DNA of 64,000 nt from Convivina praedatoris (GTDB lineage: Bacteria; Bacillota; Bacilli; Lactobacillales; Lactobacillaceae). Numbering within the stretch: position 1 is the stretch's first letter; each line of letters starts with the position of its first letter. The notes under the pieces were generated by a model. The model worked only from the letters and a program-made list of their open reading frames with translations, had not been told where the DNA came from and ran no database searches. Of the stretch, positions 1 to 64,000 are shown in pieces. The stretch covers positions 124,001 to 188,000 of the forward strand of contig NZ_CAKOET010000002.1 of NCBI RefSeq assembly GCF_933208495.1, written 5' to 3'. Position numbers and translations under genes: made by a program.

Positions 1-103
1 ATTTAATTGAAAATGGCAAGTATAATCCCAGTTTGGATTTATGTATTCGGATTTGTCAGTGCTTGGATACCGATTTGAACACCTTATTTTGGGAGGTAGA
101 GAG

Positions 104-619
104 ATGAAGCGCTTTACATCGATATTCCTAGGCTTGTTTTATTGTTTTTGGGAACCGATTGATCAAAAGACTGAGCAGGCAATGGCCAAGTTCGGTAGTG
201 TTGTCTTTCCGATGTTTTCAATTTATACCTTGATTTCTAGTTTTGCGGTGGCTTGCTTAGTGGGGCAGGATGCGCAACGCCTTATCTATGGGATTTTATT
301 CAGTAATTTTATAGTGTTTTTTATTCTACTGATGTCTTTTGGTTACTATATCCGTAAACACAAGTTGATCCAGGGAGAGGACTTTTGGATGCAAGCTCCT
401 TCAAAAAGAGTAGCGCTTAGTCGTGCCATTAGTTCAGGACTATTCTTTGGCCTTGCGTATGTTATATTTGATGGTTTTATGAATGTTTTTTTGAATGAAG
501 GTTCCTTTGTCGGTGCTTTTGGTGTCCGTTCGTTGCTTGGAGATTTTGTTGCTGGTTTTGTTTGGGGTGGGCTTATTTTATTGATTAGCTATCCCTATCG
601 TAGTGGTAATAAAAAGTAG
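104..619 (+). CDS. DUF3278-type membrane protein (copy 1)
   Basis: I recognise this only as resembling the DUF3278 family of small lactobacillus membrane proteins; the function is unknown. I chose the ATG at 104 because a GGGAGG ribosome site lies just upstream. The frame stays open to 41 but that start has no such site. The protein is about 171 residues, with a cytoplasmic-looking N terminus rich in charged residues and about four hydrophobic segments. It is a paralogue of the next gene: both begin MK, then an aromatic-rich stretch, then a charged EQ/KxxKFG motif before the first membrane segment. Family members often sit beside HTH or LytTR-type regulators, but whatever lies upstream is outside the window. 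Confidence 0.7.
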   Translation: MKRFTSIFLGLFYCFWEPIDQKTEQAMAKFGSVVFPMFSIYTLISSFAVACLVGQDAQRLIYGILFSNFIVFFILLMSFGYYIRKHKLIQGEDFWMQAPSKRVALSRAISSGLFFGLAYVIFDGFMNVFLNEGSFVGAFGVRSLLGDFVAGFVWGGLILLISYPYRSGNKK

Positions 620-679
620 TTTAGGTGAAGAATTTATAAAATATTGACTAATGTTTTTTATAAATTGGAGGGTAGAGAG

Positions 680-1192
680 ATGAAGTTATATAACCGTCTA
701 TATATAGGCTTATTGCGCTGGTTTTATGGTATTGATGGTGTGATAGATGAGTATAAGGAGCAAAAGCTTAATAAGTTTGGCAATATTGCTTTTATTTTGT
801 TGATGATATATTTGATATTATCGACTTTTGTGACACTGCTCTTCTGGGCAAAATATGGTGATGGTGTACTTATTAATTTAGTTTTGCTTAATATGGCTGT
901 TTTCTTTGTTTCTGCTTTGATAGAAGGCTTTTATGTTTTTAAAAATAAGCTGGATAAAACGTATTCAAAATCACCTGATAATCAAAAGAAAAAGTATCAA
1001 CGAAAAGCAATACGAGTAGGTGTATTTTTTGGATTTTGGATGTATTTGTCAACTGGAATCCTGGATTATATAATCGATAAAACGTCACTCGTTAATTTAT
1101 TATCTATACAATCCATTGGTAGAGGAATTATTCAAGGTGTGTTTTTTGGAGCGTTCATGTATTTGATGTTTAAGCACCGAATTGATAAATAA
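680..1192 (+). CDS. DUF3278-type membrane protein (copy 2)
   Basis: Second member of a tandem pair. The start at 680 is chosen because the bases before it (GGAGGGTAGAGAG) nearly duplicate those before the first copy, so coding and translation signals were probably duplicated together. The protein is about 170 residues with roughly four predicted membrane segments and an N-terminal FYGIDGVIDEYKEQKLNKFG-like stretch typical of DUF3278 proteins. The gap to copy 1 is 60 bases with no terminator, so the pair is probably cotranscribed. Function unknown; sequence divergence between copies is high, so the duplication is old. Confidence 0.7.
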   Translation: MKLYNRLYIGLLRWFYGIDGVIDEYKEQKLNKFGNIAFILLMIYLILSTFVTLLFWAKYGDGVLINLVLLNMAVFFVSALIEGFYVFKNKLDKTYSKSPDNQKKKYQRKAIRVGVFFGFWMYLSTGILDYIIDKTSLVNLLSIQSIGRGIIQGVFFGAFMYLMFKHRIDK

Positions 1193-1194
1193 AT

Positions 1195-1226
1195 TAAAAA
1201 AGGCTCCCTGTCAGGGGCCTTTTTAA
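1195..1226 (+). terminator. Rho-independent terminator
   Basis: An AGGCTCCCTG/CAGGGGCCT stem with a short loop and a T run directly follows the stop codon of the second DUF3278 gene. Confidence 0.85.
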
Positions 1227-1277
1227 TCGCTATTCTTGTGTTATATTGACAGTAAATAAATTATTTGAGGTAAAATA

Positions 1278-2417
1278 ATGAACTTTGAAACGAAGTTAAT
1301 TCATGGTGGAATCAGTGAAGATGCTACTACTGGGGCAATGTCAGTGCCGATATACATGGCATCAACTTTCCGTCAAAAAAAGATTGGCACCAACAAATAC
1401 GAATATTCGCGTTCTGGCAATCCAACACGTGAGGCGGTTGAAGACTTGATTGCTGATTTAGAAAATGGCACAGCTGGATTTGCATTTGCTTCGGGTTCTG
1501 CTGCGATTCATACTGTCTTTTCCATGTTTTCAGCTGGTGATCATATCATCGTGGGCAATGATGTTTATGGTGGTACTTTTCGTTTAATTGATAATGTCTT
1601 GAAGCGTTTTGATATGACGTTTACGACAGTCGATACGCGTGATTTAGCAGCTGTTGAGGCGGCTATTCAGCCAACAACTAAAGCAATATATTTGGAAACA
1701 CCAACTAATCCACTTTTACGTGTGACTGATATTGCTGCTGTGGCACAGTTAGCACAGTCTCATCAGTTGATTAGTATCATTGACAATACCTTTGCTTCTC
1801 CTTATATTCAACGTCCTCTAGATGACGGTGTTGATATTGTTTTACATAGTGCTTCTAAATATTTGGGCGGACACAGTGACTTGATTGGTGGCTTAGTAGT
1901 TACTAAAGATAAACATTTAGGGGAGCAGATTGGTTACTTACAAAACGCAATTGGCAGCATTTTAGCGCCACAAGAGAGTTGGTTGTTGCAACGCGGAATG
2001 AAAACGCTAGCTTTGAGGATGCAAGCTCACCTAAAGAATATCGAAGTTGTCTTTGAGTATTTAAAGCAGCATCCGATGGTGGCTAAAGTTTATTATCCAG
2101 GGGATCCAGAAAATCAAGACTATGAGGTTGCTAAAAAGCAGATGCGAGGTTTTGGTGCCATGCTATCCTTTGAATTACGGCCAGGATTAGACCCTGAACG
2201 ATTTGTGGAGAATCTGCAAATTATCACTTTGGCTGAGAGCTTAGGGGCTTTGGAAAGTTTGATTGAAATTCCTGCTAAAATGACCCATGGTGCGATTCCG
2301 CGTGATGTTCGCTTGCAAAACGGTATTAAAGATGAATTAATTCGTTTATCAGTTGGGGTTGAAGATAGTGATGATTTGTTGGCTGATTTACAACAAGGAT
2401 TTGACAGTTTAAACTGA
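1278..2417 (+). CDS. Cystathionine gamma-lyase / gamma-synthase family enzyme
   Basis: PLP-dependent trans-sulfuration enzyme of the Cys/Met metabolism family, 379 residues, the normal length. The family signature SASKYLGGHSD gives Lys194 as the PLP Schiff-base lysine; the RSGNPT motif near residue 45, the DNTFASPY motif near 169 and the SGSAA phosphate-binding stretch near 72 are all present. Family knowledge: such enzymes convert cystathionine to cysteine, 2-oxobutyrate and ammonia, or make cystathionine from an acylated homoserine; sequence alone does not separate lyase from synthase. No cysK/cbs or metA-type partner is adjacent and no SAM riboswitch or T-box is seen upstream. The ribosome site is GAGG, 8 bases before the ATG. 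It is monocistronic, ending at a shared terminator. Confidence 0.85.
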   Translation: MNFETKLIHGGISEDATTGAMSVPIYMASTFRQKKIGTNKYEYSRSGNPTREAVEDLIADLENGTAGFAFASGSAAIHTVFSMFSAGDHIIVGNDVYGGTFRLIDNVLKRFDMTFTTVDTRDLAAVEAAIQPTTKAIYLETPTNPLLRVTDIAAVAQLAQSHQLISIIDNTFASPYIQRPLDDGVDIVLHSASKYLGGHSDLIGGLVVTKDKHLGEQIGYLQNAIGSILAPQESWLLQRGMKTLALRMQAHLKNIEVVFEYLKQHPMVAKVYYPGDPENQDYEVAKKQMRGFGAMLSFELRPGLDPERFVENLQIITLAESLGALESLIEIPAKMTHGAIPRDVRLQNGIKDELIRLSVGVEDSDDLLADLQQGFDSLN

Positions 2418-2427
2418 TGACTAAAAA

Positions 2428-2468
2428 AGAAAAAGAACAACTACCTTTAGGTAGTTGTTCTTTTTCTT
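2428..2468. terminator. Bidirectional terminator between convergent genes
   Basis: A long perfect hairpin (AGAACAACTACC / GGTAGTTGTTCT, 4-base loop) is flanked by an A run and a T run, so it can serve both the gene to the left and the minus-strand peroxidase gene. Confidence 0.9.
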
Positions 2469-2475
2469 TTTATAG

Positions 2476-3462
2476 TTAATCTAATTCACCATCAGCAATC
2501 TTTGCTAATGTATCACGTGAAGGGATGAAGAAAAGTTGACCAGATAGGATGGTTGAAAAGGTAAGCAAAAAGTCGTTTTGCTTAATCATATTCAGTAACA
2601 TATCCTCAGTAACTTTCCAATGACGAGCATAACCCATAAAGTAAGTGCCGGTATTGCCAGTAGCGGAATCTGAGTAGGGAACATTCATTCGGATGATTTT
2701 TTGTTCTTCACCTTCAGGTGAAGTTGATTTAGAAGCAACGTTGTGGGCGTTTTTGTACTTATCTTCATCCTCTAATTCTAAATCAGAAAACTTTTCACGA
2801 CCAACTGCTTTTTCTTGATTTTCAGTCTTCATATGGTTCCAAAAATCCATATCATGGCGCCACTTTTGAGCAAAGGCGTAAGAACCATTGATGTAATCGG
2901 GGTCTTCATCACCAATAAGGGCGTAATCAGCAGCATCCTCAATGGCTGGCGCTTCGGTACCATCAATAAAGCCAATAATTGCCCGGCCTTCAAAGTACCG
3001 GAAGCCCTTGGTAGAACCAACTACTTCAGTATATTCCCGTAAGAATTTCATGAACTGAGTTTGAACTTCATAAACTTGAGCCTCACCACTATCACGGATA
3101 TGGAAGAAGAGGTCACCTTCAGTACTAGGCATACTATATTTAGCATCTATCTCGGGTTCGTTAAGGCTAGGGCCATCGATCCCGGTGAAGGTTTCTAATT
3201 CTTTGGGCTTAGGCGTATCAGGGAACAGAATATCCCAAGCATTGCTGCTAAAGCCGAAAGCGACTTTAATGCCAGAATTTGCCGACAAACCGGCCTCTCT
3301 AATCCGCATGGAACGGATAATAGCTTGCGACCGATCTGCAAATTCTTCCATAGCTTCTCGGAGAGTTTGAGGGTTTATATCCTTAAACTTCAAAACTGTA
3401 AATTGGACGTGTTCGCCGATATCTTTCCATACATCTTGTGCTCTACTTGGATTAATGGACAT
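2476..3462 (-). CDS. DyP-type haem peroxidase
   Basis: Dye-decolourising peroxidase family, 328 residues. The GxxDG signature is intact at residues 164-168 (GFIDG, distal catalytic Asp167). His240 in KNAHNVAS is the likely proximal haem ligand, and Arg258 in IIRMNVPYS fits the conserved distal arginine. There is no Tat or Sec signal peptide, so it should be cytoplasmic. It is not linked to efeUOB-type iron genes, unlike many bacterial DyPs. Family activity is H2O2-dependent oxidation of aromatic substrates; deferrochelatase activity is debated and cannot be judged here. The strong GAGGAG site upstream supports this ATG. A PerR-like box lies upstream (see 3538). The host must acquire haem, possibly through the NEAT protein at 46.5 kb. 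Confidence 0.9.
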   Translation of the reverse strand: MSINPSRAQDVWKDIGEHVQFTVLKFKDINPQTLREAMEEFADRSQAIIRSMRIREAGLSANSGIKVAFGFSSNAWDILFPDTPKPKELETFTGIDGPSLNEPEIDAKYSMPSTEGDLFFHIRDSGEAQVYEVQTQFMKFLREYTEVVGSTKGFRYFEGRAIIGFIDGTEAPAIEDAADYALIGDEDPDYINGSYAFAQKWRHDMDFWNHMKTENQEKAVGREKFSDLELEDEDKYKNAHNVASKSTSPEGEEQKIIRMNVPYSDSATGNTGTYFMGYARHWKVTEDMLLNMIKQNDFLLTFSTILSGQLFFIPSRDTLAKIADGELD

Positions 3463-3537
3463 TGTTAATTCTCCTCAAAATTATTTGTTTATCTATCTAT
3501 AAAATTACAACAAACGCAACTAAAATTCTACCCTAAA

Positions 3538-3552
3538 TTAGAATTAATCTAA
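3538..3552. promoter_or_regulatory. PerR/Fur-like operator upstream of the DyP gene (tentative)
   Basis: TTAGAATTAATCTAA matches the PerR consensus TTATAATnATTATAA at 11 of 14 fixed positions. It sits about 75 bases upstream of the peroxidase start, where a peroxide regulator would make sense. AT-rich DNA yields such matches by chance. Confidence 0.35.
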
Positions 3553-3613
3553 ATTATTGTTAGTAGGGTACCTCATATTTTTAACAGATTAATAATTGCT
3601 TTGAACACTATGG

Positions 3614-3642
3614 TTGTCATTTTGTAAGCGCTTTGCTAAACT
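3614..3642 (+). promoter_or_regulatory. ptsI promoter with overlapping cre site
   Basis: -35 TTGTCA (3614-3619), 17-base spacer, -10 TAAACT (3637-3642). A cre-like site at 3621-3638 (TTTGTAAGCGCTTTGCTA) matches the CcpA consensus WWTGNAARCGNWWWCAWW with two mismatches and fills the spacer, a position expected to give repression. The rest of the 300-base gap before ptsI shows nothing else I recognise. Confidence 0.55.
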
Positions 3643-3782
3643 AAAAATTAAGGACGAAAATTTTTTTCAACACAAAAATTTACGATGCTTTTGAAAATAT
3701 CTCATTATGAGTTGTAAACATCATTGAAGCATGCCTTGAAAAAAATGGTTGGACTAAAAAATAAAGGAAAATGGTTGGAAAA

Positions 3783-5516
3783 ATGACAAAGAGTTTTCAA
3801 GGGATTGCAGCTAGTAATGGGATTGCGATTGCCAAGGCATATTTGCTGGTAGCACCAGATTTGAGTTTTGATGTGCACAGTATTACGGATGTGGAGGCTG
3901 AACAGGCTCGTTTTGATGCCGCTTTGGCTGCGTCAACGACAGATTTGGAACATATCAAGGCCAAGGCTAGTAAAAATTTGGGCGAATCTGAAGCCCAGGT
4001 CTTTGAAGCTCATTTGATGGTTGTGGCTGATCCAGAAATGTCAGCGGCCGTTAAAAAGCGAATTGTCGACGAATCAGTTAATGCCGAGCAAGCCCTAACA
4101 GAAGTGACGGATGCTTATACTAGCATGTTTGAGGCGATGGCGGGTACCAACGATTATATGAAGGAACGTGCAGCTGATATTCGTGATGTTACGCAACGAA
4201 TTTTGTCTCATTTGCTGGGCGTGAACATTCCTAACCCAGCTTTGATTGATGAAGATGTGGTTTTGGTAACCCAGGATTTGACTCCTTCAGATACTGCTCA
4301 GTTGGATCGTCAGTTTGTTAAGGGAATTCTTTCTGATTTGGGTGGTCGAACAGCCCATGCTTCTATTATGGCGCGAACTTTGGAAATTCCTGCTGTGGTT
4401 GGGACCGACGTGGCTACTAGCCAAGTTAAAGATGGCGATTTAGTCGTTTTGGATGGTTTTACTGGACATGTTGTGGTTAATCCAGATGAGCAAACTTTGG
4501 CTACCTATAAAGAAAAAGCCGAGGTCTTTGCTGCTCAAAAGGTTGAATGGGCTAAGCTAAAGACAGAACATTCGGTTTCAGCTGACGGTAAAAACTTTGT
4601 GGTTGGTGCTAACATTGGTGCTCCTAAGGATATGGAAGCTGTTTTGGATAATGGTGCTGAAGGAGTTGGTTTGTACCGAACTGAATTCTTGTATATGGAA
4701 TCAGACCATATGCCAACCGAAGATGAACAGTTTGAAGCTTATAAGGCTGTTTTGGAAAAGATGGTTGGTAAGCCTGTTACCGTTCGTACCATGGATATTG
4801 GTGGGGATAAACACCTAAGTTACTGGAAACTCCCTGAAGAAGAAAACCCATTCTTGGGTTACCGTGCCATCCGAATTTCTTTGGATCAAGATGAAATTTT
4901 CCGGACGCAATTGCGCGCCTTGATTCGCGCCTCAGCTTTTGGAAACTTGTGGATTATGTTTCCAATGGTGGCCACCCTCACTGAATTCCAACAAGCTAAG
5001 GCCATTTATGAAGAAGAGCGTGCTAAGTTGGCTGATCAAGGTGTCCCAATGGGGAACATCAAGTTGGGGATCATGATTGAAATTCCAGCGGCTGCTGTTA
5101 TGGCTGATCAGTTTGCTAAAGAAGTGGATTTTTTCTCGATTGGAACTAACGATTTAATTGGTTATACCATGGCTGCTGATCGTGGTAATGACCGTGTTTC
5201 ATATCTTTACCAACCTTATAACCCAGCAATCTTACGTTTGATTAATACGGTTATCCAAGCTGCCCATGTTGAAGGTAAGTTCGTGGCTATGTGTGGAGAA
5301 ATGGCCGGTGATAGCATTGCGATTCCTTTATTAGTTGGTATGGGCTTGGATGAGTTCTCAATGAGTGCCCCATCAATTTTGCAGACTCGTTCTTTGATTA
5401 AGAAGTTGGAGACGGAATCCTTGAAGCATTTGGTTCAAAAAGCTTTGGCTTTGCAAACTAATGACCAAGTTAAGGAATTAGTGGAAGCAGAGTTGGGTGA
5501 CAAAATCAATATGTAA
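3783..5516 (+). CDS. ptsI: PTS enzyme I (phosphoenolpyruvate-protein phosphotransferase)
   Basis: Enzyme I takes phosphate from PEP onto a histidine and hands it to HPr, energising all PTS sugar uptake in the cytoplasm. The [12 protein letters not shown] signature places the active His at residue 192 from this start. The C-terminal PEP-binding barrel is complete, with [12 protein letters not shown], the [12 protein letters not shown] motif and catalytic Cys in [10 protein letters not shown] prefer the ATG at 3783 ([11 protein letters not shown]), the usual family N terminus, over an in-frame ATG at 3771, although the best ribosome site (AAAGGA) lies very close to the latter. Length about 577 residues is standard. 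Unusually for the Lactobacillales, ptsH is not directly upstream; the gene has its own promoter with a cre site. Confidence 0.95.
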
Positions 5517-5551
5517 TTTTTTTCACAGAAAAGAAAAATTGAAATACAAAC

Positions 5552-5590
5552 AATGAAAACGTTTTCAATTAGATGGATATGTGCTATCAT
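5552..5590 (+). promoter_or_regulatory. cre operator and promoter of the alpha-glucoside PTS genes
   Basis: AATGAAAACGTTTTCAAT (5552-5569) is a perfect match to the 18-base cre consensus for CcpA. It covers a -35-like TTTTCA (5562-5567), followed after 17 bases by an extended -10, TGCTATCAT (TATCAT at 5585-5590). This predicts repression of the downstream sugar genes when preferred sugars are present. Confidence 0.8.
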
Positions 5591-5631
5591 GTTAGTTGTA
5601 AATATGAGTGTAGCTAACAAGGAGGAACCAT

Positions 5632-6102
5632 ATGTTTGGGTTTGGGAAATCAAAAGAGCTTGATAAGAAGCTCTACGCACCAGTTTCAGGTGAAGTAATT
5701 GAACTATCATCAGTTAGTGATCCAGTTTTTTCACAGAAGATGATGGGGGATGGCTTTGCGGTCAATCCTGATGCCCAAGAAGGTATCTACGCCCCGGTAT
5801 CTGGTGAAGTAGTAATGGTTCAGGGGCACGCCTTTGGTTTTAAGACCGGTGATGGCGCAGAGATTTTGTTGCATGTCGGCATTGATACGGTCAACTTGGA
5901 AGGAAAACCTTTCACTAGTGGTGTTAAAGCTGGGGATACGGTTACAGCCGGAGATAAGATTGGGACAGTTGACTGGGCTCAGGTTGAAGCGGCTGGATTA
6001 GAGAAGACTACTATGGTAGTGGTAACTAGTGGTGGTCAGGACAGTCCCTTAGCAATTGATTTGGGTCAAAAAGCGGCTGGCGAAGCAGTCGCAACACTTT
6101 AA
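5632..6102 (+). CDS. PTS glucose-family EIIA component
   Basis: Small soluble phosphocarrier, 156 residues, homologous to Crr/EIIA-Glc. It relays phosphate from HPr to the EIIB domain of the transporter encoded next. The two characteristic histidines are His66 (GHAFGF) and His81 (LLHVGIDTV), 15 residues apart as in the E. coli protein, where the second is phosphorylated. The KLYAPVSGEVI opening is typical. The ribosome site AAGGAGG is strong. The next gene starts 18 bases after this one ends, so EIIA and EIIBC form an operon. Whether it also serves other PTS permeases that lack an A domain cannot be seen here. Confidence 0.93.
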   Translation: MFGFGKSKELDKKLYAPVSGEVIELSSVSDPVFSQKMMGDGFAVNPDAQEGIYAPVSGEVVMVQGHAFGFKTGDGAEILLHVGIDTVNLEGKPFTSGVKAGDTVTAGDKIGTVDWAQVEAAGLEKTTMVVVTSGGQDSPLAIDLGQKAAGEAVATL

Positions 6103-6120
6103 TACTGGAGTAGGAAAGTT

Positions 6121-7638
6121 ATGGCAAAGCAAAATTATGATGCGTTAGCTAGCAAGATTATTGAACTTGGTGGTGGCCCCGAAAATATTGAAAAAGTGAT
6201 TCATTGTATTACTCGATTGCGTTTTTACCTACACGACGAGAAGAAGGCTAATACTGAGGCAATTCAGGCTTTGGATGGTGTGGCCGGGGCCGTGTATAAC
6301 AGCGGTTTAGGCCAGTATCAGGTTGTTATTGGACCAGCGGTTGCTGATGTTTATGATTGTGTGATTAAGCAATTGGGTACTGACGCAGCTGGTGATGATG
6401 CTCAAGAGGCGGCTACCAGTGCCGCCCCTAAGTCAGAAGGACCAACTAGTTTCCTCGACCTTATTAAAAAAGGATTCCAAACTCTGATTGGTACTATTAC
6501 CGGTTCAATGATTCCAGTTATTGGATTATTGGCTGCTGGTGGTATGTTGAATGGTTTCTTGGCCATTTTGTCTGAACCAAGTTTGCTTGGTTGGATTTCA
6601 GCAAAGTCAGATACCTATGTCATTATTCAGTCAATGGCCATGGCACCGTTTTATTTCCTACCAATCTTAGTTGGGTTTACGGCCGCTAAACAGCTCCGTT
6701 CTGATCCATTGGTCGTTGCGGCCATTGGAGCCTTCTTGGTAAAACCGGAAATGGCTGCCTTTGTTAATGTGAAACATGTTGAACATTTTATGGGAATTAG
6801 TTTAAACGCCAACTTCTTTGGCCTACCAATTTCAATCCCATCATATGCTTATTCAATTTTCCCAGTTATCTTTGCGGCCTGGTTAGCTCGTCCGGTTGGT
6901 AACTGGTTGAAGGATCACTTGCCAGCTTCAATTCGGTCAATTTTCCAACCATTGTTTACCATTTTCATTGTTGGTTCAGTGGTCTTAGTTGTAATGGGAC
7001 CAGCGATTATCGCTATTTCAGCGGCAATATCATTCTTGATTAACCAGTTGTTACAGTTTAACTACGCTATTTCAGGTTTGTTGATTGGTGGCCTTTATCA
7101 GGTGTTGGTTATCTTTGGTTTGCACTGGATGGTTGTGCCATTGGTTGCCCAAGAGATTGCCCAACATGGTCAATCTAACTTGAACGCCTTGATTAACTTC
7201 ACTATGATTGCTCAAGGTGCAGGTGCTTTGGCAGTGGCCTTTAAGACTAAGGTTGCCAGTTTAAAGGGATTGGCTGGAAGTTCAGCTTTGTCAGCCTTTG
7301 CTGGAATTACTGAACCTGCGGTTTATGGAATTAACTTGAAGTACGGTCGTGTATTTTGGATGTCCAACGTCGGTGGGGCTGTTGGTGGCTTAATTGCTGG
7401 TATGCTTAACTTGCATATGTATGGCTTCACTGGTTCCCTAATTGGGTTCCCATCCTTTGCTTCGGCTAAGGATAACCCTAACAACCTATGGATTTTCTGC
7501 TTAGCTGCAGTAGCTACGATTATTGTGTCATTTGCTATGGTTTATTTCTTCGGATTTAAGGATAGCGATACTCAAAGCGTTAAGGCCCCTGTTGCAAAGA
7601 AAAATGTCTTCAAGGAAGCGGTAGCAGAAGAAAAGTAG
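6121..7638 (+). CDS. PTS EIIBC permease, alpha-glucoside type (probably trehalose)
   Basis: Membrane sugar permease of the glucose/sucrose/trehalose/beta-glucoside superfamily, 505 residues. The N-terminal EIIB domain carries the phosphorylated Cys29 in VIHCITRLRF; an Ala/Ser-rich linker (about 90-110) leads to the EIIC domain with about ten membrane segments, including GSMIPVIGLLAAGGMLNG and GLHWMVVPL, and the GITEPAVYGINLK loop of the sugar site. No EIIA domain is fused, matching the separate EIIA gene upstream. Substrate assignment is inference from context: the following GH65 phosphorylase and beta-phosphoglucomutase are the known partners for trehalose-6-phosphate in Lactococcus. Maltose-, sucrose- or another glucoside-phosphate remains possible. 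Confidence 0.85.
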   Translation: MAKQNYDALASKIIELGGGPENIEKVIHCITRLRFYLHDEKKANTEAIQALDGVAGAVYNSGLGQYQVVIGPAVADVYDCVIKQLGTDAAGDDAQEAATSAAPKSEGPTSFLDLIKKGFQTLIGTITGSMIPVIGLLAAGGMLNGFLAILSEPSLLGWISAKSDTYVIIQSMAMAPFYFLPILVGFTAAKQLRSDPLVVAAIGAFLVKPEMAAFVNVKHVEHFMGISLNANFFGLPISIPSYAYSIFPVIFAAWLARPVGNWLKDHLPASIRSIFQPLFTIFIVGSVVLVVMGPAIIAISAAISFLINQLLQFNYAISGLLIGGLYQVLVIFGLHWMVVPLVAQEIAQHGQSNLNALINFTMIAQGAGALAVAFKTKVASLKGLAGSSALSAFAGITEPAVYGINLKYGRVFWMSNVGGAVGGLIAGMLNLHMYGFTGSLIGFPSFASAKDNPNNLWIFCLAAVATIIVSFAMVYFFGFKDSDTQSVKAPVAKKNVFKEAVAEEK

Positions 7639-7648
7639 TTTAGTACTG

Positions 7649-7676
7649 ACAAGCACGCGGGAGACTGCGTGCTTGT
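7649..7676 (+). other. Intercistronic hairpin without U tract
   Basis: A perfect 10-bp stem (ACAAGCACGC / GCGTGCTTGT) with an 8-base loop lies between the EIIBC and phosphorylase genes. The bases after it are TATACG rather than a T run, so it is more likely an RNA-stabilising, processing or attenuating element than a full terminator. Confidence 0.65.
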
Positions 7677-7731
7677 TATACGTTAATCAGCGGATATTTT
7701 GATGATGATTAGCAGAGGAAGGATATCGAAC

Positions 7732-10167
7732 ATGAATTCGAAAAATTGGCAACTACGTTATGATGACTTGCAAACAGGGAAAAAGTCATATGGACAGGAA
7801 TCATTGCTGTCTTTGGGAAATGGTTTTTTAGGATGGCGTGGAGCGCCAATCTGGTCGACTTATTCGGATAATCATTATCCAGGGCTGTATGCCGCCGGAA
7901 TTTTTAATCAAACCTCTACTCCAGTAGCAGGGCGTGATGTTATTAATGAGGATATGGTTAATTTACCTAATCCTCAATTATTAGAAGTAACAGTCAATGG
8001 CACAGCTTTGGCTAACTTGGACCTCGTTAAGCGTTCAAGTAAATTGAATTTTAAGAGTGGTATTTTAGAAGAAATCTTTGTTTTCCAACATGATCAAGGT
8101 TTGGTTACTTTAACCTCTGCTAAATTTATCGACCCAATTAACTGGCATATGCTGGCCATTAATGCCAGTGTAACAGCTGATTTTGATGCTGAAATTCAAC
8201 TAAGTAGCATTGTTGATACAACAGTTGAGACCCAAAACGTTGAGCGCTACCGTGCTTTTGAATCACATCAATTTGATGTCCAAGAGGTTAATCCAAGTAC
8301 TAAGACGGTTTTGGTGGAAACCAAGCAATCCGGTATTCAAATTGGCTTGGCAGTAGATACCCAAGTGGAATATGCCGGTGTTAGTTTACCAGTTATAGCC
8401 AAGGTCGTTGATCAAAAATTTGTGGAAGAAGTTCTTGTAAAAACTCTTGCTAATACGCCGGTGCAATTGGCCAAGCGCGTTGCCATAGCAACTTCTCGTG
8501 AAACTTTTGCTGATTTAGTACCATTTTTGCAAAATGAAATTACTCAGCATAGTTTGGTAAGTATTCAAAATAATATGGCTGACTATTGGGCTGAAATTTG
8601 GGCAGATAAAGATATTATTGTTGATACCGAAAGTCAAGGAGTCAAGGACTTTATCACTAAACAGTGGAATCAACTCTGGGATAATGATGATGTGACTATC
8701 GCTTCAGACGGTGACATCTTGCAATTAATGATTCGGATGAATGTTTTCCATCTTAATCAAGCAGCCCAATGGCGTGCCAATGAGCATTTGGACGCTTCTG
8801 TTGGCTCACGCGGCTTGACTGGTGAGGGTTACCGTGGCCATATTTTCTGGGATGAACTCTTTGTCCTTCCTTATTACGCTGCTAATGAGCCACGAACGGC
8901 TCGGGCAATTTTGCAATATCGTATTAAGCGTCTTTCGGCAGCCCAAGCCAATGCTAGCCATGAAGGTGAAGCTGGGGCAATGTATCCTTGGCAAGCTGGG
9001 TTATATGGAGATGAACAGTCACAAGTTATTCATTTAAATACGGTTAATAACGAATGGGAACCTGATAATTCCCGCCTTCAACGCCATGTGTCTTTGGCCA
9101 TTGTTTATGATTTGTGGATTTATACGCAATTTACTGGTGATACCAGCTTATTAGACGAAGGTGGCTTAAATGTCTTACTGGAAACTAGTAAGTTCTGGTT
9201 GAATAAGGTCCAAAAAGCTGATGACGGTCGCTTTGATCTATCCGGTGTAATGGGACCAGATGAGTACCACGAAGCCTATCCAGAGGCCAAAGAGGGTGGT
9301 GTTAAAAACAATGCCTATACCAACGTTATGTTGTCTTGGTCATTAGGGTGGTTGTTAGATCTCCAGAAAACTTTGCCTAGTTTTGCAGCAATTGCGGCCG
9401 CTGATAATTTTGATGCCGATTTGTTGCAAAAGGCAGCCGCTGTGGCTGCTAACTTACGCTTAGAACAGCGCTCGGATGGTGTTTTTGCACAATACCAAGA
9501 TTACTTTAACCTTTCTGAAATTGATTTTGATGCCTATGCTAAAAAGTATGGTGATATCCACCGGATTGATCGTTTGCTTAAGGCTGAGGGTAAGTCACCC
9601 GATGATTATCAGGTCGCTAAACAGGCTGATTTCTTGATGTTGATGTACAATCTGGGTAACCAGCGTGTTGCTCATTTGCTAGAACAAATGGGTTACCAGT
9701 TACCAGCCGATTGGCTTGTCAAAAATACGGATTATTATCAAGCGCGGACAGTCCACGGATCAACGACGTCACGACCAGTCTTTGCCGGTATTGATGTTCA
9801 TTTGAATCGTATGGATGAAGCTGAAGAATTCTTGCAACAGGCTATTCGCTCTGATTACGATGATATCCAAGGTGGTACCACAGCTGAAGGTGTTCATGCC
9901 GGGGTAATGGGTGAGACCTTAGCTGTGATTCAAAATGAATTTGGTGGCGTTGATCTACGTGATGGGCAGTTCAGTATTAATCCTCACTTACCAGAAAATT
10001 GGTCACACTTGGCCTTTACTCAGGTGTTCCAAGGCGTTAAGGTTGCCATTGTTGAAACACCAACAGTCGTTCAGCTAACGGCTAATGCTGATTTGGATGT
10101 TGAAGTAATGGGGCAACCTGCGCATCTAGTTGCGAATCAGTCAATGACTTTTAAAATGGAGAAATAA
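7732..10167 (+). CDS. GH65 sugar phosphorylase (probable trehalose-6-phosphate phosphorylase)
   Basis: Glycoside hydrolase family 65 inverting phosphorylase, 811 residues. GH65 enzymes cleave alpha-glucosides with inorganic phosphate to release beta-glucose 1-phosphate. The catalytic acid is Glu511 in GVMGPDEYHEAYP. Phosphate-site elements HGSTTS and GGTTAEGVHAG lie further on, and a beta-sandwich C-terminal region (INPHLPENW) ends the protein. I start at the ATG at 7732, preceded by GAGGAAGGA; in-frame TTG/ATG codons 20-33 bases upstream have no ribosome site. Family members include maltose, trehalose, kojibiose and trehalose-6-phosphate phosphorylases. PTS uptake upstream means the substrate should arrive phosphorylated, which favours a sugar-6-phosphate phosphorylase like Lactococcus TrePP, giving glucose 6-phosphate plus beta-glucose 1-phosphate. 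The exact substrate is inference. Confidence 0.85.
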   Translation: MNSKNWQLRYDDLQTGKKSYGQESLLSLGNGFLGWRGAPIWSTYSDNHYPGLYAAGIFNQTSTPVAGRDVINEDMVNLPNPQLLEVTVNGTALANLDLVKRSSKLNFKSGILEEIFVFQHDQGLVTLTSAKFIDPINWHMLAINASVTADFDAEIQLSSIVDTTVETQNVERYRAFESHQFDVQEVNPSTKTVLVETKQSGIQIGLAVDTQVEYAGVSLPVIAKVVDQKFVEEVLVKTLANTPVQLAKRVAIATSRETFADLVPFLQNEITQHSLVSIQNNMADYWAEIWADKDIIVDTESQGVKDFITKQWNQLWDNDDVTIASDGDILQLMIRMNVFHLNQAAQWRANEHLDASVGSRGLTGEGYRGHIFWDELFVLPYYAANEPRTARAILQYRIKRLSAAQANASHEGEAGAMYPWQAGLYGDEQSQVIHLNTVNNEWEPDNSRLQRHVSLAIVYDLWIYTQFTGDTSLLDEGGLNVLLETSKFWLNKVQKADDGRFDLSGVMGPDEYHEAYPEAKEGGVKNNAYTNVMLSWSLGWLLDLQKTLPSFAAIAAADNFDADLLQKAAAVAANLRLEQRSDGVFAQYQDYFNLSEIDFDAYAKKYGDIHRIDRLLKAEGKSPDDYQVAKQADFLMLMYNLGNQRVAHLLEQMGYQLPADWLVKNTDYYQARTVHGSTTSRPVFAGIDVHLNRMDEAEEFLQQAIRSDYDDIQGGTTAEGVHAGVMGETLAVIQNEFGGVDLRDGQFSINPHLPENWSHLAFTQVFQGVKVAIVETPTVVQLTANADLDVEVMGQPAHLVANQSMTFKMEK

Positions 10168-10168
10168 C

Positions 10169-10840
10169 ATGGTCAAGTTTTCAGAAATTAAAGGTTTTAC
10201 GTTTGATATGGATGGTGTCTTAGCTGATACAGCTAAGTTCCACACGGTGGCTTGGCGTCAGTTAGCCGAAAAGCTAGGTGTTACCTGGAATGATGATTTA
10301 CAAGAACGCTTAAAGGGCATCGACCGGATGGGTTCTTTGAATATGATTTTAGCTGAGGATAACTTAGAGAATCAGTACAGCCAAGAGCAAAAAGAAACTT
10401 TGGCAGCGGAAAAGAATGATAACTACCGTCAGTTAATTTCAACTTTAACCCCTGGTGATGTTTTGCCTGGTATGCAAGCATTCTTGGATAGTCTAAAAGC
10501 AAATGGTTACCTAATGAGTGTGGCTTCAGCTTCTAAAAATGCTCCCTTCATTCTTGAAAAGTTAGGTTTAGCTGATTACTTTGTTGGTGTAGTTGATCCT
10601 GCTAGCTTACATGCCGGTAAGCCTGATCCTGAAATCTTTGTTCGGGCCGGTGAATTGTTAAAGTTGGCTCCTGAACAATTAATTGGTTTGGAAGATTCAG
10701 CTGCTGGCATTCAATCAATTAATGGTGCTGGTCAAACTTCGCTAGGAATTGGTAATTCTCAAGTTTTGAGTGAGGCTGATTTGAACTTTGAAAATACTGC
10801 CGAGGTTACCTTAGCAGCCATTCAAGCTAAATTAGGTTAA
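10169..10840 (+). CDS. pgmB: Beta-phosphoglucomutase
   Basis: HAD-superfamily enzyme converting beta-glucose 1-phosphate to glucose 6-phosphate, completing the phosphorolytic pathway begun by the GH65 enzyme. The nucleophile and acid/base aspartates are Asp13 and Asp15 in FDMDGVLADT. The cap-domain motif, SVASASKNAP and GKPDPEIF with EDSAAGIQ are all present. Length 223 residues is normal. It starts one base after the phosphorylase stop, with its ribosome site (GGAG) inside that gene, so translation is coupled. It is the last gene of the sugar operon. Confidence 0.95.
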   Translation: MVKFSEIKGFTFDMDGVLADTAKFHTVAWRQLAEKLGVTWNDDLQERLKGIDRMGSLNMILAEDNLENQYSQEQKETLAAEKNDNYRQLISTLTPGDVLPGMQAFLDSLKANGYLMSVASASKNAPFILEKLGLADYFVGVVDPASLHAGKPDPEIFVRAGELLKLAPEQLIGLEDSAAGIQSINGAGQTSLGIGNSQVLSEADLNFENTAEVTLAAIQAKLG

Positions 10841-10852
10841 ATCTAGAACATT

Positions 10853-10889
10853 AAAAAGACGCTCGATCATATGATCTGAGCGCCTTTTT
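10853..10889. terminator. Bidirectional terminator after pgmB
   Basis: Hairpin GACGCTC-GATCATATGATC-TGAGCGCC, with A run on the left and T run on the right; it lies between convergent pgmB and psiE, and its right edge overlaps the psiE stop codon. Confidence 0.85.
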
Positions 10890-11292
10890 AATGCTGTTTA
10901 TAAAATTTCCGATACAAGATAATGGCCACCATTAAAATAAAAATAGCGACACACAGTGAGATGGTCTTAGCTGCATTGTCATGATAAACCAAAATCGAAC
11001 GAATCATGGCTGTCACGGCAACGTATAAGTAATTTTCAAAATTAATTGCTGCTTTATTTTCAAAATACTCTTTGATAATAACGGCAAACTCGAAGCATAG
11101 GAAGGCTGATAAGACGGTTTTAGTGATGTCAGTGATTTCTATATCACCCTTGAATTCAAATAAAGCCATGCCTAAGTCATAAATACTTAGACCCAAATAA
11201 CCTAAAATAATTAGTCCAAAAACCATCATGAAGGCCATGATGGTATATTCATAGAACTTCGCAAAAATAGTATAAATTCTTTCTTTCATCAT
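10888..11292 (-). CDS. psiE: PsiE family membrane protein
   Basis: Similar to the phosphate-starvation-inducible PsiE family (134 residues, usual length), an inner-membrane protein with about four hydrophobic segments and no defined biochemical role. A conserved-looking KEYFENKAAINFENYLYVAVTAMIR stretch with charged residues between segments 2 and 3 supports the family. Its ATG overlaps the end of the upstream MscL-like gene by 4 bases, so translation is coupled. It is the third gene of a leftward Kv channel - MscL - PsiE operon. No Pho-type box is visible, so phosphate control is not supported by sequence. Confidence 0.8.
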   Translation of the reverse strand: MMKERIYTIFAKFYEYTIMAFMMVFGLIILGYLGLSIYDLGMALFEFKGDIEITDITKTVLSAFLCFEFAVIIKEYFENKAAINFENYLYVAVTAMIRSILVYHDNAAKTISLCVAIFILMVAIILYRKFYKQH

Positions 11293-11813
11293 GCTGATCC
11301 TTTAGTTGAAGAACTAGTAGCTTGCTTTTGGGCTTGGAGTTCGGATAAAATTTGCTTTTGTAGCGCTAAATTTTCAGCCTGCAGAGTGTTATTTTTACGC
11401 TGTAAAGCTTGAATATGTAAGGCATCTTCATGGGACTCATCATAACCCCATTTAGCTTCCTTACTTTTAATCAAGGAATTGTTGATAAAACGAATGGTAT
11501 AAAAAACAATGGCCGCAATAAATATGAGGGTAATAAAACTATTAAAAAATGACGCCAGTGGGTTTAAAATCAAATTAAATTGTAAAGGATGGTTCTCACC
11601 CCAAATCCATTCAAATAAAAAGTTTACTAGACCTGATAAGGTGGCGATTAAATCTTTAATGGCTGATCCAAAACTATTACCAACGACAACTGAAATAACA
11701 AAGGTTAGGAGGTTGGGAGCGAAAAGAAACTGTTTAAAAGCATTTAAAGTTGAATTAGTGCTGCTGATTAGATGATCGGCCTGCTGTGAAATAATTTTTT
11801 TTGGACGTAACAT
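11289..11813 (-). CDS. MscL-like large-conductance mechanosensitive channel, divergent
   Basis: Resembles MscL: a short N-terminal helix, then a first membrane segment NLLTFVISVVVGNSFGSAIKDLI matching the pore-lining VVDLAVGVIIGAAFGKIV of MscL, a loop containing a Trp-rich stretch and the NPL motif, a second segment (SFITLIFIAAIVFYTIRFIN) and a cytoplasmic helix. It is 174 residues against roughly 125-150 for typical MscL: there are about 20 extra residues at the N terminus and a longer C-terminal coiled coil (IQALQRKNNTLQAENLALQ) with a Gln/Ser tail. Canonical MscL vents solutes on hypo-osmotic shock; whether this variant gates the same way is unknown. It follows the Kv channel gene by 22 bases and overlaps psiE by 4. 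Confidence 0.82.
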   Translation of the reverse strand: MLRPKKIISQQADHLISSTNSTLNAFKQFLFAPNLLTFVISVVVGNSFGSAIKDLIATLSGLVNFLFEWIWGENHPLQFNLILNPLASFFNSFITLIFIAAIVFYTIRFINNSLIKSKEAKWGYDESHEDALHIQALQRKNNTLQAENLALQKQILSELQAQKQATSSSTKGSA

Positions 11814-11835
11814 GAAAACCTCGTAGGGAATTTTA

Positions 11836-12546
11836 TTATTGTTTTTTATCTTGATTGTGCAGCAGGGCTTTAATTTCGGCTAAATCGTTTTCAATGATTT
11901 TTAAACGTTGGTCAATTTTATCGTTTTCACGATCATATTGTTCATCCAAAAAGTAAGAAGTAATGACACTGGTGATACTACCAATCAAGCCGATACCGAC
12001 AATCATTAAGAGCACGGCCACCATTTTACCTGTATAGGTGTGCGGAGAAATGTCGCCATAACCGACGGTAGTAGTGGTAGCAATCGCCCACCAGAGAGAG
12101 CTAGCATAGCTAGTGTTTTCAGCCAGTGCGTAAACACCAGCACCTAGGAGAATGAATACTACGGCCGTAAGGAACAAGTAGATAAAACCATTGGTATTGA
12201 TGAATTTTTTAGTTTTAGTACGTAATTTTCCGGTAAATCCAATAATACGAATAATTCGGAAAAGCTTCATTAGTCGGACTGTTCGGGCAATTCGGAACAT
12301 AGCAAAAAGGCTGTCAAAAGGAATAATCGCCAATAAGTCAAAAATGTTATTTTTGAAAAATAACCATTTATTTTTAGCTCGGCTCAATCGAATCAGATAG
12401 TCTAACCAGAAAAATAGTAAAATACTATTATCAATGAAAGCTAGTGGTTCTTTTTGGATAGTAATAATGTTAGTTAAATCCAATAGGGCGAAACCAATCG
12501 AAATGATTGATAGGGTTAAGACAATGGTATAGTAAAGCCGTTTCAT
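11836..12546 (-). CDS. Voltage-gated potassium channel (six-TM Kv type)
   Basis: A 236-residue ion-transport protein. Segments S1-S3 are followed by an Arg/Lys-rich S4 (FRIARTVRLMKLFRIIRIIGF, about residues 84-104) with charges every third position, the voltage-sensor pattern. The selectivity filter TTVGYGD lies at residues 159-165 after a pore helix SSLWWAIATT, and the S6 helix follows. The C terminus (DRENDKIDQRLKIIENDLAEIKALL) is a short tetramerisation-type coiled coil, as in the Listeria channel KvLm. Function: membrane-potential-sensitive K+ flux in the cytoplasmic membrane. It is the first gene of the operon with the MscL-like and PsiE genes. Confidence 0.92.
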   Translation of the reverse strand: MKRLYYTIVLTLSIISIGFALLDLTNIITIQKEPLAFIDNSILLFFWLDYLIRLSRAKNKWLFFKNNIFDLLAIIPFDSLFAMFRIARTVRLMKLFRIIRIIGFTGKLRTKTKKFINTNGFIYLFLTAVVFILLGAGVYALAENTSYASSLWWAIATTTTVGYGDISPHTYTGKMVAVLLMIVGIGLIGSITSVITSYFLDEQYDRENDKIDQRLKIIENDLAEIKALLHNQDKKQ

Positions 12547-12654
12547 TTATTATTTACCGTTTGAATCCTTTTATTCTCCCAGTAGTGGTGACTACTTTTA
12601 ATCGCATCGCAATGTCAAACCATTTCAATATTATCATAAATAAAGGATAGAATT

Positions 12655-13236
12655 ATGTTAGTTGAAATTATTATTGTTATTTTAGTTTTGGGGTATTTCA
12701 TTAAAGACCAATTTGAATTTGCCCAGGTGACCCGTTTACGATATTTGTTCTTACCAATTGGTGGGTTAGTGGTCTTTTTAACGACCATCAATCATCTTAA
12801 AGACTTACCCTTAGCGATTATTCTGGGGCTAATAGCCATCGCTATTGGCAAATTTCAGACTTCTTCTTTTGAAGTTCGCTATAAATATTTACATACTAAT
12901 TTGGTTTATCAAGCGGATGGCGTCGACTATCCGATTACTAAAAAGGAATTATTTTCTAAAGGGGGCGTCAATTATTTGTATGGTTGGCTTGTTATTGCTT
13001 TTTTTCAAATTAGTATCTCCATGATTAAACATGGTCTGAATATGAGTGATCTACCAAGTGAACTGTTAGCTGAAATTTTTAAAGATTTATTCGTGATTTT
13101 TCGAATTACCGATAGTGAAAGTGGTTGGTGGGTTTGGGAGCTTTATTCTCTCAGTAGTATTTCTTATTTGGTTTGTCTAATTAAATCCTCACCCCTCTTG
13201 GCCCAACATATTTTGAAAAAAGATCCACTAAATTAA
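12655..13236 (+). CDS. Membrane protein of unknown function
   Basis: Not recognised. The 193-residue protein has about three N-terminal hydrophobic segments (residues 1-20, 32-48, 52-66), a soluble middle that includes VDYPITKKELFSKGG, and two further segments near 108-126 and 165-180. There is no catalytic motif that I can see. The start is supported by AAAGGA seven bases before the ATG. It is transcribed divergently from the Kv channel operon and alone, ending at a hairpin shared with azlD. The layout of four to five TMs with a short cytoplasmic loop resembles small DUF1453/CcdC-type proteins, but I could not confirm this. Confidence 0.65.
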   Translation: MLVEIIIVILVLGYFIKDQFEFAQVTRLRYLFLPIGGLVVFLTTINHLKDLPLAIILGLIAIAIGKFQTSSFEVRYKYLHTNLVYQADGVDYPITKKELFSKGGVNYLYGWLVIAFFQISISMIKHGLNMSDLPSELLAEIFKDLFVIFRITDSESGWWVWELYSLSSISYLVCLIKSSPLLAQHILKKDPLN

Positions 13237-13266
13237 AAACACCCTGACTTAGTCGGGATGTTTTTA
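13236..13266. terminator. Bidirectional terminator
   Basis: Stem ACACCCTGACT / AGTCGGGATGT with A and T runs on either side, between convergent genes. Confidence 0.85.
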
Positions 13267-13596
13267 ATTTAGTGCTAAAAATTGAATAAGGGCTAGGGAA
13301 GCAATACCCACAATTACAATGATGACTAGGCTTTTGGTTAAAATGGCACTAATTACGGTGGGGAGGGAGGCTAATAAATTAGGGTAATCAAGACTGGGTA
13401 AATGGCCAATGTTTTGGTGAAATAGACTTTCAAACCATAAGGCGGACATGATAACAATCGGTACAAAGCTTAATAAATCAACTACTTTAGCTGGTAGCTG
13501 GAACCTTTTTAAAAGGACAAACGGTGCCACGCGGGAGATGAAGGTTACCAAACCACACATGATAATGGTCGTTAGAATAAAATTAAAAGAAGGCAT
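13264..13596 (-). CDS. azlD: AzlD family branched-chain amino acid export subunit
   Basis: Small partner of AzlC, 110 residues, four hydrophobic segments. The N-terminal TFISRVAPFVLL and the FVPIVIMSALWFESLF region match the AzlD family. Family knowledge: AzlCD (LIV-E type) pairs export branched-chain amino acids or toxic analogues such as 4-azaleucine. Its start lies inside the 3' end of azlC (14-base overlap) with AGGGGTGG as ribosome site, so the two are translated together and act as one complex in the membrane. Confidence 0.88.
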   Translation of the reverse strand: MPSFNFILTTIIMCGLVTFISRVAPFVLLKRFQLPAKVVDLLSFVPIVIMSALWFESLFHQNIGHLPSLDYPNLLASLPTVISAILTKSLVIIVIVGIASLALIQFLALN

Positions 13597-14290
13597 TTTT
13601 AATCACCACCCCTAAAATACAGCTTAGAATCGTAACCAAAAGGATTAACAATTGACTGGGAATGAAAATTAATCCCACAAAAACTAGACCAAAGACTAGT
13701 AAGACTACAATTGCCTGTAAAAGCAGGGGTAGAGCCCGGTCATTGATAATTTGCAGATAAAGTAATCCGATAAACATGGCAATTAAGGCAAAACTTAGAC
13801 CATATTTTTCAGGATCTTGGATATAGCTGCCAACTAGTGCGCCAATCAGTGATGAGCAAACCCAGGTGGCATAAGAAATTAAATTAACCGTATTAAACCA
13901 GCTGAAGTTTAACTGGCGGTTGGTGAGATTACTTTTGTTCATGGCTAAGGCAAAACTTTCATCGGTTAAGAGGGTACCTAAAATCACATTTTTTATAAGC
14001 GATTCATGCTTAACCAACGGCGCAACGGTCATACTCATTAAAATCATCCGGGCATTTACTAAAAAAACAGACAAGGTGATGGCTAAGATGCTGTTACCAG
14101 TGGCAAACATGCCCACCATGATGAATTGAGCTGAGCCCGCGTAAGTGATTAGGGAAGTTAAGGTTACTAAAAGAGAGTTAATACCTGCAGCACGAGCGAC
14201 GATACCAAAGGCAAGGCCGATGCCAAGGTAGCCAAAGACGGTTGGAAGGGTTTCACGAACAGCTACGGTTGCTTTTAACTCGTTATTCAT
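13583..14290 (-). CDS. azlC: AzlC family branched-chain amino acid permease
   Basis: Large subunit of an AzlCD/LIV-E exporter, 235 residues with about seven to eight membrane segments. The TVFGYLGIGLAFGIVARAAG start, TYAGSAQFIMVGMFA and the LLTDESFALAM motif are hallmarks of the family. The start overlaps the regulator gene by 8 bases and is preceded by AGGAGG. The operon order Rrf2 regulator - azlC - azlD implies local control by the regulator. Substrate range (leucine, isoleucine, valine, analogues) is inferred from the family. Confidence 0.9.
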   Translation of the reverse strand: MNNELKATVAVRETLPTVFGYLGIGLAFGIVARAAGINSLLVTLTSLITYAGSAQFIMVGMFATGNSILAITLSVFLVNARMILMSMTVAPLVKHESLIKNVILGTLLTDESFALAMNKSNLTNRQLNFSWFNTVNLISYATWVCSSLIGALVGSYIQDPEKYGLSFALIAMFIGLLYLQIINDRALPLLLQAIVVLLVFGLVFVGLIFIPSQLLILLVTILSCILGVVIKNAFF

Positions 14291-14783
14291 TGGGTCTTTC
14301 CTCCTGACTTTGAGCCAATTGAGCCGGCCAATTAATTTGTAAAATCTCTCCCTGTTGATCTAAGGGGACGATTTCACTGAGTTTATGTGATTTAAGCGAA
14401 TTTTTAAGCGCATTTTCCGCATCTTTAAAAATATTACCGGTAATTTGGACATAGTGTTCGGTTAATGCTGGTGAAATAAACATATTACGGATACCGGTTA
14501 AATCATAGCCACTAGCGAAAGCTTCGGGGCTTTCGACGGCTTGAAATAAATCGTAAAAGGTTATTTCATCAATAGCGTGATTTAATGCATAACCACCGTT
14601 TTTAGAAGCTTCGGCCTTGATTAGACCAGCATCCTTAAGCTTTTTGGCTGTTTTTTGTAGATAAGTGTGTGAAACACCCATGGCATGGCTGAGTTCGCCT
14701 GATTTTAAATATGTATGTTCTGGTAATTCAGCTAACATCACCATTAGTGCCGCAGTTTGTAAAAATCCCTTGCTAAATTTCAA
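14283..14783 (-). CDS. Rrf2 family transcriptional regulator
   Basis: Winged-helix regulator of 166 residues starting at a TTG codon (GGGGGAG ribosome site 5 bases ahead). The LKSGELSHAMGVSHTYLQKTAKKLKDAGLI helix-turn-helix, KNGGYALN wing and ITFYDLFQAVE dimer helix match Rrf2. There is no cysteine at all in the protein, so it cannot carry an Fe-S cluster like IscR or NsrR; it belongs with cluster-free members such as CymR/YwnA that sense small molecules or partners. It heads the azlCD operon, and a repeated dyad in its upstream region (14810-14839) is a plausible operator for autoregulation and for the divergent permease gene. Confidence 0.88.
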   Translation of the reverse strand: MKFSKGFLQTAALMVMLAELPEHTYLKSGELSHAMGVSHTYLQKTAKKLKDAGLIKAEASKNGGYALNHAIDEITFYDLFQAVESPEAFASGYDLTGIRNMFISPALTEHYVQITGNIFKDAENALKNSLKSHKLSEIVPLDQQGEILQINWPAQLAQSQEERPNE

Positions 14784-14809
14784 AACGCTCCCCCAACTAT
14801 TGACTTATT

Positions 14810-14839
14810 ATATCTGTGGATATAATATATCTATGGATA
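14810..14839. promoter_or_regulatory. Tandem operator between rrf2 and the divergent permease gene
   Basis: Two 13-base repeats, ATATCTGTGGATA (14810-14822) and ATATCTATGGATA (14827-14839), are 17 bases apart start to start. Each is itself a dyad TATC-N4-GATA. A TTGACT (14800-14805) lies just left and TATAAT-like bases lie within the repeats, so a bound protein would cover promoters in this divergent region. Likely ligand: the Rrf2 regulator. Confidence 0.55.
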
Positions 14840-14907
14840 ACAAAAAGTATCAAATATTATTATCAAAAGTATAGATTAAGTAATCCAAATGCACAAGGAG
14901 TGTGACA

Positions 14908-15987
14908 ATGATACAGGGGCGTAAGTTAAAGTTATTGATTGTATTGTTTTTTATGTCTTTAATACCAGTGGTTTATTCCAGCCTATTTTTAGGGGCTTTA
15001 ATGGATCCTTACGGGAAGGTTAGCGAATTACCAGTAGCTGTGGTGACTAGGCAGGCTAATCCGGTGCTAACAGCAATGAACGAGCATCATCTTTTTAAAT
15101 TGGAAAATGAAAATATTAATCAGGCTAATGCAGATTTGAGGCAAGGCAAAGTCTATGCCATTGTGCAATTTGATGATAATTTTAATGATCAATTAAATCA
15201 ATTTGTTAAAAATCAGCAGTCACCTACAATTAATTTGATTACTTCCGAAGGATTAAGTTATACCACTAGTAAATTACTAAAAAATACTATGCTTCAATTT
15301 ACTACTGAATACAATAATCAGCTTGGCCAAAAAATACTTACGACCATGCAAGGGGAAAATATTCCGACTGGAGTGGGCCAGATTATTAAATTACAAAATG
15401 AAGAACGCCATCCAGTTAAAAATAATGGAACGGCAATGGCACCTTATATTTTCTCGTTAACACTTTTTGTCGGTGGTATTTTTATTAATCAATTTGTGAT
15501 GCGAACCTTGAGTCGGAAGCACCTGGATTTTGGACGCTATTGGATTACTGAGTTCCTAGTTCCTTTTATTATTGCTAGCTTACAGGTCTTCATCTTGTTG
15601 CTAGTTAATCAACTATTCATTAAGATTCAGATTGATCAAATGACCCTACTGGTACCATTTGCCTTATTAGTAGCGGCGACCTTTAGTAGCATCATTGTGG
15701 CCTTAAACAAATTAATTCCAGGCATCGGTAGTCTCATGGTGTTGCTTTTGACCATGTTACAAACTTCTTCTTCAGGTGGTACTTACGCAATTGAATTGTC
15801 GGGTTCATTTTTTAAAATAGTCAATGCTTTTTTGCCAATGACTTATAGTATCGATGGTTTTAAAAAATTAATTAGTTTGAATAATATCGATATTTGGCCA
15901 GAAGTCTTTATTTTATTAGCTTTCTTCACCCTGGGCCAGTTGATTTTAGTCCGAGCCTATCGTAAACATGAGTTACCACTACTTTAG
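14908..15987 (+). CDS. YhgE/Pip-like ABC-2 family membrane protein
   Basis: A 359-residue protein with one N-terminal membrane segment, a roughly 150-residue extracytoplasmic domain (including NPVLTAMNEHHLFKLE and DLRQGKVYAIVQFDDNFN), then about five membrane segments. This is the layout of YhgE/Pip and ABC-2 type permeases; the substrate is unknown. AAGGAG seven bases before the ATG at 14908 decides the start over an in-frame GTG at 14902. No ATPase gene is adjacent, so either it uses a distant ATPase or it is not an ABC permease. It is transcribed divergently from the rrf2-azlCD operon and may share its operator. A similar but unlinked protein lies at 39.3 kb. Confidence 0.68.
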   Translation: MIQGRKLKLLIVLFFMSLIPVVYSSLFLGALMDPYGKVSELPVAVVTRQANPVLTAMNEHHLFKLENENINQANADLRQGKVYAIVQFDDNFNDQLNQFVKNQQSPTINLITSEGLSYTTSKLLKNTMLQFTTEYNNQLGQKILTTMQGENIPTGVGQIIKLQNEERHPVKNNGTAMAPYIFSLTLFVGGIFINQFVMRTLSRKHLDFGRYWITEFLVPFIIASLQVFILLLVNQLFIKIQIDQMTLLVPFALLVAATFSSIIVALNKLIPGIGSLMVLLLTMLQTSSSGGTYAIELSGSFFKIVNAFLPMTYSIDGFKKLISLNNIDIWPEVFILLAFFTLGQLILVRAYRKHELPLL

Positions 15988-16048
15988 GCTTCCAATTTGA
16001 ACCTAAAGCTGTAAGATAAAGAAAAAGCATGAATTAGAGGGTAACAAA

Positions 16049-16528
16049 ATGAGTGGGTTACAACAAAATATCGTAATTGTTCTAGGCTTTTTGTTTTCTT
16101 TTCCTCTCTTACAAGGTAGCTTAGAATTATCCGAACAAACTGACGTGATTGGCCACTATAAAGAATCAGCCGGTCAATATCCGAAAGTTTCCCCATGGTA
16201 CTGGTTATTACCACCATTGAAGGTATATCTAGAGCGTGAACGGGTCAAAAAAATGTTGAAAAGTGGTAGTTTTTCCGGTGTTGATAAACGACAGTTACGC
16301 ATTTTCTCGATGCGTGCAACTGCCTGGTTCTACGTGGCCATGGCGTGGGCTTTCAATGGGATTGGGAAAACTAAAGAAGTCTTAGAGCATTTTCACTGGT
16401 CTGAGTCAGCTTGGGTCTTTTGGTCAATTAATGGATTGATGCTTATGTTAGGTGTTGCCAATGTAATTATCCGGCTTCGAATCTCTAAACAAAAATTAGC
16501 TAAATCAAAAAGCGAGTCGTTGTTATAA
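16049..16528 (+). CDS. Membrane protein of unknown function
   Basis: Not recognised. The 159-residue protein has one N-terminal hydrophobic segment, a basic central region (LKVYLERERVKKMLKSG followed by DKRQLRIF), then two hydrophobic segments near residues 92-106 and 125-145, and a Lys-rich tail. An AGGG ribosome site precedes the start. It lies 61 bases after the YhgE-like gene with no terminator between, so it may be cotranscribed with it. Confidence 0.62.
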   Translation: MSGLQQNIVIVLGFLFSFPLLQGSLELSEQTDVIGHYKESAGQYPKVSPWYWLLPPLKVYLERERVKKMLKSGSFSGVDKRQLRIFSMRATAWFYVAMAWAFNGIGKTKEVLEHFHWSESAWVFWSINGLMLMLGVANVIIRLRISKQKLAKSKSESLL

Positions 16529-16543
16529 CGGCTCGCTTTTTAT
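16506..16543. terminator. Bidirectional terminator
   Basis: AAAAAGCGAGTCG / CGGCTCGCTTTTT stem, between convergent genes. Confidence 0.85.
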
Positions 16544-17133
16544 TATTGGATGTTGAAATTGTAATTACGAATTGAAAAGGCTACTACAATTAATTCAACG
16601 GCTGTAAAGGTAATGCTGATTGGTGGCCAGAAATAGACAGCGACAAAAATTAGAATGTTAATCAAGCCAAAGATCGGACTTTTAAGTAAACCATAAATGA
16701 ACATTGACTGGATATAATGTTCACGTCCTGTCTGCTCTTGAATAATTTCGGCTAGCAATGCTTGACTAATGCCATAATAGGCCACTGTCCAAGCTAGAAA
16801 AATAATTAAATAGAAATAAGCAGGGGCAACCTGAGTGGGGAAACGGCCCAACCAAGCCGCCGAAACTGGAATCAAGGACATGGTAAAGAGCCATACATTA
16901 TTTAACCAGTAGATTTTTAGATTAAGATGTTTAACTAGTTCAAACATGTAGTGATGATTAAACCAGGCCACGCCAATAAACAAGAAACCCACCATATAAG
17001 AAATCAGGTAAGGACCTTCGTGTAGCAAAGCCGTAATGTCAGCGGACTCGGGGACTTTAAATTCCAAGACCATAATAGTCACAATAATTGGCACCATAGC
17101 ATCGGTGAAGGCTTCAATGCGCCCTTTGTTCAT
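16543..17133 (-). CDS. TMEM175/DUF1211 family potassium-channel-like protein
   Basis: A 196-residue protein with about six hydrophobic segments. The N-terminal GRIEAFTDAMVPIIVTIMVLEF matches the TMEM175 family signature RxxxFSDGVFAI..T, here with TDAMVPI in place of SDGVFAI. Prokaryotic members form K+-permeable channels lacking a TVGYG filter; the pore is lined by hydrophobic residues of the first helix. Family assignment is good, ion selectivity is inferred. It is monocistronic with a GGGAG site at its ATG. With the Kv gene, this makes two unrelated K+ channel types within 5 kb. Confidence 0.85.
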   Translation of the reverse strand: MNKGRIEAFTDAMVPIIVTIMVLEFKVPESADITALLHEGPYLISYMVGFLFIGVAWFNHHYMFELVKHLNLKIYWLNNVWLFTMSLIPVSAAWLGRFPTQVAPAYFYLIIFLAWTVAYYGISQALLAEIIQEQTGREHYIQSMFIYGLLKSPIFGLINILIFVAVYFWPPISITFTAVELIVVAFSIRNYNFNIQ

Positions 17134-17337
17134 AATAAATTCTCCCTAAATTAGTATTTAAAACAATAATCTTAATTTTACACTAATTAAAATATATACA
17201 CACGGTGATTTAACTGTTAAATTTTGTGGTGATTTGTGAGGTATTTATTAAAGAATTATCAACACAGACTTAAAAATGATGATAAGATAACTGAGATTAA
17301 GTCATTTTAAAAGTCAGATAACACGGAGGAACAACGA

Positions 17338-18522
17338 TTGAAAATTGCGATTTTAGGACATGGAACGGTCGGACAAGGTGTTAGTGAAATTATCAATGAC
17401 GCCCCTGTTAGTAAAAGTACTGCTCAAATTGACATTGCCTATGTCTGGGTACGTCCGGAAAAAGAAAATGACCAACCACACTACACCGCTGACTATCAAA
17501 AAATTTTAGATGATCCGACGGTAGATGTTGTGGTGGAAGTATTGGGGGGCATTGAACCAGCGCGCACCATGATTCTTGCTGCATTAGAACATGGGAAACA
17601 TGTGGTAACGGCCAATAAAGCTGTTGTCGCTCGCTATTTGGTTTTGTTTAATCAAATGGCTGAGAAACATCAGGTTAAATTCTACTTTGAATCCAGTGTC
17701 GGTGGTGGAATTCCGTGGATTATTAATTTAGAACGGGCTTTGCGCATTGATGAAGTTGATTCTATTCACGGGATTTTCAACGGTACCAGTAACTTTATCT
17801 TAGATCAGATGACTAAAACCGGAGCTTCCTTTGAGGATATCTTAAAAGAAGCCCAAGATTTGGGCTATGCTGAAGCGGATCCAAGTGCTGATATTGATGG
17901 TTTTGACATTGAAAATAAATTATGTATTAGTGCTGGTATTGCCTATAACACTGTGATTGAACCTGGTGATCAGCTCTTGAAGTTTGGTATTCGTAATATT
18001 ACGGCTGCTGACATTGCTTTTTTTAAGAAACACAACTGGGTGGTGAAATTACTAGGGCGTAGTCTTCGTAAGGAAGATACTTATAGTTTTATTATTGAAC
18101 CGACCCTTTATCTGCCTGGTGAAATTGAAGCTGGTGTTCATGATAACTATAACTATGTTGGTCTGCGGGGCACTACCATTGGAAAACTAAGTTTTAACGG
18201 ACAAGGGGCTGGTAAGTTGCCGACAGCACACGCCTTAATGCAAGATATTTTAGATTTGCAACAGGGTGCCAATCATTTGTACCAAAATTTTGATCAAAAA
18301 TTAGTTTTGGATAATCGTCGTAGTATTCGGAACTATGTGATTCGAACGGAGTTGGATTTGCGCCAATCCTTCGCCGATTATGATTTACAACAAAACGGAC
18401 ATTACTGGTTAGTAGCTGACATTAATGCTGAAGACTTACATCGAAAAATAGCGGATTTGATTCAGCAAGATGAACATATTTTCTTTGCCTGCTTAAACCG
18501 TCGTGCGCAAGCAATCTTATAA
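17338..18522 (+). CDS. hom: Homoserine dehydrogenase
   Basis: NAD(P)-dependent reduction of aspartate semialdehyde to homoserine, the branch point toward threonine and methionine. The Rossmann motif GHGTVGQGV (residues 7-15), VVTANKAVVA and the signature GIFNGTSNFILDQM...LGYAEADPSADIDGFD are complete. I use a TTG start because GGAGGA lies 7 bases before it and the first residues MKIAILGHG are typical. At 394 residues it is shorter than many Hom proteins (about 430); the C-terminal domain is short and not clearly ACT-like, which may weaken threonine feedback. It is not linked to thrB/thrC; the other aspartate-pathway genes lie 5 kb downstream. Confidence 0.93.
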   Translation: MKIAILGHGTVGQGVSEIINDAPVSKSTAQIDIAYVWVRPEKENDQPHYTADYQKILDDPTVDVVVEVLGGIEPARTMILAALEHGKHVVTANKAVVARYLVLFNQMAEKHQVKFYFESSVGGGIPWIINLERALRIDEVDSIHGIFNGTSNFILDQMTKTGASFEDILKEAQDLGYAEADPSADIDGFDIENKLCISAGIAYNTVIEPGDQLLKFGIRNITAADIAFFKKHNWVVKLLGRSLRKEDTYSFIIEPTLYLPGEIEAGVHDNYNYVGLRGTTIGKLSFNGQGAGKLPTAHALMQDILDLQQGANHLYQNFDQKLVLDNRRSIRNYVIRTELDLRQSFADYDLQQNGHYWLVADINAEDLHRKIADLIQQDEHIFFACLNRRAQAIL

Positions 18523-18524
18523 AG

Positions 18525-18562
18525 TAAAAGGTATCTAGTTTAATTGACTAGATACCTTTTAT
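18525..18562. terminator. Bidirectional terminator
   Basis: AAAAGGTATCTAGT / ACTAGATACCTTTT perfect stem between convergent hom and the acetyltransferase gene. Confidence 0.9.
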
Positions 18563-19059
18563 TTTAGATAGAGTCCATAGAGCTGCTGGCTTAATAAATC
18601 ACCATGCTGATTACGGGCGATATTGGGTAGTTCGCCCCACAAAGTAAAGTTATGCTTTAGCAGGAGATGATTGCTGGCAGCGTTGACGGAAAAGGTTGTG
18701 GCTACTAAGTTATCAAAGGCTTGATCCTGGGCAATTGCCAATAACTTTCTTAGTATTTTAGTTCCTAATCCCTGACCACGATAGGCCATATCCAAATAGT
18801 AGGAGACTTCGGCAGTCTGTTGATAACCAGGACGAATATTATAAGTTGATAGATAACCATAGCCGATTACCTCATGATCATCAACTAGAACTAGGAGGGG
18901 ATAGTGGTCATTATCTACGTGACTTCCAAGGACCGAAATGCGCTGTTGCGGTGTTTTTGGTACTAAGTCTGCTGTGATGTTACCGTGCTGAATGGCTTGG
19001 TTATAAATAGTAGTAATCCGTTGAAAATCAGTCATTAGGGCTGGACGAAAGCTAAGCAT
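18559..19059 (-). CDS. GNAT family N-acetyltransferase, PAT-like
   Basis: Cytoplasmic acetyl-CoA-dependent acetyltransferase, about 166 residues. It resembles the phosphinothricin acetyltransferase subgroup: FRPALMTDFQRITTIYNQAI at the N terminus, EVSYYLDMAYRGQGLGTKILRKLL with the R/QxxGxG/A acetyl-CoA loop (RGQGLG), and VNAASNHLLLKHNF near the end. I start at 19059 because GGAGG lies 5 bases ahead of it; an in-frame ATG 12 bases earlier overlaps that ribosome site. Substrate unknown; family members acetylate amino-acid-like or antibiotic compounds. Confidence 0.85.
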   Translation of the reverse strand: MLSFRPALMTDFQRITTIYNQAIQHGNITADLVPKTPQQRISVLGSHVDNDHYPLLVLVDDHEVIGYGYLSTYNIRPGYQQTAEVSYYLDMAYRGQGLGTKILRKLLAIAQDQAFDNLVATTFSVNAASNHLLLKHNFTLWGELPNIARNQHGDLLSQQLYGLYLK

Positions 19060-19153
19060 AGGTGCCTCCAAAATAAAGTTAGACGTATCTTAGCATAAGT
19101 TGGTTAGAATTTAAAATTGTATTTTTTTGATAATAGTGTTATTTTTAGTTTGA

Positions 19154-19164
19154 TAACGGTGTTA
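19154..19164. promoter_or_regulatory. Small dyad upstream of tetR (tentative operator)
   Basis: TAACGGTGTTA forms TAAC-N3-GTTA about 28 bases before the TetR gene start; a TTGATA at 19127-19132 could be its -35. Short and unproven. Confidence 0.3.
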
Positions 19165-19192
19165 CCAAACGGGAAAATCAATGGGGGAGAAA

Positions 19193-19738
19193 ATGCAAGA
19201 TACTCGCACAAAAATTATTAACAACGCTTTAAATTGGTTGTCTGACCACAATTATCAAGATTTTTCTTTACGGCAAATCATGCAAACTGCAGGACTGACC
19301 ACTGGGGCTTTTTATCGTAATTTTCGTGATAAAGAAGAGCTTTTTCACGAAATAACCTTAATTTTATCGCAGAAAATGAACCAGGAGTTATTAGAACATT
19401 CTGAATCGAGTGGGGATGCCTTTGATCAACTATTAACTTTGGCCCAAAGATTACATCAAAAATTTGAGCAAGAACCACAAGTGATGAATTTTTTGTTCTT
19501 TAATGATAGTTTGCTAGGGATTTATCAACAAAAAGAAGCTAACTTTGCCTTTTTAAGTGAAATTATGCAATTAGTTCATCAGGTTAATCAAAAAAATATT
19601 CCAGATCAGCAATTATTTGTCCAAATCTGGTCCTTTATTCAGGGGTATTCTTTGCTCATTCATCATGGAATAGTGCAATATGATTCCAGCTTAGTTAGGA
19701 TGACCCTATTGGAATTTGCTGGGAGGAATCTTAAATGA
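19193..19738 (+). CDS. TetR family transcriptional regulator
   Basis: About 181 residues. The N-terminal helix-turn-helix (FSLRQIMQTAGLTTGAFYRNFRDKEELF) is a standard TetR DNA-binding domain; the remainder is an all-helical ligand domain of unknown specificity. The ATG at 19193 follows GGGGGAG closely; an in-frame ATG at 19181 overlaps the purine stretch and is less likely. Its last 4 bases overlap the next gene's start, so it is coupled to the two flavoproteins downstream and probably controls them in response to quinones or other electrophiles (inference). Confidence 0.9.
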   Translation: MQDTRTKIINNALNWLSDHNYQDFSLRQIMQTAGLTTGAFYRNFRDKEELFHEITLILSQKMNQELLEHSESSGDAFDQLLTLAQRLHQKFEQEPQVMNFLFFNDSLLGIYQQKEANFAFLSEIMQLVHQVNQKNIPDQQLFVQIWSFIQGYSLLIHHGIVQYDSSLVRMTLLEFAGRNLK

Positions 19739-20313
19739 GTTATTTAATCGTCTATTGCCACCCTTATCCAAATAGCTTTAATCACGCTATCTTAAGGTCA
19801 GTGTGCAATAATTTGCGCAATAAAGGTGCTGACCTAAAGGTAATTGACCTCTATCGTGATCAATTTAATCCCATTTATTCGGTTGAAGAGTTACGTCTAT
19901 TTTCCAGTGGGGAGACTGTTGATCCTTTAATCCAAGAGTATTGGAACTTGCTAACCAAGGCCAAAACAATTATATTTATCACACCTGTATGGTGGAATGA
20001 TATTCCTGGGATGTTAAAGGGGTTTATTGACAAAGTTATGAAGCAAAACAAAGCTTATACTGTGGGTAAGTTAGGTCTTAAAGGCAATTTATCCAACATC
20101 AAACATTGTTATTTGCTAACGACGTCAACTTCACCAACTTTTTATTTGAGATTTCTGATGGGCAATGCCGTCCAGGGTGTTTTCCTGAATAAAACCCTTA
20201 AACAACTAGGTTTTCAACATCGTCGCTGGCAAAACTTTGGGATGATTTCAACCGCCAAGAAGCAGCGTTTGACACAGTATTTACATCAATTAAGCTGTCA
20301 ATCATTCAAATAA
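19735..20313 (+). CDS. NAD(P)H quinone oxidoreductase, flavodoxin fold
   Basis: A 192-residue flavoprotein of the NAD(P)H dehydrogenase (quinone)/YwrO-MdaB type. The MSYLIVYCHPYPNSFNHAIL start is the FMN/FAD phosphate loop of the flavodoxin-like fold; FITPVWWNDIPGMLKGFIDKVM is the second flavin-contacting motif. Likely reaction: two-electron reduction of quinones or similar oxidants by NAD(P)H, protecting against redox cyclers. GGGAGG site 5 bases upstream, within the tetR end. Natural substrate unknown. Confidence 0.88.
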   Translation: MSYLIVYCHPYPNSFNHAILRSVCNNLRNKGADLKVIDLYRDQFNPIYSVEELRLFSSGETVDPLIQEYWNLLTKAKTIIFITPVWWNDIPGMLKGFIDKVMKQNKAYTVGKLGLKGNLSNIKHCYLLTTSTSPTFYLRFLMGNAVQGVFLNKTLKQLGFQHRRWQNFGMISTAKKQRLTQYLHQLSCQSFK

Positions 20314-20334
20314 TTCCAAGAAAGAAGAAGTTCT

Positions 20335-20889
20335 ATGAAAAAAATTGCATTGATTATCGGATCAAACCGCTCGCAAAGAGTATCTTTATCAATTGGGAAG
20401 TGGGCGCTAAAGCAGTTGAAATCAAAGGCCTTTACAGTTGATATAATTGATTTGGCGGATATTAACCTGCCCTGGTTAGATGAACCTGAAATCCCAGCCA
20501 AAGGTAATTATCGATTAGAAAGTACTCAACAATGGGCAAAGTTAGTCGCAAGCTATGATGGTTTTATTATGCTCTATCCTCAATACAATTGGGGGTATCC
20601 AGCCGTTTTAAAGAATGCTCTAGATAGCCTATATGCTGAATGGCATAATAAGCCAGTTAGTTTAATTTCTTATGGATCCCATGGGGGTTTTCAGGGGATG
20701 CAAGCTATGCGTTGGGTTTTGGCCGGTTTGAAGATGAAACCGCTAGCGACTCAAGTGGGCCTGATTATGACTGATGATATGGTCAATGAGGCCGGCCAAT
20801 TTATTGATATTGATGCTGCTTTAGCCAATCAATCTTTTAATCTTGATTTATTACGACAAAATTTTGAACAGGAACTAGCAAAAAAATGA
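20335..20889 (+). CDS. NADPH-dependent FMN reductase family protein
   Basis: A 184-residue protein of the NADPH-dependent FMN reductase/chromate-reductase family. It has the N-terminal IGSNRSQRVSLSIGKWAL phosphate loop, LYPQYNWGYPAVLKNALDSLY and SYGSHGGFQG, all flavin-site motifs. It follows the quinone reductase by 21 bases in the same operon. Probable function is flavin, quinone or azo reduction; members are soluble dimers binding FMN. Two different flavoreductases behind one TetR gene suggests an inducible electrophile or dye response. Confidence 0.88.
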   Translation: MKKIALIIGSNRSQRVSLSIGKWALKQLKSKAFTVDIIDLADINLPWLDEPEIPAKGNYRLESTQQWAKLVASYDGFIMLYPQYNWGYPAVLKNALDSLYAEWHNKPVSLISYGSHGGFQGMQAMRWVLAGLKMKPLATQVGLIMTDDMVNEAGQFIDIDAALANQSFNLDLLRQNFEQELAKK

Positions 20890-20934
20890 TTTTTCCGAGT
20901 CGCTTTTTTGTGTGAATAAAGGTACAATGTAATT

Positions 20935-20979
20935 TTGATAGGTCTGACGGAACCGGTACCGCATAGGCGCCGCTATCAA
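20935..20979 (+). other. Structured leader upstream of the MFS gene (tentative)
   Basis: Outer arms TTGATAG (20935-20941) and CTATCAA (20973-20979) are perfectly complementary and enclose GC-rich self-complementary bases (CGGAACCGGTACCG) in otherwise AT-rich DNA. It could be an RNA hairpin or a protein-binding dyad. Confidence 0.4.
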
Positions 20980-21003
20980 TTTAAAAGGGAGATTATTAAT
21001 TAC

Positions 21004-22341
21004 ATGTCGGAAGAGAAGCAAGCAGCGAATCAATTACCAATTCGTTCGGTTAAATATTTAACTTTTCTGAGTTTTGGTATCTTTGGAACGCAGATGGCCT
21101 TTGGATTGGAAAGTTCACAACTGGGACGTCTATTTCAAACAATTGGCGCCAAACCTGAATTATTAGGAATTATTTTTATTATTCCATCGTTGACCGGACT
21201 AATTGCTCAGCCTTTGATTGGGAAGTATTCTGATCGGACTTGGCTACCAAGCTTGGGTGGCCGTCGGATGCCGTATTTAATTATCGGTAGTATATTAACG
21301 GTTTTAAGCTTAATCATATTGCCAAATTCAGGATCATTTGGCTGGCCTGCGGCGATGGCCGTGAGTGTGGCAGCTGCCATTGTTGGAATTTTTATGGTAG
21401 CATCTAATGTCTGCGTTCAACCCTATAAAATGTTAGTCGGTGATATGGTCCACAGCCGACAAAAGGGACAAGCCTACGCTATTCAGAGTTTACTGTTAAA
21501 TGCTGGTATCTTGATTGCTGCCGTAGCGCCTTTTATTATGACTAGCATGGGGATATCTAACACGGCCAAGCCAGGCGTAGTACCTGATACGGTCGCTTAT
21601 GCTTTTTACTTGGCGGCCATTGCGATTAGCTTGTGCAGTTTGGTCACAATTAAAAATGTGAAAGAATACTCACCTGAAGAATTTAACCAGTATCATGGAA
21701 ACGGGGAACAACAGGCTGCACCTAAGAACATGAAAAAATTGCTTACCGAGGCACCTCGCATTTTTTGGATTATGGCGTTGGTTCAATTCTTTGCCTACTT
21801 TGCTTTTAGTTACTTGTGGGTCTACGGAGCCGGGGTAATGGCTGATAATATTTATGGGACAACCAATCCGAATAGTGTTGGTTATCAACAGGGTGGCAAT
21901 TTGTTTGGCTTAATGTCAGCTCTGTATGCCTTAATTACTGTGTTAATTACAATCTTTTTGTCGCGATTGGCCAAAAAATATTATGTAAAAACGTTAGCAA
22001 TCACGTTGATGATTGGTGGCTTTGGCTTTATATCCATCTTTCTAGCCCATACTTTATTTACGATGACCTTGTCCTTTATTTTGGTAGGAATTGGTTGGTC
22101 AGCTCTGACGGTTTATCCATTGACCTTCGTGACTGATGCTATTCCAAATCGCTATATGGGCACTTATTTGGGTCTTTTCAATGCTCAATTATGTATTCCA
22201 CAAATTGCTGGTTCCTTGCTTAGTGTGGTTTTGTTACCACTCTTGCATGGCTCTATGCCACGGATGATTTTTTTATCAGGTATTTTGCTGATTTTAGCAG
22301 CCTTTTCAACGTTAATTATTAAAAAAGAAGATATTCAATAA
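21004..22341 (+). CDS. MFS transporter, SLC45-like (sugar/H+ symporter type)
   Basis: A 445-residue, twelve-segment major facilitator protein. The loop after segment 2, QPLIGKYSDRTWLPSLGGRRMPY, is the signature of the glycoside/SLC45 sugar symporter branch, and MALVQFFAYFAFSYLWVYG begins the second half. In lactobacilli such genes are often annotated as maltose or sucrose transporters. Here no glycosidase is adjacent, so substrate is open. I start at ATG 21004 (MSEEKQAANQ), with AAGGGAG 12 bases ahead; the frame stays open upstream through a hairpin region. Upstream neighbours are the flavoreductases, probably a separate unit. Confidence 0.85.
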   Translation: MSEEKQAANQLPIRSVKYLTFLSFGIFGTQMAFGLESSQLGRLFQTIGAKPELLGIIFIIPSLTGLIAQPLIGKYSDRTWLPSLGGRRMPYLIIGSILTVLSLIILPNSGSFGWPAAMAVSVAAAIVGIFMVASNVCVQPYKMLVGDMVHSRQKGQAYAIQSLLLNAGILIAAVAPFIMTSMGISNTAKPGVVPDTVAYAFYLAAIAISLCSLVTIKNVKEYSPEEFNQYHGNGEQQAAPKNMKKLLTEAPRIFWIMALVQFFAYFAFSYLWVYGAGVMADNIYGTTNPNSVGYQQGGNLFGLMSALYALITVLITIFLSRLAKKYYVKTLAITLMIGGFGFISIFLAHTLFTMTLSFILVGIGWSALTVYPLTFVTDAIPNRYMGTYLGLFNAQLCIPQIAGSLLSVVLLPLLHGSMPRMIFLSGILLILAAFSTLIIKKEDIQ

Positions 22342-22371
22342 AAGGACGTGCAATTAGCACGTCCTTTTTAC
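22341..22371. terminator. Bidirectional terminator
   Basis: AAAGGACGTGC / GCACGTCCTTTTT stem between the convergent MFS and dapF genes. Confidence 0.9.
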
Positions 22372-23354
22372 TTTCGATTTAAACTATTAACAAAGTTGAG
22401 ATAAGCTTTTTCTTCGGTTGTTGATGTAATACTTAGCTGATCTGGTTGTAACTGACTAGAATGAAGTAGGGCCTCATCAAGGGTTATTTTAGCCGTAAAA
22501 GTAGCGTTACCAATTAGTTCAATCCACTGTTGTGCGCCATTAGGATGGACAATCGTTTTGACCATTCCGCCAGGGTTAAAGACTTCGATTGGTTGTCGAA
22601 CATCGACCAAGTCAGGATAGTTTTGCGCAAAAGCTAACGATGTCGCTGACATCCCAGTTCCACAGGCATTAGTAAAGCCCACTCCGCGTTCATATGTTCG
22701 TACAAAAAGACGATTAGGACCGAGAATTTTAGCGAAATTAACATTGACACCATCCGGGAAATATGGATTGGTTTGATTTAATTTTTGACCTAAATCACCT
22801 AGAGTTTGGCTGAGATCTTCTTCATCCTTTACAAAGCTGATCAGATGTGGATTAGGTACGGCCAGTCCTGTAAAAAGAAGTCGGTCACTAAGTTCAGGTA
22901 AATATTCATTAATAATTTCATCCTTGCCTAACTTGTCAAATGGCAGGGCAGTTCGTTCATAGCTAACCGGTGAAATTTCAACTGAAAAAGCTTTGACTTC
23001 AGGGGCTAAATCTTTTTTATGGCTAACTCGTAAATCAGCTGCTGAGGTCTCAACTGTGAATTCAGTTTGATTATATTTTTCAGCCAGGTAACGCCCAACA
23101 CAGCGTAAGCCGTTACCACACATGGAAGCTCGGCTACCATCAGCGTTGACGACTATCATTCGCCCGATAGGACCAGGATGGGTAGCTGCTTCAATAACTA
23201 AAACACCATCTGCACCGGCCCAGTTAGCGTCTTTTTGACAGTAATTTAAGGCTAATTGTGTGAGTTCTTCTTCGGACAAAGCTTGGTCTAAACTAGTTTG
23301 ATCTAGGATGAAAAATTGATTTTCAGAACCGTGAACACGGGTTAATTCTGCCAT
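22368..23354 (-). CDS. dapF: Diaminopimelate epimerase
   Basis: Cofactor-free racemase that converts LL- to meso-diaminopimelate, the direct precursor of lysine and of some peptidoglycans. The two catalytic cysteines are both present: Cys79 in MCGNGLRC and Cys231 in FTNACGTGMSA. 328 residues, somewhat longer than the roughly 280 of many DapF proteins; the extra length is spread through the C-terminal half and a tail. It begins 2 bases after lysC ends, so the two form a tight operon, opposite in direction to the remaining lysine genes. Confidence 0.95.
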   Translation of the reverse strand: MAELTRVHGSENQFFILDQTSLDQALSEEELTQLALNYCQKDANWAGADGVLVIEAATHPGPIGRMIVVNADGSRASMCGNGLRCVGRYLAEKYNQTEFTVETSAADLRVSHKKDLAPEVKAFSVEISPVSYERTALPFDKLGKDEIINEYLPELSDRLLFTGLAVPNPHLISFVKDEEDLSQTLGDLGQKLNQTNPYFPDGVNVNFAKILGPNRLFVRTYERGVGFTNACGTGMSATSLAFAQNYPDLVDVRQPIEVFNPGGMVKTIVHPNGAQQWIELIGNATFTAKITLDEALLHSSQLQPDQLSITSTTEEKAYLNFVNSLNRK

Positions 23355-23356
23355 TA

Positions 23357-24727
23357 TTAGGCCTCTTTTCTGTTTTTAAAAAAGTGATGATAAATATCGA
23401 TGACGGCTTGATTAGCATCAGCTCGGCTGGTACCAATCATGGTTGAAATTTGGGAAGCGCCTTGATTAATCATATTGACAGGAATCCCTTTTTGGGCCAA
23501 AACATTGATTGCCTCGCTAGTAGCTTTGCTTTGACGAAGCATCCCTTCGCCGACCACCATAATAATGGAATAATCGTCAATCCACTTCAAAGTATCCGGG
23601 TGTAAGACGTCTTGCACTTCCTGACATAATTGCTGAATAGTAGTTTGATTGAATTGTCGGTTATCAAAAATAATGGTTAAATCATCAATTCCAGATGGCA
23701 TGTGTTCATATGAAATGCCGTATTTATAAAAGATTTGCAACAACTTCAAAGTCAGACCAACTTCTTGGTTTAAGAGATACCGGTGCAAATACAAAGCGGA
23801 AAAATGATTGGAACTAGTGACCCCAGTAATCGGATACTGGGGCTGGAAGCCGTCTTCGGGGACAATCATGGTACCGGGTGCCTGGGGATCATTGGTGTTT
23901 TTGACGTTAATTGTGACCTCACCCTCAATGGCTGGGATAATCGCTTCATCGTTGAAAACGGAAAAACCAGCATATGATAATTCCCGCATTTCTCGATAGG
24001 TCATCTCAGCGATGGGAGCTGGCTTGTCAATAATCTTAGGGTTAGCCACGTAAATTGAAGAGACATCGGTAAAATTTTCATAAAGAGAGATGCCCAGACC
24101 GCGCGCAACAATGGATCCGGTGATGTCCGAACCGCCACGGGCAAAAGTTGCAATTTGCTCATTTTTGGTAATACCGAAGAAGCCTGGGAAAACTAAAATA
24201 TCCTGCTCTTCATACTTCAGTTGTGCTAAATTGGTATAGGTTTCAGGTAGAACCGTTGCACTATTGGCATCATCACTGACAATTAACCCAGCTTGAGCCG
24301 GATCAATGAAGCGAGCGGGAAGCCCTAATTTTTGCAGAACCATGGCCATTAGCATGGCGTTTAATTTTTCACCATGTGCCTTAAAATAGGCTAGGCGGTA
24401 ATCTGAGTCAATGAATTTTTGGTCAGGTAGGGCTAGGATGGTATCTAGAATGGGGACAAAGGTTGCCGCATCAAGTTGGAAATAATCACTAATAGCTTGA
24501 TAGCGGGCAATAATTTCTGTTTGAGCTGTCTGAGGGCCGGCTTGCTGACTTTCTTGGGCGTATTGGATTAGTAAATCAGTAACCTTGATATCATCGTCAA
24601 AACGCTTTCCTGGAGCGGAAACTACCACCACTTTGCGTTGAGAATCGCTCTTAATAATATCAACGACTTTTTGATATTGACGGCCGTCAGCTAGTGAACT
24701 TCCGCCAAATTTGACAACTTTTTTCAT
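23357..24727 (-). CDS. lysC: Aspartate kinase
   Basis: First step of the aspartate family pathway, phosphorylating L-aspartate. The amino-acid-kinase domain opens with MKKVVKFGGSSLADG, and FARGGSDITGSIVARGLG is the aspartate-binding signature. ACT-type regulatory repeats fill the last 150 residues (TLKLLQIFYKYGIS, IIMVVGEGMLRQ, GIPVNMINQGASQIS), so allosteric feedback is expected. I choose the ATG at 24727, with GGAAGG 8 bases ahead; an in-frame TTG 6 bases earlier is less likely. It is cotranscribed with dapF from its own promoter without the lysine riboswitch, divergent from the lysA operon. Confidence 0.94.
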   Translation of the reverse strand: MKKVVKFGGSSLADGRQYQKVVDIIKSDSQRKVVVVSAPGKRFDDDIKVTDLLIQYAQESQQAGPQTAQTEIIARYQAISDYFQLDAATFVPILDTILALPDQKFIDSDYRLAYFKAHGEKLNAMLMAMVLQKLGLPARFIDPAQAGLIVSDDANSATVLPETYTNLAQLKYEEQDILVFPGFFGITKNEQIATFARGGSDITGSIVARGLGISLYENFTDVSSIYVANPKIIDKPAPIAEMTYREMRELSYAGFSVFNDEAIIPAIEGEVTINVKNTNDPQAPGTMIVPEDGFQPQYPITGVTSSNHFSALYLHRYLLNQEVGLTLKLLQIFYKYGISYEHMPSGIDDLTIIFDNRQFNQTTIQQLCQEVQDVLHPDTLKWIDDYSIIMVVGEGMLRQSKATSEAINVLAQKGIPVNMINQGASQISTMIGTSRADANQAVIDIYHHFFKNRKEA

Positions 24728-24771
24728 GCCCAATACCTTCCAATTATTTGCTTACAGATTGATTAATTTGA

Positions 24772-24799
24772 ATTTTAACAGTATTTTACATAGATGCAA
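24772..24799 (-). promoter_or_regulatory. lysC-dapF promoter
   Basis: On the minus strand: -35 TTGCAT (24794-24799), 16-base spacer, -10 TAAAAT (24772-24777), about 45 bases before the lysC start. No riboswitch or terminator fits in that short leader. Confidence 0.5.
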
Positions 24800-24879
24800 C
24801 AAGGATTTTCTAATAAACGGGTATTATTTAAGGCGACTATATGAATAAAAATTAAAAAAGTAGTATTTTGATTTAGGAC

Positions 24880-24908
24880 TTGACGAATCAATTAAAATAT
24901 TCTAAGAT
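24880..24908 (+). promoter_or_regulatory. Promoter of the lysA operon
   Basis: -35 TTGACG (24880-24885), 17-base spacer, -10 TAAGAT (24903-24908), placing the start of transcription just before the riboswitch. Confidence 0.75.
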
Positions 24909-24914
24909 TTTAAT

Positions 24915-25120
24915 GATCGAAGAGGTTGCAACTAAGACTACTAGGTTAACTAAGTCCCTGTGAGGGCGGTGACGTTAACCGAACAGCAAGGTTGCCGAAG
25001 TTTATCAACTATCACAGTAGTCGGTAGGCTGGGGCGTAGCTTAAGAGGCTGCGAACTGTCACAAGTAAATTCTTGTGGGGCGCTTTCGACAATGGAAACC
25101 GATAATAACTAGACGTCATG
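24915..25120 (+). promoter_or_regulatory. Lysine riboswitch (L box) aptamer
   Basis: The leader carries the L-box landmarks in order: AGAGGTTGCAACTAAGACTA near 24920, an internal hairpin arm CCCTGTGAGGG near 24956-24967, AAGGTTGCCGAAGTTTATC near 24987, the GGCTGGGGCGTAGC segment near 25027, a further paired arm CTTGTG/CACAAG near 25060-25076, and a closing GGGGCGC segment. L boxes bind lysine directly and end transcription when lysine is plentiful. Position between a good promoter and lysA, followed by a terminator, fits exactly. Boundaries are approximate. Confidence 0.9.
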
Positions 25121-25172
25121 ATTGGATTCTTTTGTATGAGGGTGTGCCCTTTGTGCGAAGGAATCCTTTTTT
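25121..25172 (+). terminator. Riboswitch-controlled terminator
   Basis: A long hairpin with outer arms GGATTC / GAATCC, inner arms GAGGG / CCCTTT and a TTTTTT tail, just after the L-box aptamer and 30 bases before lysA; the expression platform of the riboswitch. Confidence 0.88.
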
Positions 25173-25204
25173 ATTTGAAAAATTAAAGTTAGGTTGGATA
25201 AATA

Positions 25205-26527
25205 ATGAATGAACATATTAGCCCATCCCAAATTAACGCAGCTGGTCATTTGACGATTGGTGGCTGTGATGCCGTTGATTTAGCCCATGAGTATGGTACT
25301 CCCTTGGTGGTATATGATGTTAGCCAAATTAAGAGTCAGATTCAGCATTTTCAGGAAGTTTTTAAAAATAATGATGTTGACTATGCTGTTTGCTATGCTA
25401 GCAAGGCCTTTGCGAACACGGCCATGTACCAATTAGTTCATGAGATGGACTGCCATGTCGATGTTGTGTCAGCTGGTGAAATCAGCATGGCTCTGCATGC
25501 TGGTTTTCCAGCCAGTAAAATGACCTTTCATGGTAACAACAAGTCCCGAGAGGAATTGCAATTGGCCGTTGACCAGGGATTAGGCGTGATTGCCTTAGAT
25601 AATTTCCATGAGATTGATTTACTAAGTGATATTCTGGAAAAGTCACAGGCTGAAATCAATGTTTTGCTCCGAGTCACCCCCGGGATTTCAGCGCATACCC
25701 ACGAATATATTCAGACTGGACAAATTGATAGTAAATTTGGTTTTGATTTAGGTACGGGTCAAGCTGACCAGGCCTTGCAACGCGTTTTGCAAGAACCACG
25801 AATGCATATGCTAGGGGTTCATGCTCATATCGGTTCTCAAATTTTCGAACTAGCTGGTTTTGAAGGAGCTGGTAAGAAATTAGTTGACTTAGCAGCCGAT
25901 TGGAAAAAGCGCTTTGACTATGAGGCCGAAGTGATCAACGTGGGTGGTGGCTTTGGTATTCGTTACACCCAGGCTGATCGACCACTAAAACCTGAGCAGT
26001 TCGTTGATATTATCATCAAGACTATCAAGCAAGAAAGTCAACAGGCTGGCTTGAAAACGCCAGCTGTCTGGATTGAACCGGGTCGTTCGATTGCCGGACC
26101 AGCGGGATACAGCCTATATACGATTGGTTCTCGTAAAGATGTCGAAGGAATTCGTTCTTATCTAGCCGTCGATGGTGGTATGGGTGATAACATCCGGCCC
26201 GCTCTTTATGACGCTCAATATGAAGCCGCTGTTGCTAACCGTCCAGCTGCACCAGCAGTTGAAACGGTACACATTGCCGGTAAATATTGTGAATCGGGTG
26301 ATATCTTGATTCAAGAACAAGCCTTACCTGAAACCCAGCCCGGTGACATTTTAGTCATGTTTGATACAGGTGCTTATGGTTACTCGATGGCTTCTAATTA
26401 CAATTTGAATCCTAAACCAGCCATCGTTTTCGTTGAAAATGGCCAAGCAACTTTGGTCACGCGGCGGGAAACCCCGGCCGATTTGGAACGATTAGATTTT
26501 GGCTTGAATGGTCAGCAATTATCTTAA
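25205..26527 (+). CDS. lysA: Diaminopimelate decarboxylase
   Basis: Last step of lysine synthesis: PLP-dependent decarboxylation of meso-diaminopimelate to L-lysine. Lys67 in CYASKAFA is the PLP lysine. GVHAHIGSQIFE, NVGGGFGIRY and the CESGDI motif (catalytic Cys from the partner subunit) are all present, and length 440 is standard. The ribosome site is weak (GGTTGG). It is the first gene of the riboswitch-controlled operon, so it should be the most tightly lysine-repressed. Placing the final enzyme first is common in Firmicutes lysine operons. Confidence 0.95.
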   Translation: MNEHISPSQINAAGHLTIGGCDAVDLAHEYGTPLVVYDVSQIKSQIQHFQEVFKNNDVDYAVCYASKAFANTAMYQLVHEMDCHVDVVSAGEISMALHAGFPASKMTFHGNNKSREELQLAVDQGLGVIALDNFHEIDLLSDILEKSQAEINVLLRVTPGISAHTHEYIQTGQIDSKFGFDLGTGQADQALQRVLQEPRMHMLGVHAHIGSQIFELAGFEGAGKKLVDLAADWKKRFDYEAEVINVGGGFGIRYTQADRPLKPEQFVDIIIKTIKQESQQAGLKTPAVWIEPGRSIAGPAGYSLYTIGSRKDVEGIRSYLAVDGGMGDNIRPALYDAQYEAAVANRPAAPAVETVHIAGKYCESGDILIQEQALPETQPGDILVMFDTGAYGYSMASNYNLNPKPAIVFVENGQATLVTRRETPADLERLDFGLNGQQLS

Positions 26528-26560
26528 TGAGTGTGAATGAAAGAATAGAGGAGCTTATCC

Positions 26561-27265
26561 ATGGTTGAATTGAACGCACAAGAAATTATTAATTACATCG
26601 GTTCGGCAAAGAAAAAGACCCCAGTTAAGGTGTATCTTAAAGGAGACTTGAAACAAGTTGATTTCCCTAAAAATGTCAAGGTGTTCGGTGGAAACGACTT
26701 TGCGACCGTCTTTGGTGATTGGGCTGACGTGGCGCCATTGTTAGAAAATAAGGACATCGCTGATTATCAAATCGAAAACGATGCCCGTAATTCAGCCGTG
26801 CCTTTGCTAGACCTAAAAGGTATTAATGCTCGAATTGAACCCGGAGCAGTCATTCGTGATCAAGTCGTGATTGGTGATAACGCTGTGATTATGATGGGGG
26901 CGACTATTAACATTGGTTGTGAAATTGGCGCCAACTCAATGATTGACATGGGTGTGGTCATGGGTGGCCGTGCCATTGTGGGCCAACATGCCCATATTGG
27001 CGCTGGTGCAGTTTTGGCGGGGGTAATTGAACCAGCTTCAGCCGAACCAGTTCGCATTGATGATGACGTCTTGGTTGGTGCCAATGCGGTAGTAATTGAA
27101 GGAGTACATGTCGGTAAGGGTGCCGTTGTCGCTGCCGGTGCCATCGTTACCGAAGATGTGGCGCCTTATACCGTGGTAGCTGGAAGTCCAGCCCGCAAGG
27201 TGAAGGATGTCGATGGTAAGACACAGTCCAAGACCGGTCTTGAGGATGATTTAAGAAAGTTGTGA
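26561..27265 (+). CDS. dapH: Tetrahydrodipicolinate N-acetyltransferase
   Basis: Transfers acetyl from acetyl-CoA to tetrahydrodipicolinate, opening the acetyl branch of the DAP pathway. The 234-residue protein has an N-terminal alpha/beta domain and a left-handed beta-helix of hexapeptide repeats from about residue 88 to 215 ([20 protein letters not shown] and following). The length and the N-terminal [12 protein letters not shown] identify the acetylase (DapH/DapD of Firmicutes) rather than the succinylase. Strong GAGGAG site; 33 bases after lysA. The deacetylase and aminotransferase for the same branch lie downstream in the operon. Confidence 0.94.
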
Positions 27266-27272
27266 TAATTGC

Positions 27273-28421
27273 ATGCTAAAAACTGCTGATTTAATTCAAA
27301 TCCGGCGCCACTTGCACCAAATTCCTGAACTAGCTTTAAATGAGTTTCAAACTCATACCTATATAAAGGAAGTTATTCAAGGGTTTGACCAAGAACATTT
27401 AACGATTCGTGAAGTTGAAGAACTACCGACGGCTCTTTTAGTTCATATTGATGGAGTTAATCCTAAGCGGACGATTGGCTATCGAACTGATATTGACGCT
27501 CTTCCAGTTCAAGAAGAAACTGGATTACCTTTTGAGTCAAAGCACCCAGGGGTGATGCATGCCTGTGGTCACGATATTCATATGACGGTGGCTTTGGCGG
27601 TTTTGAGTTATTTTGCCCAAAATCAACCGCAGGATAATATGGTCTTTTTCTTCCAACCGGCTGAAGAAAGTGAAAATGGTGGTTTGTTAGCATACGAAGA
27701 TGGCGTTTTTGAAGGTCAATGGCGGCCTGATGAATTTTATGGCTTGCATGATACACCGGACTTGCCGGCTGGACAGATTGGTTGTCGTTTAGGAACTTTA
27801 TTTGCTGGGACAACTGAAATTGATGTTGATTTTGTGGGGAAGGGTGGTCATGCTGCCTTTCCACAAAATGCCAATGATATGATTGTAGCTGCTTCTCAAT
27901 TTATTAATCAGATTCAAACCATCATTTCTCGTAGTTTAGATCCGATTCATAGTGGTGTAGTGACTTTTGGGATGTTTGAAGCCGGTACCATTCGTAATGT
28001 CATTGCTGGACGGGCCCATCTTGAAGGAACCATTCGAGGCTTAAAGCAAACAACCATCGAACAAATTGATGAGCGAATTCGAGATGTTGCGGCCGGAATC
28101 GCCCGTAGTTACAATTGTGAGGTCAACTTGAACTTCATTCAGGGTGGTTATTTACCAGTTGAAAATGATCCGAAACTCACTGAAAACTTCATCGACTATA
28201 TGGAAAAGCAGCATGCCAGTCAATTTACCATTACTGAACCAGCGATGACCGGTGAAGATTTTGGTTACTTACTTTCTAAAATTCCAGGAACGATGTTCTG
28301 GCTTGGGGTTGGGGATGAACACCCCCTTCATTCGGCTAAGTTAAACCCAAACGAGGATGCCATTGAACCTGGTGTTAAAGCAATTGTTGATTTCTTAGAA
28401 TATCGGATGCAAGAGAAATAA
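27273..28421 (+). CDS. dapL: N-acetyldiaminopimelate deacetylase
   Basis: M20-family metal-dependent amidohydrolase, 382 residues, removing the acetyl group from N-acetyl-LL-diaminopimelate. The metal-site motifs [10 protein letters not shown] and [10 protein letters not shown], the dimerisation domain (about 175-290) and the C-terminal [10 protein letters not shown] are intact. In isolation it could be an amidohydrolase for other N-acyl amino acids, but its place 7 bases after dapH and before dapA makes the lysine role very likely. Some databases use the symbol dapL for LL-diaminopimelate aminotransferase; here it denotes the deacetylase. No strong ribosome site is seen, so it may rely on coupling. 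Confidence 0.92.
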
Positions 28422-28434
28422 GAGGAGACCTGCC

Positions 28435-29343
28435 ATGTTTGAAGAAGCTGATTTAATGACCGCGATTATCACGCCGTTTGACCAAAATGATCAAATTGAC
28501 TACGATACTTTGGCACAATTGACGGAACGATACTTACAAGAAGGGCACCGTGGTTTTATTATTGGCGGTACCACTGGTGAAACACCAACTTTATCTCACG
28601 ATGAAAAGTTGGCATTATATAGTCGTTTTGCTAAGATTGTGGCTGGAAGGGTGCCAATTGTGGCTGGAACTGGCAGTAATAATACTGCTGAAACGATTAG
28701 TTTGACTCAGGAAGTTAGTGAAATTGAGGGGATTAACGCAGCGCTGGTTGTCGTACCTTACTACAATAAGCCCGATCAGCGGCGGATGATCGCTCATTTT
28801 TCGACAGTGGCTGATCAGGGTGACATGCCGGTGATTATGTATAATATTCCCGGTCGGACTGGGGTTACAATGGCTAATGAGACTATTTTAACCTTAGCCC
28901 AAAATCCAAATATCGTCGGTGTAAAACAATGTACCAATATGCCAGATTTAGAATACTTAGTGCAAAATGCACCAGCTGACTTTTTGATCTATAGTGGAGA
29001 AGATGAGCAAGCCTTGTTTGCCAAAATTATTGGGGCTAAGGGGATTATCTCGGTGGCTTCTCATGTCTATGGTCCTAAAATGCGGCAGATGTATGATGTC
29101 TTGTATCAAGGTGATTACCAACAAGCCGGTCGCTTACAAAGTGAGTTAACCCCCAAGATGGCAGCTTTGTTTATGTACTCTTCACCAGCCCCAGTTAAGG
29201 CGATTTTGACTGCCCAAGGGTACCAAGTTGGTGCGCCGCGGTTACCAATTTTACCTTTGGATGATGAAGAAAAGGCGATTTTGGCTACCAAGTTAGGCTT
29301 GGCACCGGATGCCTTGCAACACACCCTAAAGGAGTTAAATTAA
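28435..29343 (+). CDS. dapA: 4-hydroxy-tetrahydrodipicolinate synthase
   Basis: Condenses pyruvate with aspartate semialdehyde, the committed step to lysine. TIM-barrel enzyme of 302 residues. Lys164 in VGVKQCTN is the Schiff-base lysine; the YNIPGRTGV motif holds the catalytic Tyr, and [14 protein letters not shown] is the N-terminal pyruvate-site signature. Most bacterial DapA have KEATG/KEASG after the lysine; here it is KQCTN, a variant seen in lactic acid bacteria. AGAGGAG site; its stop overlaps the dapB start by one base. Confidence 0.95.
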
Positions 29344-30113
29344 TGGCAAAAATAATTTTAGCTGGATTTAAAGGTTCCATGGGGCAAAAAGCACTCAAGA
29401 TGATTGCTGATACGCCGGAATTTGATTTAGTTGGCGTTTATTCTCCCAGTGCTGACCAAGGTGCTGCTAGTTATGGTTTAGCTGAGGATGTCGCCGTCTT
29501 TAATCAACTAGATCAAATTAAGCTGGATGCTGATATTTGGTTAGATTTTACGACCCCCAGTGCGGTTTATCAAAATACTCGCTTTGCCATTGAACATGGT
29601 TTGCATCCGGTAGTGGGGACGACTGGTTTATCTGATGGGCAAGAACAGGAATTGATTGAGATGAGCCAAAAACAAGGTTTGGGTGGTCTAATTGCCCCTA
29701 ATTTTGGCCTTTCAGCCGTGTTATTGATGCAATTTGCGCAAAAAGCGGCCCAGTATTTTCCTGATGTTGAAATTATTGAAATGCACCATGAGGATAAAAA
29801 GGATGCCCCTTCGGGAACAGCCTTAATGACGGCTAAGATGATTGATGAAGTACGCCCAGAACATGAACAGGGTCACTCAAAAGAAACCTTAGCAGGCGTT
29901 CGGGGTGGCGATTATCATGGGATTCGTGTGCACGCAGTTCGTTTGCCCGGCTATATTGCCCATGAAGAGGTTCTCTTTGGTGGACCTGGTGAAGGACTGA
30001 CTATTCGTCAAGACAGTTTTGATCGGGCTTCCTTTATGCAAGGGGTAAAACTTGCCATTAATAAAGTTGATCAATTAGATCAATTAACCATCGGCTTAGA
30101 AAAAATTTTGTAG
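29343..30113 (+). CDS. dapB: 4-hydroxy-tetrahydrodipicolinate reductase
   Basis: NAD(P)H-dependent reductase making tetrahydrodipicolinate. The N-terminal GFKGSMGQKAL is the nucleotide loop, EIIEMHHEDKKDAPSGTA the family signature with catalytic His and Lys. GLTIRQDSFDRASFM near the end is also typical. 256 residues, normal. Start overlaps the dapA stop (TAATG), with AAGGAG inside dapA, so translation is coupled and the two consecutive enzymes are made in step. Confidence 0.95.
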   Translation: MAKIILAGFKGSMGQKALKMIADTPEFDLVGVYSPSADQGAASYGLAEDVAVFNQLDQIKLDADIWLDFTTPSAVYQNTRFAIEHGLHPVVGTTGLSDGQEQELIEMSQKQGLGGLIAPNFGLSAVLLMQFAQKAAQYFPDVEIIEMHHEDKKDAPSGTALMTAKMIDEVRPEHEQGHSKETLAGVRGGDYHGIRVHAVRLPGYIAHEEVLFGGPGEGLTIRQDSFDRASFMQGVKLAINKVDQLDQLTIGLEKIL

Positions 30114-30125
30114 AAGGAGTATCAG

Positions 30126-31328
30126 ATGCCAGGCTTATCAGATAAATTAAAACAAACCTATAATCAGCGCCTCGATTTGGTTCAACCTTCCAGTATTCGT
30201 AGTTTTGACCAAAAAGTATCTAGTATTGAAGGTTTAATCAAGTTAACATTGGGCGAACCTGATTTGGATACGCCTGAGCACATTAAAGTTGCGGCCGTTA
30301 AGGCGATTGAGACTAACCAGTCTCACTACACGGCGCAACCGGGAACCTTGGCCTTGCGTCAGGCGATTCAATCTTATTTAAAAGAGTTTCATCAGCTAAA
30401 TTATGATGCTCAGGGCGAGATTATTGCCACGGTTGGTGCTACCGAGGCTATTTATGCCATTTTTGAGACCCTTATTAATCCCGGTGATAAGATTATTATT
30501 CCTACACCGGTCTTTGGGTTATACGAGCCGATTGTGACGATGTTGGGCGGACAAGTTGTTGAAATTGATACTTCTTTAACTGGCTTTAAGCTAACTGCTG
30601 AAGCTCTAGAAGCAGCTCTAGTAGAGCATGGTGACGCCGTTAAGGCGGTGCTACTTTGCTATCCTAACAATCCGACTGGGGTTGCCTTAACTGACCAAGA
30701 AGTACAAGCGTTAGCTGCTGTCATTAAGAATCATGCTATCTTTGTCCTTTCTGATGAAATTTATAGCGATTTAGTATATCAAGCGGAGCATCATTCCATT
30801 GCTCAACTACTACCTGAGCAAACAATTTATATCTCGGGCGTATCCAAATCCTATGCCATGACTGGCTGGCGAATTGGTTTTGTGGCTGGTCCTCGGGAAT
30901 TTATTACCCAATTAACCAAGGTCCATGCTTTTATGGTTACTTGTCCATCCAGCATTGACCAAGCCGCGGCCACTGAGGCTTTTGCCCATGGAAGCTGTGA
31001 TTTCTTGGCTATGCGTGAAATTTATCGGGAACGGCGAGATTATTTAGCGCAGGCCTTGACTGACTTAGGTTTTGCAGTTGTTTTACCAGAAGGGGCCTTT
31101 TACCTCTTTGTCAAAATTCCAGCCATCTTTAATCAAGATGATACTGATTTTGCCCTTCAATTGGCTTATCAGGCTAAAGTTGGGGTGATTCCGGGATCGG
31201 CCTTTGGTAAAGGTGGTCAAGGATATGTACGTTTGTCCTACGCTTCATCTTTGGATGCATTACATAAAGCCGTTGAACAGATTAAACAAGCACAGGCACA
31301 AGGTAAGCTAGTGCCGGGAAAGGAATGA
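30126..31328 (+). CDS. patA: Class I aminotransferase, probable N-acetyl-LL-diaminopimelate aminotransferase
   Basis: PLP aminotransferase of fold type I, 400 residues. Lys241 in [15 protein letters not shown] is the PLP lysine; [19 protein letters not shown] and [10 protein letters not shown] are the other conserved stretches. The only step of the acetyl branch not otherwise covered in this operon is transamination of N-acetyl-2-amino-6-oxopimelate, so this gene is the obvious candidate. Sequence alone would allow an aspartate or aromatic aminotransferase. AAGGAG site; 12 bases after dapB. Confidence 0.88.
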
Positions 31329-31332
31329 AATC

Positions 31333-32394
31333 ATGAAATCATATAATGTGGCTATTTTAGGGGCAACAGGAGCTGTGGGAACCCGTTTAATTGATCAATT
31401 AGCCCATTCCACGGTGCCAGTAAAATCACTAAAGTTGTTAGCATCTAGCCGTTCAGCTGGTAAAACAGTCGACTTTAAAGGACAGCCGATCACGATTGAA
31501 GAAGCGACTCCAGAAGCTTTTGACGGGGTTGATTTAGTATTGGCTTCTGCCGGGGGTGGGGTTTCTAAGCGTTTGTTACCAGAAGCCGTGAAGCGAGGTG
31601 CTGTCTGTGTTGATAACACCAGCGCCTTTCGCATGGACCCAACCGTTCCCTTGGTCGTACCAGAAGTTAACGCTGATCAGTTGAAAAATCATCATGGAAT
31701 CATTGCCAATCCTAACTGTTCGACAATTCAGATGGTCGTAGCATTAAAGCCTGTTTTGGATAAGTTTGGTTTGAAGCAAATCGTGGTGTCAACTTATCAA
31801 GCTGCTTCTGGTGCTGGACAATCGGCTTTGAATGAATTCTTCCAGCAGGCGCAAGATTATTTGAACGGGAAAGAAATGCAGTCAACTATCCTACCAACTG
31901 GTAGTGATAAAGAGCATTATCCTTTGGCCTTTAATTTGCTCCCCCAGATTGATGTTTTTGAAGATGATGGTTATACCCACGAAGAGTGGAAAATGATTCA
32001 TGAAACTAAAAAAATCATGCTAAATGACATGGATGCCGAAGACTTGAAGGTTACGGCTACCTGTGTTCGAGTACCAGTCCCAATTTCCCACGGTGAGTCG
32101 GTTTACTTTGAAGTCGCTGATGATAAGGCGACTACAGATGACATTAAGGCAGCGATTGCAGCCGGCGAAGGAGTTGTTTTGCAAGATGATCCGGACCACC
32201 AAGTCTATCCTCAGCCTTTGACAGCCGAAGGAAAACGCGAAACCTTTGTGGGCCGGATTCGTCCTGACCGCGAAAATCCAGGGGCTTTCCACTTGTGGGT
32301 TGTTTCGGATAACTTGCTCAAGGGGGCGGCTTGGAATACTGTGGAAATCGCTGAGCGCTTAGTCGCCGATGACCTAGTGCGGGTACCTGAATAA
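31333..32394 (+). CDS. asd: Aspartate-semialdehyde dehydrogenase
   Basis: Reduces aspartyl phosphate to aspartate semialdehyde with NADPH, feeding DapA and homoserine dehydrogenase. The Rossmann loop [10 protein letters not shown] is at residues 10-19, and catalytic Cys129 lies in [23 protein letters not shown] contains the usual active-site His. 353 residues. It is the last gene of the riboswitch-controlled operon. Because Asd is also needed for threonine and methionine, tying it to lysine alone is notable; no second copy is in this window. Confidence 0.95.
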
Positions 32395-32401
32395 CAGTTA
32401 T

Positions 32402-32428
32402 AATGTTATCTAATCTAACATTTTTATT
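32402..32428 (+). terminator. Probable terminator of the lysine operon
   Basis: AATGTTA / TAACATT stem with a 7-base loop and a short T run; weak but correctly placed. Confidence 0.5.
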
Positions 32429-32516
32429 ATTGCATGTTAAGAAACCTACCATAAAATTAAGCAGACCATTTCACTATTGGTATGCTTTTTTTATTAAATA
32501 AATGAGGTGGGATAAC

Positions 32517-33701
32517 ATGGATAGTGGTAGCATAACTTGGGTCTTGATTTCGGCTTTGCTAGTCTGGATAATGTCGCCGGGATTGGCGCTGTTTTATGCC
32601 GGTTTAGGTGGTCCTAAGAATCGCTTACATACAATTGGTACATCCTTAATTTTGATGGGAGTTGCTTCAATTATCTGGTTTTTACTGGGTTACACCCTAG
32701 CCTTTGGTGGCGGTAATGACTGGCTTGGCAATTTGAAATTCTGGGGTTTAAATCAAATTTCCTTTAGTCATTCGACGCGGGGCTTGACCATTCCAGACGG
32801 TTTGTTTGCTATCTTTCAGGGAATGTTTCCCATCATCACGGTTATCATTATTATTGGTTCGGTGATTGGTCGGGTGCGCTTGCGTGCTTTGATTGTTTTT
32901 ATCAGCCTCTGGCTTTTGGTGGTGTATTCACCGTTAGCCCACATGGTTTGGGATAATGGTTTTCTGGCTAAGTTAGGAGCAATCGACTTTGCTGGCGGAA
33001 CGGTTGTTCATATTTCCAGTGGGGTGACTGGATTGGTGTTAGCTTACTTGGTTGGTCCACGTCGGGATCAAAGTTATGAAAAAATCTATTCGCCCTATAT
33101 TTTTGTTGGTGGTTTTCTGTTGTGGTTTGGCTGGTTTGGCTTTAATGCTGGTTCAGCCTTAGCTGCCAATGATCAGGCAATTCTAGCCCTAATGAACACT
33201 TGGCTGGCTTCCGCGGCTGCCTTGTTACCCGGAGCTTGGATGTCTTATCGATTGCGTGGACATCTGTTGCTAGCTGACCTAGTAACGGCTGGTCTGTCGG
33301 GATTGGTGGTTATCACCCCTGCAGCTGGTTTTGTTCATCCTTGGGCAGCGATTGTGATGGGCGCCATCGCTGGTGTGGTTGGTATCTATAGCATTACCTT
33401 AATTAAGCGTCATTTTGGCTATGACGATACCTTAGATGCTTTTGGCATCCATGGTATTGGCGGGACCTTGGGGGCTATTTTAACCGGTGTATTTGCTGAT
33501 AGAAGTTTGGGCAATGCGGGTGGCCTAGTGAATGGTCACTGGGAGCTTCTGGGGCAACAGTTGATTGCCATTGTTATTACTCTTTTGTTAGTTGTAGTGG
33601 GAACAGTATTGCTAGCTGGGATTACACGTTTCTTAGTGGGACCTTTACGGGTTAGTGAAGATGACGAAGCCATTGGTTTGGATCTGCGTTTACATCTATA
33701 A
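32517..33701 (+). CDS. amt: Ammonium transporter
   Basis: Amt/MEP/Rh channel-like transporter, 394 residues with eleven membrane segments expected. FYAGLGGPKN, GGTVVHISSGVTGL and FGIHGIGGTLGAILTGVFA contain the conserved pore residues including the two pore histidines. I use the ATG at 32517 because GAGGTGG lies 6 bases ahead; an ATG at 32502 lies upstream of that site. There is no glnK/PII gene next door, which is the usual partner. The lysine operon upstream ends at a weak hairpin, so some read-through is possible. Ends at a strong terminator. Confidence 0.95.
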   Translation: MDSGSITWVLISALLVWIMSPGLALFYAGLGGPKNRLHTIGTSLILMGVASIIWFLLGYTLAFGGGNDWLGNLKFWGLNQISFSHSTRGLTIPDGLFAIFQGMFPIITVIIIIGSVIGRVRLRALIVFISLWLLVVYSPLAHMVWDNGFLAKLGAIDFAGGTVVHISSGVTGLVLAYLVGPRRDQSYEKIYSPYIFVGGFLLWFGWFGFNAGSALAANDQAILALMNTWLASAAALLPGAWMSYRLRGHLLLADLVTAGLSGLVVITPAAGFVHPWAAIVMGAIAGVVGIYSITLIKRHFGYDDTLDAFGIHGIGGTLGAILTGVFADRSLGNAGGLVNGHWELLGQQLIAIVITLLLVVVGTVLLAGITRFLVGPLRVSEDDEAIGLDLRLHL

Positions 33702-33718
33702 AAATCATGAATTGGCAA

Positions 33719-33761
33719 AGTTAACCAGTTATCAGGCATAGATAACCGGTTAGCTTTTTTT
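33719..33761 (+). terminator. Terminator after amt
   Basis: AGTTAACCAGTTAT / ATAACCGGTTAGCT imperfect 13-bp stem followed by seven T. Confidence 0.88.
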
Positions 33762-33817
33762 GCTGGCATGAAAAAGGGAAAGTCGGTATAAATAGATAAA
33801 CGGAAAGGAGTAGTGAG

Positions 33818-34258
33818 ATGGAGGTACATTTAGAAATTGACGCTGGGCAGAAGCCGATGATTATCTATCGGGCCAGCGAGGATGGTCAAGCAACCCAGGA
33901 GCTGTTTGAGGATTTAAAAGACTTGGTCGATCGTCAAAAAATACGGATTGAACAGGATGGCTCTTATCATTATTTACCTGTTCAAAAAATTAAACGAATT
34001 TACACTGAAAATAAGTTGGTCTACTGCGAAACTGCAACTGAGCGTTATCGTTTAAAGGAACGTTTATACCAATTGCGCGCAATTTTACCAGAACATCGCT
34101 TTTTACAGATTTCCAATAGTGAAATTATTAATCGCTTTTATTTAAAGCAATTTGATTTGTCAAAAACTGGGATGTATCAGGTTATTTTTACGGATGGGCA
34201 GGTAACTTATGCCTCGCGGCGTTATATGCAAGCCATTAAAAGGAGTTTTAAATTATGA
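33818..34258 (+). CDS. LytTR-domain transcriptional regulator
   Basis: A 146-residue stand-alone LytTR DNA-binding protein without a receiver domain. The C-terminal ~95 residues (YLPVQKIKRIYTENKLVYCETATERYRLKERLYQLRAILPEHRFLQISNSEIINRFYL) are the LytTR fold, with RFLQISNSEIIN as its clearest motif. Together with the next gene it forms a LytTR regulatory system of the kind described in streptococci (BrsRM, HdrRM), where the membrane protein inhibits the activator and the pair autoregulates. Strong AAAGGAG site. Target genes unknown. Confidence 0.9.
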   Translation: MEVHLEIDAGQKPMIIYRASEDGQATQELFEDLKDLVDRQKIRIEQDGSYHYLPVQKIKRIYTENKLVYCETATERYRLKERLYQLRAILPEHRFLQISNSEIINRFYLKQFDLSKTGMYQVIFTDGQVTYASRRYMQAIKRSFKL

Positions 34259-34698
34259 AGTATGTACGAATAATTCGCTTTGGCATTATTACCGGAACCT
34301 TTATCGGCTTTATGTCTGCTTTGTTTTTTTCTTGGTTATATGGAGCCAACAATTTGTATCCATCTAGTCCACAATTTGTGGAGCAATTCTCCAACAATTT
34401 AATTGCGATAACTGTATCAGCGGTCATTTGGGCCTTGATGGGGGTAGTATTTAGCACTGCGCAAATGATTTTCGAAGTAGAAAGTTGGAGTATTACCAAA
34501 CAAACAGTTTGGCACTTTATAACAACCTATACTGGTTACACTATCTTGGCTATTCTAGCTGGTTGGTTCCCATTGAATTTTTGGTATTTACTGCAATATA
34601 CATTGATTTTTGTGGTGGTTTATATCATTATTTGGTTGATTTCAATGTATGTGGCTCGGCGAAATGTGGCGAAGTTGAATCAGGAATTGTTAAAGTAG
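34255..34698 (+). CDS. DUF3021 membrane partner of the LytTR regulator
   Basis: A 147-residue protein with four hydrophobic segments, characteristic of DUF3021. It overlaps the LytTR gene by 4 bases (ATGA), so the two are made together. In the BrsRM-type systems the DUF3021 protein holds the LytTR activator inactive at the membrane; that role is inferred here. The signal that releases it is unknown. Confidence 0.88.
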   Translation: MKYVRIIRFGIITGTFIGFMSALFFSWLYGANNLYPSSPQFVEQFSNNLIAITVSAVIWALMGVVFSTAQMIFEVESWSITKQTVWHFITTYTGYTILAILAGWFPLNFWYLLQYTLIFVVVYIIIWLISMYVARRNVAKLNQELLK

Positions 34699-34704
34699 AC
34701 AGTG

Positions 34705-34727
34705 ACAGCGAGAAATCGCTGTTTTTT
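34705..34727 (+). terminator. Terminator
   Basis: ACAGCGA-GAAA-TCGCTGT with a six-T tail; compact tetraloop hairpin just after the DUF3021 gene. Confidence 0.88.
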
Positions 34728-34869
34728 GTTTAAGGAGGGATATTTGTTACAATGTAGGAAACTATTCTGATAAAACACTTTCTGGGGAGAAAATACTTTT
34801 AGAAGTAGGTCAGATTAATAAGGACAGGTTCCTTATTGTATGAATAGAAAAATAAAGGAGATAACGCCT

Positions 34870-35037
34870 ATGGATTTTATATTGGGAGGGCTTGCTATAC
34901 TACTATTTTTCTTTGGTATTGCGTTTTGTTATAGTGCCTTTTATTTTATGGTATATGTGGTGTGGTGGTTTATGATGCTACCATTTAAGTTGATGATAGG
35001 TATTTTTAATTTCTTTATTGGTCGGTGGTTCTGGTAA
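34870..35037 (+). CDS. Small membrane protein, unknown
   Basis: A 55-residue protein that is almost wholly hydrophobic, rich in Phe, Trp and Tyr (FYFMVYVVWWFMMLPF), with two adjacent membrane segments. ATG at 34870 is preceded by AAAGGAG at 9 bases; an in-frame ATG at 34840 lacks a site. Followed by a perfect terminator. Not recognised; aromatic-rich mini-proteins of this sort can be membrane-stress or toxin peptides, but nothing here proves it. Confidence 0.55.
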   Translation: MDFILGGLAILLFFFGIAFCYSAFYFMVYVVWWFMMLPFKLMIGIFNFFIGRWFW

Positions 35038-35056
35038 GCGAAATTATGATAGATAG

Positions 35057-35096
35057 AAAACGATTAGATTTCACGTTGAAATCTAATCGTTTTTAT
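35057..35096. terminator. Bidirectional terminator
   Basis: AAAACGATTAGATTTCA / TGAAATCTAATCGTTTTT, a near-perfect 17-bp stem with a 3-base loop, serving both small membrane-protein genes. Confidence 0.92.
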
Positions 35097-35274
35097 TATG
35101 TGATATTTTGTTAATGATAGAGTTGGTTAGTAGAACGATTACAGTTAAAGCTATCATGTTTACAATTATGGCCGTTAAGTTATCTAGTTTTTGTAATACA
35201 AAAATAGATAGCAAGAACTCTGAAATACCAGCCACTGCCCCAAGAATTAGTGAGTACTTTAATTTATTTGACAT
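35083..35274 (-). CDS. Small two-TM membrane protein, unknown
   Basis: A 63-residue protein with two hydrophobic helices (LKYSLILGAVAGISEFLLSIFVL and TAIIVNMIALTVIVLLTNSI) joined by a short loop, and a charged C terminus. I choose the ATG at 35274 (MSNKLKYS), with AAGAG ahead; a longer start at 35310 has no site. Its stop codon lies inside the shared terminator. It is similar in form to small hypothetical proteins of lactobacilli; function unknown. Confidence 0.5.
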   Translation of the reverse strand: MSNKLKYSLILGAVAGISEFLLSIFVLQKLDNLTAIIVNMIALTVIVLLTNSIINKISHNKND

Positions 35275-35366
35275 AATTTTCTCTTTTCGAAGTGGAAGTG
35301 ATGATGGCACTAATCAAGTGCTGTGTTTATGTTTACTTATATCTTCCTTTCTCTAATTATATACCT

Positions 35367-35382
35367 AGATAATGTATTATCT
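35367..35382. promoter_or_regulatory. Palindrome in a divergent intergenic region
   Basis: AGATAATGTATTATCT has 7-bp perfect arms around GT. It sits between the minus-strand small gene and the plus-strand dehydrogenase gene; it resembles Fur/Zur-type dyads in composition, but the regulator is unknown. The other bases of this 230-base gap hold nothing I can name. Confidence 0.4.
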
Positions 35383-35504
35383 TAATTTTTCATTAGCATT
35401 TTCTAACACTTCCGCCACTCTAAAAGTTTTAAAATAAAGACGATATAAACATCCAGTAAAAGGCACATTGGTCAGGAATCCAATCAGAAAGTGGTCCGTA
35501 TTTC

Positions 35505-36515
35505 ATGTCGGTTAAAATAATTATTTTTGGTGTTCGAGACAGTGAAATTGAGCTTTTTCAGCAACTAAAACCTAAAAATTTCAAATTAAAATTAATCTCT
35601 GACAATTTAACCCATGAAAATATCGTTTTGACGGCTGGTTATGATGGCGTGTTATTACGGGCCAATAATTTAGCCGATGCTCACAACTTAAATCAGATGA
35701 AAGCCTACGGTATCCGTTATATCTTCACGCGGACGGTTGGCTATAATCACATTGATTTAAACCAGGCGCAACAGAATGGACAGATTGTGGCCTATGTACC
35801 ATCTTATTCGCCCTATGCAGTGGCTGACTTGGCTTTTAGTTTAGGTATCATGCAATCACGCTTGCTTCCGTATACTATTCGTAATACTTCTCAAGGCGAT
35901 TTTCGTATTAATGGAAACTATTTGACGATTGAATTTCAAAATATGACAGTTGGCATTATCGGTACTGGTAAAATTGGTCGGGCTGAGGCTCGTCTCTGGC
36001 AGGGCGTTGGTGCACAGGTATTTGCATATGACCGTCATCCTAAACAAGAATTAGCAAATGTGGTTTCATACGTAACGCAAAAAGAGTTGCTAAAGAGTTC
36101 AGATATTGTTTCTTTGCATATACCCTATATCAAGGGAGGAAATGAAAATTTTTTTGGAAAAGGACAGCTCATCCAAATGAAAGCTAGTGCGGTTTTGGTT
36201 AATACGTCTCGAGCTGAAATTACGGATGAAGAGGCAATTTTAGATGCTGTTGAAGATCATCAAATTAAAGCCTTTGCCACTGATGTGATTAAAAACGAAG
36301 CAGCTTATTTTGGTAAGAAAATCGGTCTGGCTGACGGAACAGTGGGGCGGATGCAATCATTATATCCACGGGTCATCGTTACCCCTCATTTGGGTTCGTT
36401 TACCAATGAGGCACTTAATGACATGATTACCACCTCATTTTTGAATTTTGAACATGCCTTAGCGGGTGACTTTGATGATAATTTTTTAGTGAAACCAATC
36501 ACCATCGATGAATAA
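35505..36515 (+). CDS. D-2-hydroxyacid dehydrogenase (D-lactate dehydrogenase family)
   Basis: NAD-dependent oxidoreductase of 336 residues reducing 2-keto acids to D-hydroxy acids. It has the Rossmann loop GIIGTGKIGRAEA, catalytic Arg in NTSRAEI, Glu in DVIKNE and His in VTPHLGSFT. It belongs with D-LDH/D-2-hydroxyisocaproate dehydrogenase/VanH enzymes of lactic acid bacteria, but KAFATDVIKNE differs from the usual MDVYEGE, and GSFT replaces AFYT, so its preferred substrate may not be pyruvate. No ddl- or vanA-like ligase is adjacent. The ribosome site is weak. Monocistronic. Confidence 0.85.
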   Translation: MSVKIIIFGVRDSEIELFQQLKPKNFKLKLISDNLTHENIVLTAGYDGVLLRANNLADAHNLNQMKAYGIRYIFTRTVGYNHIDLNQAQQNGQIVAYVPSYSPYAVADLAFSLGIMQSRLLPYTIRNTSQGDFRINGNYLTIEFQNMTVGIIGTGKIGRAEARLWQGVGAQVFAYDRHPKQELANVVSYVTQKELLKSSDIVSLHIPYIKGGNENFFGKGQLIQMKASAVLVNTSRAEITDEEAILDAVEDHQIKAFATDVIKNEAAYFGKKIGLADGTVGRMQSLYPRVIVTPHLGSFTNEALNDMITTSFLNFEHALAGDFDDNFLVKPITIDE

Positions 36516-36522
36516 CAAGAAT

Positions 36523-36558
36523 AAAAGCGTTCCTAATATTAAACTAGGGACGCTTTTT
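36523..36558. terminator. Bidirectional terminator
   Basis: AAAAGCGTTCCTA / TAGGGACGCTTTTT stem between convergent genes. Confidence 0.85.
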
Positions 36559-36559
36559 A

Positions 36560-37330
36560 TTATGCATAATTTCTAATAATAGCAATTAGTAAATTAGCTA
36601 AAGGAGCTTTGGTACGACTATCATAGTAGGCTTGAAAGCTCTCATCAGCTTCGTACAAATCGGCCATAGCTAAATGATACTGACTGGAGTAGTTCGGATT
36701 CATCATTTTTAACCACTGTTGATGAGCTTGAAAGATATCTTGAGCGAGGGGATGAGTTAGTGCTAGATCTTTTTCGTTCATCAAATCGAGATTTTGGATA
36801 ATACTAGTTTCTAATTTTTGTAAGGACTGGTAGTCAGTCTGAGTGAGTGATGCCATTTTCGTTTGAACTGCCTCGTATTCTTGATTACCGTATAACGCTC
36901 GTGCCTGTGTCCCATAGTGTTCGTCATTTTGTAGCATTAGACTGTTTTTTAAAGTTTCAAATTGTTCCTGGTCGGTCATCGTTATTTCTCCTTTATAGTA
37001 TTTAAGTGATTGGTCAATGCTGTGCAGTAAATGTTGTTTTTCTTCAATAACTTGATTTAAAAGCCTGCGTTGAATTTCTAGGGCTCGTACCACGTTATAA
37101 GTCGGATCTTGTAAGATACTTTTAATTTTTTGAAGATTAAAATCTAAGCTTTTAAAGTATAAAATTTGTTGGAGAGTGTTAAGTTGGGGCTTGGCATAGC
37201 GTCGATACCCATTTTGATCAATTTTCTCTGGCTTTAACAAATTGATTTTGTCGTAGTATCGTAGTGTTCGAGTAGTAACACCAGTCAATTGAGCCAATTG
37301 AGAAATTGAATAATTATTATTTTGATTCAT
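36560..37330 (-). CDS. MerR family regulator with TipAS drug-recognition domain
   Basis: A 256-residue activator. The N-terminal MerR helix-turn-helix (YSISQLAQLTGVTTRTLRYYDKINLLKP) leads into a dimerisation coiled coil (residues ~75-110) and a C-terminal TipAS-like domain of about 140 residues (from EQFETLKNSLML), as in Mta and TipAL, which bind diverse hydrophobic or thiopeptide ligands. GGAGG site at its ATG. Its promoter has the 19-base spacer typical of MerR-controlled genes, with a perfect palindrome within, so it is autoregulated. Divergent neighbour is the HerA-like ATPase gene; no drug pump is directly attached. Confidence 0.9.
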   Translation of the reverse strand: MNQNNNYSISQLAQLTGVTTRTLRYYDKINLLKPEKIDQNGYRRYAKPQLNTLQQILYFKSLDFNLQKIKSILQDPTYNVVRALEIQRRLLNQVIEEKQHLLHSIDQSLKYYKGEITMTDQEQFETLKNSLMLQNDEHYGTQARALYGNQEYEAVQTKMASLTQTDYQSLQKLETSIIQNLDLMNEKDLALTHPLAQDIFQAHQQWLKMMNPNYSSQYHLAMADLYEADESFQAYYDSRTKAPLANLLIAIIRNYA

Positions 37331-37351
37331 AACACGCCTCCAACATGCTTT

Positions 37352-37382
37352 AATATAGAGTATGACCTAAGGTCAATGTCAA
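37352..37382 (-). promoter_or_regulatory. MerR-type promoter with 19-base spacer and operator
   Basis: On the minus strand: -35 TTGACA (37377-37382), 19-base spacer, -10 TATATT (37352-37357). The spacer contains the perfect 13-base palindrome TGACCTAAGGTCA (37363-37375). Over-long spacers with a central dyad are the hallmark of promoters twisted into activity by MerR proteins. Confidence 0.85.
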
Positions 37383-37414
37383 ACTTTTAAATTTGTGGAA
37401 AAGTAGCTAAAATA

Positions 37415-38590
37415 ATGAACTTACCATCTAATAACGTAAAAATTTATCTAGGAAAATCAGCTGATGGGCAGCCAGTTAGCGCGTCTTACGCCGATTTACT
37501 GGCACAACATCTGTTAGTCGTTGGCCAAACCGGTAGTGGAAAATCAACCTCTTTAAAGCAAATTATTAGTCAATTACAGGAGCATGATTTAACCAATATT
37601 ATTTTTGATCCAACTGGTGAGTATAGTCAGGATTTACCAAATTGCATAACCTATACCATCGGGCAAGATGCCTTTGTGGATTTGGCCAATCAGGACGCTA
37701 GACGATTATTAGCGCTGTGGGATTTAGACTGGCCGGATTTTTTGGTTGAAAAATTACAATCAGCCATTGTGTCATTACGCATTCAAAATATGAATTATCC
37801 TAATCAAGCTAAAACTCTGACTAAACTTAATCTTAAAATCAGTCAATATCAGACTTGGCAAAGAAAATTAGCTCTATTTGGCCATGATTATCCCTTACAC
37901 TTACTAGCGGAACAATTAATTCAAGAATTTGTGGTGCCGCTCGCTAATGAACAAGCCGATTATAGTTATCTGGGGCAAGAACTTGACCATCGAGCTATTC
38001 GGCACTACTGGCCCCAGATTTTGGCTTTACAGGAGTTGTTAGGGAATCCTCTGTGTAGCCGTATTTTTCATTTACGGCAACCGAATGGTCAGATAATTCA
38101 GTATGATTTATCTTTCATTTTGAGCAAATTTGAAAATACTCTCAATCAAAAACGTTCCCTGGTGCTTAACTTGTCAAATTTACAAAGTTATCCTCATATT
38201 CAGCAAAACGTTATTTCCTTATTGATGGATCAAATTTTATATCAGCGAATTAACAGTAGCTGCCGACGTCCGGTGGCGATTGTGATTGATGAGGCCCACC
38301 GTTATTTGCCCGTTAATCAACCTTTGGCACAGAGTGGTATTTTCGACCTTCTACGAGAAGGTCGAAAATTCGGTCTGAGTTTATTAATGAGCACCCAATC
38401 GAGTTTGGATATACCAGCCCAGTTGCGCGGTGAATTTCATACCTGGCTGGTTCATAATTTGCAGACTAAAGAGGAAGTCGAACATTTACCAAGTTCAACT
38501 AATTTGGGTCAATTAAAGGTTGGCCAGGCGGTTTTATTCCGACAAAATAAGCAATCTCAGATCATTAACATTCAGCAATTCAATCGGTAA
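37415..38590 (+). CDS. Orphan HerA/FtsK-like ATPase
   Basis: A 391-residue P-loop ATPase of the HerA/VirB4-like (DUF87) type. Walker A GQTGSGKS is at residues 37-44 and Walker B VAIVIDEAH has Asp292-Glu293. NIIFDPTGEYSQDL near 60 and LREGRKFGLSLLMSTQSSLDIPAQLR after Walker B (arginine-finger region) are typical of HerA hexameric DNA-pumping motors. The short N-terminal beta stretch resembles the HAS barrel only weakly. HerA usually pairs with the nuclease NurA, or with SIR2/DUF4297 effectors in defence; none is adjacent. Shine-Dalgarno is not apparent, and a TAAAAT lies just before the ATG, so a leaderless mRNA is possible. It sits 27 bases before a TetR gene. Confidence 0.82.
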   Translation: MNLPSNNVKIYLGKSADGQPVSASYADLLAQHLLVVGQTGSGKSTSLKQIISQLQEHDLTNIIFDPTGEYSQDLPNCITYTIGQDAFVDLANQDARRLLALWDLDWPDFLVEKLQSAIVSLRIQNMNYPNQAKTLTKLNLKISQYQTWQRKLALFGHDYPLHLLAEQLIQEFVVPLANEQADYSYLGQELDHRAIRHYWPQILALQELLGNPLCSRIFHLRQPNGQIIQYDLSFILSKFENTLNQKRSLVLNLSNLQSYPHIQQNVISLLMDQILYQRINSSCRRPVAIVIDEAHRYLPVNQPLAQSGIFDLLREGRKFGLSLLMSTQSSLDIPAQLRGEFHTWLVHNLQTKEEVEHLPSSTNLGQLKVGQAVLFRQNKQSQIINIQQFNR

Positions 38591-38617
38591 GGGTGAAAGG
38601 TGGATATTTAATTATAA

Positions 38618-39196
38618 ATGACAAATGTAAAAGACCTCCGTTACCGAAAAAATCACGAACTAATTAAAGCCAGTTTTATTGAGCTGCTTAAAGTTAAAGG
38701 CTATGCCAAAACCACTGTCAGCCAAATTATTGCCACTGCCCATATTAATCGTTCAACTTTCTACGTCCATTTTCTAGATAAAGAGGATTTGATGGCTGAA
38801 ATTCAGACTGAACTGCTAGATGATATTTTAGTTTCCTTACCGGCTTTAAATTTAGATAATCTGATGAGCAATCAAAGAGTGGAAGAACGAATTGGCCAGA
38901 TGAGTCAAAATGTCTACAATAATCGGACCATGTTGCACTTATTGATGAGTAGTAAGGGAGATCCGACCTTTAATCAACGTTTAATTCAACGGGCACAAAC
39001 CGAGCTGTTTACTAGTGATATTGTGACTGATATTGACATTCCACAGCCTTATTTGGCTGCTAGTATGGCCAGCTTGGTAGTTAATTTAATGCTGACTTGG
39101 GTACAACGTGACTTTCAAGAAAGCCCAGCTGAATTTTCTGAAATTGTTAAAAAAGTCGGGCCAAACTTCATTAAATCTATTATTAATAGGGTATAG
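38618..39196 (+). CDS. TetR/AcrR family regulator
   Basis: A 192-residue regulator. DNA-binding domain: KTTVSQIIATAHINRSTFYVHFLDKEDLM. The C-terminal part (LHLLMSSKGDPTFNQRL...LVVNLMLTWVQRDFQESPAEF) resembles the TetR_C_7 class found beside YhgE/Pip-like genes in lactobacilli. It lies 27 bases after the HerA-like gene and 95 before the membrane protein it most likely represses. A 14-base perfect palindrome in that gap is the expected operator. The ribosome site (AAAGGTGG) is rather far from the ATG. Confidence 0.88.
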   Translation: MTNVKDLRYRKNHELIKASFIELLKVKGYAKTTVSQIIATAHINRSTFYVHFLDKEDLMAEIQTELLDDILVSLPALNLDNLMSNQRVEERIGQMSQNVYNNRTMLHLLMSSKGDPTFNQRLIQRAQTELFTSDIVTDIDIPQPYLAASMASLVVNLMLTWVQRDFQESPAEFSEIVKKVGPNFIKSIINRV

Positions 39197-39230
39197 GTGG
39201 ATTTATCCAACATCTGTAGGTGATTGGTGG

Positions 39231-39266
39231 TTGTACCGTTTTGAGGAATTATTAGAATTAATTCTA
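39231..39266 (+). promoter_or_regulatory. Promoter with palindromic TetR operator
   Basis: -35 TTGTAC (39231-39236), 16-base spacer, -10 TAGAAT (39253-39258). The -10 is embedded in the perfect palindrome TAGAATTAATTCTA (39253-39266), so a bound TetR dimer would block polymerase. Confidence 0.6.
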
Positions 39267-39291
39267 GTAATAAAGAAAACGGAGAACAAAG

Positions 39292-40326
39292 ATGAAATCA
39301 AGTTGGAAATTCATTTTAGGTTTAACAATTGCTTTGACCGCTGTGTTGAGCATTATGATGACGGCCTTTTCGGTGCCAGCTGTTAATTCTGGTGTTCATC
39401 AGGTACCCATTGGTTTAATTACCCCTGATGACCCCACCTATCAAAAAGTATCGGAACCGTTAAAAGCTAAGGGCTTTAAAGTTGAACAATATAAAAGCGA
39501 AAATACAGTAAAAAAGCAAGTTGATGAGCGTAAAATTTACGGGGCCATTGCCCTTTCAGATACCGGTGATGTAACAGTATATCAAGCAACGGCGGCTTCA
39601 AGTGCTGTGGCTCAGGCTTTGAATCAAATTGGTACTGGTATTGTTGAACAACAAAAGGTAGTAGGAACCAAGCAATTGGCAGCGACAGCTCAGCAAGCAA
39701 CTGATCCAGTTATGCTAAAAACCATTAATGCCCGTATGACTGCGCTACAGGCTAAGCAAGTGAAAATTGTAGAACTAAAATCATTCCCAAAGGCAGACCC
39801 TAAGGGAACTGGTTTAGCTGCAGGAGCCCTGCCAATTGCCTTGGGCGGTTGGATCGGTTCAGTTGCCATTGTTAAGGCTGTTAAAGGAAAGTGGCAGAAA
39901 TTTGCGGCCATTCTATGTTTTGCCATGATTGGTGGCCTTGGCTTGATAGCAGTTATTCAATTTGGGATTGGTACCTTTGATGGAAATTATTGGCTAACAT
40001 CATTGGGCGCCATGTTGGGTATTGCAGCAACCGGTTTCTTTGTTCTAGGTTTACTAGAAGTGATAGGGAATTGGGGGCTAGCCATTGCGGCCATTACGCT
40101 AATCTTGCTAGGTAATCCACTGTCTGGTTTGACTTCGGCACCAGAAATGTTGCCAAGTGGTTGGGGTGCCTTTGGCCAGCTTTTGCCACCCGGAGCCACT
40201 GGAACTTTGCTTCGCAACCTCGCTTTATTTGATGGTCATGCGGCTCTCATGCCCATAGCAGTGTTAAGCAGTTATGTTCTGGTTGGTATGTTGCTCTTCA
40301 AATTGGGGAATAAATCAGAAATTTAA
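39292..40326 (+). CDS. YhgE/Pip-like membrane protein (ABC-2 permease type)
   Basis: A 344-residue membrane protein. One N-terminal segment (FILGLTIALTAVLSIMMTAF) is followed by a roughly 150-residue extracytoplasmic domain (VPIGLITPDDPTYQKVSE ... TGDVTVYQATAASSAVAQAL) and five or six membrane segments. This matches the YhgE/Pip domain arrangement, but the extracytoplasmic part is much shorter than in full phage-infection proteins (about 900 residues). GGAG site. Substrate unknown; under likely control of the upstream TetR protein. No ATPase subunit follows. Confidence 0.7.
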   Translation: MKSSWKFILGLTIALTAVLSIMMTAFSVPAVNSGVHQVPIGLITPDDPTYQKVSEPLKAKGFKVEQYKSENTVKKQVDERKIYGAIALSDTGDVTVYQATAASSAVAQALNQIGTGIVEQQKVVGTKQLAATAQQATDPVMLKTINARMTALQAKQVKIVELKSFPKADPKGTGLAAGALPIALGGWIGSVAIVKAVKGKWQKFAAILCFAMIGGLGLIAVIQFGIGTFDGNYWLTSLGAMLGIAATGFFVLGLLEVIGNWGLAIAAITLILLGNPLSGLTSAPEMLPSGWGAFGQLLPPGATGTLLRNLALFDGHAALMPIAVLSSYVLVGMLLFKLGNKSEI

Positions 40327-40339
40327 AGCATTATTTTCA

Positions 40340-40380
40340 TAAAAAGAGAGTGTTTCCTTTTCATAGGAGCACTCTTTTTG
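40340..40380 (+). terminator. Terminator
   Basis: AAAAAGAGAGTGTTTCC / AGGAGCACTCTTTTT imperfect stem ending in a T run. Confidence 0.75.
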
Positions 40381-40479
40381 TTATGATTAATCTCGGTAAA
40401 AGCTTACATTAAAATTGTATGAGATATTAATGAGGAAAAGAGGGCGGTTGTTATCTGTATTAAAGGATTTATCTATGGG

Positions 40480-41352
40480 GTGTTAAGTGCCACGCTATTT
40501 GGTGTGAGCGGTGTCTTAGCCAGTTTTTTATTTCAATCAACGACCATTAATCCGGAGTGGTTAGTCGGTACGCGAATGTTTTGGTCAGGCTTCATTTTAC
40601 TCATAATTTTATTTATGAAAAATGGTTGGCAGATTTTTGAAATGTTTACCAATATTCGCGCCGTCGTTTCGGCTCTTCTATTTGGTATTTTGGGCGTTTT
40701 ACTGGCCCAATCAAGTTTTTTCTTGTCGGTTTATTATGGGGATGCTGCTACGGCCACTGTTTTACAGTCATTAGGGCCGACTATTATTATCATTATTTTG
40801 AGCGTGATTAGTCGGACTCTGCCCTCACGAATTGATGTGATTGTGCTTATCCTTGCCCTGTTAGGCGTTGTTTTGCTGGCAACGAATGGACAATTTTCGA
40901 CCCTAGCGATTGGCAACCAGGCTCTCTTTTGGGGGATTTTGTCGGCTTTTGGTTTAGCAGGCTATACACTTTTACCACGGCCTTTATTAAAAAATTACTC
41001 CCCCCTTTTAGTTGCCGCTTGGGGCCTATTTATTGGTGGTGTGGTTGTTAACTTTTTTCAGCCAATTTGGCATAGTCCCCAGCAGTTAGTACAACTAGAC
41101 TGGATTTTTATTTTAATCATCATTATTGGTGGTACGTTACTTCCTTATGCCTTTTATGTAATGAGTTTATGTCATTTAAAGGCTAATTATGCCAGTTTGT
41201 TAGGAACGATTGAGCCCTTGGTAGCGACTGTTTTGTCAGTTATCTTCTTAAATACTAAGTTAGCCTTGGTTCAAGTGATCGGTATCATTTTAATTCTGTC
41301 CACTATTGTTTTGATGAGTATTCCTCGTCGTTATTTGGGTAAAAAAGAGTAA
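40480..41352 (+). CDS. EamA/DMT family transporter
   Basis: Ten-segment drug/metabolite transporter made of two EamA repeats, 290 residues from a GTG start. The repeats begin LSATLFGVSGVLASFLF and ILSAFGLAGYTLLPRPLL, and IEPLVATVLSVIFLNTKL is the end motif. The start is uncertain: coding similarity seems to begin about eight codons earlier (IKGFIYG), but the frame upstream holds no ATG, GTG or TTG, only an ATT at 40459 downstream of an AGGG site. A short out-of-frame ATG reading frame (40430-40486) overlaps the start and carries the better initiation context, so coupling or a frameshift at the 5' end is possible. Substrate unknown. Confidence 0.85.
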   Translation: MLSATLFGVSGVLASFLFQSTTINPEWLVGTRMFWSGFILLIILFMKNGWQIFEMFTNIRAVVSALLFGILGVLLAQSSFFLSVYYGDAATATVLQSLGPTIIIIILSVISRTLPSRIDVIVLILALLGVVLLATNGQFSTLAIGNQALFWGILSAFGLAGYTLLPRPLLKNYSPLLVAAWGLFIGGVVVNFFQPIWHSPQQLVQLDWIFILIIIIGGTLLPYAFYVMSLCHLKANYASLLGTIEPLVATVLSVIFLNTKLALVQVIGIILILSTIVLMSIPRRYLGKKE

Positions 41353-41357
41353 TGAAT

Positions 41358-41391
41358 AAAAAGCTGCCTCGTTTATGCGGGGCAGCTTTAT
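41358..41391. terminator. Bidirectional terminator
   Basis: AAAAAGCTGCCTCG / CGGGGCAGCTTTA stem between convergent genes. Confidence 0.85.
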
Positions 41392-42830
41392 TGATTGAGT
41401 AGTGTTTTTAAATCTAACGGTTCGTTAATTAACCAGCTTTTACCTTGATAGTTTAATTTTAGTTGGTCAGGGGTTTGCGCTTTAGTTTTGAAACCTAAGG
41501 TTAGTGCTTGAATATAAGTTGATACTAGATTTTCATTCACCGACTTGAACTGATTTAAGGATATTTGATGCTGGCTACGCCAGTTTTGTCCTTCTTCTAG
41601 GGCGAAGGTTGATAGAGAATTATCCTCAATATAGTTAACCAGTTGTCCAGCAACAGTCTTTGTAGGTGTTGCAAGAGCTGATTTTGCATACGTAATGGCT
41701 TGTTCAAACTCCTTTTGTAATGAAGCCGGTGCCTGTTGCACAATAGCTTGTAGACGGATTAATAAAGCGCTAGCCTGCTGTTGAAGTTCATTATTCAATG
41801 TTTGGTTGGGATGGGCTAGCGCTACCTCATTGTTGGACTCATCAGCAGCTATTAACTCGCTAGCTGTCCATGTTTGATCTTGGTTTAGTGCGTCAATAAT
41901 CAAGAGATGAAGTAAGCTAAGCGCTTCTTGCGAAATACCGTCAAGACTAAAAGGATCAATATCAAACATCCGAAATTCAAGATAATCGGGACCGCTTTGC
42001 TTTAAATCAGCGATAGTACCAGCGTTTTTAAAACGGACTGGACCATAAAATTCACTGCGATCATAAAGTAAATTAGTGTTTAAAGCATGCGCTAATTGTT
42101 GTAAGTGTTCTGCCAAGCTAGCATAGCCAATTTGGATATTAGGTTGATTCTTAAAACCATACTGACTAGCCCGCCAAGAGCGAACGGGTTGTAAAGACTG
42201 TTTTTGAGATGGAATTGTATCATCAGGATTTTCACTGACTGGGCTGGCACCAAATAAATAGGTTAAAAACCAACGGTAAGCCACAATATGTTGAGCAATT
42301 TTAAAATATAATTGATTTTTCGCCTGTCCTGAATCAGCAATCTGGTTGGTCGCTTGATATTGATTAACTAAATCATCACTAATTGAAAAATTGATATGCA
42401 CCCCAGTCATGATATGTTGGTAATAACCGTAACGCTTAATTAAAAAATCTCGATAGGCTTGATACCAAGTTCGCTCGAAGTGGTTTGCTAAAAAATTAAG
42501 ATCATCGGATGCCAAATGCGGTGGCATTGACAGGGGCCAAATAATTTCATCATCGGAAAGGTGACTGGTTAAAATCGTTTGTAATTCATGCAACTGTTGC
42601 AATGCCGCTTGACTGGTTTTATGTGGCGCCGTTACTAATTCTTCTTGGCTTTCGGAAAAATCAGTTTGAAAGTAGGGGTGAAAGGAGCGATCACCAAAGG
42701 CAGTTGGGTGAGCTAGCTGAGAAAGGCTGCTTCGACTAATCTGTACCCGATGTTCTTCAATTTCCAATCCAAAGAGACCCTGGAAAAGTGGGTTGATAGC
42801 ACCTGTTTTATGTAGTAGTGACTGAACCAT
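41388..42830 (-). CDS. gshA: Glutamate-cysteine ligase (GshA type)
   Basis: ATP-dependent joining of glutamate and cysteine to gamma-glutamylcysteine, in the cytoplasm. The 480-residue protein matches the GshA-like half of Firmicute enzymes: FGLEIEEHRVQ near the N terminus carries the metal-binding acidic residues, ADLKQSGPDYLEFRMFDIDPFSLDGIS is the core motif, and MTGVHINFSIS another. The ATP-grasp half that makes fused GshF/GshAB about 750 residues is absent, and no gshB follows. So it would yield gamma-glutamylcysteine, unless glutathione synthetase is elsewhere. GGGAGG site at the start; monocistronic. Confidence 0.9.
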   Translation of the reverse strand: MVQSLLHKTGAINPLFQGLFGLEIEEHRVQISRSSLSQLAHPTAFGDRSFHPYFQTDFSESQEELVTAPHKTSQAALQQLHELQTILTSHLSDDEIIWPLSMPPHLASDDLNFLANHFERTWYQAYRDFLIKRYGYYQHIMTGVHINFSISDDLVNQYQATNQIADSGQAKNQLYFKIAQHIVAYRWFLTYLFGASPVSENPDDTIPSQKQSLQPVRSWRASQYGFKNQPNIQIGYASLAEHLQQLAHALNTNLLYDRSEFYGPVRFKNAGTIADLKQSGPDYLEFRMFDIDPFSLDGISQEALSLLHLLIIDALNQDQTWTASELIAADESNNEVALAHPNQTLNNELQQQASALLIRLQAIVQQAPASLQKEFEQAITYAKSALATPTKTVAGQLVNYIEDNSLSTFALEEGQNWRSQHQISLNQFKSVNENLVSTYIQALTLGFKTKAQTPDQLKLNYQGKSWLINEPLDLKTLLNQ

Positions 42831-43070
42831 AGATTATCCTCCCGCAGTAAATCTGATTATTTTTAAGGTGTTCATTATAAAAGTTTAAACCTATGTTCGC
42901 ACTTCTTTTAAAAATTATGATAATAATAGGTTAAATTATTAGTAAAGTCAAAGATTTGGATTAAAAAGATAAAGGGCTTTTATAATGGCAAATACCGGTT
43001 AAAAACAGCGTTATTATGGTACAATGTTAGTGTTTTAGCGAATATTATCGGAAAAGAAGGGCGGAATGTT

Positions 43071-44363
43071 ATGTATCTCATCATTAACATCGTGGGGTTA
43101 ATCATCTTTTTGGCAATTGCAGTACTTTTTTCAAAAGATCGTCGCAATATTAAATGGAAATCAGTGATTATTATGTCGCTGTTTAATCTAGTTTTGGCTT
43201 GGTTCTTGACTAGCTTTCCAATTGGTCGTGCTATGGTTGAAGCTGCAGCCAATGGCTTTACTGAGTTAGTTGCTGTGGCCTATAAGGGAATCGGATTTGC
43301 GGTAGCTGACTGGGTGAGCGTTAAGCAGATGAACTTTTTCACCAGTGCTTTGTTACCAATCTTGTTGATTGTGCCATTGTTTGATATTTTGACTTACTTC
43401 GGTATCTTGCCTTTCATCATCAAGTGGATTGGTGTAGTTTTGGCTAAGTTAAGTGGTCAGCCTAAGTTTGAGTCTTTTTTCTCTGTTGAAATGATGTTTC
43501 TTGGTAACACTGAAGCTTTGGCGGTTTCTTCATTACAGTTGAAGCGTATGAAGGCTGAGCGTAACTTAACCTTAGCAATGATGTCGATGAGCTGTGTGAC
43601 TGCTTCATTGATTGGTGTTTATACAAGTATGATGCCCGGACAATTTATTTTGACAGCGGTGCCAATCAACGTCATTAACGCTTTGATTATTACTAACATC
43701 TTAAATCCTGTTGAAGTTACACCAGAAGAAGATGTGATTGCTACTATTGGTGGGGAAGCTTTGCCAGTTGAGGGTCAGGATGTTGCTTCTGGATCAGAGG
43801 CCTTGGCTCAAGAAGTTGCTGAAAATGATAAGGCACAAGATGTTGAACAACAAACTAAGCGGGAACCTTTCTTCTCCTTCTTAGGTGATTCAATTTTGAA
43901 TGCAGGTAAGTTGATTTTGATTATTGCAGCTAACGTTATTGCCTTTGTGGCCTTGGCTGCTTTAGTTGATAAGATTTTGATGATGTTTAATCCATGGTTA
44001 ACTTTGGAACACATTTTGGGAATCATCCTTTATCCATTTGCTTGGTTGATGGGGGTTGAGCCTAAGGATGTCTTCCCGTTAGCTCAGTACATGGGTACTA
44101 AGTTGGTAACTAATGAATTTGTGGTAATGGGAGAAGTTACCACTAAGATTTCTTCATTTGCCCCTCACTATCGTGCTGTTTTGACCGTCTTCTTGACTTC
44201 CTTTGCCAATCTTTCTACTATTGGCATGATTATCGGTTGTTTCAAGGGTTTGGTCGACCGTGAAAAGAATGATTTAATTGCTAAAAACGTGCCTTACTTG
44301 TTGCTGTCTGGTGTACTAGTTTCACTAGTATCAGCAGCAACTGTTGGACTCTTTGTTTGGTAA
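43071..44363 (+). CDS. nupC: NupC-type concentrative nucleoside transporter
   Basis: CNT-family H+ or Na+/nucleoside symporter, 430 residues. GNTEALAVSSLQLKRMKAERNLTLAMMSMSC covers the conserved nucleoside-binding hairpin region, and SSFAPHYRAVLTVFLTSFANLSTIGMIIGC the second. An acidic cytoplasmic insert (EEDVIATIGGEALPVEGQDV...EQQTKREP, about residues 224-265) is longer than in E. coli NupC but common in lactobacilli. N-terminal segments are preceded by GGGCGGA as ribosome site. Monocistronic, no nucleoside hydrolase beside it. Confidence 0.92.
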   Translation: MYLIINIVGLIIFLAIAVLFSKDRRNIKWKSVIIMSLFNLVLAWFLTSFPIGRAMVEAAANGFTELVAVAYKGIGFAVADWVSVKQMNFFTSALLPILLIVPLFDILTYFGILPFIIKWIGVVLAKLSGQPKFESFFSVEMMFLGNTEALAVSSLQLKRMKAERNLTLAMMSMSCVTASLIGVYTSMMPGQFILTAVPINVINALIITNILNPVEVTPEEDVIATIGGEALPVEGQDVASGSEALAQEVAENDKAQDVEQQTKREPFFSFLGDSILNAGKLILIIAANVIAFVALAALVDKILMMFNPWLTLEHILGIILYPFAWLMGVEPKDVFPLAQYMGTKLVTNEFVVMGEVTTKISSFAPHYRAVLTVFLTSFANLSTIGMIIGCFKGLVDREKNDLIAKNVPYLLLSGVLVSLVSAATVGLFVW

Positions 44364-44371
44364 GATAACTT

Positions 44372-44408
44372 AAAAAAGGCTATCCATTCGATTGGATAGC
44401 CTTTTTAT
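44372..44408 (+). terminator. Terminator
   Basis: AAAAAGGCTATCCA / TGGATAGCCTTTTT perfect stem, loop TTCGAT. Confidence 0.92.
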
Positions 44409-44509
44409 TTATGATTTATACTGGATAGCTAGCATGGTTAGATGATTCTTGCTAAAATAATGGACAGAGTTCCTTAAAAGCGAATGGTTTTGATGGGGAA
44501 GGAGATTAT

Positions 44510-45025
44510 ATGTCTAATAATGAAAATGAATCACTTGAAAGCCACAGCCAAGTTGTCTCTGATTCACAATCTTTTCAAAGTTCGGCTAACAATGCAACTG
44601 AATCAACTGGGGAGCAGGTTGGGTCTAGAGTGCAGCGTAATTACGGTAGCAGTGGTTCTTCCACCAGCCAAACCATCCAATCTGCTTGGGAGCAGGCTAA
44701 GGCTGAGGCCCAGCATTGGACCAAAGTGGGTCAGGAAAAATTGAACTTGGCCTCGCTACAAGCTAAAAATAATGCTCAGCGGGTTTATCAAGAAACAAAA
44801 GTACCCAATTTTCAGTGGACAAAGTGGTTGATATTGCCAATTACTATTTTGGGATTAATATTATTACAAATTTTTTTTGGTAAGTGGATTGCAGCTTTTT
44901 TTGCCTACTTCGGAGAACTACTACTAGTAATTGTTCAATATAGTCCTTGGCCAGTAGTTGTCTTGATTTTTGGATTTTATTTTCGAGACGAAATTCGAGC
45001 CATGATTAATCGTATTAATCATTAA
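44510..45025 (+). CDS. Membrane protein with polar N-terminal tail, unknown
   Basis: Not recognised. The 171-residue protein has a disordered-looking Ser/Asn/Gln-rich N terminus (residues 1-55), an amphipathic helical region (WEQAKAEAQHWTKVGQEKLNLASLQAKNNAQRVYQ), then two membrane segments (about 107-135 and 140-158) and a basic end. GGAAGGAG lies just ahead of the ATG. It precedes the Ser-rich gene by 33 bases with no terminator between, so the two are an operon. Confidence 0.65.
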   Translation: MSNNENESLESHSQVVSDSQSFQSSANNATESTGEQVGSRVQRNYGSSGSSTSQTIQSAWEQAKAEAQHWTKVGQEKLNLASLQAKNNAQRVYQETKVPNFQWTKWLILPITILGLILLQIFFGKWIAAFFAYFGELLLVIVQYSPWPVVVLIFGFYFRDEIRAMINRINH

Positions 45026-45058
45026 ATTAAAGTAATCATAATGAAGGAGTTTAATTGA

Positions 45059-45586
45059 ATGCTTTCAAGAAGTAAGCGTCGAAAAATTATGGAGGAACAA
45101 CTGCCTAAAAAGCATTTTTATCAGCGGGCCTGGTTTTGGATTGCTTTTGTTGTTTTATTCATTATTTTAGGATTTTATATGATTGGTCAAAGCTCCGGAA
45201 CTTCTAATAAAAGTGACAGTAGTGACTCATCTAGTAAGTCATCCAAGTCTTCTCATAAAAGTAGTAAGTCCTCTTCTAGTAGTAGTAGCTTGGCAAGTGA
45301 AAAAGCTGCTGAAGCCAGTGAAAATTATTCGGTTGTTCATGATCGGGATACTGGTTCATCCAATAATTCCTCCAACGGGCAGACGGGTAGCAATGGTAGA
45401 GCTACTAATAATACGCCAGCTACTAATAACAATTATGGTTCTAGCAGTCAGGGGTCAAAGACTGAACCAGCTAGTCAACCAAGTACACCATCAGCTAGCC
45501 AAAGTGCTAGTGCAGCTAGCAGTGAATCGACTACTACACCGCAAGCTTCCTCAAGTTCCGAAAGCAGCACCAAAGCTGCTGATTAA
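45059..45586 (+). CDS. Ser-rich single-pass surface protein, unknown
   Basis: A 175-residue protein with a basic N terminus, one membrane segment (AWFWIAFVVLFIILGFYMIG, about 25-44) and a long Ser/Thr/Asn/Ala-rich outer part, low complexity throughout. The N-in, C-out topology and lack of a signal-peptidase site suggest a membrane-anchored filament through the wall. Such Ser-rich tracts are often glycosylated. AAGGAG site 9 bases ahead. Ends at a terminator shared with the next, convergent gene. Confidence 0.65.
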   Translation: MLSRSKRRKIMEEQLPKKHFYQRAWFWIAFVVLFIILGFYMIGQSSGTSNKSDSSDSSSKSSKSSHKSSKSSSSSSSLASEKAAEASENYSVVHDRDTGSSNNSSNGQTGSNGRATNNTPATNNNYGSSSQGSKTEPASQPSTPSASQSASAASSESTTTPQASSSSESSTKAAD

Positions 45587-45624
45587 AATAAAAAAGCAAG
45601 CCAACGCTTGCTTTTTTATTTTAA
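45586..45624. terminator. Bidirectional terminator
   Basis: AAAAAAGCAAGC-CAAC-GCTTGCTTTTTT between convergent genes. Confidence 0.9.
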
Positions 45625-45625
45625 T

Positions 45626-46288
45626 TTATTGAGCTAGCTCAATCATGACGTCGCGTTGATCATCACTGACATTACCAGCAAAATTAGGAGATGCTAGATG
45701 AGTAGCACCAGTGCCATCTTTTACCATGTAAAAAGTAGCGTGTGCCATATCAGGACCAGCGGTTGGACCAGCAATTTGTTTTACAACGCTAATTTGCTGA
45801 ATGGCCTGGACGGTTTGAACTGAATTATCAGTGGCACTAAAGACTCGAACTGTTTTACCGCTGATGCTGCTGACTTGAGCACTAAAGGACATGGGATTAG
45901 TATTTTGACTAGCGTAGTTTGAACCATCAAAGCTGATACTTGGATTTGCACCATTTATATCGGTTAAAGTAACTGACTTGGGTAGGTTAAAACCATTGTA
46001 GTAATAAGTCATTTGACTGGCTTGGCCGGTAGATGATGTTGCTTTTGTATTATCTTTGGACTGGCTGGCCATACTACTACTTGAGCTGGCCTTACTTTTA
46101 GCAGTACTAGTACTATCAGCTTGGCTGGTTGTTGTTTGGCTATCACTATTTTTAGTATCATCCTTACTACTAGAACTTACTTTGCTAGTAGTGCCGTGAT
46201 GAAAGACACCAGTTTGGGCGCTAACACCATAAGTTACACCACCGGATAAAACGGCTGCTAGCGCAACCACCATTATTTTCTTGTTCAT
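45626..46288 (-). CDS. Secreted protein with Ser/Thr-rich linker, unknown
   Basis: A 220-residue exported protein: signal peptide (MNKKIMVVALAAVLSGGVTYGVSAQ, likely cleaved after about residue 24), a low-complexity Ser/Thr/Lys region (about 34-90), and a C-terminal domain of about 125 residues that looks mainly beta (YYYNGFNLPKSVTLTDINGA, then ISGKTVRVFSATDNSV). No cysteine lipobox, LPXTG or known domain seen. GGGAG site at the ATG. Context among other wall-associated genes suggests an envelope role, function unknown. Confidence 0.65.
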   Translation of the reverse strand: MNKKIMVVALAAVLSGGVTYGVSAQTGVFHHGTTSKVSSSSKDDTKNSDSQTTTSQADSTSTAKSKASSSSSMASQSKDNTKATSSTGQASQMTYYYNGFNLPKSVTLTDINGANPSISFDGSNYASQNTNPMSFSAQVSSISGKTVRVFSATDNSVQTVQAIQQISVVKQIAGPTAGPDMAHATFYMVKDGTGATHLASPNFAGNVSDDQRDVMIELAQ

Positions 46289-46535
46289 GTCTATCTCCCT
46301 ATTTGATTTGGTTCATATTTATCATCTTTATCTTATCACAGCTTTACCGATATGAATCGCTTTGGTTTTTAATAAAGGACCCTTGATTTGTAGGTTGCAT
46401 TCCCAGTACTAAAAACTTAAAATAATCAATGTTAGGGCGTTTGTGCCTTTTTCACGTTAGCGAATAAAATAGGGTGATTTTTAAATTGGTTTAGTTTGAA
46501 AAATATTTAAGTAAATATCTTGAACTGGGGGAATT

Positions 46536-47363
46536 ATGAGGTTAAATAAATTGTGGGGGGTTGGACTCCTTGCACTTTTCAGTAGTGTGTTTTGCTTGTT
46601 GTTTTCTAATTCTGCAGCAGCTGATGGAGAAGATTTTAGTGTTTCTTATCGGGTGCTCAAAAATGGTAGTACTGGCACTTCAATGGCGGATCAATACTTT
46701 GTAAAGCCTGGTCGTGCTACTTTGGTGGGTGATCACTATGAAGTGACCTTGGTTGTTAAAACTGAACATAGTTTGGGGCTATTTCCTGTTACGGTAACCG
46801 AGTTTAATGGGCAAACACCATCGGTTTCAAAGAGTACCCAAGACAACACGGATTTATATCAATTCACATTTACGGCGACATCTTTGAGCCAACGTTTAAC
46901 TGGACATATGTCAGTTAATATCCCGGCCATCCGTTACGATCATGTATATGCCTTTGATATTGAATTTAATAGTAATGGTATTCCTGTCCCTGGTGGTGAT
47001 CAAAAAGATAATAAGTCTGCTACGAGTCAAAACGACGCCAATAATTCAAATGCCAGTGCCAATGACAACAAGGGTGATAACAGTAATAGTAGTAATAATA
47101 GTGGTGTAATGACTGGTGAGCAAGCTAGTGTTGAAAGTAGTCAAGAATCTATGTCAATCCAAGAGAGTCGCTCTTCGGTTGTTTCTGAGGTAAATAAGCC
47201 TCAAGTAACGCCGAAGGCAGCTATTAAAAAAGATAAGAAGGATAAAGCTGCTAATAAACCCTTACCTTGGTGGCCCTTTGCTTTAATCGTCGGGGTAGCG
47301 GTGATAATTGGAATTATATCTGAATTCCGTTTCCGTTTTGGTAAAGGTCGGTCGGACGAATAA
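46536..47363 (+). CDS. NEAT-domain haem-binding surface protein
   Basis: A 275-residue protein: signal peptide (1-29), one NEAT domain (about 33-147), an Asn/Ser/Lys-rich spacer (150-240) and a C-terminal membrane segment with a basic tail. The spacer has no sortase LPXTG motif, so it is anchored by that segment. The NEAT haem-site elements are present: SMADQY (Ser49-Tyr54) for the lip helix and YDHVY (Tyr134, Tyr138) on the hairpin, where the first Tyr ligates haem iron in characterised NEAT domains. Role: capture of haem at the cell surface. No isd-type transporter is adjacent and no clear Fur box is seen in the 250 bases upstream. The haem could serve the DyP enzyme and any haem-dependent respiration. 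Confidence 0.8.
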   Translation: MRLNKLWGVGLLALFSSVFCLLFSNSAAADGEDFSVSYRVLKNGSTGTSMADQYFVKPGRATLVGDHYEVTLVVKTEHSLGLFPVTVTEFNGQTPSVSKSTQDNTDLYQFTFTATSLSQRLTGHMSVNIPAIRYDHVYAFDIEFNSNGIPVPGGDQKDNKSATSQNDANNSNASANDNKGDNSNSSNNSGVMTGEQASVESSQESMSIQESRSSVVSEVNKPQVTPKAAIKKDKKDKAANKPLPWWPFALIVGVAVIIGIISEFRFRFGKGRSDE

Positions 47364-47372
47364 ATTTAATGC

Positions 47373-47401
47373 TTGACGCAGTTTAGTTATTTGTATAAGA
47401 T
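47373..47401 (+). promoter_or_regulatory. valS promoter
   Basis: -35 TTGACG (47373-47378), 17-base spacer, -10 TAAGAT (47396-47401). The same hexamers and spacing are used by the lysA promoter. Confidence 0.72.
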
Positions 47402-47407
47402 TGAAAG

Positions 47408-47598
47408 CATCTTAGAGGAATAGGCAAACGTCGCTATTATAGAGAGCTGGTGGTTGGTGTAAACCAGTTAGGACACTGCTGAAGGTTGCTAAGGGTTTTT
47501 ATTAATTAAAAATATATTTAAGTGGTCATCTAGACGATGGCAATTTAGGTGGTACCACGTGTAAGCGTCCTAATCTTAGCTGATTAGGGCGCTTTTAT
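47408..47598 (+). promoter_or_regulatory. T-box riboswitch of valS
   Basis: tRNA-sensing leader. The stem I loop region AGAGAGCTGGTGGTTGGTG is near 47440-47458, and the T-box sequence proper AATTTAGGTGGTACCACG is at 47542-47559. The terminator arm AAGCGTCCTAATC / GATTAGGGCGCTTTT (47563-47597) follows. Uncharged tRNA-Val should stabilise the antiterminator. A GTT within GAAGGTTGCT on the 3' side of stem I is a candidate specifier codon for valine, not certain without folding. Confidence 0.9.
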
Positions 47599-47614
47599 TA
47601 GGAGGAGAATTTAT

Positions 47615-50293
47615 ATGCGTGAAGTTAATATGTCAACCAAATATGATCCCAATACAGTTGAAAATGGGCGCTACCAGCATTGGCTTAGTAAAAAACTGTT
47701 TGCTCCAGAAGCTAACCAGGCGATTCGGGGTAATGAACCTGAGCCTTATTCTGTGGTAATTCCACCACCTAATGTAACTGGAAAGTTACACCTAGGTCAT
47801 GCTTGGGATACTACTTTACAAGATATGATTATTCGCCAAAAGCGAATGCAGGGTTTTGATACCTTGTGGCTACCCGGAATGGATCATGCCGGTATTGCTA
47901 CGCAAGCTAAAGTGGAGCAACGTTTGCGGGGTGAAGGTATTAGCCGCTATGACTTAGGCCGCGAAAAATTCGTTGAACAGGTTTGGTCATGGAAAAATGA
48001 ATATGCTAGCACCATTAAAAAACAATGGGGTAAGCTGGGCCTATCCTTAGATTATGACCGTGAGCGCTTTACCTTAGATGAAGGTTTGAATAAGGCTGTT
48101 AATAAGGTTTTCATTGATCTCTATAATAAGGGTTTGATTTATCGTGGTGAATATATCATTAACTGGGATCCACAAGCTCGGACGGCTCTATCGGATATTG
48201 AGGTTATTTATCAAGATGATCAGGGAGCTTTCTATCATGTTAAGTACCCCTTTATTGATGGTACGACTTTTGATGGAAAAGATTATATTGAAATTGCTAC
48301 GACTCGTCCAGAAACCATGTTCGGAGATGTGGCGATTGCTGTTAATCCAACTGATGATCGTTACAAGGACTTGATTGGTAAGCAAGTTAAGGTTCCTTTG
48401 GTTGATCGCGTTGTGCCAATCATTGCTGACGAATATGTTGAAAAAGACTTTGGAACAGGGATGGTTAAAATTACACCAGCCCATGATCCAAATGACTTTC
48501 AGGTGGGAAATCGTCATAATTTGGAACGCATTAACACGATGACTGAAGATGCGCATTTAAATGAAAATGCCGGTAAATATGTTGGTATGGAGCGTTTTGA
48601 AGCTCGTAAAGCGATTGTCAAGGATTTAGAAGATGACGGCTACATGTTAAAGGTTGATCCTTTGACTCATTCGGTCGGTCATTCAGAGCGAACTGGGGTT
48701 CCAATTGAATCGCGCTTGTCAACGCAATGGTTTGTTAAAATGGAACCTTTGGCTAAACAGATTTTGGCTATGCAGCAAAATCCTGATGAAAAGGTTAACT
48801 TTGTGCCAGGTCGTTTTGAAGATACGTTTACGCGCTGGATGGAAAATATCCGTGATTGGGTTATTTCTCGTCAACTATGGTGGGGACATCAGATTCCAGC
48901 ATGGTATAAAAATAAAGGAACTGCTCAAGAAGAGCTTTATGTCGGAGAAGAAGCTCCTGGAGCTGATTGGGAACGCGATCCTGATGTCCTAGATACTTGG
49001 TTCTCTTCTGCGCTTTGGCCATTTTCAACTATGGGTTGGCCTAATGATTTGGAGGGGGACTTCAAGAAGTATTATCCAACTAATACTTTAGTAACTGGTT
49101 ATGATATTATCTTCTTCTGGGTTGCTCGGATGATGTTCCAAGGAAAAGAGTTTACCGGAGAACGGCCATTTAAAAATGTTTTGATTCATGGTTTGATTCG
49201 AGATGGTGAAGGCCGTAAGATGTCCAAGTCCCTTGGTAACGGGGTTGATCCAATGGACGTTATTGAAAAGTATGGGGCTGATGCTTTGCGCTGGTTCCTA
49301 GCTACTGGTTCTACTCCAGGACAAGATGTTCGGTTTACTTATAAAAAGATGGACGCGGCTTGGAACTTTATCAATAAAATTTGGAATGCTGCCCGATATG
49401 TCATTATGAATTTGGATGATGATACTGAGGCAAAGATGCCAGTTGCTGATCAACAAAGCCTAGCTGATAAATGGATTTTGTCTCGTTTGAATAGTGTAGT
49501 GATTAAGGTAACCGGTAATTTTGAAAAGTTTGAATTCGGTGAGGCTGGTCGAGAACTGTATAATTTCATCTGGTCTGATTTTGCGGATTGGTACATTGAA
49601 ATGACTAAGGAAACTTTGAATGGTGAAGGTGATAAGACTGCCGTTCAACAAACTTTAGCCTATGTTTTGGACCAAACACTACGCTTGTTACAGCCAATTA
49701 TGCCCTTTATGGCTGAAGCAATTTGGCAAGAAATGCCACAACAAGCTGGTCAGGACGCCGATTTGGCTATCGCGGCTTATCCAACCGCTCAGGCGCAGTT
49801 AGCTAATTCAGACGCTGAAGAAGCTTTCAAGTCTCTCCAGGATTTGATTGTTGCGGTTCGTAACATTCGTGCCGAAGCCAACGCACCAATGTCTAAGAAA
49901 ATCGACGTCTTAATCAAAATTAATGATGTAAAATTGAAAGAAATTTTCAATGAAAATGCTGATTATATTAATCGTTTTGTTCATCCACAGTTATTAGTTA
50001 TTGATGAAAATGTTGAAGTGCCGCACTTGGCTATGTCACAAGTTATCACTGGTGCTGAAGTATATGTGCCGCTTGCTGGCTTGATTGATATTAATGCTGA
50101 AATTGACCGCTTGGAAGGTGAAATTAATCGCTTTACTAAGGAAGTACAACGTGCTCAAGGTAAGTTAAGTAACGACAAATTTGTTAACTCTGCCCCCGCT
50201 AAGGTTGTAGATGGTGAACGTGAAAAATTGGCTGATTGGCAAAGTAAATTGGCTGCCACTCAACAGCGAGTAGCTACTTTGAAAGCCAACTAA
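47615..50293 (+). CDS. valS: Valyl-tRNA synthetase
   Basis: Class Ia synthetase charging tRNA-Val, with editing of mischarged threonine. 892 residues, normal. HIGH motif as HLGH (residues 59-62, after PPPNVTGKL), KMSKS motif in [11 protein letters not shown], and the C-terminal coiled-coil arm ([21 protein letters not shown]) that contacts tRNA. The start at 47615 follows AGGAGGAG. Controlled by the T-box. Not followed by folC as in many lactobacilli; a terminator ends the unit, so it is monocistronic. Confidence 0.97.
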
Positions 50294-50301
50294 ATAAAAA
50301 G

Positions 50302-50321
50302 AAAGCCCGCAGGGGCTTTTT
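50302..50321 (+). terminator. Terminator after valS
   Basis: AAAGCCC-GCAG-GGGCTTTTT compact hairpin just after the stop. Confidence 0.85.
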
Positions 50322-50381
50322 ATGTTAGATTAATATTAGTTTTTATAATTGATGGATAAATTATAAATGTAAGGGAAGAAC

Positions 50382-51353
50382 ATGCCAGGAACTAGGATAA
50401 TAGCCAGTGGACATTATGTCCCTGAAGATATAGTGACCAATCATGATTTGGCGCAATTAATTGATACTACTGATGAATGGATTCAAAGCCACACTGGTAT
50501 TAAGGAGCGCCGTGTCTCCTTACAAGGTGAAAATACCAGTGATTTAGCGACCAAAGCAGCTCAAATTGCTTTGCAGCGTGCTAATCTTAGTCCGGAAAAA
50601 CTTGCTTTTATTATCGTGACAACATTTACACCAGATGGTTTGGCTCCGTCAACGGCGGCCTTAGTTCAACGTAATTTGGGTGCCACTAATGCTTGGGGTT
50701 ATGATTTATCAACGGCCTGTGCAGGCTTTGTATTTGGCTTAAGTACCGCCGATAAGTTTTTACAATCTGGTAGTGGTGAATATGGATTAGTAATTGCAGC
50801 TGAAGTAAATTCTAAGATGATGGATTTTAAAGATCGAGCTAGTACTGTTTTCTTCGGGGATGGTGCTGGTGCTGTAGTTTTGCAAGCTGATTCCAATGGC
50901 CAACAGGTGGTAAGGGAAGAATTACATACTGTTGGAAATGATCATGTAGTGCATTCTGGTAGGGTTATGCCACTCCAAAGTCTCTCGGCAGATAATTATC
51001 CTAAGATTGATGCCTTTGCCCAAGAAGGTCGATTGGTTTATCAAGAAGTTACCGGATTAATTCCGGAGCACATTAAGGCCTTTTTACAAAAAGATTATCT
51101 GCAACCAGACGATATTGATTACTACATTGTTCATCAGGCCAATTTACGTATTATTGAAAAAATTGCTGAAAATTTACAGCAACCAATTGAAAAATTTATT
51201 TGCAATGTGCAGCAGTATGGTAATAGTTCTTCAGCGGGAATTGCCATGGCCTTTGATCAGCTCAATCAACGGGAAAATCTCTCAGGTAAAAAAGTACTGC
51301 TAACTGGATTTGGTGCAGGCTTCACCTACGGCAGTCTTTTATTAAACTTATAA
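50382..51353 (+). CDS. fabH: 3-oxoacyl-ACP synthase III (FabH family)
   Basis: Thiolase-fold condensing enzyme that starts fatty-acid chains from acyl-CoA and malonyl-ACP. The Cys-His-Asn triad is Cys113 (STACAGFV), His251 (YIVHQANLRI) and Asn281 (QYGNSSSAG). Length 323 is normal. It is isolated from any fab cluster here, whereas lactobacilli usually have fabH within fabT-fabH-acpP, so it could be a second KAS III with a different primer preference or the only one relocated. GGGAAG ribosome site. Preceded by its own space after the valS terminator. Confidence 0.92.
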   Translation: MPGTRIIASGHYVPEDIVTNHDLAQLIDTTDEWIQSHTGIKERRVSLQGENTSDLATKAAQIALQRANLSPEKLAFIIVTTFTPDGLAPSTAALVQRNLGATNAWGYDLSTACAGFVFGLSTADKFLQSGSGEYGLVIAAEVNSKMMDFKDRASTVFFGDGAGAVVLQADSNGQQVVREELHTVGNDHVVHSGRVMPLQSLSADNYPKIDAFAQEGRLVYQEVTGLIPEHIKAFLQKDYLQPDDIDYYIVHQANLRIIEKIAENLQQPIEKFICNVQQYGNSSSAGIAMAFDQLNQRENLSGKKVLLTGFGAGFTYGSLLLNL

Positions 51354-51520
51354 CCCAATTTATTGTAATATTTAAGAAATGTTTGAAATATTATAGAAAT
51401 ATATTAGAAAAATATTTGTTATATATTACCGGTAGAATGTGAAATGTCCAGAGGTTAAGACTTTAACTTGTGGTACAAGATAATAAGTAGAAAACAAACA
51501 AAACGGAGTATATTATTCTC

Positions 51521-52315
51521 ATGAAGAAACATATCAAGAATACAATTTTGGCTACCGCTGCCGGTGCCGCTACCTTTACTGCAGCTGGTGTTTCAGCATC
51601 AGCTGATGACGTTACTATTAAAGCTGGTGATACTTTGTCACAGTTAGCTGTGGACAACAACACTACTGCCGATGCTCTTGCTGACTTGAATGGTATTGCT
51701 AACAAGGATTTGATTTTTGCTGGTGATACTTTGAAGGTTGATGGTTCAGCTGCTAAGAAGTCAGCAACGCCAGCCGTTGCTGCTCCTGCAGCCTCAACTG
51801 CTCAAGCTGCAACTAGCCAAGCTGTAGAAGCTCAAAGTGCTACTACTACTTCTGAATCAACTGCCCCAGCTGCAGCACAGCAACCTGCTAGTGATGCAAC
51901 TTCTGCAAATCAACAAACTGCTGCTGCAACACCAAGTACTGCTAGCGCTGATACTAGCTACTCAGCTGGTGCTGATGGTTCAATCCAAGCTATGGTTGAT
52001 TCTATGAATGCTAAGCGTGCTGCTCTTGGTTTGGCTCCAGTTCGTTATGATGCTAGCTTGGCTGCAACTGCTCAAGCTCGTGCACAAGAAGCTGCTGCTA
52101 ATAACGGCTTGCCAAGTGGACACTTCCAACAAGTTGCCGGACCTGAAGTTGTTGCTATCGGCTTCGACCCATCATCAGTTGTTGATGCATGGTACAACGA
52201 AACAAACATGATTACTAATGGTACTCCTAGCCACCGTTTGTGGGTGACTAATGCATCATTTAGCCGTGTTGGTTTTGCTGTAGTTGGTTCAACTATCGTT
52301 GGAATCGCTGGTTAA
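51521..52315 (+). CDS. Secreted LysM - CAP domain protein
   Basis: A 264-residue exported wall protein. Signal peptide ends near ASA (about residue 28). A single LysM domain (VTIKAGDTLSQLAVDNNTTADALADLNGI, 31-75) binds peptidoglycan. An Ala/Thr/Ser/Gln-rich linker spans about 77-145. A C-terminal CAP/SCP-like domain (MVDSMNAKRAALGLAPVRYDASLAATAQARAQE ... SGHFQ ... SHRLW ... VGFAVVGS) follows, with His and Glu residues of the CAP cavity. Codon use is strongly biased, suggesting high expression. Role in the wall unknown; bacterial CAP proteins have been linked to adhesion and host interaction. AT-rich upstream DNA with an ACGGAG site. Confidence 0.88.
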   Translation: MKKHIKNTILATAAGAATFTAAGVSASADDVTIKAGDTLSQLAVDNNTTADALADLNGIANKDLIFAGDTLKVDGSAAKKSATPAVAAPAASTAQAATSQAVEAQSATTTSESTAPAAAQQPASDATSANQQTAAATPSTASADTSYSAGADGSIQAMVDSMNAKRAALGLAPVRYDASLAATAQARAQEAAANNGLPSGHFQQVAGPEVVAIGFDPSSVVDAWYNETNMITNGTPSHRLWVTNASFSRVGFAVVGSTIVGIAG

Positions 52316-52334
52316 TTATTAAAAAACTTTATTT

Positions 52335-52363
52335 AAAGCTACTGTTTATGCAGTAGCTTTTTT
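52335..52363 (+). terminator. Terminator
   Basis: AAAGCTACTG-TTTATG-CAGTAGCTTTTTT perfect stem. Confidence 0.92.
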
Positions 52364-52519
52364 GTGATTTTAAAAACTTTCCTAAAAAGCATTCCTAATG
52401 TTGACAGGTTTCCTTAGTAGTTTATAATGGGTTGGTATGTAAAGAGGGCTTATTTTCATCACAATTTAGCCGATTTAATATGATAAAGCAGCTGTTGAAA
52501 GTGAGATTGTGACGGGCTA

Positions 52520-54502
52520 ATGGCATTTTTAGAACTACATAAAATTACCAAATCCTATTACTTAGGAAAACAAGAATTTCCCGTTTTAAAGGGAATTGAT
52601 TTATCTTTTGAAAAAGGTGAATTTGTTTCAATTTTAGGGGAATCTGGTGGCGGGAAATCCACATTAATGAATATAATTGGTGGTTTAGATCGCAATTTTC
52701 AGGGCGAAGTGGTGGTTGATGGGCATATTTTAGACCATCATCAAGCGGGGCAACTGGATAATTATCGGCGTCAAACAATTGGTTATATTTTTCAAAGCTT
52801 CAATTTAATTAACTATCAGACTAATTTGCAAAATGTCGAAACTTCTTTGAACATGACCACCTTGAGTGCTACGGAACGCCATGAACGAGCAGAGTTACTT
52901 CTTCGAAAAGTTGGTTTAGGAGAACATGTTTATAAGTATCCTTCTCAACTTTCGGGAGGTCAAAAGCAACGTGTCGCTATCGCTCGTGCCTTAGCAGGTG
53001 ACCCAGATGTTATCATTGCTGATGAGCCGACCGGTGCTTTAGACTCTGTTAACACTGGTGAGGTGTTGGTCTTACTACGCCAAATTGCCGAAGAAGGTAA
53101 GTTGGTTATAATGGTGACCCATTCGAAGGAGGTTGCTGATCATAGTAGCCGAATCCTATATATGGAAAATGGTCATATTGCCCGTGATCGGAGCTTAAAT
53201 GAGCATCATCGGATTCAAAATTCAATGTACCATTTAACATCCCGACCATTATCACCAACAACGATTTGGTCAATGGCCTATGAACATTTACGTTATAACT
53301 GGCTTCAAAGTTTGTTAATCATTTTGGGATCAGCGATTGGTGTTTTCTCGGTAATCTTATTTTTAGGATTAGGAAATGGGGTTCAAGGGTATATTAATCA
53401 ACAGGTTGGTCAGTTAGCTAATCCTGATTATCCAACTGTTTACCGTAATTTATCCAAGGATAGTAAACTGAACGCGGTTGAACAAATTGACAATACGCAA
53501 AAAGTGATGGCGACTAATTATGCTAGCACTACCATCAGTTCTGATTACTTAGACAAATTAAGTAAGTCGCAACATGTGGAAAAGATTTATCCGGCCTATA
53601 TGTTAGCTGCAGCTAATTTTAGCTATGGAGATGTGAAAGTAGGATTGAATTTCCGTTCTTGGGCACCAAACTTATCGACTGAATTGCTAAAAAAAGGTCG
53701 GGAACCACTGCATCGTGGCGAGATAGTTGTGTCTAAAAATTTTGCAAACAAGATTGGTTCCAATTGGACTAAGGCTATTGATAAAGAAATTCAAGTTGAA
53801 TATGCGGCTGTTGATGCTGATAACAATCCAGTACCAGTCACGGCTAAATTAAAGGTGGTTGGTATTACTGATGGTAATCAAGCGGCTGAAGTTTTTGCCG
53901 TTTCCCATGATGAAATGAAAGCTGAATTGGCAGCAGCCGGGGCACTGACCGATCCAAACTTTGTGGCGGTTAAAATAGATAAAACTACCAACGTTAAAGC
54001 AGCTGTTCGAAAAATTAATTCAATCAAAATTAATGGTATGCAAGCTTTCGTTGCTGCTTCCATGGATGATGTCCTAGAAACGATTTACCGTATTACTAAT
54101 CTAGCAACTTATGTTTTGGCTGCCATCTCTGGCATTTCACTATTGGTTTCGGCCATTATGATTATTGTGACCACTTATATGTCAGTTGCCGAACGAACGA
54201 AGGAAATTGGCGTTTTACGGGCTTTAGGTGCTCGTCAAGGTGACATTAAATATCTTTTTACTAATGAAGCCTTATTGATGGCGATTGTGGCCGCGATTAT
54301 TGGCATTATTTTGGCCTTTATCGGTCAAGCAGTCATGAATAAACTTCTATATTCACTGATTACTTATAATATTGTTCATATTTCAGCTATTAATGTTTTA
54401 GAAGCAGTAGTAATTAGTATCATCATTACCTTAGCGGCAAGTTTTGTACCGTCGCGTAAAGCAGCTCGTTTAAATACAATCGAAGCGCTCGCAAATGATT
54501 AA
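52520..54502 (+). CDS. Fused ABC transporter ATPase-permease, MacB-like
   Basis: A 660-residue protein joining an ABC ATPase (1-230) to a FtsX/MacB-type permease (260-660). ATPase motifs: Walker A GESGGGKST, signature LSGGQKQRVAIARAL, Walker B VIIADEPTGALD. The permease has a first membrane segment (LQSLLIILGSAIGVFSVILFLG), a large outer domain of about 240 residues, and three C-terminal segments around ERTKEIGVLRALGARQGDIKYLF, the FtsX coupling motif. Type VII ABC (MacB) family members couple ATP to mechanotransmission, acting on peptides, toxins or lipoproteins. Fusion order ATPase-permease as in MacB, but no MacA/TolC-like partner, as expected for a Gram-positive. No two-component regulator adjacent. 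Confidence 0.9.
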   Translation: MAFLELHKITKSYYLGKQEFPVLKGIDLSFEKGEFVSILGESGGGKSTLMNIIGGLDRNFQGEVVVDGHILDHHQAGQLDNYRRQTIGYIFQSFNLINYQTNLQNVETSLNMTTLSATERHERAELLLRKVGLGEHVYKYPSQLSGGQKQRVAIARALAGDPDVIIADEPTGALDSVNTGEVLVLLRQIAEEGKLVIMVTHSKEVADHSSRILYMENGHIARDRSLNEHHRIQNSMYHLTSRPLSPTTIWSMAYEHLRYNWLQSLLIILGSAIGVFSVILFLGLGNGVQGYINQQVGQLANPDYPTVYRNLSKDSKLNAVEQIDNTQKVMATNYASTTISSDYLDKLSKSQHVEKIYPAYMLAAANFSYGDVKVGLNFRSWAPNLSTELLKKGREPLHRGEIVVSKNFANKIGSNWTKAIDKEIQVEYAAVDADNNPVPVTAKLKVVGITDGNQAAEVFAVSHDEMKAELAAAGALTDPNFVAVKIDKTTNVKAAVRKINSIKINGMQAFVAASMDDVLETIYRITNLATYVLAAISGISLLVSAIMIIVTTYMSVAERTKEIGVLRALGARQGDIKYLFTNEALLMAIVAAIIGIILAFIGQAVMNKLLYSLITYNIVHISAINVLEAVVISIIITLAASFVPSRKAARLNTIEALAND

Positions 54503-54506
54503 GACT

Positions 54507-54532
54507 AAAAGATCTCTTTAGAGGTCTTTTTT
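54507..54532 (+). terminator. Terminator
   Basis: AAAAGATCTC-TTTA-GAGGTCTTTTTT. Confidence 0.85.
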
Positions 54533-54548
54533 GTTGTTAATTGAGCTG

Positions 54549-54578
54549 TTCGCAACGTGATAATCTTTAAGGTATAAT
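54549..54578 (+). promoter_or_regulatory. Promoter of the LCP gene
   Basis: Consensus -10 TATAAT at 54573-54578; weak -35 TTCGCA at 54549-54554, 18-base spacer. Confidence 0.5.
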
Positions 54579-54609
54579 ATTTGTATCTAAATATTGGAGT
54601 AGACAGACC

Positions 54610-55791
54610 ATGGACGAAAATAACTACAGCCGCTCTTCGCGCCGTAAAGAAGAGGAGGCTAATTTTGACGAGAAAGGGCCTCGTCGGCCACGCCGTCGGC
54701 GCCGAACACGCTGGCTTGGCTGGATTTTATTAATCCTGCTAGTGGCAGCGATTGGCGTAAGTGCCGTTTTCTTTGCTGAATTTAAAAGTTCAGTTGAAAG
54801 CATGCAGCATTCGGCTAAAATCACTAAAGCCCGGGATGTCAACCAATTGGTCAAAGAGGGTAAGCCATTTTCAGTTTTGGTCTTGGGAACCGATGTAGGC
54901 GAGTTAAACAGAGATCGAGATGGATTGACGGATTCAATGATGGTTTTGACTGTAAATCCAACCAAACAAGAAATAACTATGACTTCGATTCCACGTGATA
55001 TTATGGTATCAATTGTCGGTGCTGAAGAAACTTTCCCACAAAAAATGAATGCTGCCTATCCGATTGAAGGGGTTGGTGCAACCATGCAGACTGTACAAAA
55101 CTATTTAAATGTGCCAATTGATTTTTATGTTTTGGTCAATATGAAGGGCTTAGAAAGTTTAGTCGACCAAGTTGGTGGGGTTTCAGTGGATTCACCGCTT
55201 AATTTCCAATATAGTCAAGAGACTGCCCATGCCGAAGGGCCGAATTTGTATCGTTTCCATAAGGGGAGTACCCGTTATGAGCATTCTGATGATAATGGTA
55301 AGACTTGGTCTAGGAGTAAAACTGTCATGGATGGCGATGCTGCCTTAGCTTTTTCACGGATGCGTTATGATGACCCTGATGGCGATTATGGTCGTCAATT
55401 GCGACAACGTTTGGTCTTAAAGGCTCTTATGAAACAGGCAGTTAATCTTAAGAGTTTGACTAATCCTAAGTTCATTAAGACCGTTTCTAAAAATGCCCAA
55501 ACTGATATTTCTTTTGATAATGTCCTGAAATTAATTACCTCATATCGAGTTGCTGCGAAAAATCAGGTTTCTGATAACCTTCAAGGTCAGTTGGATATGT
55601 ATGGCGGTATTTCTTATCAAATGGTACCTAAAACTGAAAAACAACGGGTAACTGATAAAATTCGTAACCAATTAGGATTGGATCCTAAGGATACCGGTAC
55701 CCAATTTGGTGGACAGGTACCAGCCAATGGGGCTCGAATTGCTAGTGATAATTTAGCGCTGATTGGGGAACAATACTTGGCGAATGAATAG
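54610..55791 (+). CDS. LytR-CpsA-Psr (LCP) family wall-polymer transferase
   Basis: Extracytoplasmic enzyme that attaches teichoic acids or polysaccharides to peptidoglycan from undecaprenyl-linked precursors. 393 residues: a charged cytoplasmic tail with an Arg run (PRRPRRRRRTRW), one membrane segment (about 36-57), then the LCP domain (SVLVLGTDVGELNRDRDGLTDSMMVLTVNP ... TSIPRDIMV ... AFSRMRYDDPDGDYGRQLRQRLVLKAL). The conserved Arg/Asp residues that bind the pyrophosphate are there. Substrate polymer cannot be told. GGAG site. Confidence 0.93.
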   Translation: MDENNYSRSSRRKEEEANFDEKGPRRPRRRRRTRWLGWILLILLVAAIGVSAVFFAEFKSSVESMQHSAKITKARDVNQLVKEGKPFSVLVLGTDVGELNRDRDGLTDSMMVLTVNPTKQEITMTSIPRDIMVSIVGAEETFPQKMNAAYPIEGVGATMQTVQNYLNVPIDFYVLVNMKGLESLVDQVGGVSVDSPLNFQYSQETAHAEGPNLYRFHKGSTRYEHSDDNGKTWSRSKTVMDGDAALAFSRMRYDDPDGDYGRQLRQRLVLKALMKQAVNLKSLTNPKFIKTVSKNAQTDISFDNVLKLITSYRVAAKNQVSDNLQGQLDMYGGISYQMVPKTEKQRVTDKIRNQLGLDPKDTGTQFGGQVPANGARIASDNLALIGEQYLANE

Positions 55792-55798
55792 AATAAGC

Positions 55799-55819
55799 AA
55801 GCGCTTCGGCGCTTTTTTT
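55799..55819 (+). terminator. Terminator
   Basis: AAGCGC-TTCG-GCGCTT plus a T run; UUCG tetraloop hairpin just after the LCP gene. Confidence 0.9.
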
Positions 55820-55872
55820 GATTCGTAAAATTCGTGTTATACTGGAAAAAAAGCTAAGGATAAGGCATAGAA

Positions 55873-56802
55873 ATGGCATATTTGGGTATTATTGATTTAG
55901 GGAGCAATTCCGCTCGAATGGTTATTGAAGATTTGCATCCAGATGGTAGTTATACTGAAATTCTGCGGGAAAAGACTGACACTCGGATTGCTCAAAACAT
56001 GGGTTCATCATTGGTGTTACAACCGGAGCCGATGCGTCGAACCATTGCCGTACTGAAGGAATTTAAGGCGCGCTTGGATCAGTATGGACCGTTAGCCACC
56101 AAAGCAATTACTACGGCGGCGGTTCGCACTGCTAAAAACCAAACTGAATTCCTAGATTTAGTACGGCAAGAAGTTGATATTGAATTTGAAGTTTTAACTG
56201 GTACCCAGGAAGCCCATTATGATTATTTGGGTGTTATGGCAACCTTAAGTGATATTCAAAACGGGGTAATTTTAGATACGGGTGGTGCATCAGTTGAACT
56301 AATTGGTTTTAAAAATCGACAAGAACAACATGAAATTAGCTTACCTTTTGGGGCAGTGAATCTATCTGAAAAATATCAATTAGCTGATGATGTTAAACAA
56401 GTTAACGTTGAAGCAGCTTGTGCTTCGATTAATCAGCAATATCAAGAGCTAAAATGGTTGGATAATTTTAAAAATGATTCGGTTATTTTGCTTGGTGGTG
56501 CTAATCGATCGCTAGCTCGTGTAGCTCGTGCTTTTAATGGGGAACGTCAAATTAATAATATCCACGGCTTTACGATGTCACGAGCCTTGGTGGAACAGTT
56601 ATTTGACCAAATTCGGCAAACGAATCGAGTTGGCCGTGAAAAAATAGCTGGATTAGAAAAATCACGAGCTGATATTATTATTAGTGGATTACTTCCCCTC
56701 CTTAACTTAATGAAAGCGATTGATGCCCCACAGGTTATTTTCTCTGAAAGTGGTGTTAGAGAAGGTATTATTGCCGAAAGAGTATGTAAACTCGATGACT
56801 AA
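55873..56802 (+). CDS. ppx: Ppx/GppA family exopolyphosphatase
   Basis: ASKHA-fold phosphatase, 309 residues. It hydrolyses inorganic polyphosphate or pppGpp. Motifs: IIDLGSNSARMVI (phosphate 1), VLTGTQEAHYDYLGV and VILDTGGASVELIGF (phosphate 2), VILLGGANRSLARV (adenosine-like site). This is the short form, consisting of the two ASKHA domains only, without the HD-like C-terminal domain of E. coli Ppx. No ppk is adjacent. Its last 8 bases overlap the mvaA start, making it the first gene of a five-gene run. Confidence 0.92.
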   Translation: MAYLGIIDLGSNSARMVIEDLHPDGSYTEILREKTDTRIAQNMGSSLVLQPEPMRRTIAVLKEFKARLDQYGPLATKAITTAAVRTAKNQTEFLDLVRQEVDIEFEVLTGTQEAHYDYLGVMATLSDIQNGVILDTGGASVELIGFKNRQEQHEISLPFGAVNLSEKYQLADDVKQVNVEAACASINQQYQELKWLDNFKNDSVILLGGANRSLARVARAFNGERQINNIHGFTMSRALVEQLFDQIRQTNRVGREKIAGLEKSRADIIISGLLPLLNLMKAIDAPQVIFSESGVREGIIAERVCKLDD

Positions 56803-58027
56803 GAAGTTTTATGAAAAAACACCAACAGAACGACTAAATGAATTATCCCTGACAGCAAAGCTGCGTCAGGATTTTACTGTTGATCAAAATTTAGTGAATG
56901 CAGCGATAGTGGAAAATTATATTAGTGATTTTCGTGAACCCGAAGGGGTTTTGCGACGTTTACAGCTTGATGGTCATTTTTATACGGTGCCCATGGCTAT
57001 TGAAGAACCTAGTGTAATTGCAGCAGCTAATAATGGGGCTCGAATGCTTAATTTTAATGGTGGTATTTTTACCGAAAAAATACAGCCAGCAGCACTGACG
57101 CTTGGACAGCTATTATTTGAGGATGTGAATGTTGCTGCTTTACATAAATTTATTGATCAATTTGCAGCTGAAATTCAACGAGTAGCTGATCTAGCCAAAC
57201 CATCAATTGTAAAACGCGGTGGGGGCTTAGTGAAAGTTCAACTACGTGAGTTAAGTTTAAAACAAGTAAGTGTTGATTTTTTAATTGATACCAAAGAGGC
57301 AATGGGGGCCAACATTGTTAATACAATTTTAGCGGCTGAAAAAGAATTTTTTCAGCCCTTTATCCAGCATTGCTTAGGCGCAATTTTGAGTAATGATGGA
57401 CGCAATAATTTAACAAAAGTATTTGGTAGGGTGCCCTTTGCCGTTCTCGGTGGGGAAGCAGTAGCAAATAAAATAGTCGCGCTTAGTCGTTTTTCTAAAG
57501 TGGATTCTTACCGCGCGGTTACAGAAAATAAGGGAATCTTTAATGGTGTTGGCGCTGTGGTATTAGCAACTGGAAATGACTGGCGTGCCGTGGAAGCTGC
57601 CGGACATGCCTATGCTAGTCAACAAGGGACATACCAGAGCCTTAGTCACTGGTCAATTGATGCTAATCAACAGCAGTTGGTGGGTGAATTAGTCCTACCT
57701 TTGCCAATTGGTAGCATTGGTGGTGCTATCACGGCCTTACCCCAGGCACAACGAAATTTAGCCCTATTAGAAAAGCCATCCGTTCAAACCTTACGTGAAA
57801 TTATTGCTGGCGTTGGTTTAGCGCAGAATCTAGCAGCCCTTAAAGCAATTGCTGGTGAGGGTATTCAAACTGGGCATATGCGGATGCAATACCGGGCCTT
57901 AGCACTTCAAGTCGGTGCTCAGCCACATGAAGTGCTGCCTTTAGCACGGCGTTTAAGTACACAAAAAACAGTGGATACCCAGCTAGCTAGTCAAATATTA
58001 AAGGAGATACGTCGCCATGAATCCTAA
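56795..58027 (+). CDS. mvaA: Hydroxymethylglutaryl-CoA reductase (class II)
   Basis: Reduces HMG-CoA to mevalonate for isoprenoid synthesis, or runs in reverse. 410 residues from the ATG at 56795 (MTKKFYEKTPTERL), which overlaps the end of ppx; the frame is open 25 codons further up but the family start is here. Catalytic Glu in MAIEEPSVIAAAN (70-73), the ENKGIFNG Lys region, ATGNDWRAVEAAGHAYA, and His in GHMRMQ are present. The dimer motif usually DAMGAN is EAMGAN (residues 168-173), a conservative change. No other mevalonate gene is adjacent. Confidence 0.93.
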   Translation: MTKKFYEKTPTERLNELSLTAKLRQDFTVDQNLVNAAIVENYISDFREPEGVLRRLQLDGHFYTVPMAIEEPSVIAAANNGARMLNFNGGIFTEKIQPAALTLGQLLFEDVNVAALHKFIDQFAAEIQRVADLAKPSIVKRGGGLVKVQLRELSLKQVSVDFLIDTKEAMGANIVNTILAAEKEFFQPFIQHCLGAILSNDGRNNLTKVFGRVPFAVLGGEAVANKIVALSRFSKVDSYRAVTENKGIFNGVGAVVLATGNDWRAVEAAGHAYASQQGTYQSLSHWSIDANQQQLVGELVLPLPIGSIGGAITALPQAQRNLALLEKPSVQTLREIIAGVGLAQNLAALKAIAGEGIQTGHMRMQYRALALQVGAQPHEVLPLARRLSTQKTVDTQLASQILKEIRRHES

Positions 58028-58970
58028 AATCCAGACCCTTTTAGACCAGGTTAATCAAGTTTATCCAGGTCAAGTTATAACCCGAGTTGGCCAGGAACAT
58101 GATGGTCGATTACATTTAGACCGAGTAAGTCAGTCTACTTTGGCTGGTCGAATTTTAATTGAATTAGCTGATAGTACAGCAGCTGACTTTCTTTTGGGCA
58201 ATGAACTCCTAAAAATGCTATTAACCTTAAACGGCATCATTCCACAGATTTTTTTTGCCATTACTTTTGATAGCGAACAACTTGATAACCAGTTAATTCA
58301 AATTGCTACGCGGATGCATCGTGTGGTGGTGCATGCCATTACTTATCCAGAATTAAATCAGCATGGCATTATCAGCGTGGAAACGGTTTCGGAGTACTTA
58401 GTTGGTGTGCATGAAGAGTTAAGTCTAGAGACTGAGGAACAAGATTCAGAAACTTTGTGGCGCCTATTAGTGCTCATGGATGCTTTAGTGTTTGGTCACA
58501 CGTTAAATGATAATCAATCTTTTTTCAACGACTTAAAGACTAATTATCCACGAGCATTTGCAGCTGCTCAAGAAATCGTTAGTCCCTTTTGGTCAGTTGA
58601 CTTTAAGAAGCCACGACAGACTAGAAAGCAAATGGTAAGAGTATTTGATGCTCTGGATAAAACTTTGTATAACTGGCAGTTACCAACGGTTAATGCTCGT
58701 GAGTATGTGACGCTAACCAGTGTTCTATCTAAAAGACAGTTGAGTTTACCAGTTAGTCAAGTATTTGATATCTTTCACACGGAAATGCTTGATTTTCAAA
58801 CCAAAGAAACTGCTTATGTGGGCCTTAACAAGGGTGATCGGCAAAATAGTTTTGTTATTACACCACCACAAAATGAAGCTGATCGACCTGCATTTTTCCA
58901 ACAACTATATGCCTTGCCGGTTCAAGATTTATTTAAACAATTAGCTTTGCCATACATAGAAAGGGGGTGA
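58017..58970 (+). CDS. Conserved protein after mvaA, unknown (IpaB/EvcA-like annotation)
   Basis: A 317-residue protein overlapping mvaA by 11 bases with AAAGGAG inside it, so translation is coupled. I recall proteins at this position in lactobacilli labelled IpaB/EvcA family, but that name conveys no function and I am not certain of it. It looks soluble, alpha/beta: LAGRILIELADSTAADFLLGNELLKMLLTLNGIIPQIFF, then a helical second half. HRVVVHAITYPEL and LVFGHTLNDN contain histidines, but no HExxH zinc motif exists. Constant placement beside mvaA suggests a link to isoprenoid or CoA metabolism (inference). Confidence 0.75.
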   Translation: MNPKIQTLLDQVNQVYPGQVITRVGQEHDGRLHLDRVSQSTLAGRILIELADSTAADFLLGNELLKMLLTLNGIIPQIFFAITFDSEQLDNQLIQIATRMHRVVVHAITYPELNQHGIISVETVSEYLVGVHEELSLETEEQDSETLWRLLVLMDALVFGHTLNDNQSFFNDLKTNYPRAFAAAQEIVSPFWSVDFKKPRQTRKQMVRVFDALDKTLYNWQLPTVNAREYVTLTSVLSKRQLSLPVSQVFDIFHTEMLDFQTKETAYVGLNKGDRQNSFVITPPQNEADRPAFFQQLYALPVQDLFKQLALPYIERG

Positions 58971-58974
58971 ATTT

Positions 58975-59682
58975 ATGTTAGTAACACCAGTTATTCAGAC
59001 TAAATTTGATCAAGCTCAAAACATTCTTTTTATGACAGGCGCCGGTATTTCAACTTTATCGGGTATTCCCGATTATCGTTCTAAAAATGGGATTTATGAT
59101 GGGGTAAAACTCCAACCAGAGTACCTTTTAAGTGCAACCGCTTTTGAGCGTGAACCTGAAAAGCAGTATCAATTTATGATTGATAATATGTACTTTCCAG
59201 ATGCTAAACCCAATATTATCCATGATAAAATGGCGGCGCTCACGCAAGCTAAACGTGCTCGGATTATTACACAAAATGTTGATGATTTACATGTTAAGGC
59301 TAATAGTGATGCCGAACGGTTAATTCGTTTTCATGGCAGTCTCTATGAAGTTTATGCGCCCATCGATAATCAACCGGTACCATTTCAGCAGTATTTAAGA
59401 TCAATGTGTCGGTCTAGTGATGGGGCTAAATTACGACCACGAATTACCTTTTATGAGGAAATGCCTTTTGGGGTTAATGAATCAGCCCAATGGGTTGCAG
59501 CGGCTGATTTAATCGTGGTTGTTGGAACCAGTTTTAAGGTCTATCCGTTTGCCGGTCTATTACAATATGCTAATCCACAAGCAACCTTGATGTCGGTTAA
59601 TTTGGAATTGATTAATGCGCCATTGCGGGTTGAACAGGTTGTCGGGAATGCTGGCGAGTTTTTCCAAGAATTACAGATTTAA
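58975..59682 (+). CDS. SIR2-family NAD-dependent protein deacylase-like, zinc cysteines mostly lost
   Basis: A 235-residue sirtuin-fold protein. NAD-site motifs are intact: MTGAGISTLSGIPDYRSKNGIYDG (20-43), TQNVDDLH (99-106), catalytic His120 in RFHGSLYEV, VVGTSFKVYPFAGLL. The zinc ribbon normally has four cysteines in two CxxC pairs after the His; here the region 121-150 (YEVYAPIDNQPVPFQQYLRSMCRSSDG) has just Cys145. So it binds no structural zinc in the usual way. It could still be an active deacylase or ADP-ribosyl-type enzyme. AAGGGGGTGA site. Fourth gene of the ppx-mvaA run. Confidence 0.9.
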   Translation: MLVTPVIQTKFDQAQNILFMTGAGISTLSGIPDYRSKNGIYDGVKLQPEYLLSATAFEREPEKQYQFMIDNMYFPDAKPNIIHDKMAALTQAKRARIITQNVDDLHVKANSDAERLIRFHGSLYEVYAPIDNQPVPFQQYLRSMCRSSDGAKLRPRITFYEEMPFGVNESAQWVAAADLIVVVGTSFKVYPFAGLLQYANPQATLMSVNLELINAPLRVEQVVGNAGEFFQELQI

Positions 59683-59703
59683 AAAGGGATGTAGGAGGAT
59701 CTT

Positions 59704-60618
59704 ATGAGTGACACACATGATAATGAGGTGAAACAAAAGCCATATATTATCGGCATTGTAATTAATTTAGTGTTTGTTTTAGCAGAAATAGTTTTTGCTC
59801 AAATTGCACATTCAACAGCGTTATTTGCGGATGCTTTTCATAATTTGAGTGACGTATTGGCTTTGGTAATTGCCTGGTTAGCTGTGGTCGTTTTTGGTTT
59901 ACGAGCGACCAAGCAACATACTTATGGCTGGCATAACGTTTCGATTTTAGCCAGTATTTTTAATGCCCTATTACTGTTAGGGGCTGTGGCAATAATTTTT
60001 TATGAAGGTATTCGAGACCTCTTTTTTGTTACGCCAGAACATACAGCTGGTTGGATTGTTACCGTTGTGGCTGCTATTGGAATTGTGGTTAACTTTTCAA
60101 CAGCGATGCTCTTTAAAATTTCTGGGGGGCCTGACGAGCATGGTCATCACCATGGACAAGATTTAAATGCTAAAACAGCATATTTACATTTACTAGCTGA
60201 TGCTGGTGTTTCTGTTGGGGTTATATTGGCCGGATGGCTAATTCAAATGACCGGTTGGCAAATTATTGATCCAATCGTGTCATTAATCATTGGTGTGATT
60301 ATTTTGGTAACAGCCTGGCCGGTGATGAAGTCCACTTTTAATTTAGCCATTAATGGTGTGCCGGATAATGTTGACGAAGAAGAGATTTATCAATATTTGA
60401 ATCAACACGCGGGAATTCAAGAACTACATGATTTGCATATTTGGCCATTATCGACAACTGAATCAGCTTTGACAGTTCATTTGGCGGTGGAGAATCCAGC
60501 TGATGCTCAAAATATTTTAGAGGACGTAACTGACCAGTTACGGAGTCACTATCATATTTCACATGTCACGATTCAAATTGAGGGGCCTTGGCATGAAACA
60601 AATTGTAATTCGATTTAG
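59704..60618 (+). CDS. Cation diffusion facilitator (Zn/Co/Cd/Mn exporter)
   Basis: CDF antiporter, 304 residues: six membrane segments and a C-terminal cytoplasmic ferredoxin-like domain. Metal-site motifs are HNLSD (FADAFHNLSDVLAL) in segment 2 and HLLADAGVS in segment 5. The His-rich loop DEHGHHHGQD lies between segments 4 and 5. His/Asp in both motifs is the zinc-type pattern (CzcD/ZitB), though Mn or Co cannot be ruled out. C terminus ends WHETNCNSI. AGGAGG site, 21 bases after the SIR2 gene, so it may belong to the same operon. Confidence 0.92.
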   Translation: MSDTHDNEVKQKPYIIGIVINLVFVLAEIVFAQIAHSTALFADAFHNLSDVLALVIAWLAVVVFGLRATKQHTYGWHNVSILASIFNALLLLGAVAIIFYEGIRDLFFVTPEHTAGWIVTVVAAIGIVVNFSTAMLFKISGGPDEHGHHHGQDLNAKTAYLHLLADAGVSVGVILAGWLIQMTGWQIIDPIVSLIIGVIILVTAWPVMKSTFNLAINGVPDNVDEEEIYQYLNQHAGIQELHDLHIWPLSTTESALTVHLAVENPADAQNILEDVTDQLRSHYHISHVTIQIEGPWHETNCNSI

Positions 60619-60724
60619 GTTGGTAAAAATTATTTTATTTTAATAAATTTCGTTTCCTGGCTTAATTCTATTAAAAATGTAATATTGTAATTTATTGTTA
60701 GATAAATGTTGTACCTTTCTTTAC

Positions 60725-60752
60725 TTGACGCGAGCGTAAACTTGTGTATGAT
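60725..60752 (+). promoter_or_regulatory. Promoter of mntH
   Basis: -35 TTGACG (60725-60730), 16-base spacer, -10 TATGAT (60747-60752). The 100 bases before it, after the CDF gene, are AT-rich without a clear terminator. Confidence 0.6.
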
Positions 60753-60758
60753 TATAGA

Positions 60759-60967
60759 TGTACTTAGGCACTGATGGATGGGTTAGGTAGCTTTCATAAG
60801 CTTTCAACAGCCAAGTTGAATGAAATTCTTTATGAAAATTATTTAGCACCGGAATTGTATCTTCTTGTCGCGGTTTTTTTGTTATAAAAAAGTTTGTGAT
60901 GATTAGTGCAACGCCGCGTGTTTTTCTGTTTGTCTTTGTCCTGAGGAGAATTCCAAAGGAGAAGAAT
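60759..60967 (+). other. Long untranslated leader of mntH, possible attenuator
   Basis: About 210 bases separate the promoter from the mntH start. They contain a hairpin TTTCAAC-AGCC-AAGTTGAA (near 60805-60823), a CGCGG-T7 element near 60871, and a downstream CCGCG followed by T-rich bases near 60913-60922 that can pair with it. This suggests mutually exclusive structures. It does not match any metal riboswitch whose consensus I know. Confidence 0.4.
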
Positions 60968-62371
60968 ATGGATAATTCTACACAGGGAAGTCCCCGCAAG
61001 AAACATAGCCTGATTGAGCACACAGGTGAAAAAAGTTTGGAAGAGGTTAACGGAACCATTGAGATTCCTAAAAATGGTTCCTTTTGGCGTCGTTTACTAG
61101 CTTTTTCAGGTCCAGGGGCCTTAGTTGCCGTTGGTTATATGGATCCCGGTAACTGGGTTACATCTGTAGCTGGTGGTGCTGGTTACCGTTACTTGCTTTT
61201 GTCAATTGTTTTAATTTCATCTTTAATTGCCATGTTATTGCAGTATATGGCTGGAAAGCTTGGAATTGTTAAACAAGAAGATTTAGCGCAAGCAACAGGT
61301 AGTCGTACTAATCGGTTCGGCCGGTATACACTTTGGGTTTTTACTGAATTAGCCTTGATGGCCACTGATATTGCCGAGGTTATTGGTGGGGCCATCGCCT
61401 TACACCTACTGTTTGGTTGGCCAATGATTGTGACTGTTTTGCTGACTGCTTTTGATGTTGTGTTGCTATTGCTTCTGATGAAGTTTGGCTTCCGTAAGAT
61501 TGAAGCAATTGTGGCCACTTTGATTTTGACTATTCTAGTCGTTTATGTATACCTAGTGGCTTTGTCACATCCTGATTGGCTGGGGGTATTAGCTGGTTAT
61601 GTACCACAACCCCATGTCCTTTCGACCCATGAGGTGTCCGGTCTTGATTCTCCACTGACTTTGACTGCTGGTATCATCGGAGCCACAGTTATGCCTCATA
61701 ACCTTTATTTGCATTCATCTATTTCACAAACACGTAAGGTCAATCATGAAGATCACGAAGAAGTTCGTGATGCGGTACGCTTGATGACTTGGGATTCTAA
61801 TATCCAGTTGACTTTGGCCTTTGTAATTAATTCATTGCTTTTGATTTTGGGTGCTGCTTTGTTCTATGGACACGGTGCTGATTTGGGATCTTTCGGTGCT
61901 ATGTATCGTGCTTTGCAAGATAATAGTATTGCTGGGGCAATTGCTTCACCAGTCCTTTCAACTTTGTTTGCGGTTGCTTTGTTGGCTTCTGGTCAAAACT
62001 CAACTATTACTGGTACTTTGACTGGTGAAATCGTCATGGAAGGATTCTTACATCTTCGGATTCCAATGTGGCTCCGGCGTGTGGTAACGCGTGGGTTGGC
62101 CTTGTTGCCAGTTGTTGCAGCTACAATTTATTATGGTGGAAATGAAGCGGAATTGGACAAATTGTTGACCAATTCGCAGGTTTTCCTTTCAATCGTATTG
62201 CCATTTTCAATGGCACCATTGATTTACTTTACATCTTCAAAAAAGATTATGGGTGAATTTGCTAATCCTAAGTGGGTTACTTGGTTAGGTTGGATTTGTT
62301 TTACTGTTTTGACCATTATAAATATTTGGATTGTTTATAATTCAGTTACCGATATTTTTGGTTTGAAATAA
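60968..62371 (+). CDS. mntH: Nramp family Mn2+/H+ symporter
   Basis: Divalent metal importer, 467 residues from the ATG at 60968 (AAAGGAG 5 bases ahead); a longer open frame upstream lacks a start signal. Eleven to twelve segments. [19 protein letters not shown] contains the DPGN metal-binding motif of segment 1, and [14 protein letters not shown] the MPH motif of segment 6, both intact. [22 protein letters not shown] is the transport signature. Mn uptake is central to peroxide tolerance in lactobacilli. Cotranscribed with a universal stress protein gene 9 bases downstream. An MntR box was not evident. Confidence 0.96.
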
Positions 62372-62380
62372 GGAGGGGAT

Positions 62381-62842
62381 ATGGATACATTAAATATGGA
62401 TATCGAGCCAAAGCGCTTTCAGCGTATTTTGGTAGGTGTTGATGAATCCGAACAAGGTTATTTTGCCTTGACGAATGCTATTCACCAAGCGCGAGAAGAT
62501 GATTCTCACTTAATTATTGCTACTATTTTAGAAATGGGTGACCTATCAACGATTGATGCCATGCATTTGGATGCAATTAAGGCTAAGCGGGAACAATTAG
62601 AAAGCAACTTAGAAAAGTATCGTAAGTATGCTGAAGAGCGTGGGGTTACTAATGTTGAGGTAGTTTTTGATGACGGTGCAAAAGCTGGAGAAACTCTAGT
62701 TGAAGAAATTGCACCTGAAGTTAAAGCTGACCTAATCGTCGTTGGGGCTCACTCTCATCGTGGATTCTGGCGGTCAATCGGTTCACAAGCCGCTTACATT
62801 GCTCGCAATGCGTCTATTTCAACTTTAATCGTCCGTCAATAA
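62381..62842 (+). CDS. Universal stress protein (UspA family)
   Basis: 153 residues, single Usp domain of Rossmann-like fold. QRILVGVDESEQGYFALTNAI at the N terminus and LIVVGAHSHRGFWRSIGSQAAYIARNASISTLIVR at the end give the G-2x-G-9x-G(S/T)-like ATP loop in altered form: G-AHSHRGFWRSIGS-QA. ATP-binding therefore likely. The AAGGAGGGG site decides the start. Cotranscription with mntH hints that it modulates manganese uptake or the linked stress response (inference). Confidence 0.92.
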   Translation: MDTLNMDIEPKRFQRILVGVDESEQGYFALTNAIHQAREDDSHLIIATILEMGDLSTIDAMHLDAIKAKREQLESNLEKYRKYAEERGVTNVEVVFDDGAKAGETLVEEIAPEVKADLIVVGAHSHRGFWRSIGSQAAYIARNASISTLIVRQ

Positions 62843-62853
62843 TTGTTTATTAT

Positions 62854-62893
62854 AAAAAACATCCCGCCAATCGTAACCGGCGGGATGTTTTTT
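62854..62893 (+). terminator. Terminator
   Basis: AAAAAACATCCCGCC / GGCGGGATGTTTTTT perfect 15-bp stem. Confidence 0.95.
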
Positions 62894-62940
62894 GCAATTT
62901 AAATAAATGGTATAAAAAGAGAATTTTTTCCAAAAATAGA

Positions 62941-62969
62941 TTGACCTAAACTGGAATATTTAGTAAACT
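62941..62969 (+). promoter_or_regulatory. Promoter of tRNA-Leu
   Basis: -35 TTGACC (62941-62946), 17-base spacer, -10 TAAACT (62964-62969), 20 bases before the tRNA. Confidence 0.7.
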
Positions 62970-62988
62970 AATGTAGTTGTGATTTGTT

Positions 62989-63072
62989 GCCGCTGTGGCG
63001 GAATTGGCAGACGCGCTGGACTCAAAATCCAGTGGTGGTAACACCGTGTGGGTTCGACTCCCACCGGCGGCA
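62989..63072 (+). tRNA. tRNA-Leu (anticodon CAA)
   Basis: 84 bases. Acceptor arms GCCGCTG / CGGCGGC pair fully (one T-G). Anticodon stem CTGGA / TCCAG encloses loop CTCAAAA with anticodon CAA, reading TTG. A long variable arm (GGTGGTAACACC) marks a class II tRNA; GGGTTCGACTCCC is the T arm. Discriminator A; CCA is not encoded. It is single, not in an rRNA-tRNA cluster. Confidence 0.97.
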
Positions 63073-63079
63073 TATCCGA

Positions 63080-63117
63080 AGGCACTCAGTTAATTTATAT
63101 TAGCTGGGTGCCTTTTT
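63080..63117 (+). terminator. Terminator after tRNA-Leu
   Basis: AGGCACTCAG / CTGGGTGCCTTTTT stem starting eight bases after the tRNA. Confidence 0.9.
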
Positions 63118-63133
63118 CTATCCTCTGTTACTA

Positions 63134-63220
63134 ATGAATAAAAAACAAGTGCTGATCTGGGCGATTGGCATTCTATTAGCACTTATGATGCTAGTTATCA
63201 GTCGATACTTAAGCTTCTAG
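63134..63220 (+). CDS. Very short hydrophobic reading frame (doubtful)
   Basis: A 28-codon frame (MNKKQVLIWAIGILLALMML...) encodes a single membrane helix with a basic N terminus. No ribosome site precedes it. It may be the leftover start of a decayed membrane protein gene in this broken region, or a real mini-protein. Confidence 0.25.
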   Translation: MNKKQVLIWAIGILLALMMLVISRYLSF

Positions 63221-63329
63221 CTAGTCATAATTCCACTGAATATTAAAAGATGTCCAGCTAATTTGATAGTGATAAAAAGCTTACTTAAAAATGCTTTTGC
63301 TGTGTTTCTTTTTCCCAAGATGGAAGTAA

Positions 63330-63463
63330 CTGTTGCTTTTCCTCCGTTATGTGATTAAATTAGAACCAGTTAATTTCCGAGTGACGATCAATCCAATCTA
63401 AAAGTAGCGGTTAATGGTCGGACAGTGAAAATTAGTGTTAATAATTATTTTTGGGGGACATAA
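63330..63463 (+). pseudogene. Frameshifted gene remnant 1
   Basis: One frame reads LRYVIKLEPVNFRVTINP to a stop at 63399; in another frame the text continues LKVAVNGRTVKISVNNYFWG to a TAA at 63461-63463. Joined, they give a plausible beta-rich C-terminal piece, so a single indel near 63395 seems to have broken the gene. No start is preserved. The parent family is not recognised. Between 63221 and 63329 I see nothing. Confidence 0.45.
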
Positions 63464-63464
63464 C

Positions 63465-63610
63465 ATGGAAATTGTTGATTTAGACATTGAAATGTTAAAC
63501 TTTACAATTCAAAGTAACCTAAATGATGCCCAAGTTTGCGTCAACACTATGCATTAATTGCCAATTTGGCTTATGATTCAGGTTCCAAGAAATGGTTAGT
63601 TGAGGAGTAG
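63465..63610 (+). pseudogene. Frameshifted gene remnant 2
   Basis: Starts with a good ribosome site (TTGGGGGACATAAC-ATG) directly after remnant 1. Frame one reads MEIVDLDIEMLNFTIQSNL and then NDAQ before a TAA at 63555. From about 63530 another frame carries LRQHYALIANLAYDSGSKKW on to a TAG at 63608. A one-base shift in the CCC run near 63524 would rejoin them into a protein of about 48 residues. Unknown family. From 63611 to 63797 the DNA is AT-rich with no feature I can support. Confidence 0.45.
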
Positions 63611-63797
63611 TGATTCTAATCAAAAGAAGTTGTCTGAATCAGATGATATTTGTTAAGTTGTCTTTATAATGTCAAATGAATTTATTTTAGAATTTAAGGC
63701 ATAGATGTATGACTAATATAAAAATAGTAATAAGATTAAAGAAATCAAGAACTTAGTTACGAACTAAAATTTTTAATGTAAAACAATCATCGACTGT

Positions 63798-64000
63798 CTA
63801 AATTAAATGAGCCTCTTGCAATAATTCTTCCAACCAAGTACCTTTGATTTTTTGCATGCCTACTTTTTGAACTAATTTTGGAATAGGGAGATCAATCTCT
63901 GACAGTTCTTTCTTATCGTTCATATAGTAGAGAGCCTTTAACAGTTCACGAATGTCATAGGTTGAATTAAAGACCTCTGGGACCGCGCGCTCAAGCTCAA
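63798..64000 (-). CDS. C-terminal end of an unrecognised protein, partial
   Basis: On the minus strand a frame is open from the window edge to a TAG at 63798-63800, giving 66 residues that include RAVPEVFNSTYDIRELLKAL, YYMNDKKELSEIDLPIPKLV and GMQKIKGTWLEELLQEAHLI. It is charged and helical, with no membrane segment. The start lies beyond base 64000. No family is recognised. Confidence 0.6.
   Translation of the reverse strand, partial: ELERAVPEVFNSTYDIRELLKALYYMNDKKELSEIDLPIPKLVQKVGMQKIKGTWLEELLQEAHLI

Follow-up and report, generated by a model that had tools for sequence, protein, structure and literature searches.

Introduction

The yybP-ykoY class (RF00080) is an Mn2+ riboswitch, a leader RNA tied to manganese homeostasis whose consensus loops L1 and L3 bind metal and which controls exporters. 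An Mn2+-sensing riboswitch has also been reported in the 5' UTR of Salmonella mntH (Shi et al. 2014, as cited in PMC9315381, where it is described as forming a Rho-independent terminator). Elsewhere, the regulatory job at mntH belongs to MntR, a DNA-binding protein of the DtxR family. In a 2013 regulon reconstruction of lactic acid bacteria (PMC3616900), MntR is listed as mosaic in both groups.

Here we describe a leader RNA in front of mntH of Convivina praedatoris, located in a window of 64,000 nucleotides, by which we mean the whole stretch of DNA analysed (assembly GCF_933208495.1, contig NZ_CAKOET010000002.1). Judging from sequence comparison, this leader RNA is conserved in Leuconostoc, Weissella and close relatives. 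The known systems closest to it are yybP-ykoY and the Salmonella mntH riboswitch (PMC9315381). It differs from yybP-ykoY, compared by whole model, in its conserved core and in that its gene encodes an importer instead of an exporter. It shares its target gene with the Salmonella riboswitch, which sets a precedent for controlling mntH through an RNA as well as through MntR, but that bacterium is distant and the two are likened by description only. We consider it rather likely that the leader is a new riboswitch-like translational switch before mntH, probably carrying the manganese control that MntR has elsewhere. The publications found on mntH, manganese riboswitches, MntR and DyP in lactic acid bacteria, judged by their titles and the openings of their abstracts, do not describe this RNA.

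The leader of mntH in the window

A first-pass annotation had proposed a promoter and a structured leader of about 210 bases ahead of a manganese transporter gene. The protein family matches bear out the identity of the transporter (Table 1). A promoter is also found at the expected place, but a scan of shuffled sequences gives 1.5 promoters expected against 1 found, and the promoter alone is therefore not above chance. As raw counts, TTGAC occurs within 90 nt upstream of the core in 45 of 59 related leaders, and either TTGAC or TTGC in 56 of 59. From the putative transcription start to the mntH ATG, the leader measures about 209 nt, and its minimum free energy (MFE) fold of -57 kcal/mol is more stable than those of shuffled sequences (z -2.66; 2 of 200 shuffles equally stable), in line with the structured leader of the annotation. 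Upstream of the promoter in four relatives (L003, L085, L088 and L089) lie cre-like sequences (for example TGAAATCGTTTACAAA), which may mean control by CcpA.

Table 1. Features of the mntH locus, with positions counted from the first nucleotide of the window
Feature	Position	Strand	Sequence or remark
Cation diffusion facilitator gene, 5' neighbour	59704..60618	+	Upstream neighbour in many relatives too
Predicted sigma-70 promoter	60725..60752	+	TTGACG-16-TATGAT; putative transcription start near 60759
P0/P1, 5' arm	60763..60782	+	CUUAGGCA..GAUGGAUGGG; from MFE fold and arm coevolution; 60782 common with P2 (MFE versus consensus readings)
P2, core hairpin, 66 nt	60782..60847	+	GUUAGGUA..UUUCAUAAG-C.UUCAAC-AGCCAA-GUUGAA.G..UUUAUGAAA..UAUUUAGC
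Variable branch, P3 region	60846..60921	+	Sequence not conserved between groups
P0/P1, 3' arm	60925..60945	+	UCUGUUUGUC .. UG. CCUGAG; ends 9 nt 5' of the Shine-Dalgarno sequence
Shine-Dalgarno sequence of mntH	60955..60961	+	AAAGGAG
mntH, NRAMP Mn2+ transporter, 467 aa	60968..62371	+	Pfam Nramp; NCBIfam NF001923 above cut-off
Universal stress protein gene, 3' of mntH	62381..62842	+	Same order in many relatives

The core hairpin P2

Two covariance models describe the core: R1, built from ten cores, and the wider R2, built from 50 sequences. Both span positions 60774-60849 of the window. The R2 alignment was made after removal of identical cores and of the variant second copies L152:4781, L153:2529 and L139:5324, and in it the apical part of L146 and L148 is misregistered by MAFFT. 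Among the 50 sequences, two-sided changes are found in 12 of the 24 pairs of P2 and in 31 cells, compared with 2.8 pairs and 5.5 cells in shuffles, and none of 500 shuffles reaches these values. Base pairing is retained in 97.3% of the P2 cells. Slid controls stay below P2 on every measure; the nearest one, displaced by +1, gives 6 pairs and 28 cells with only 41.8% of the cells paired. The secondary structure of the leader is thus conserved by compensatory change, as in a cis-regulatory leader.

The inner part of P2 can be drawn in two ways. The MFE inner fold (UUUCA/UGAAA together with CAGC/GUUG) is rejected, its pair 31-50 being broken in L088. Covariation favours the UUCAAC/GUUGAA inner fold, whose pair 31-46 covaries. 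The asymmetric internal loop of P2, AAGCU opposite GAAAUYCUU, is conserved, and the apical loop is variable.

The closing helix P0/P1 and the variable branch P3

In the aligned leaders, P0/P1 can pair the 5' end of the transcript with a stretch ahead of the Shine-Dalgarno sequence and thereby enclose P2 and the variable branch. Relative to shuffles, the best duplex between the two arms has a mean z of -1.56, and 23 of 59 leaders reach a rank of 15 or fewer out of 300 shuffles; the duplex of the window is no better than shuffles (104/300). Coevolution of the arms was measured by comparing the stability of each leader's own arm pair with that of swapped pairs in 5000 permutations, leaving aside both leaders of g29 and the second copy of L139. 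The own pairs are more stable in all 51 leaders pooled (37+14; z -9.8, 0/5000) and in the 37 leaders outside the groups WeisA and WeisB (z -6.8, 0/5000). The latter result is retained when swaps are confined within two subgroups (0/5000), and a mid-region control on the same 37 leaders gives 608/5000. The 14 WeisA leaders (z -3.7, 5/5000) and the 5 WeisB leaders (z -3.0, 86/5000) behave in the same way; in the WeisB leaders, P1 closes at a good distance 5' of the ribosome site. WeisA, WeisB, Leuco and Fructo are our own group labels; WeisA also covers two leaders from genus g3, L145 and L147, and genus g2, which provides the 'Fructo' leaders, is perhaps Fructobacillus. The structural conservation on which the first-pass annotation had staked its proposal is therefore found in the compensatory changes of P2 as well as in the coevolution of the P0/P1 arms.

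The 7-mer CCTGAGG is over-represented, occurring in 12 of 59 leaders versus 0.0 expected from shuffles. In our reading, the CCU of the 3' arm could instead lie opposite the Shine-Dalgarno AGG. The linker pattern AGTDAATA is present in 25 of 59 leaders against 0.8 expected, an excess confounded by ancestry, and the looser pattern AGT[GAT]A[AT]A in 5 of 59 against 6.0 expected.

The annotation had also pointed to a CGCGG-T7 element and a distal CCGCG that could pair in alternative structures. Both elements exist in the window, at 60869-60880 and 60914-60918, respectively, within the P3 region. Their pairing finds no support as a functional switch: TGCGG and CCGTG replace them in the sister genome L083, and no equivalent is apparent by eye in the leaders of other groups. 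Because both elements are changed in L083, pairing there would rest partly on wobble. As far as the alignments indicate, the conserved parts of the leader are the P2 hairpin and the two P0/P1 arms, not CGCGG-T7 and CCGCG.

Distribution and target genes

In the window's family, R1 matches 60 of 397 genomes, belonging to 8 of 40 genera. R2 matches 21 of 28 genomes of genus g18. In a sample of the order, R2 finds 8 of 395 genomes, all belonging to the window's family, and in a sample of the class 1 of 398, the window's own genome; neither sample contains an R2 match outside the family. Searches of more than 40 genomes used stricter filters, by which weak matches are lost. When 72 of 80 retained mntH loci from lactobacilli, enterococci, streptococci and others were scanned with R1 at E values up to 1, together with the window, L090 and L091, none of these 72 other loci matched.

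A DNA search of 80 relatives gives matches in 11 genomes, the window's own among them. In several other genera the match is a core of about 70 nt with 86-94% identity directly 5' of mntH, and in Leuconostoc carnosum it reaches 83% over 106 nt. Leuconostoc carnosum belongs to genus g16 and Weissella muntiaci to genus g18. Further DNA matches in G019, G044 and G055 do not span the core in a leader context; the one in G044 (L091) was treated as a chance match after its translated frame had been read as atpG-like coding sequence.

After removal of 33 antisense rows, which reflect the palindrome at the same sites and enter none of the counts, 69 aligned sense rows remain. They represent 65 sites, the duplicates being L153/L108, L152/L113, L002/L102 and L003/L099. 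Leaders identical in the core and the next 60 nt were also removed, leaving 59 leaders with an assigned start. The position and orientation of the RNA are fixed before functionally linked genes: 67 of the 69 rows lie within 250 nt upstream of mntH, and the other two, L146 and L148, precede a gene for a DyP-type peroxidase that carries both Dyp_perox Pfam domains and TIGR01413. L109 and L123, R1 matches outside the alignment, also precede mntH. The peroxidase arrangement occurs in five Weissella genomes, including G428, G430 and G429, in the last of them in pieces only. The genes at the G429 loci (L198 and L199) are broken into rearranged fragments of about 200 bp, apparently through an artefact of the assembly.

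In tandem mntH pairs, each copy is preceded by an element; one of the two is strong and its partner is weak or variant (29.8-36.5 bits; L152, L153, L139 and L209). In the elements of two first tandem copies, L152:4781-4855 on the minus strand and L153:2529-2600 on the plus strand, the internal loop and the apical hairpin are replaced (GACUUC..GGCGGACG) and the outer stem is kept. The variant core of these first copies possibly reflects a different specificity.

Two further deviations are seen. A subgroup of genus g18 (L127, L129, L136, L137 and L139) has a four-way-junction leader with the extra conserved segments UUUUCAAUAAAGACCG and GACAGGUUAG..ACCGGUAGAACUCGC and with a P1 that closes far 5' of the ribosome site. 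In genus g29, L149-L151 carry a highly diverged copy 5' of an MntH that is only about 55-58% identical; the stems are rebuilt, and the AGCU / GACA internal loop is kept as judged by eye.

Comparison with known RNA families

At the gathering cut-offs of Rfam 15, no family matches the leader, and the only matches window-wide are a lysine riboswitch and a tRNA elsewhere. The lysine riboswitch (RF00168) lies at 24912-25094 on the plus strand and scores 91.7 bits. The same search of 14 loci returns three tRNAs only. With E values up to 10, three weak rows appear on the leader, namely STnc370 sRNA, SNORA54 snoRNA and TCL6_2 lncRNA, none of them plausible. No RF00080 row is obtained for 60600-61000 at E up to 10, and 0 of 66 family genomes match RF00080 at E up to 0.001 under the stricter filters, with which the control genomes of E. 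coli, B. subtilis and Caulobacter do match. By whole-model match the leader is therefore not a yybP-ykoY element, in agreement with the first-pass annotation. The further proposal of that annotation, a new structured regulatory RNA before mntH, finds good support in the covariation, the gene association and the absence of Rfam matches.

Lacto-usp RNA (RF01710) has no match in the window's own genome, nor in the control genomes, and the Rfam searches of the window and the leader give none. For 6S RNA (RF00013), the window's genome has a sub-threshold candidate away from the leader, at G000:C9:7957-8142 (L096), which scores 27.7 bits against a cut-off of 46.4 and has a Usp-like coding stretch just 3' of it (tblastn 32%); the leader is therefore unlikely to be 6S RNA.

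The RNA and MntR-type repressors

MntR-type repressors were surveyed in 66 family genomes of our choice, all of which encode MntH relatives (66/66). They comprise 26 of the 60 R1-positive genomes and 40 unmatched ones, of which 33 come from other genera and g3 and 7 are R2-negative genomes of g18. PF02742, the C-terminal domain of DtxR/MntR, is found in 6 of the 26 genomes with the RNA versus 33 of the 40 without it (Fisher p 2e-6, uncorrected for ancestry). Conversely, the domain is missing from 20 of 26 genomes with the RNA, as it is from the window's own genome, and from 7 of 40 without the RNA. This contrast between genomes with and without the RNA is confounded by shared ancestry. Within g18, PF02742 is present in all 7 tested genomes without the RNA and in 3 of 8 with it. 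Because most of the tested genomes with the RNA are without an MntR-type domain, the RNA probably carries control of manganese homeostasis.

PF02742 genes adjoin mntH in G266 and G019. In G266, where mntH is 73% identical to that of the window and no element is detected even at E up to 10, the PF02742 gene is adjacent and divergent. The short upstream region of this mntH contains the palindrome AACCTAGTATAGGTT, which we read as a possible operator.

Predicted coupling to the Shine-Dalgarno sequence and a proposed switching model

Folding predictions couple P0/P1 to the ribosome-binding site. When the 5' arm is blocked in the 59 leaders, the mean predicted accessibility of the Shine-Dalgarno sequence falls from 0.56 to 0.30, compared with 0.41 to 0.39 in shuffled leaders (6 per leader). 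The mean drop is 0.262 versus 0.012 in shuffles, and a drop larger than 0.1 is predicted for 41 of 59 leaders versus 22% of shuffles. By group, this clear drop occurs in 6 of 14 WeisA leaders, 5 of 6 WeisB leaders (including the second copy of L139) and 30 of the remaining 39, where a single leader shows a rise instead. For the window leader, the change from 0.38 to 0.27 is small. The expression platform thus appears as a predicted Shine-Dalgarno coupling across relatives that is weak in the window itself.

We propose that the mntH mRNA of the Leuconostoc-Weissella clade starts with a cis-acting, riboswitch-like RNA. P2 and the variable P3 would be seated on P0/P1, formed by ~20 nt at the start of the transcript and by a ~20-nt segment that, in most groups, lies shortly 5' of the Shine-Dalgarno sequence. 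Closure of P0/P1 would leave the ribosome-binding site free. Opening of P0/P1 would set free the 3' arm, which together with the sequence around it would bury the Shine-Dalgarno sequence. In this way, the RNA would set the translation of MntH and, in some Weissella, of the DyP peroxidase.

The signal would be metal status, and the gene context makes Mn2+ the first and most likely candidate. The predicted polarity, in which the closed state is on, is not the obvious choice for an importer repressed by Mn2+. For Mn2+ to exert feedback on the importer, it would have to shift the RNA towards the open, off state, which inverts the logic of yybP-ykoY at mntP. Alternatively, the closed state may sense a call for more manganese and peroxidase, for example through Fe2+ or an oxidant. 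Manganese import and the removal of peroxide are linked by oxidative stress, and a common signal for mntH and the DyP peroxidase gene is therefore plausible. The metal- or stress-responsiveness suggested by the first-pass annotation fits these two targets and the fact that an MntR-type domain is often missing.

Alternative explanations

The leader might instead be a site for a protein, such as an RNA-binding regulator, an RNase or a chaperone, or a thermodynamic sensor of pH, temperature or Mg2+, acting on the translation of mntH or the stability of its mRNA. The shape of P2, a long rod interrupted by a single conserved asymmetric internal loop, is frequent in protein sites, and the apical loop and P3 vary freely. 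The coevolution of P0/P1 with a stretch 5' of the ribosome-binding site is, in contrast, typical of riboswitches, although a protein-controlled leader could look alike. We regard such a site or sensor as fairly unlikely.

Transcription attenuation, in which the variable branch would act as an intrinsic terminator competing with the folded leader, is improbable. Terminator-like hairpins are predicted in 8 of 59 leaders versus 5% of shuffles, 7 of these 8 being among the 12 'Fructo' leaders, and the CGCGG-T7 of the window would suit such a role. However, 51 of the 59 leaders, including that of the window, have no such hairpin, and a separate terminator scan of the window returns 0. Attenuation is hence rejected as the general mechanism; it is at most a local variant that may act in some leaders.

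A conserved leader peptide is very improbable: its frame is uninterrupted in 38 of the 53 distinct cores (3 of the 53, which have no anchor, were left unread) and follows an ATG in the window, but no start codon is conserved, the ATG being replaced by ATA in the sister L083, 12 of the 53 cores contain in-frame stops, core length ranges from 72 to 81 nt, and the changes on either side of the P2 stem preserve pairing. Just as improbable is a DNA element, either an operator palindrome or an insertion remnant; the core is an inverted repeat whose antisense strand also scores weakly, but at the sites listed with both strands the sense score exceeds the antisense score by about 11 to 77 bits, the element has a single orientation and a single place upstream of the gene, and G-U pairs of P2 are maintained (U-G in 44 of 50 sequences and G-U in 48 of 50) even though they are mismatched on the other strand. 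Because these G-U pairs are kept, the core varies in length and in-frame stops interrupt some cores, P2 is taken to be an RNA element, not DNA or peptide.

Significance for manganese homeostasis

Lactic acid bacteria hold very high levels of manganese as a defence against oxidants. The literature found gave no answer as to how manganese uptake is controlled in those members of the clade that have no MntR-type repressor. The conserved riboswitch-like RNA at mntH offers a concrete and testable answer, in which an RNA apparently takes the place of a repressor protein. More tentatively, a new riboswitch class sensing metal, either Mn2+ or Fe2+, may have replaced MntR at mntH in the Leuconostoc-Weissella clade and, in Weissella, may also have recruited the DyP peroxidase into the same metal/oxidant regulon. 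If the RNA binds metal, it would represent a new class of metal riboswitch with an unusual regulon of an importer and a peroxidase.
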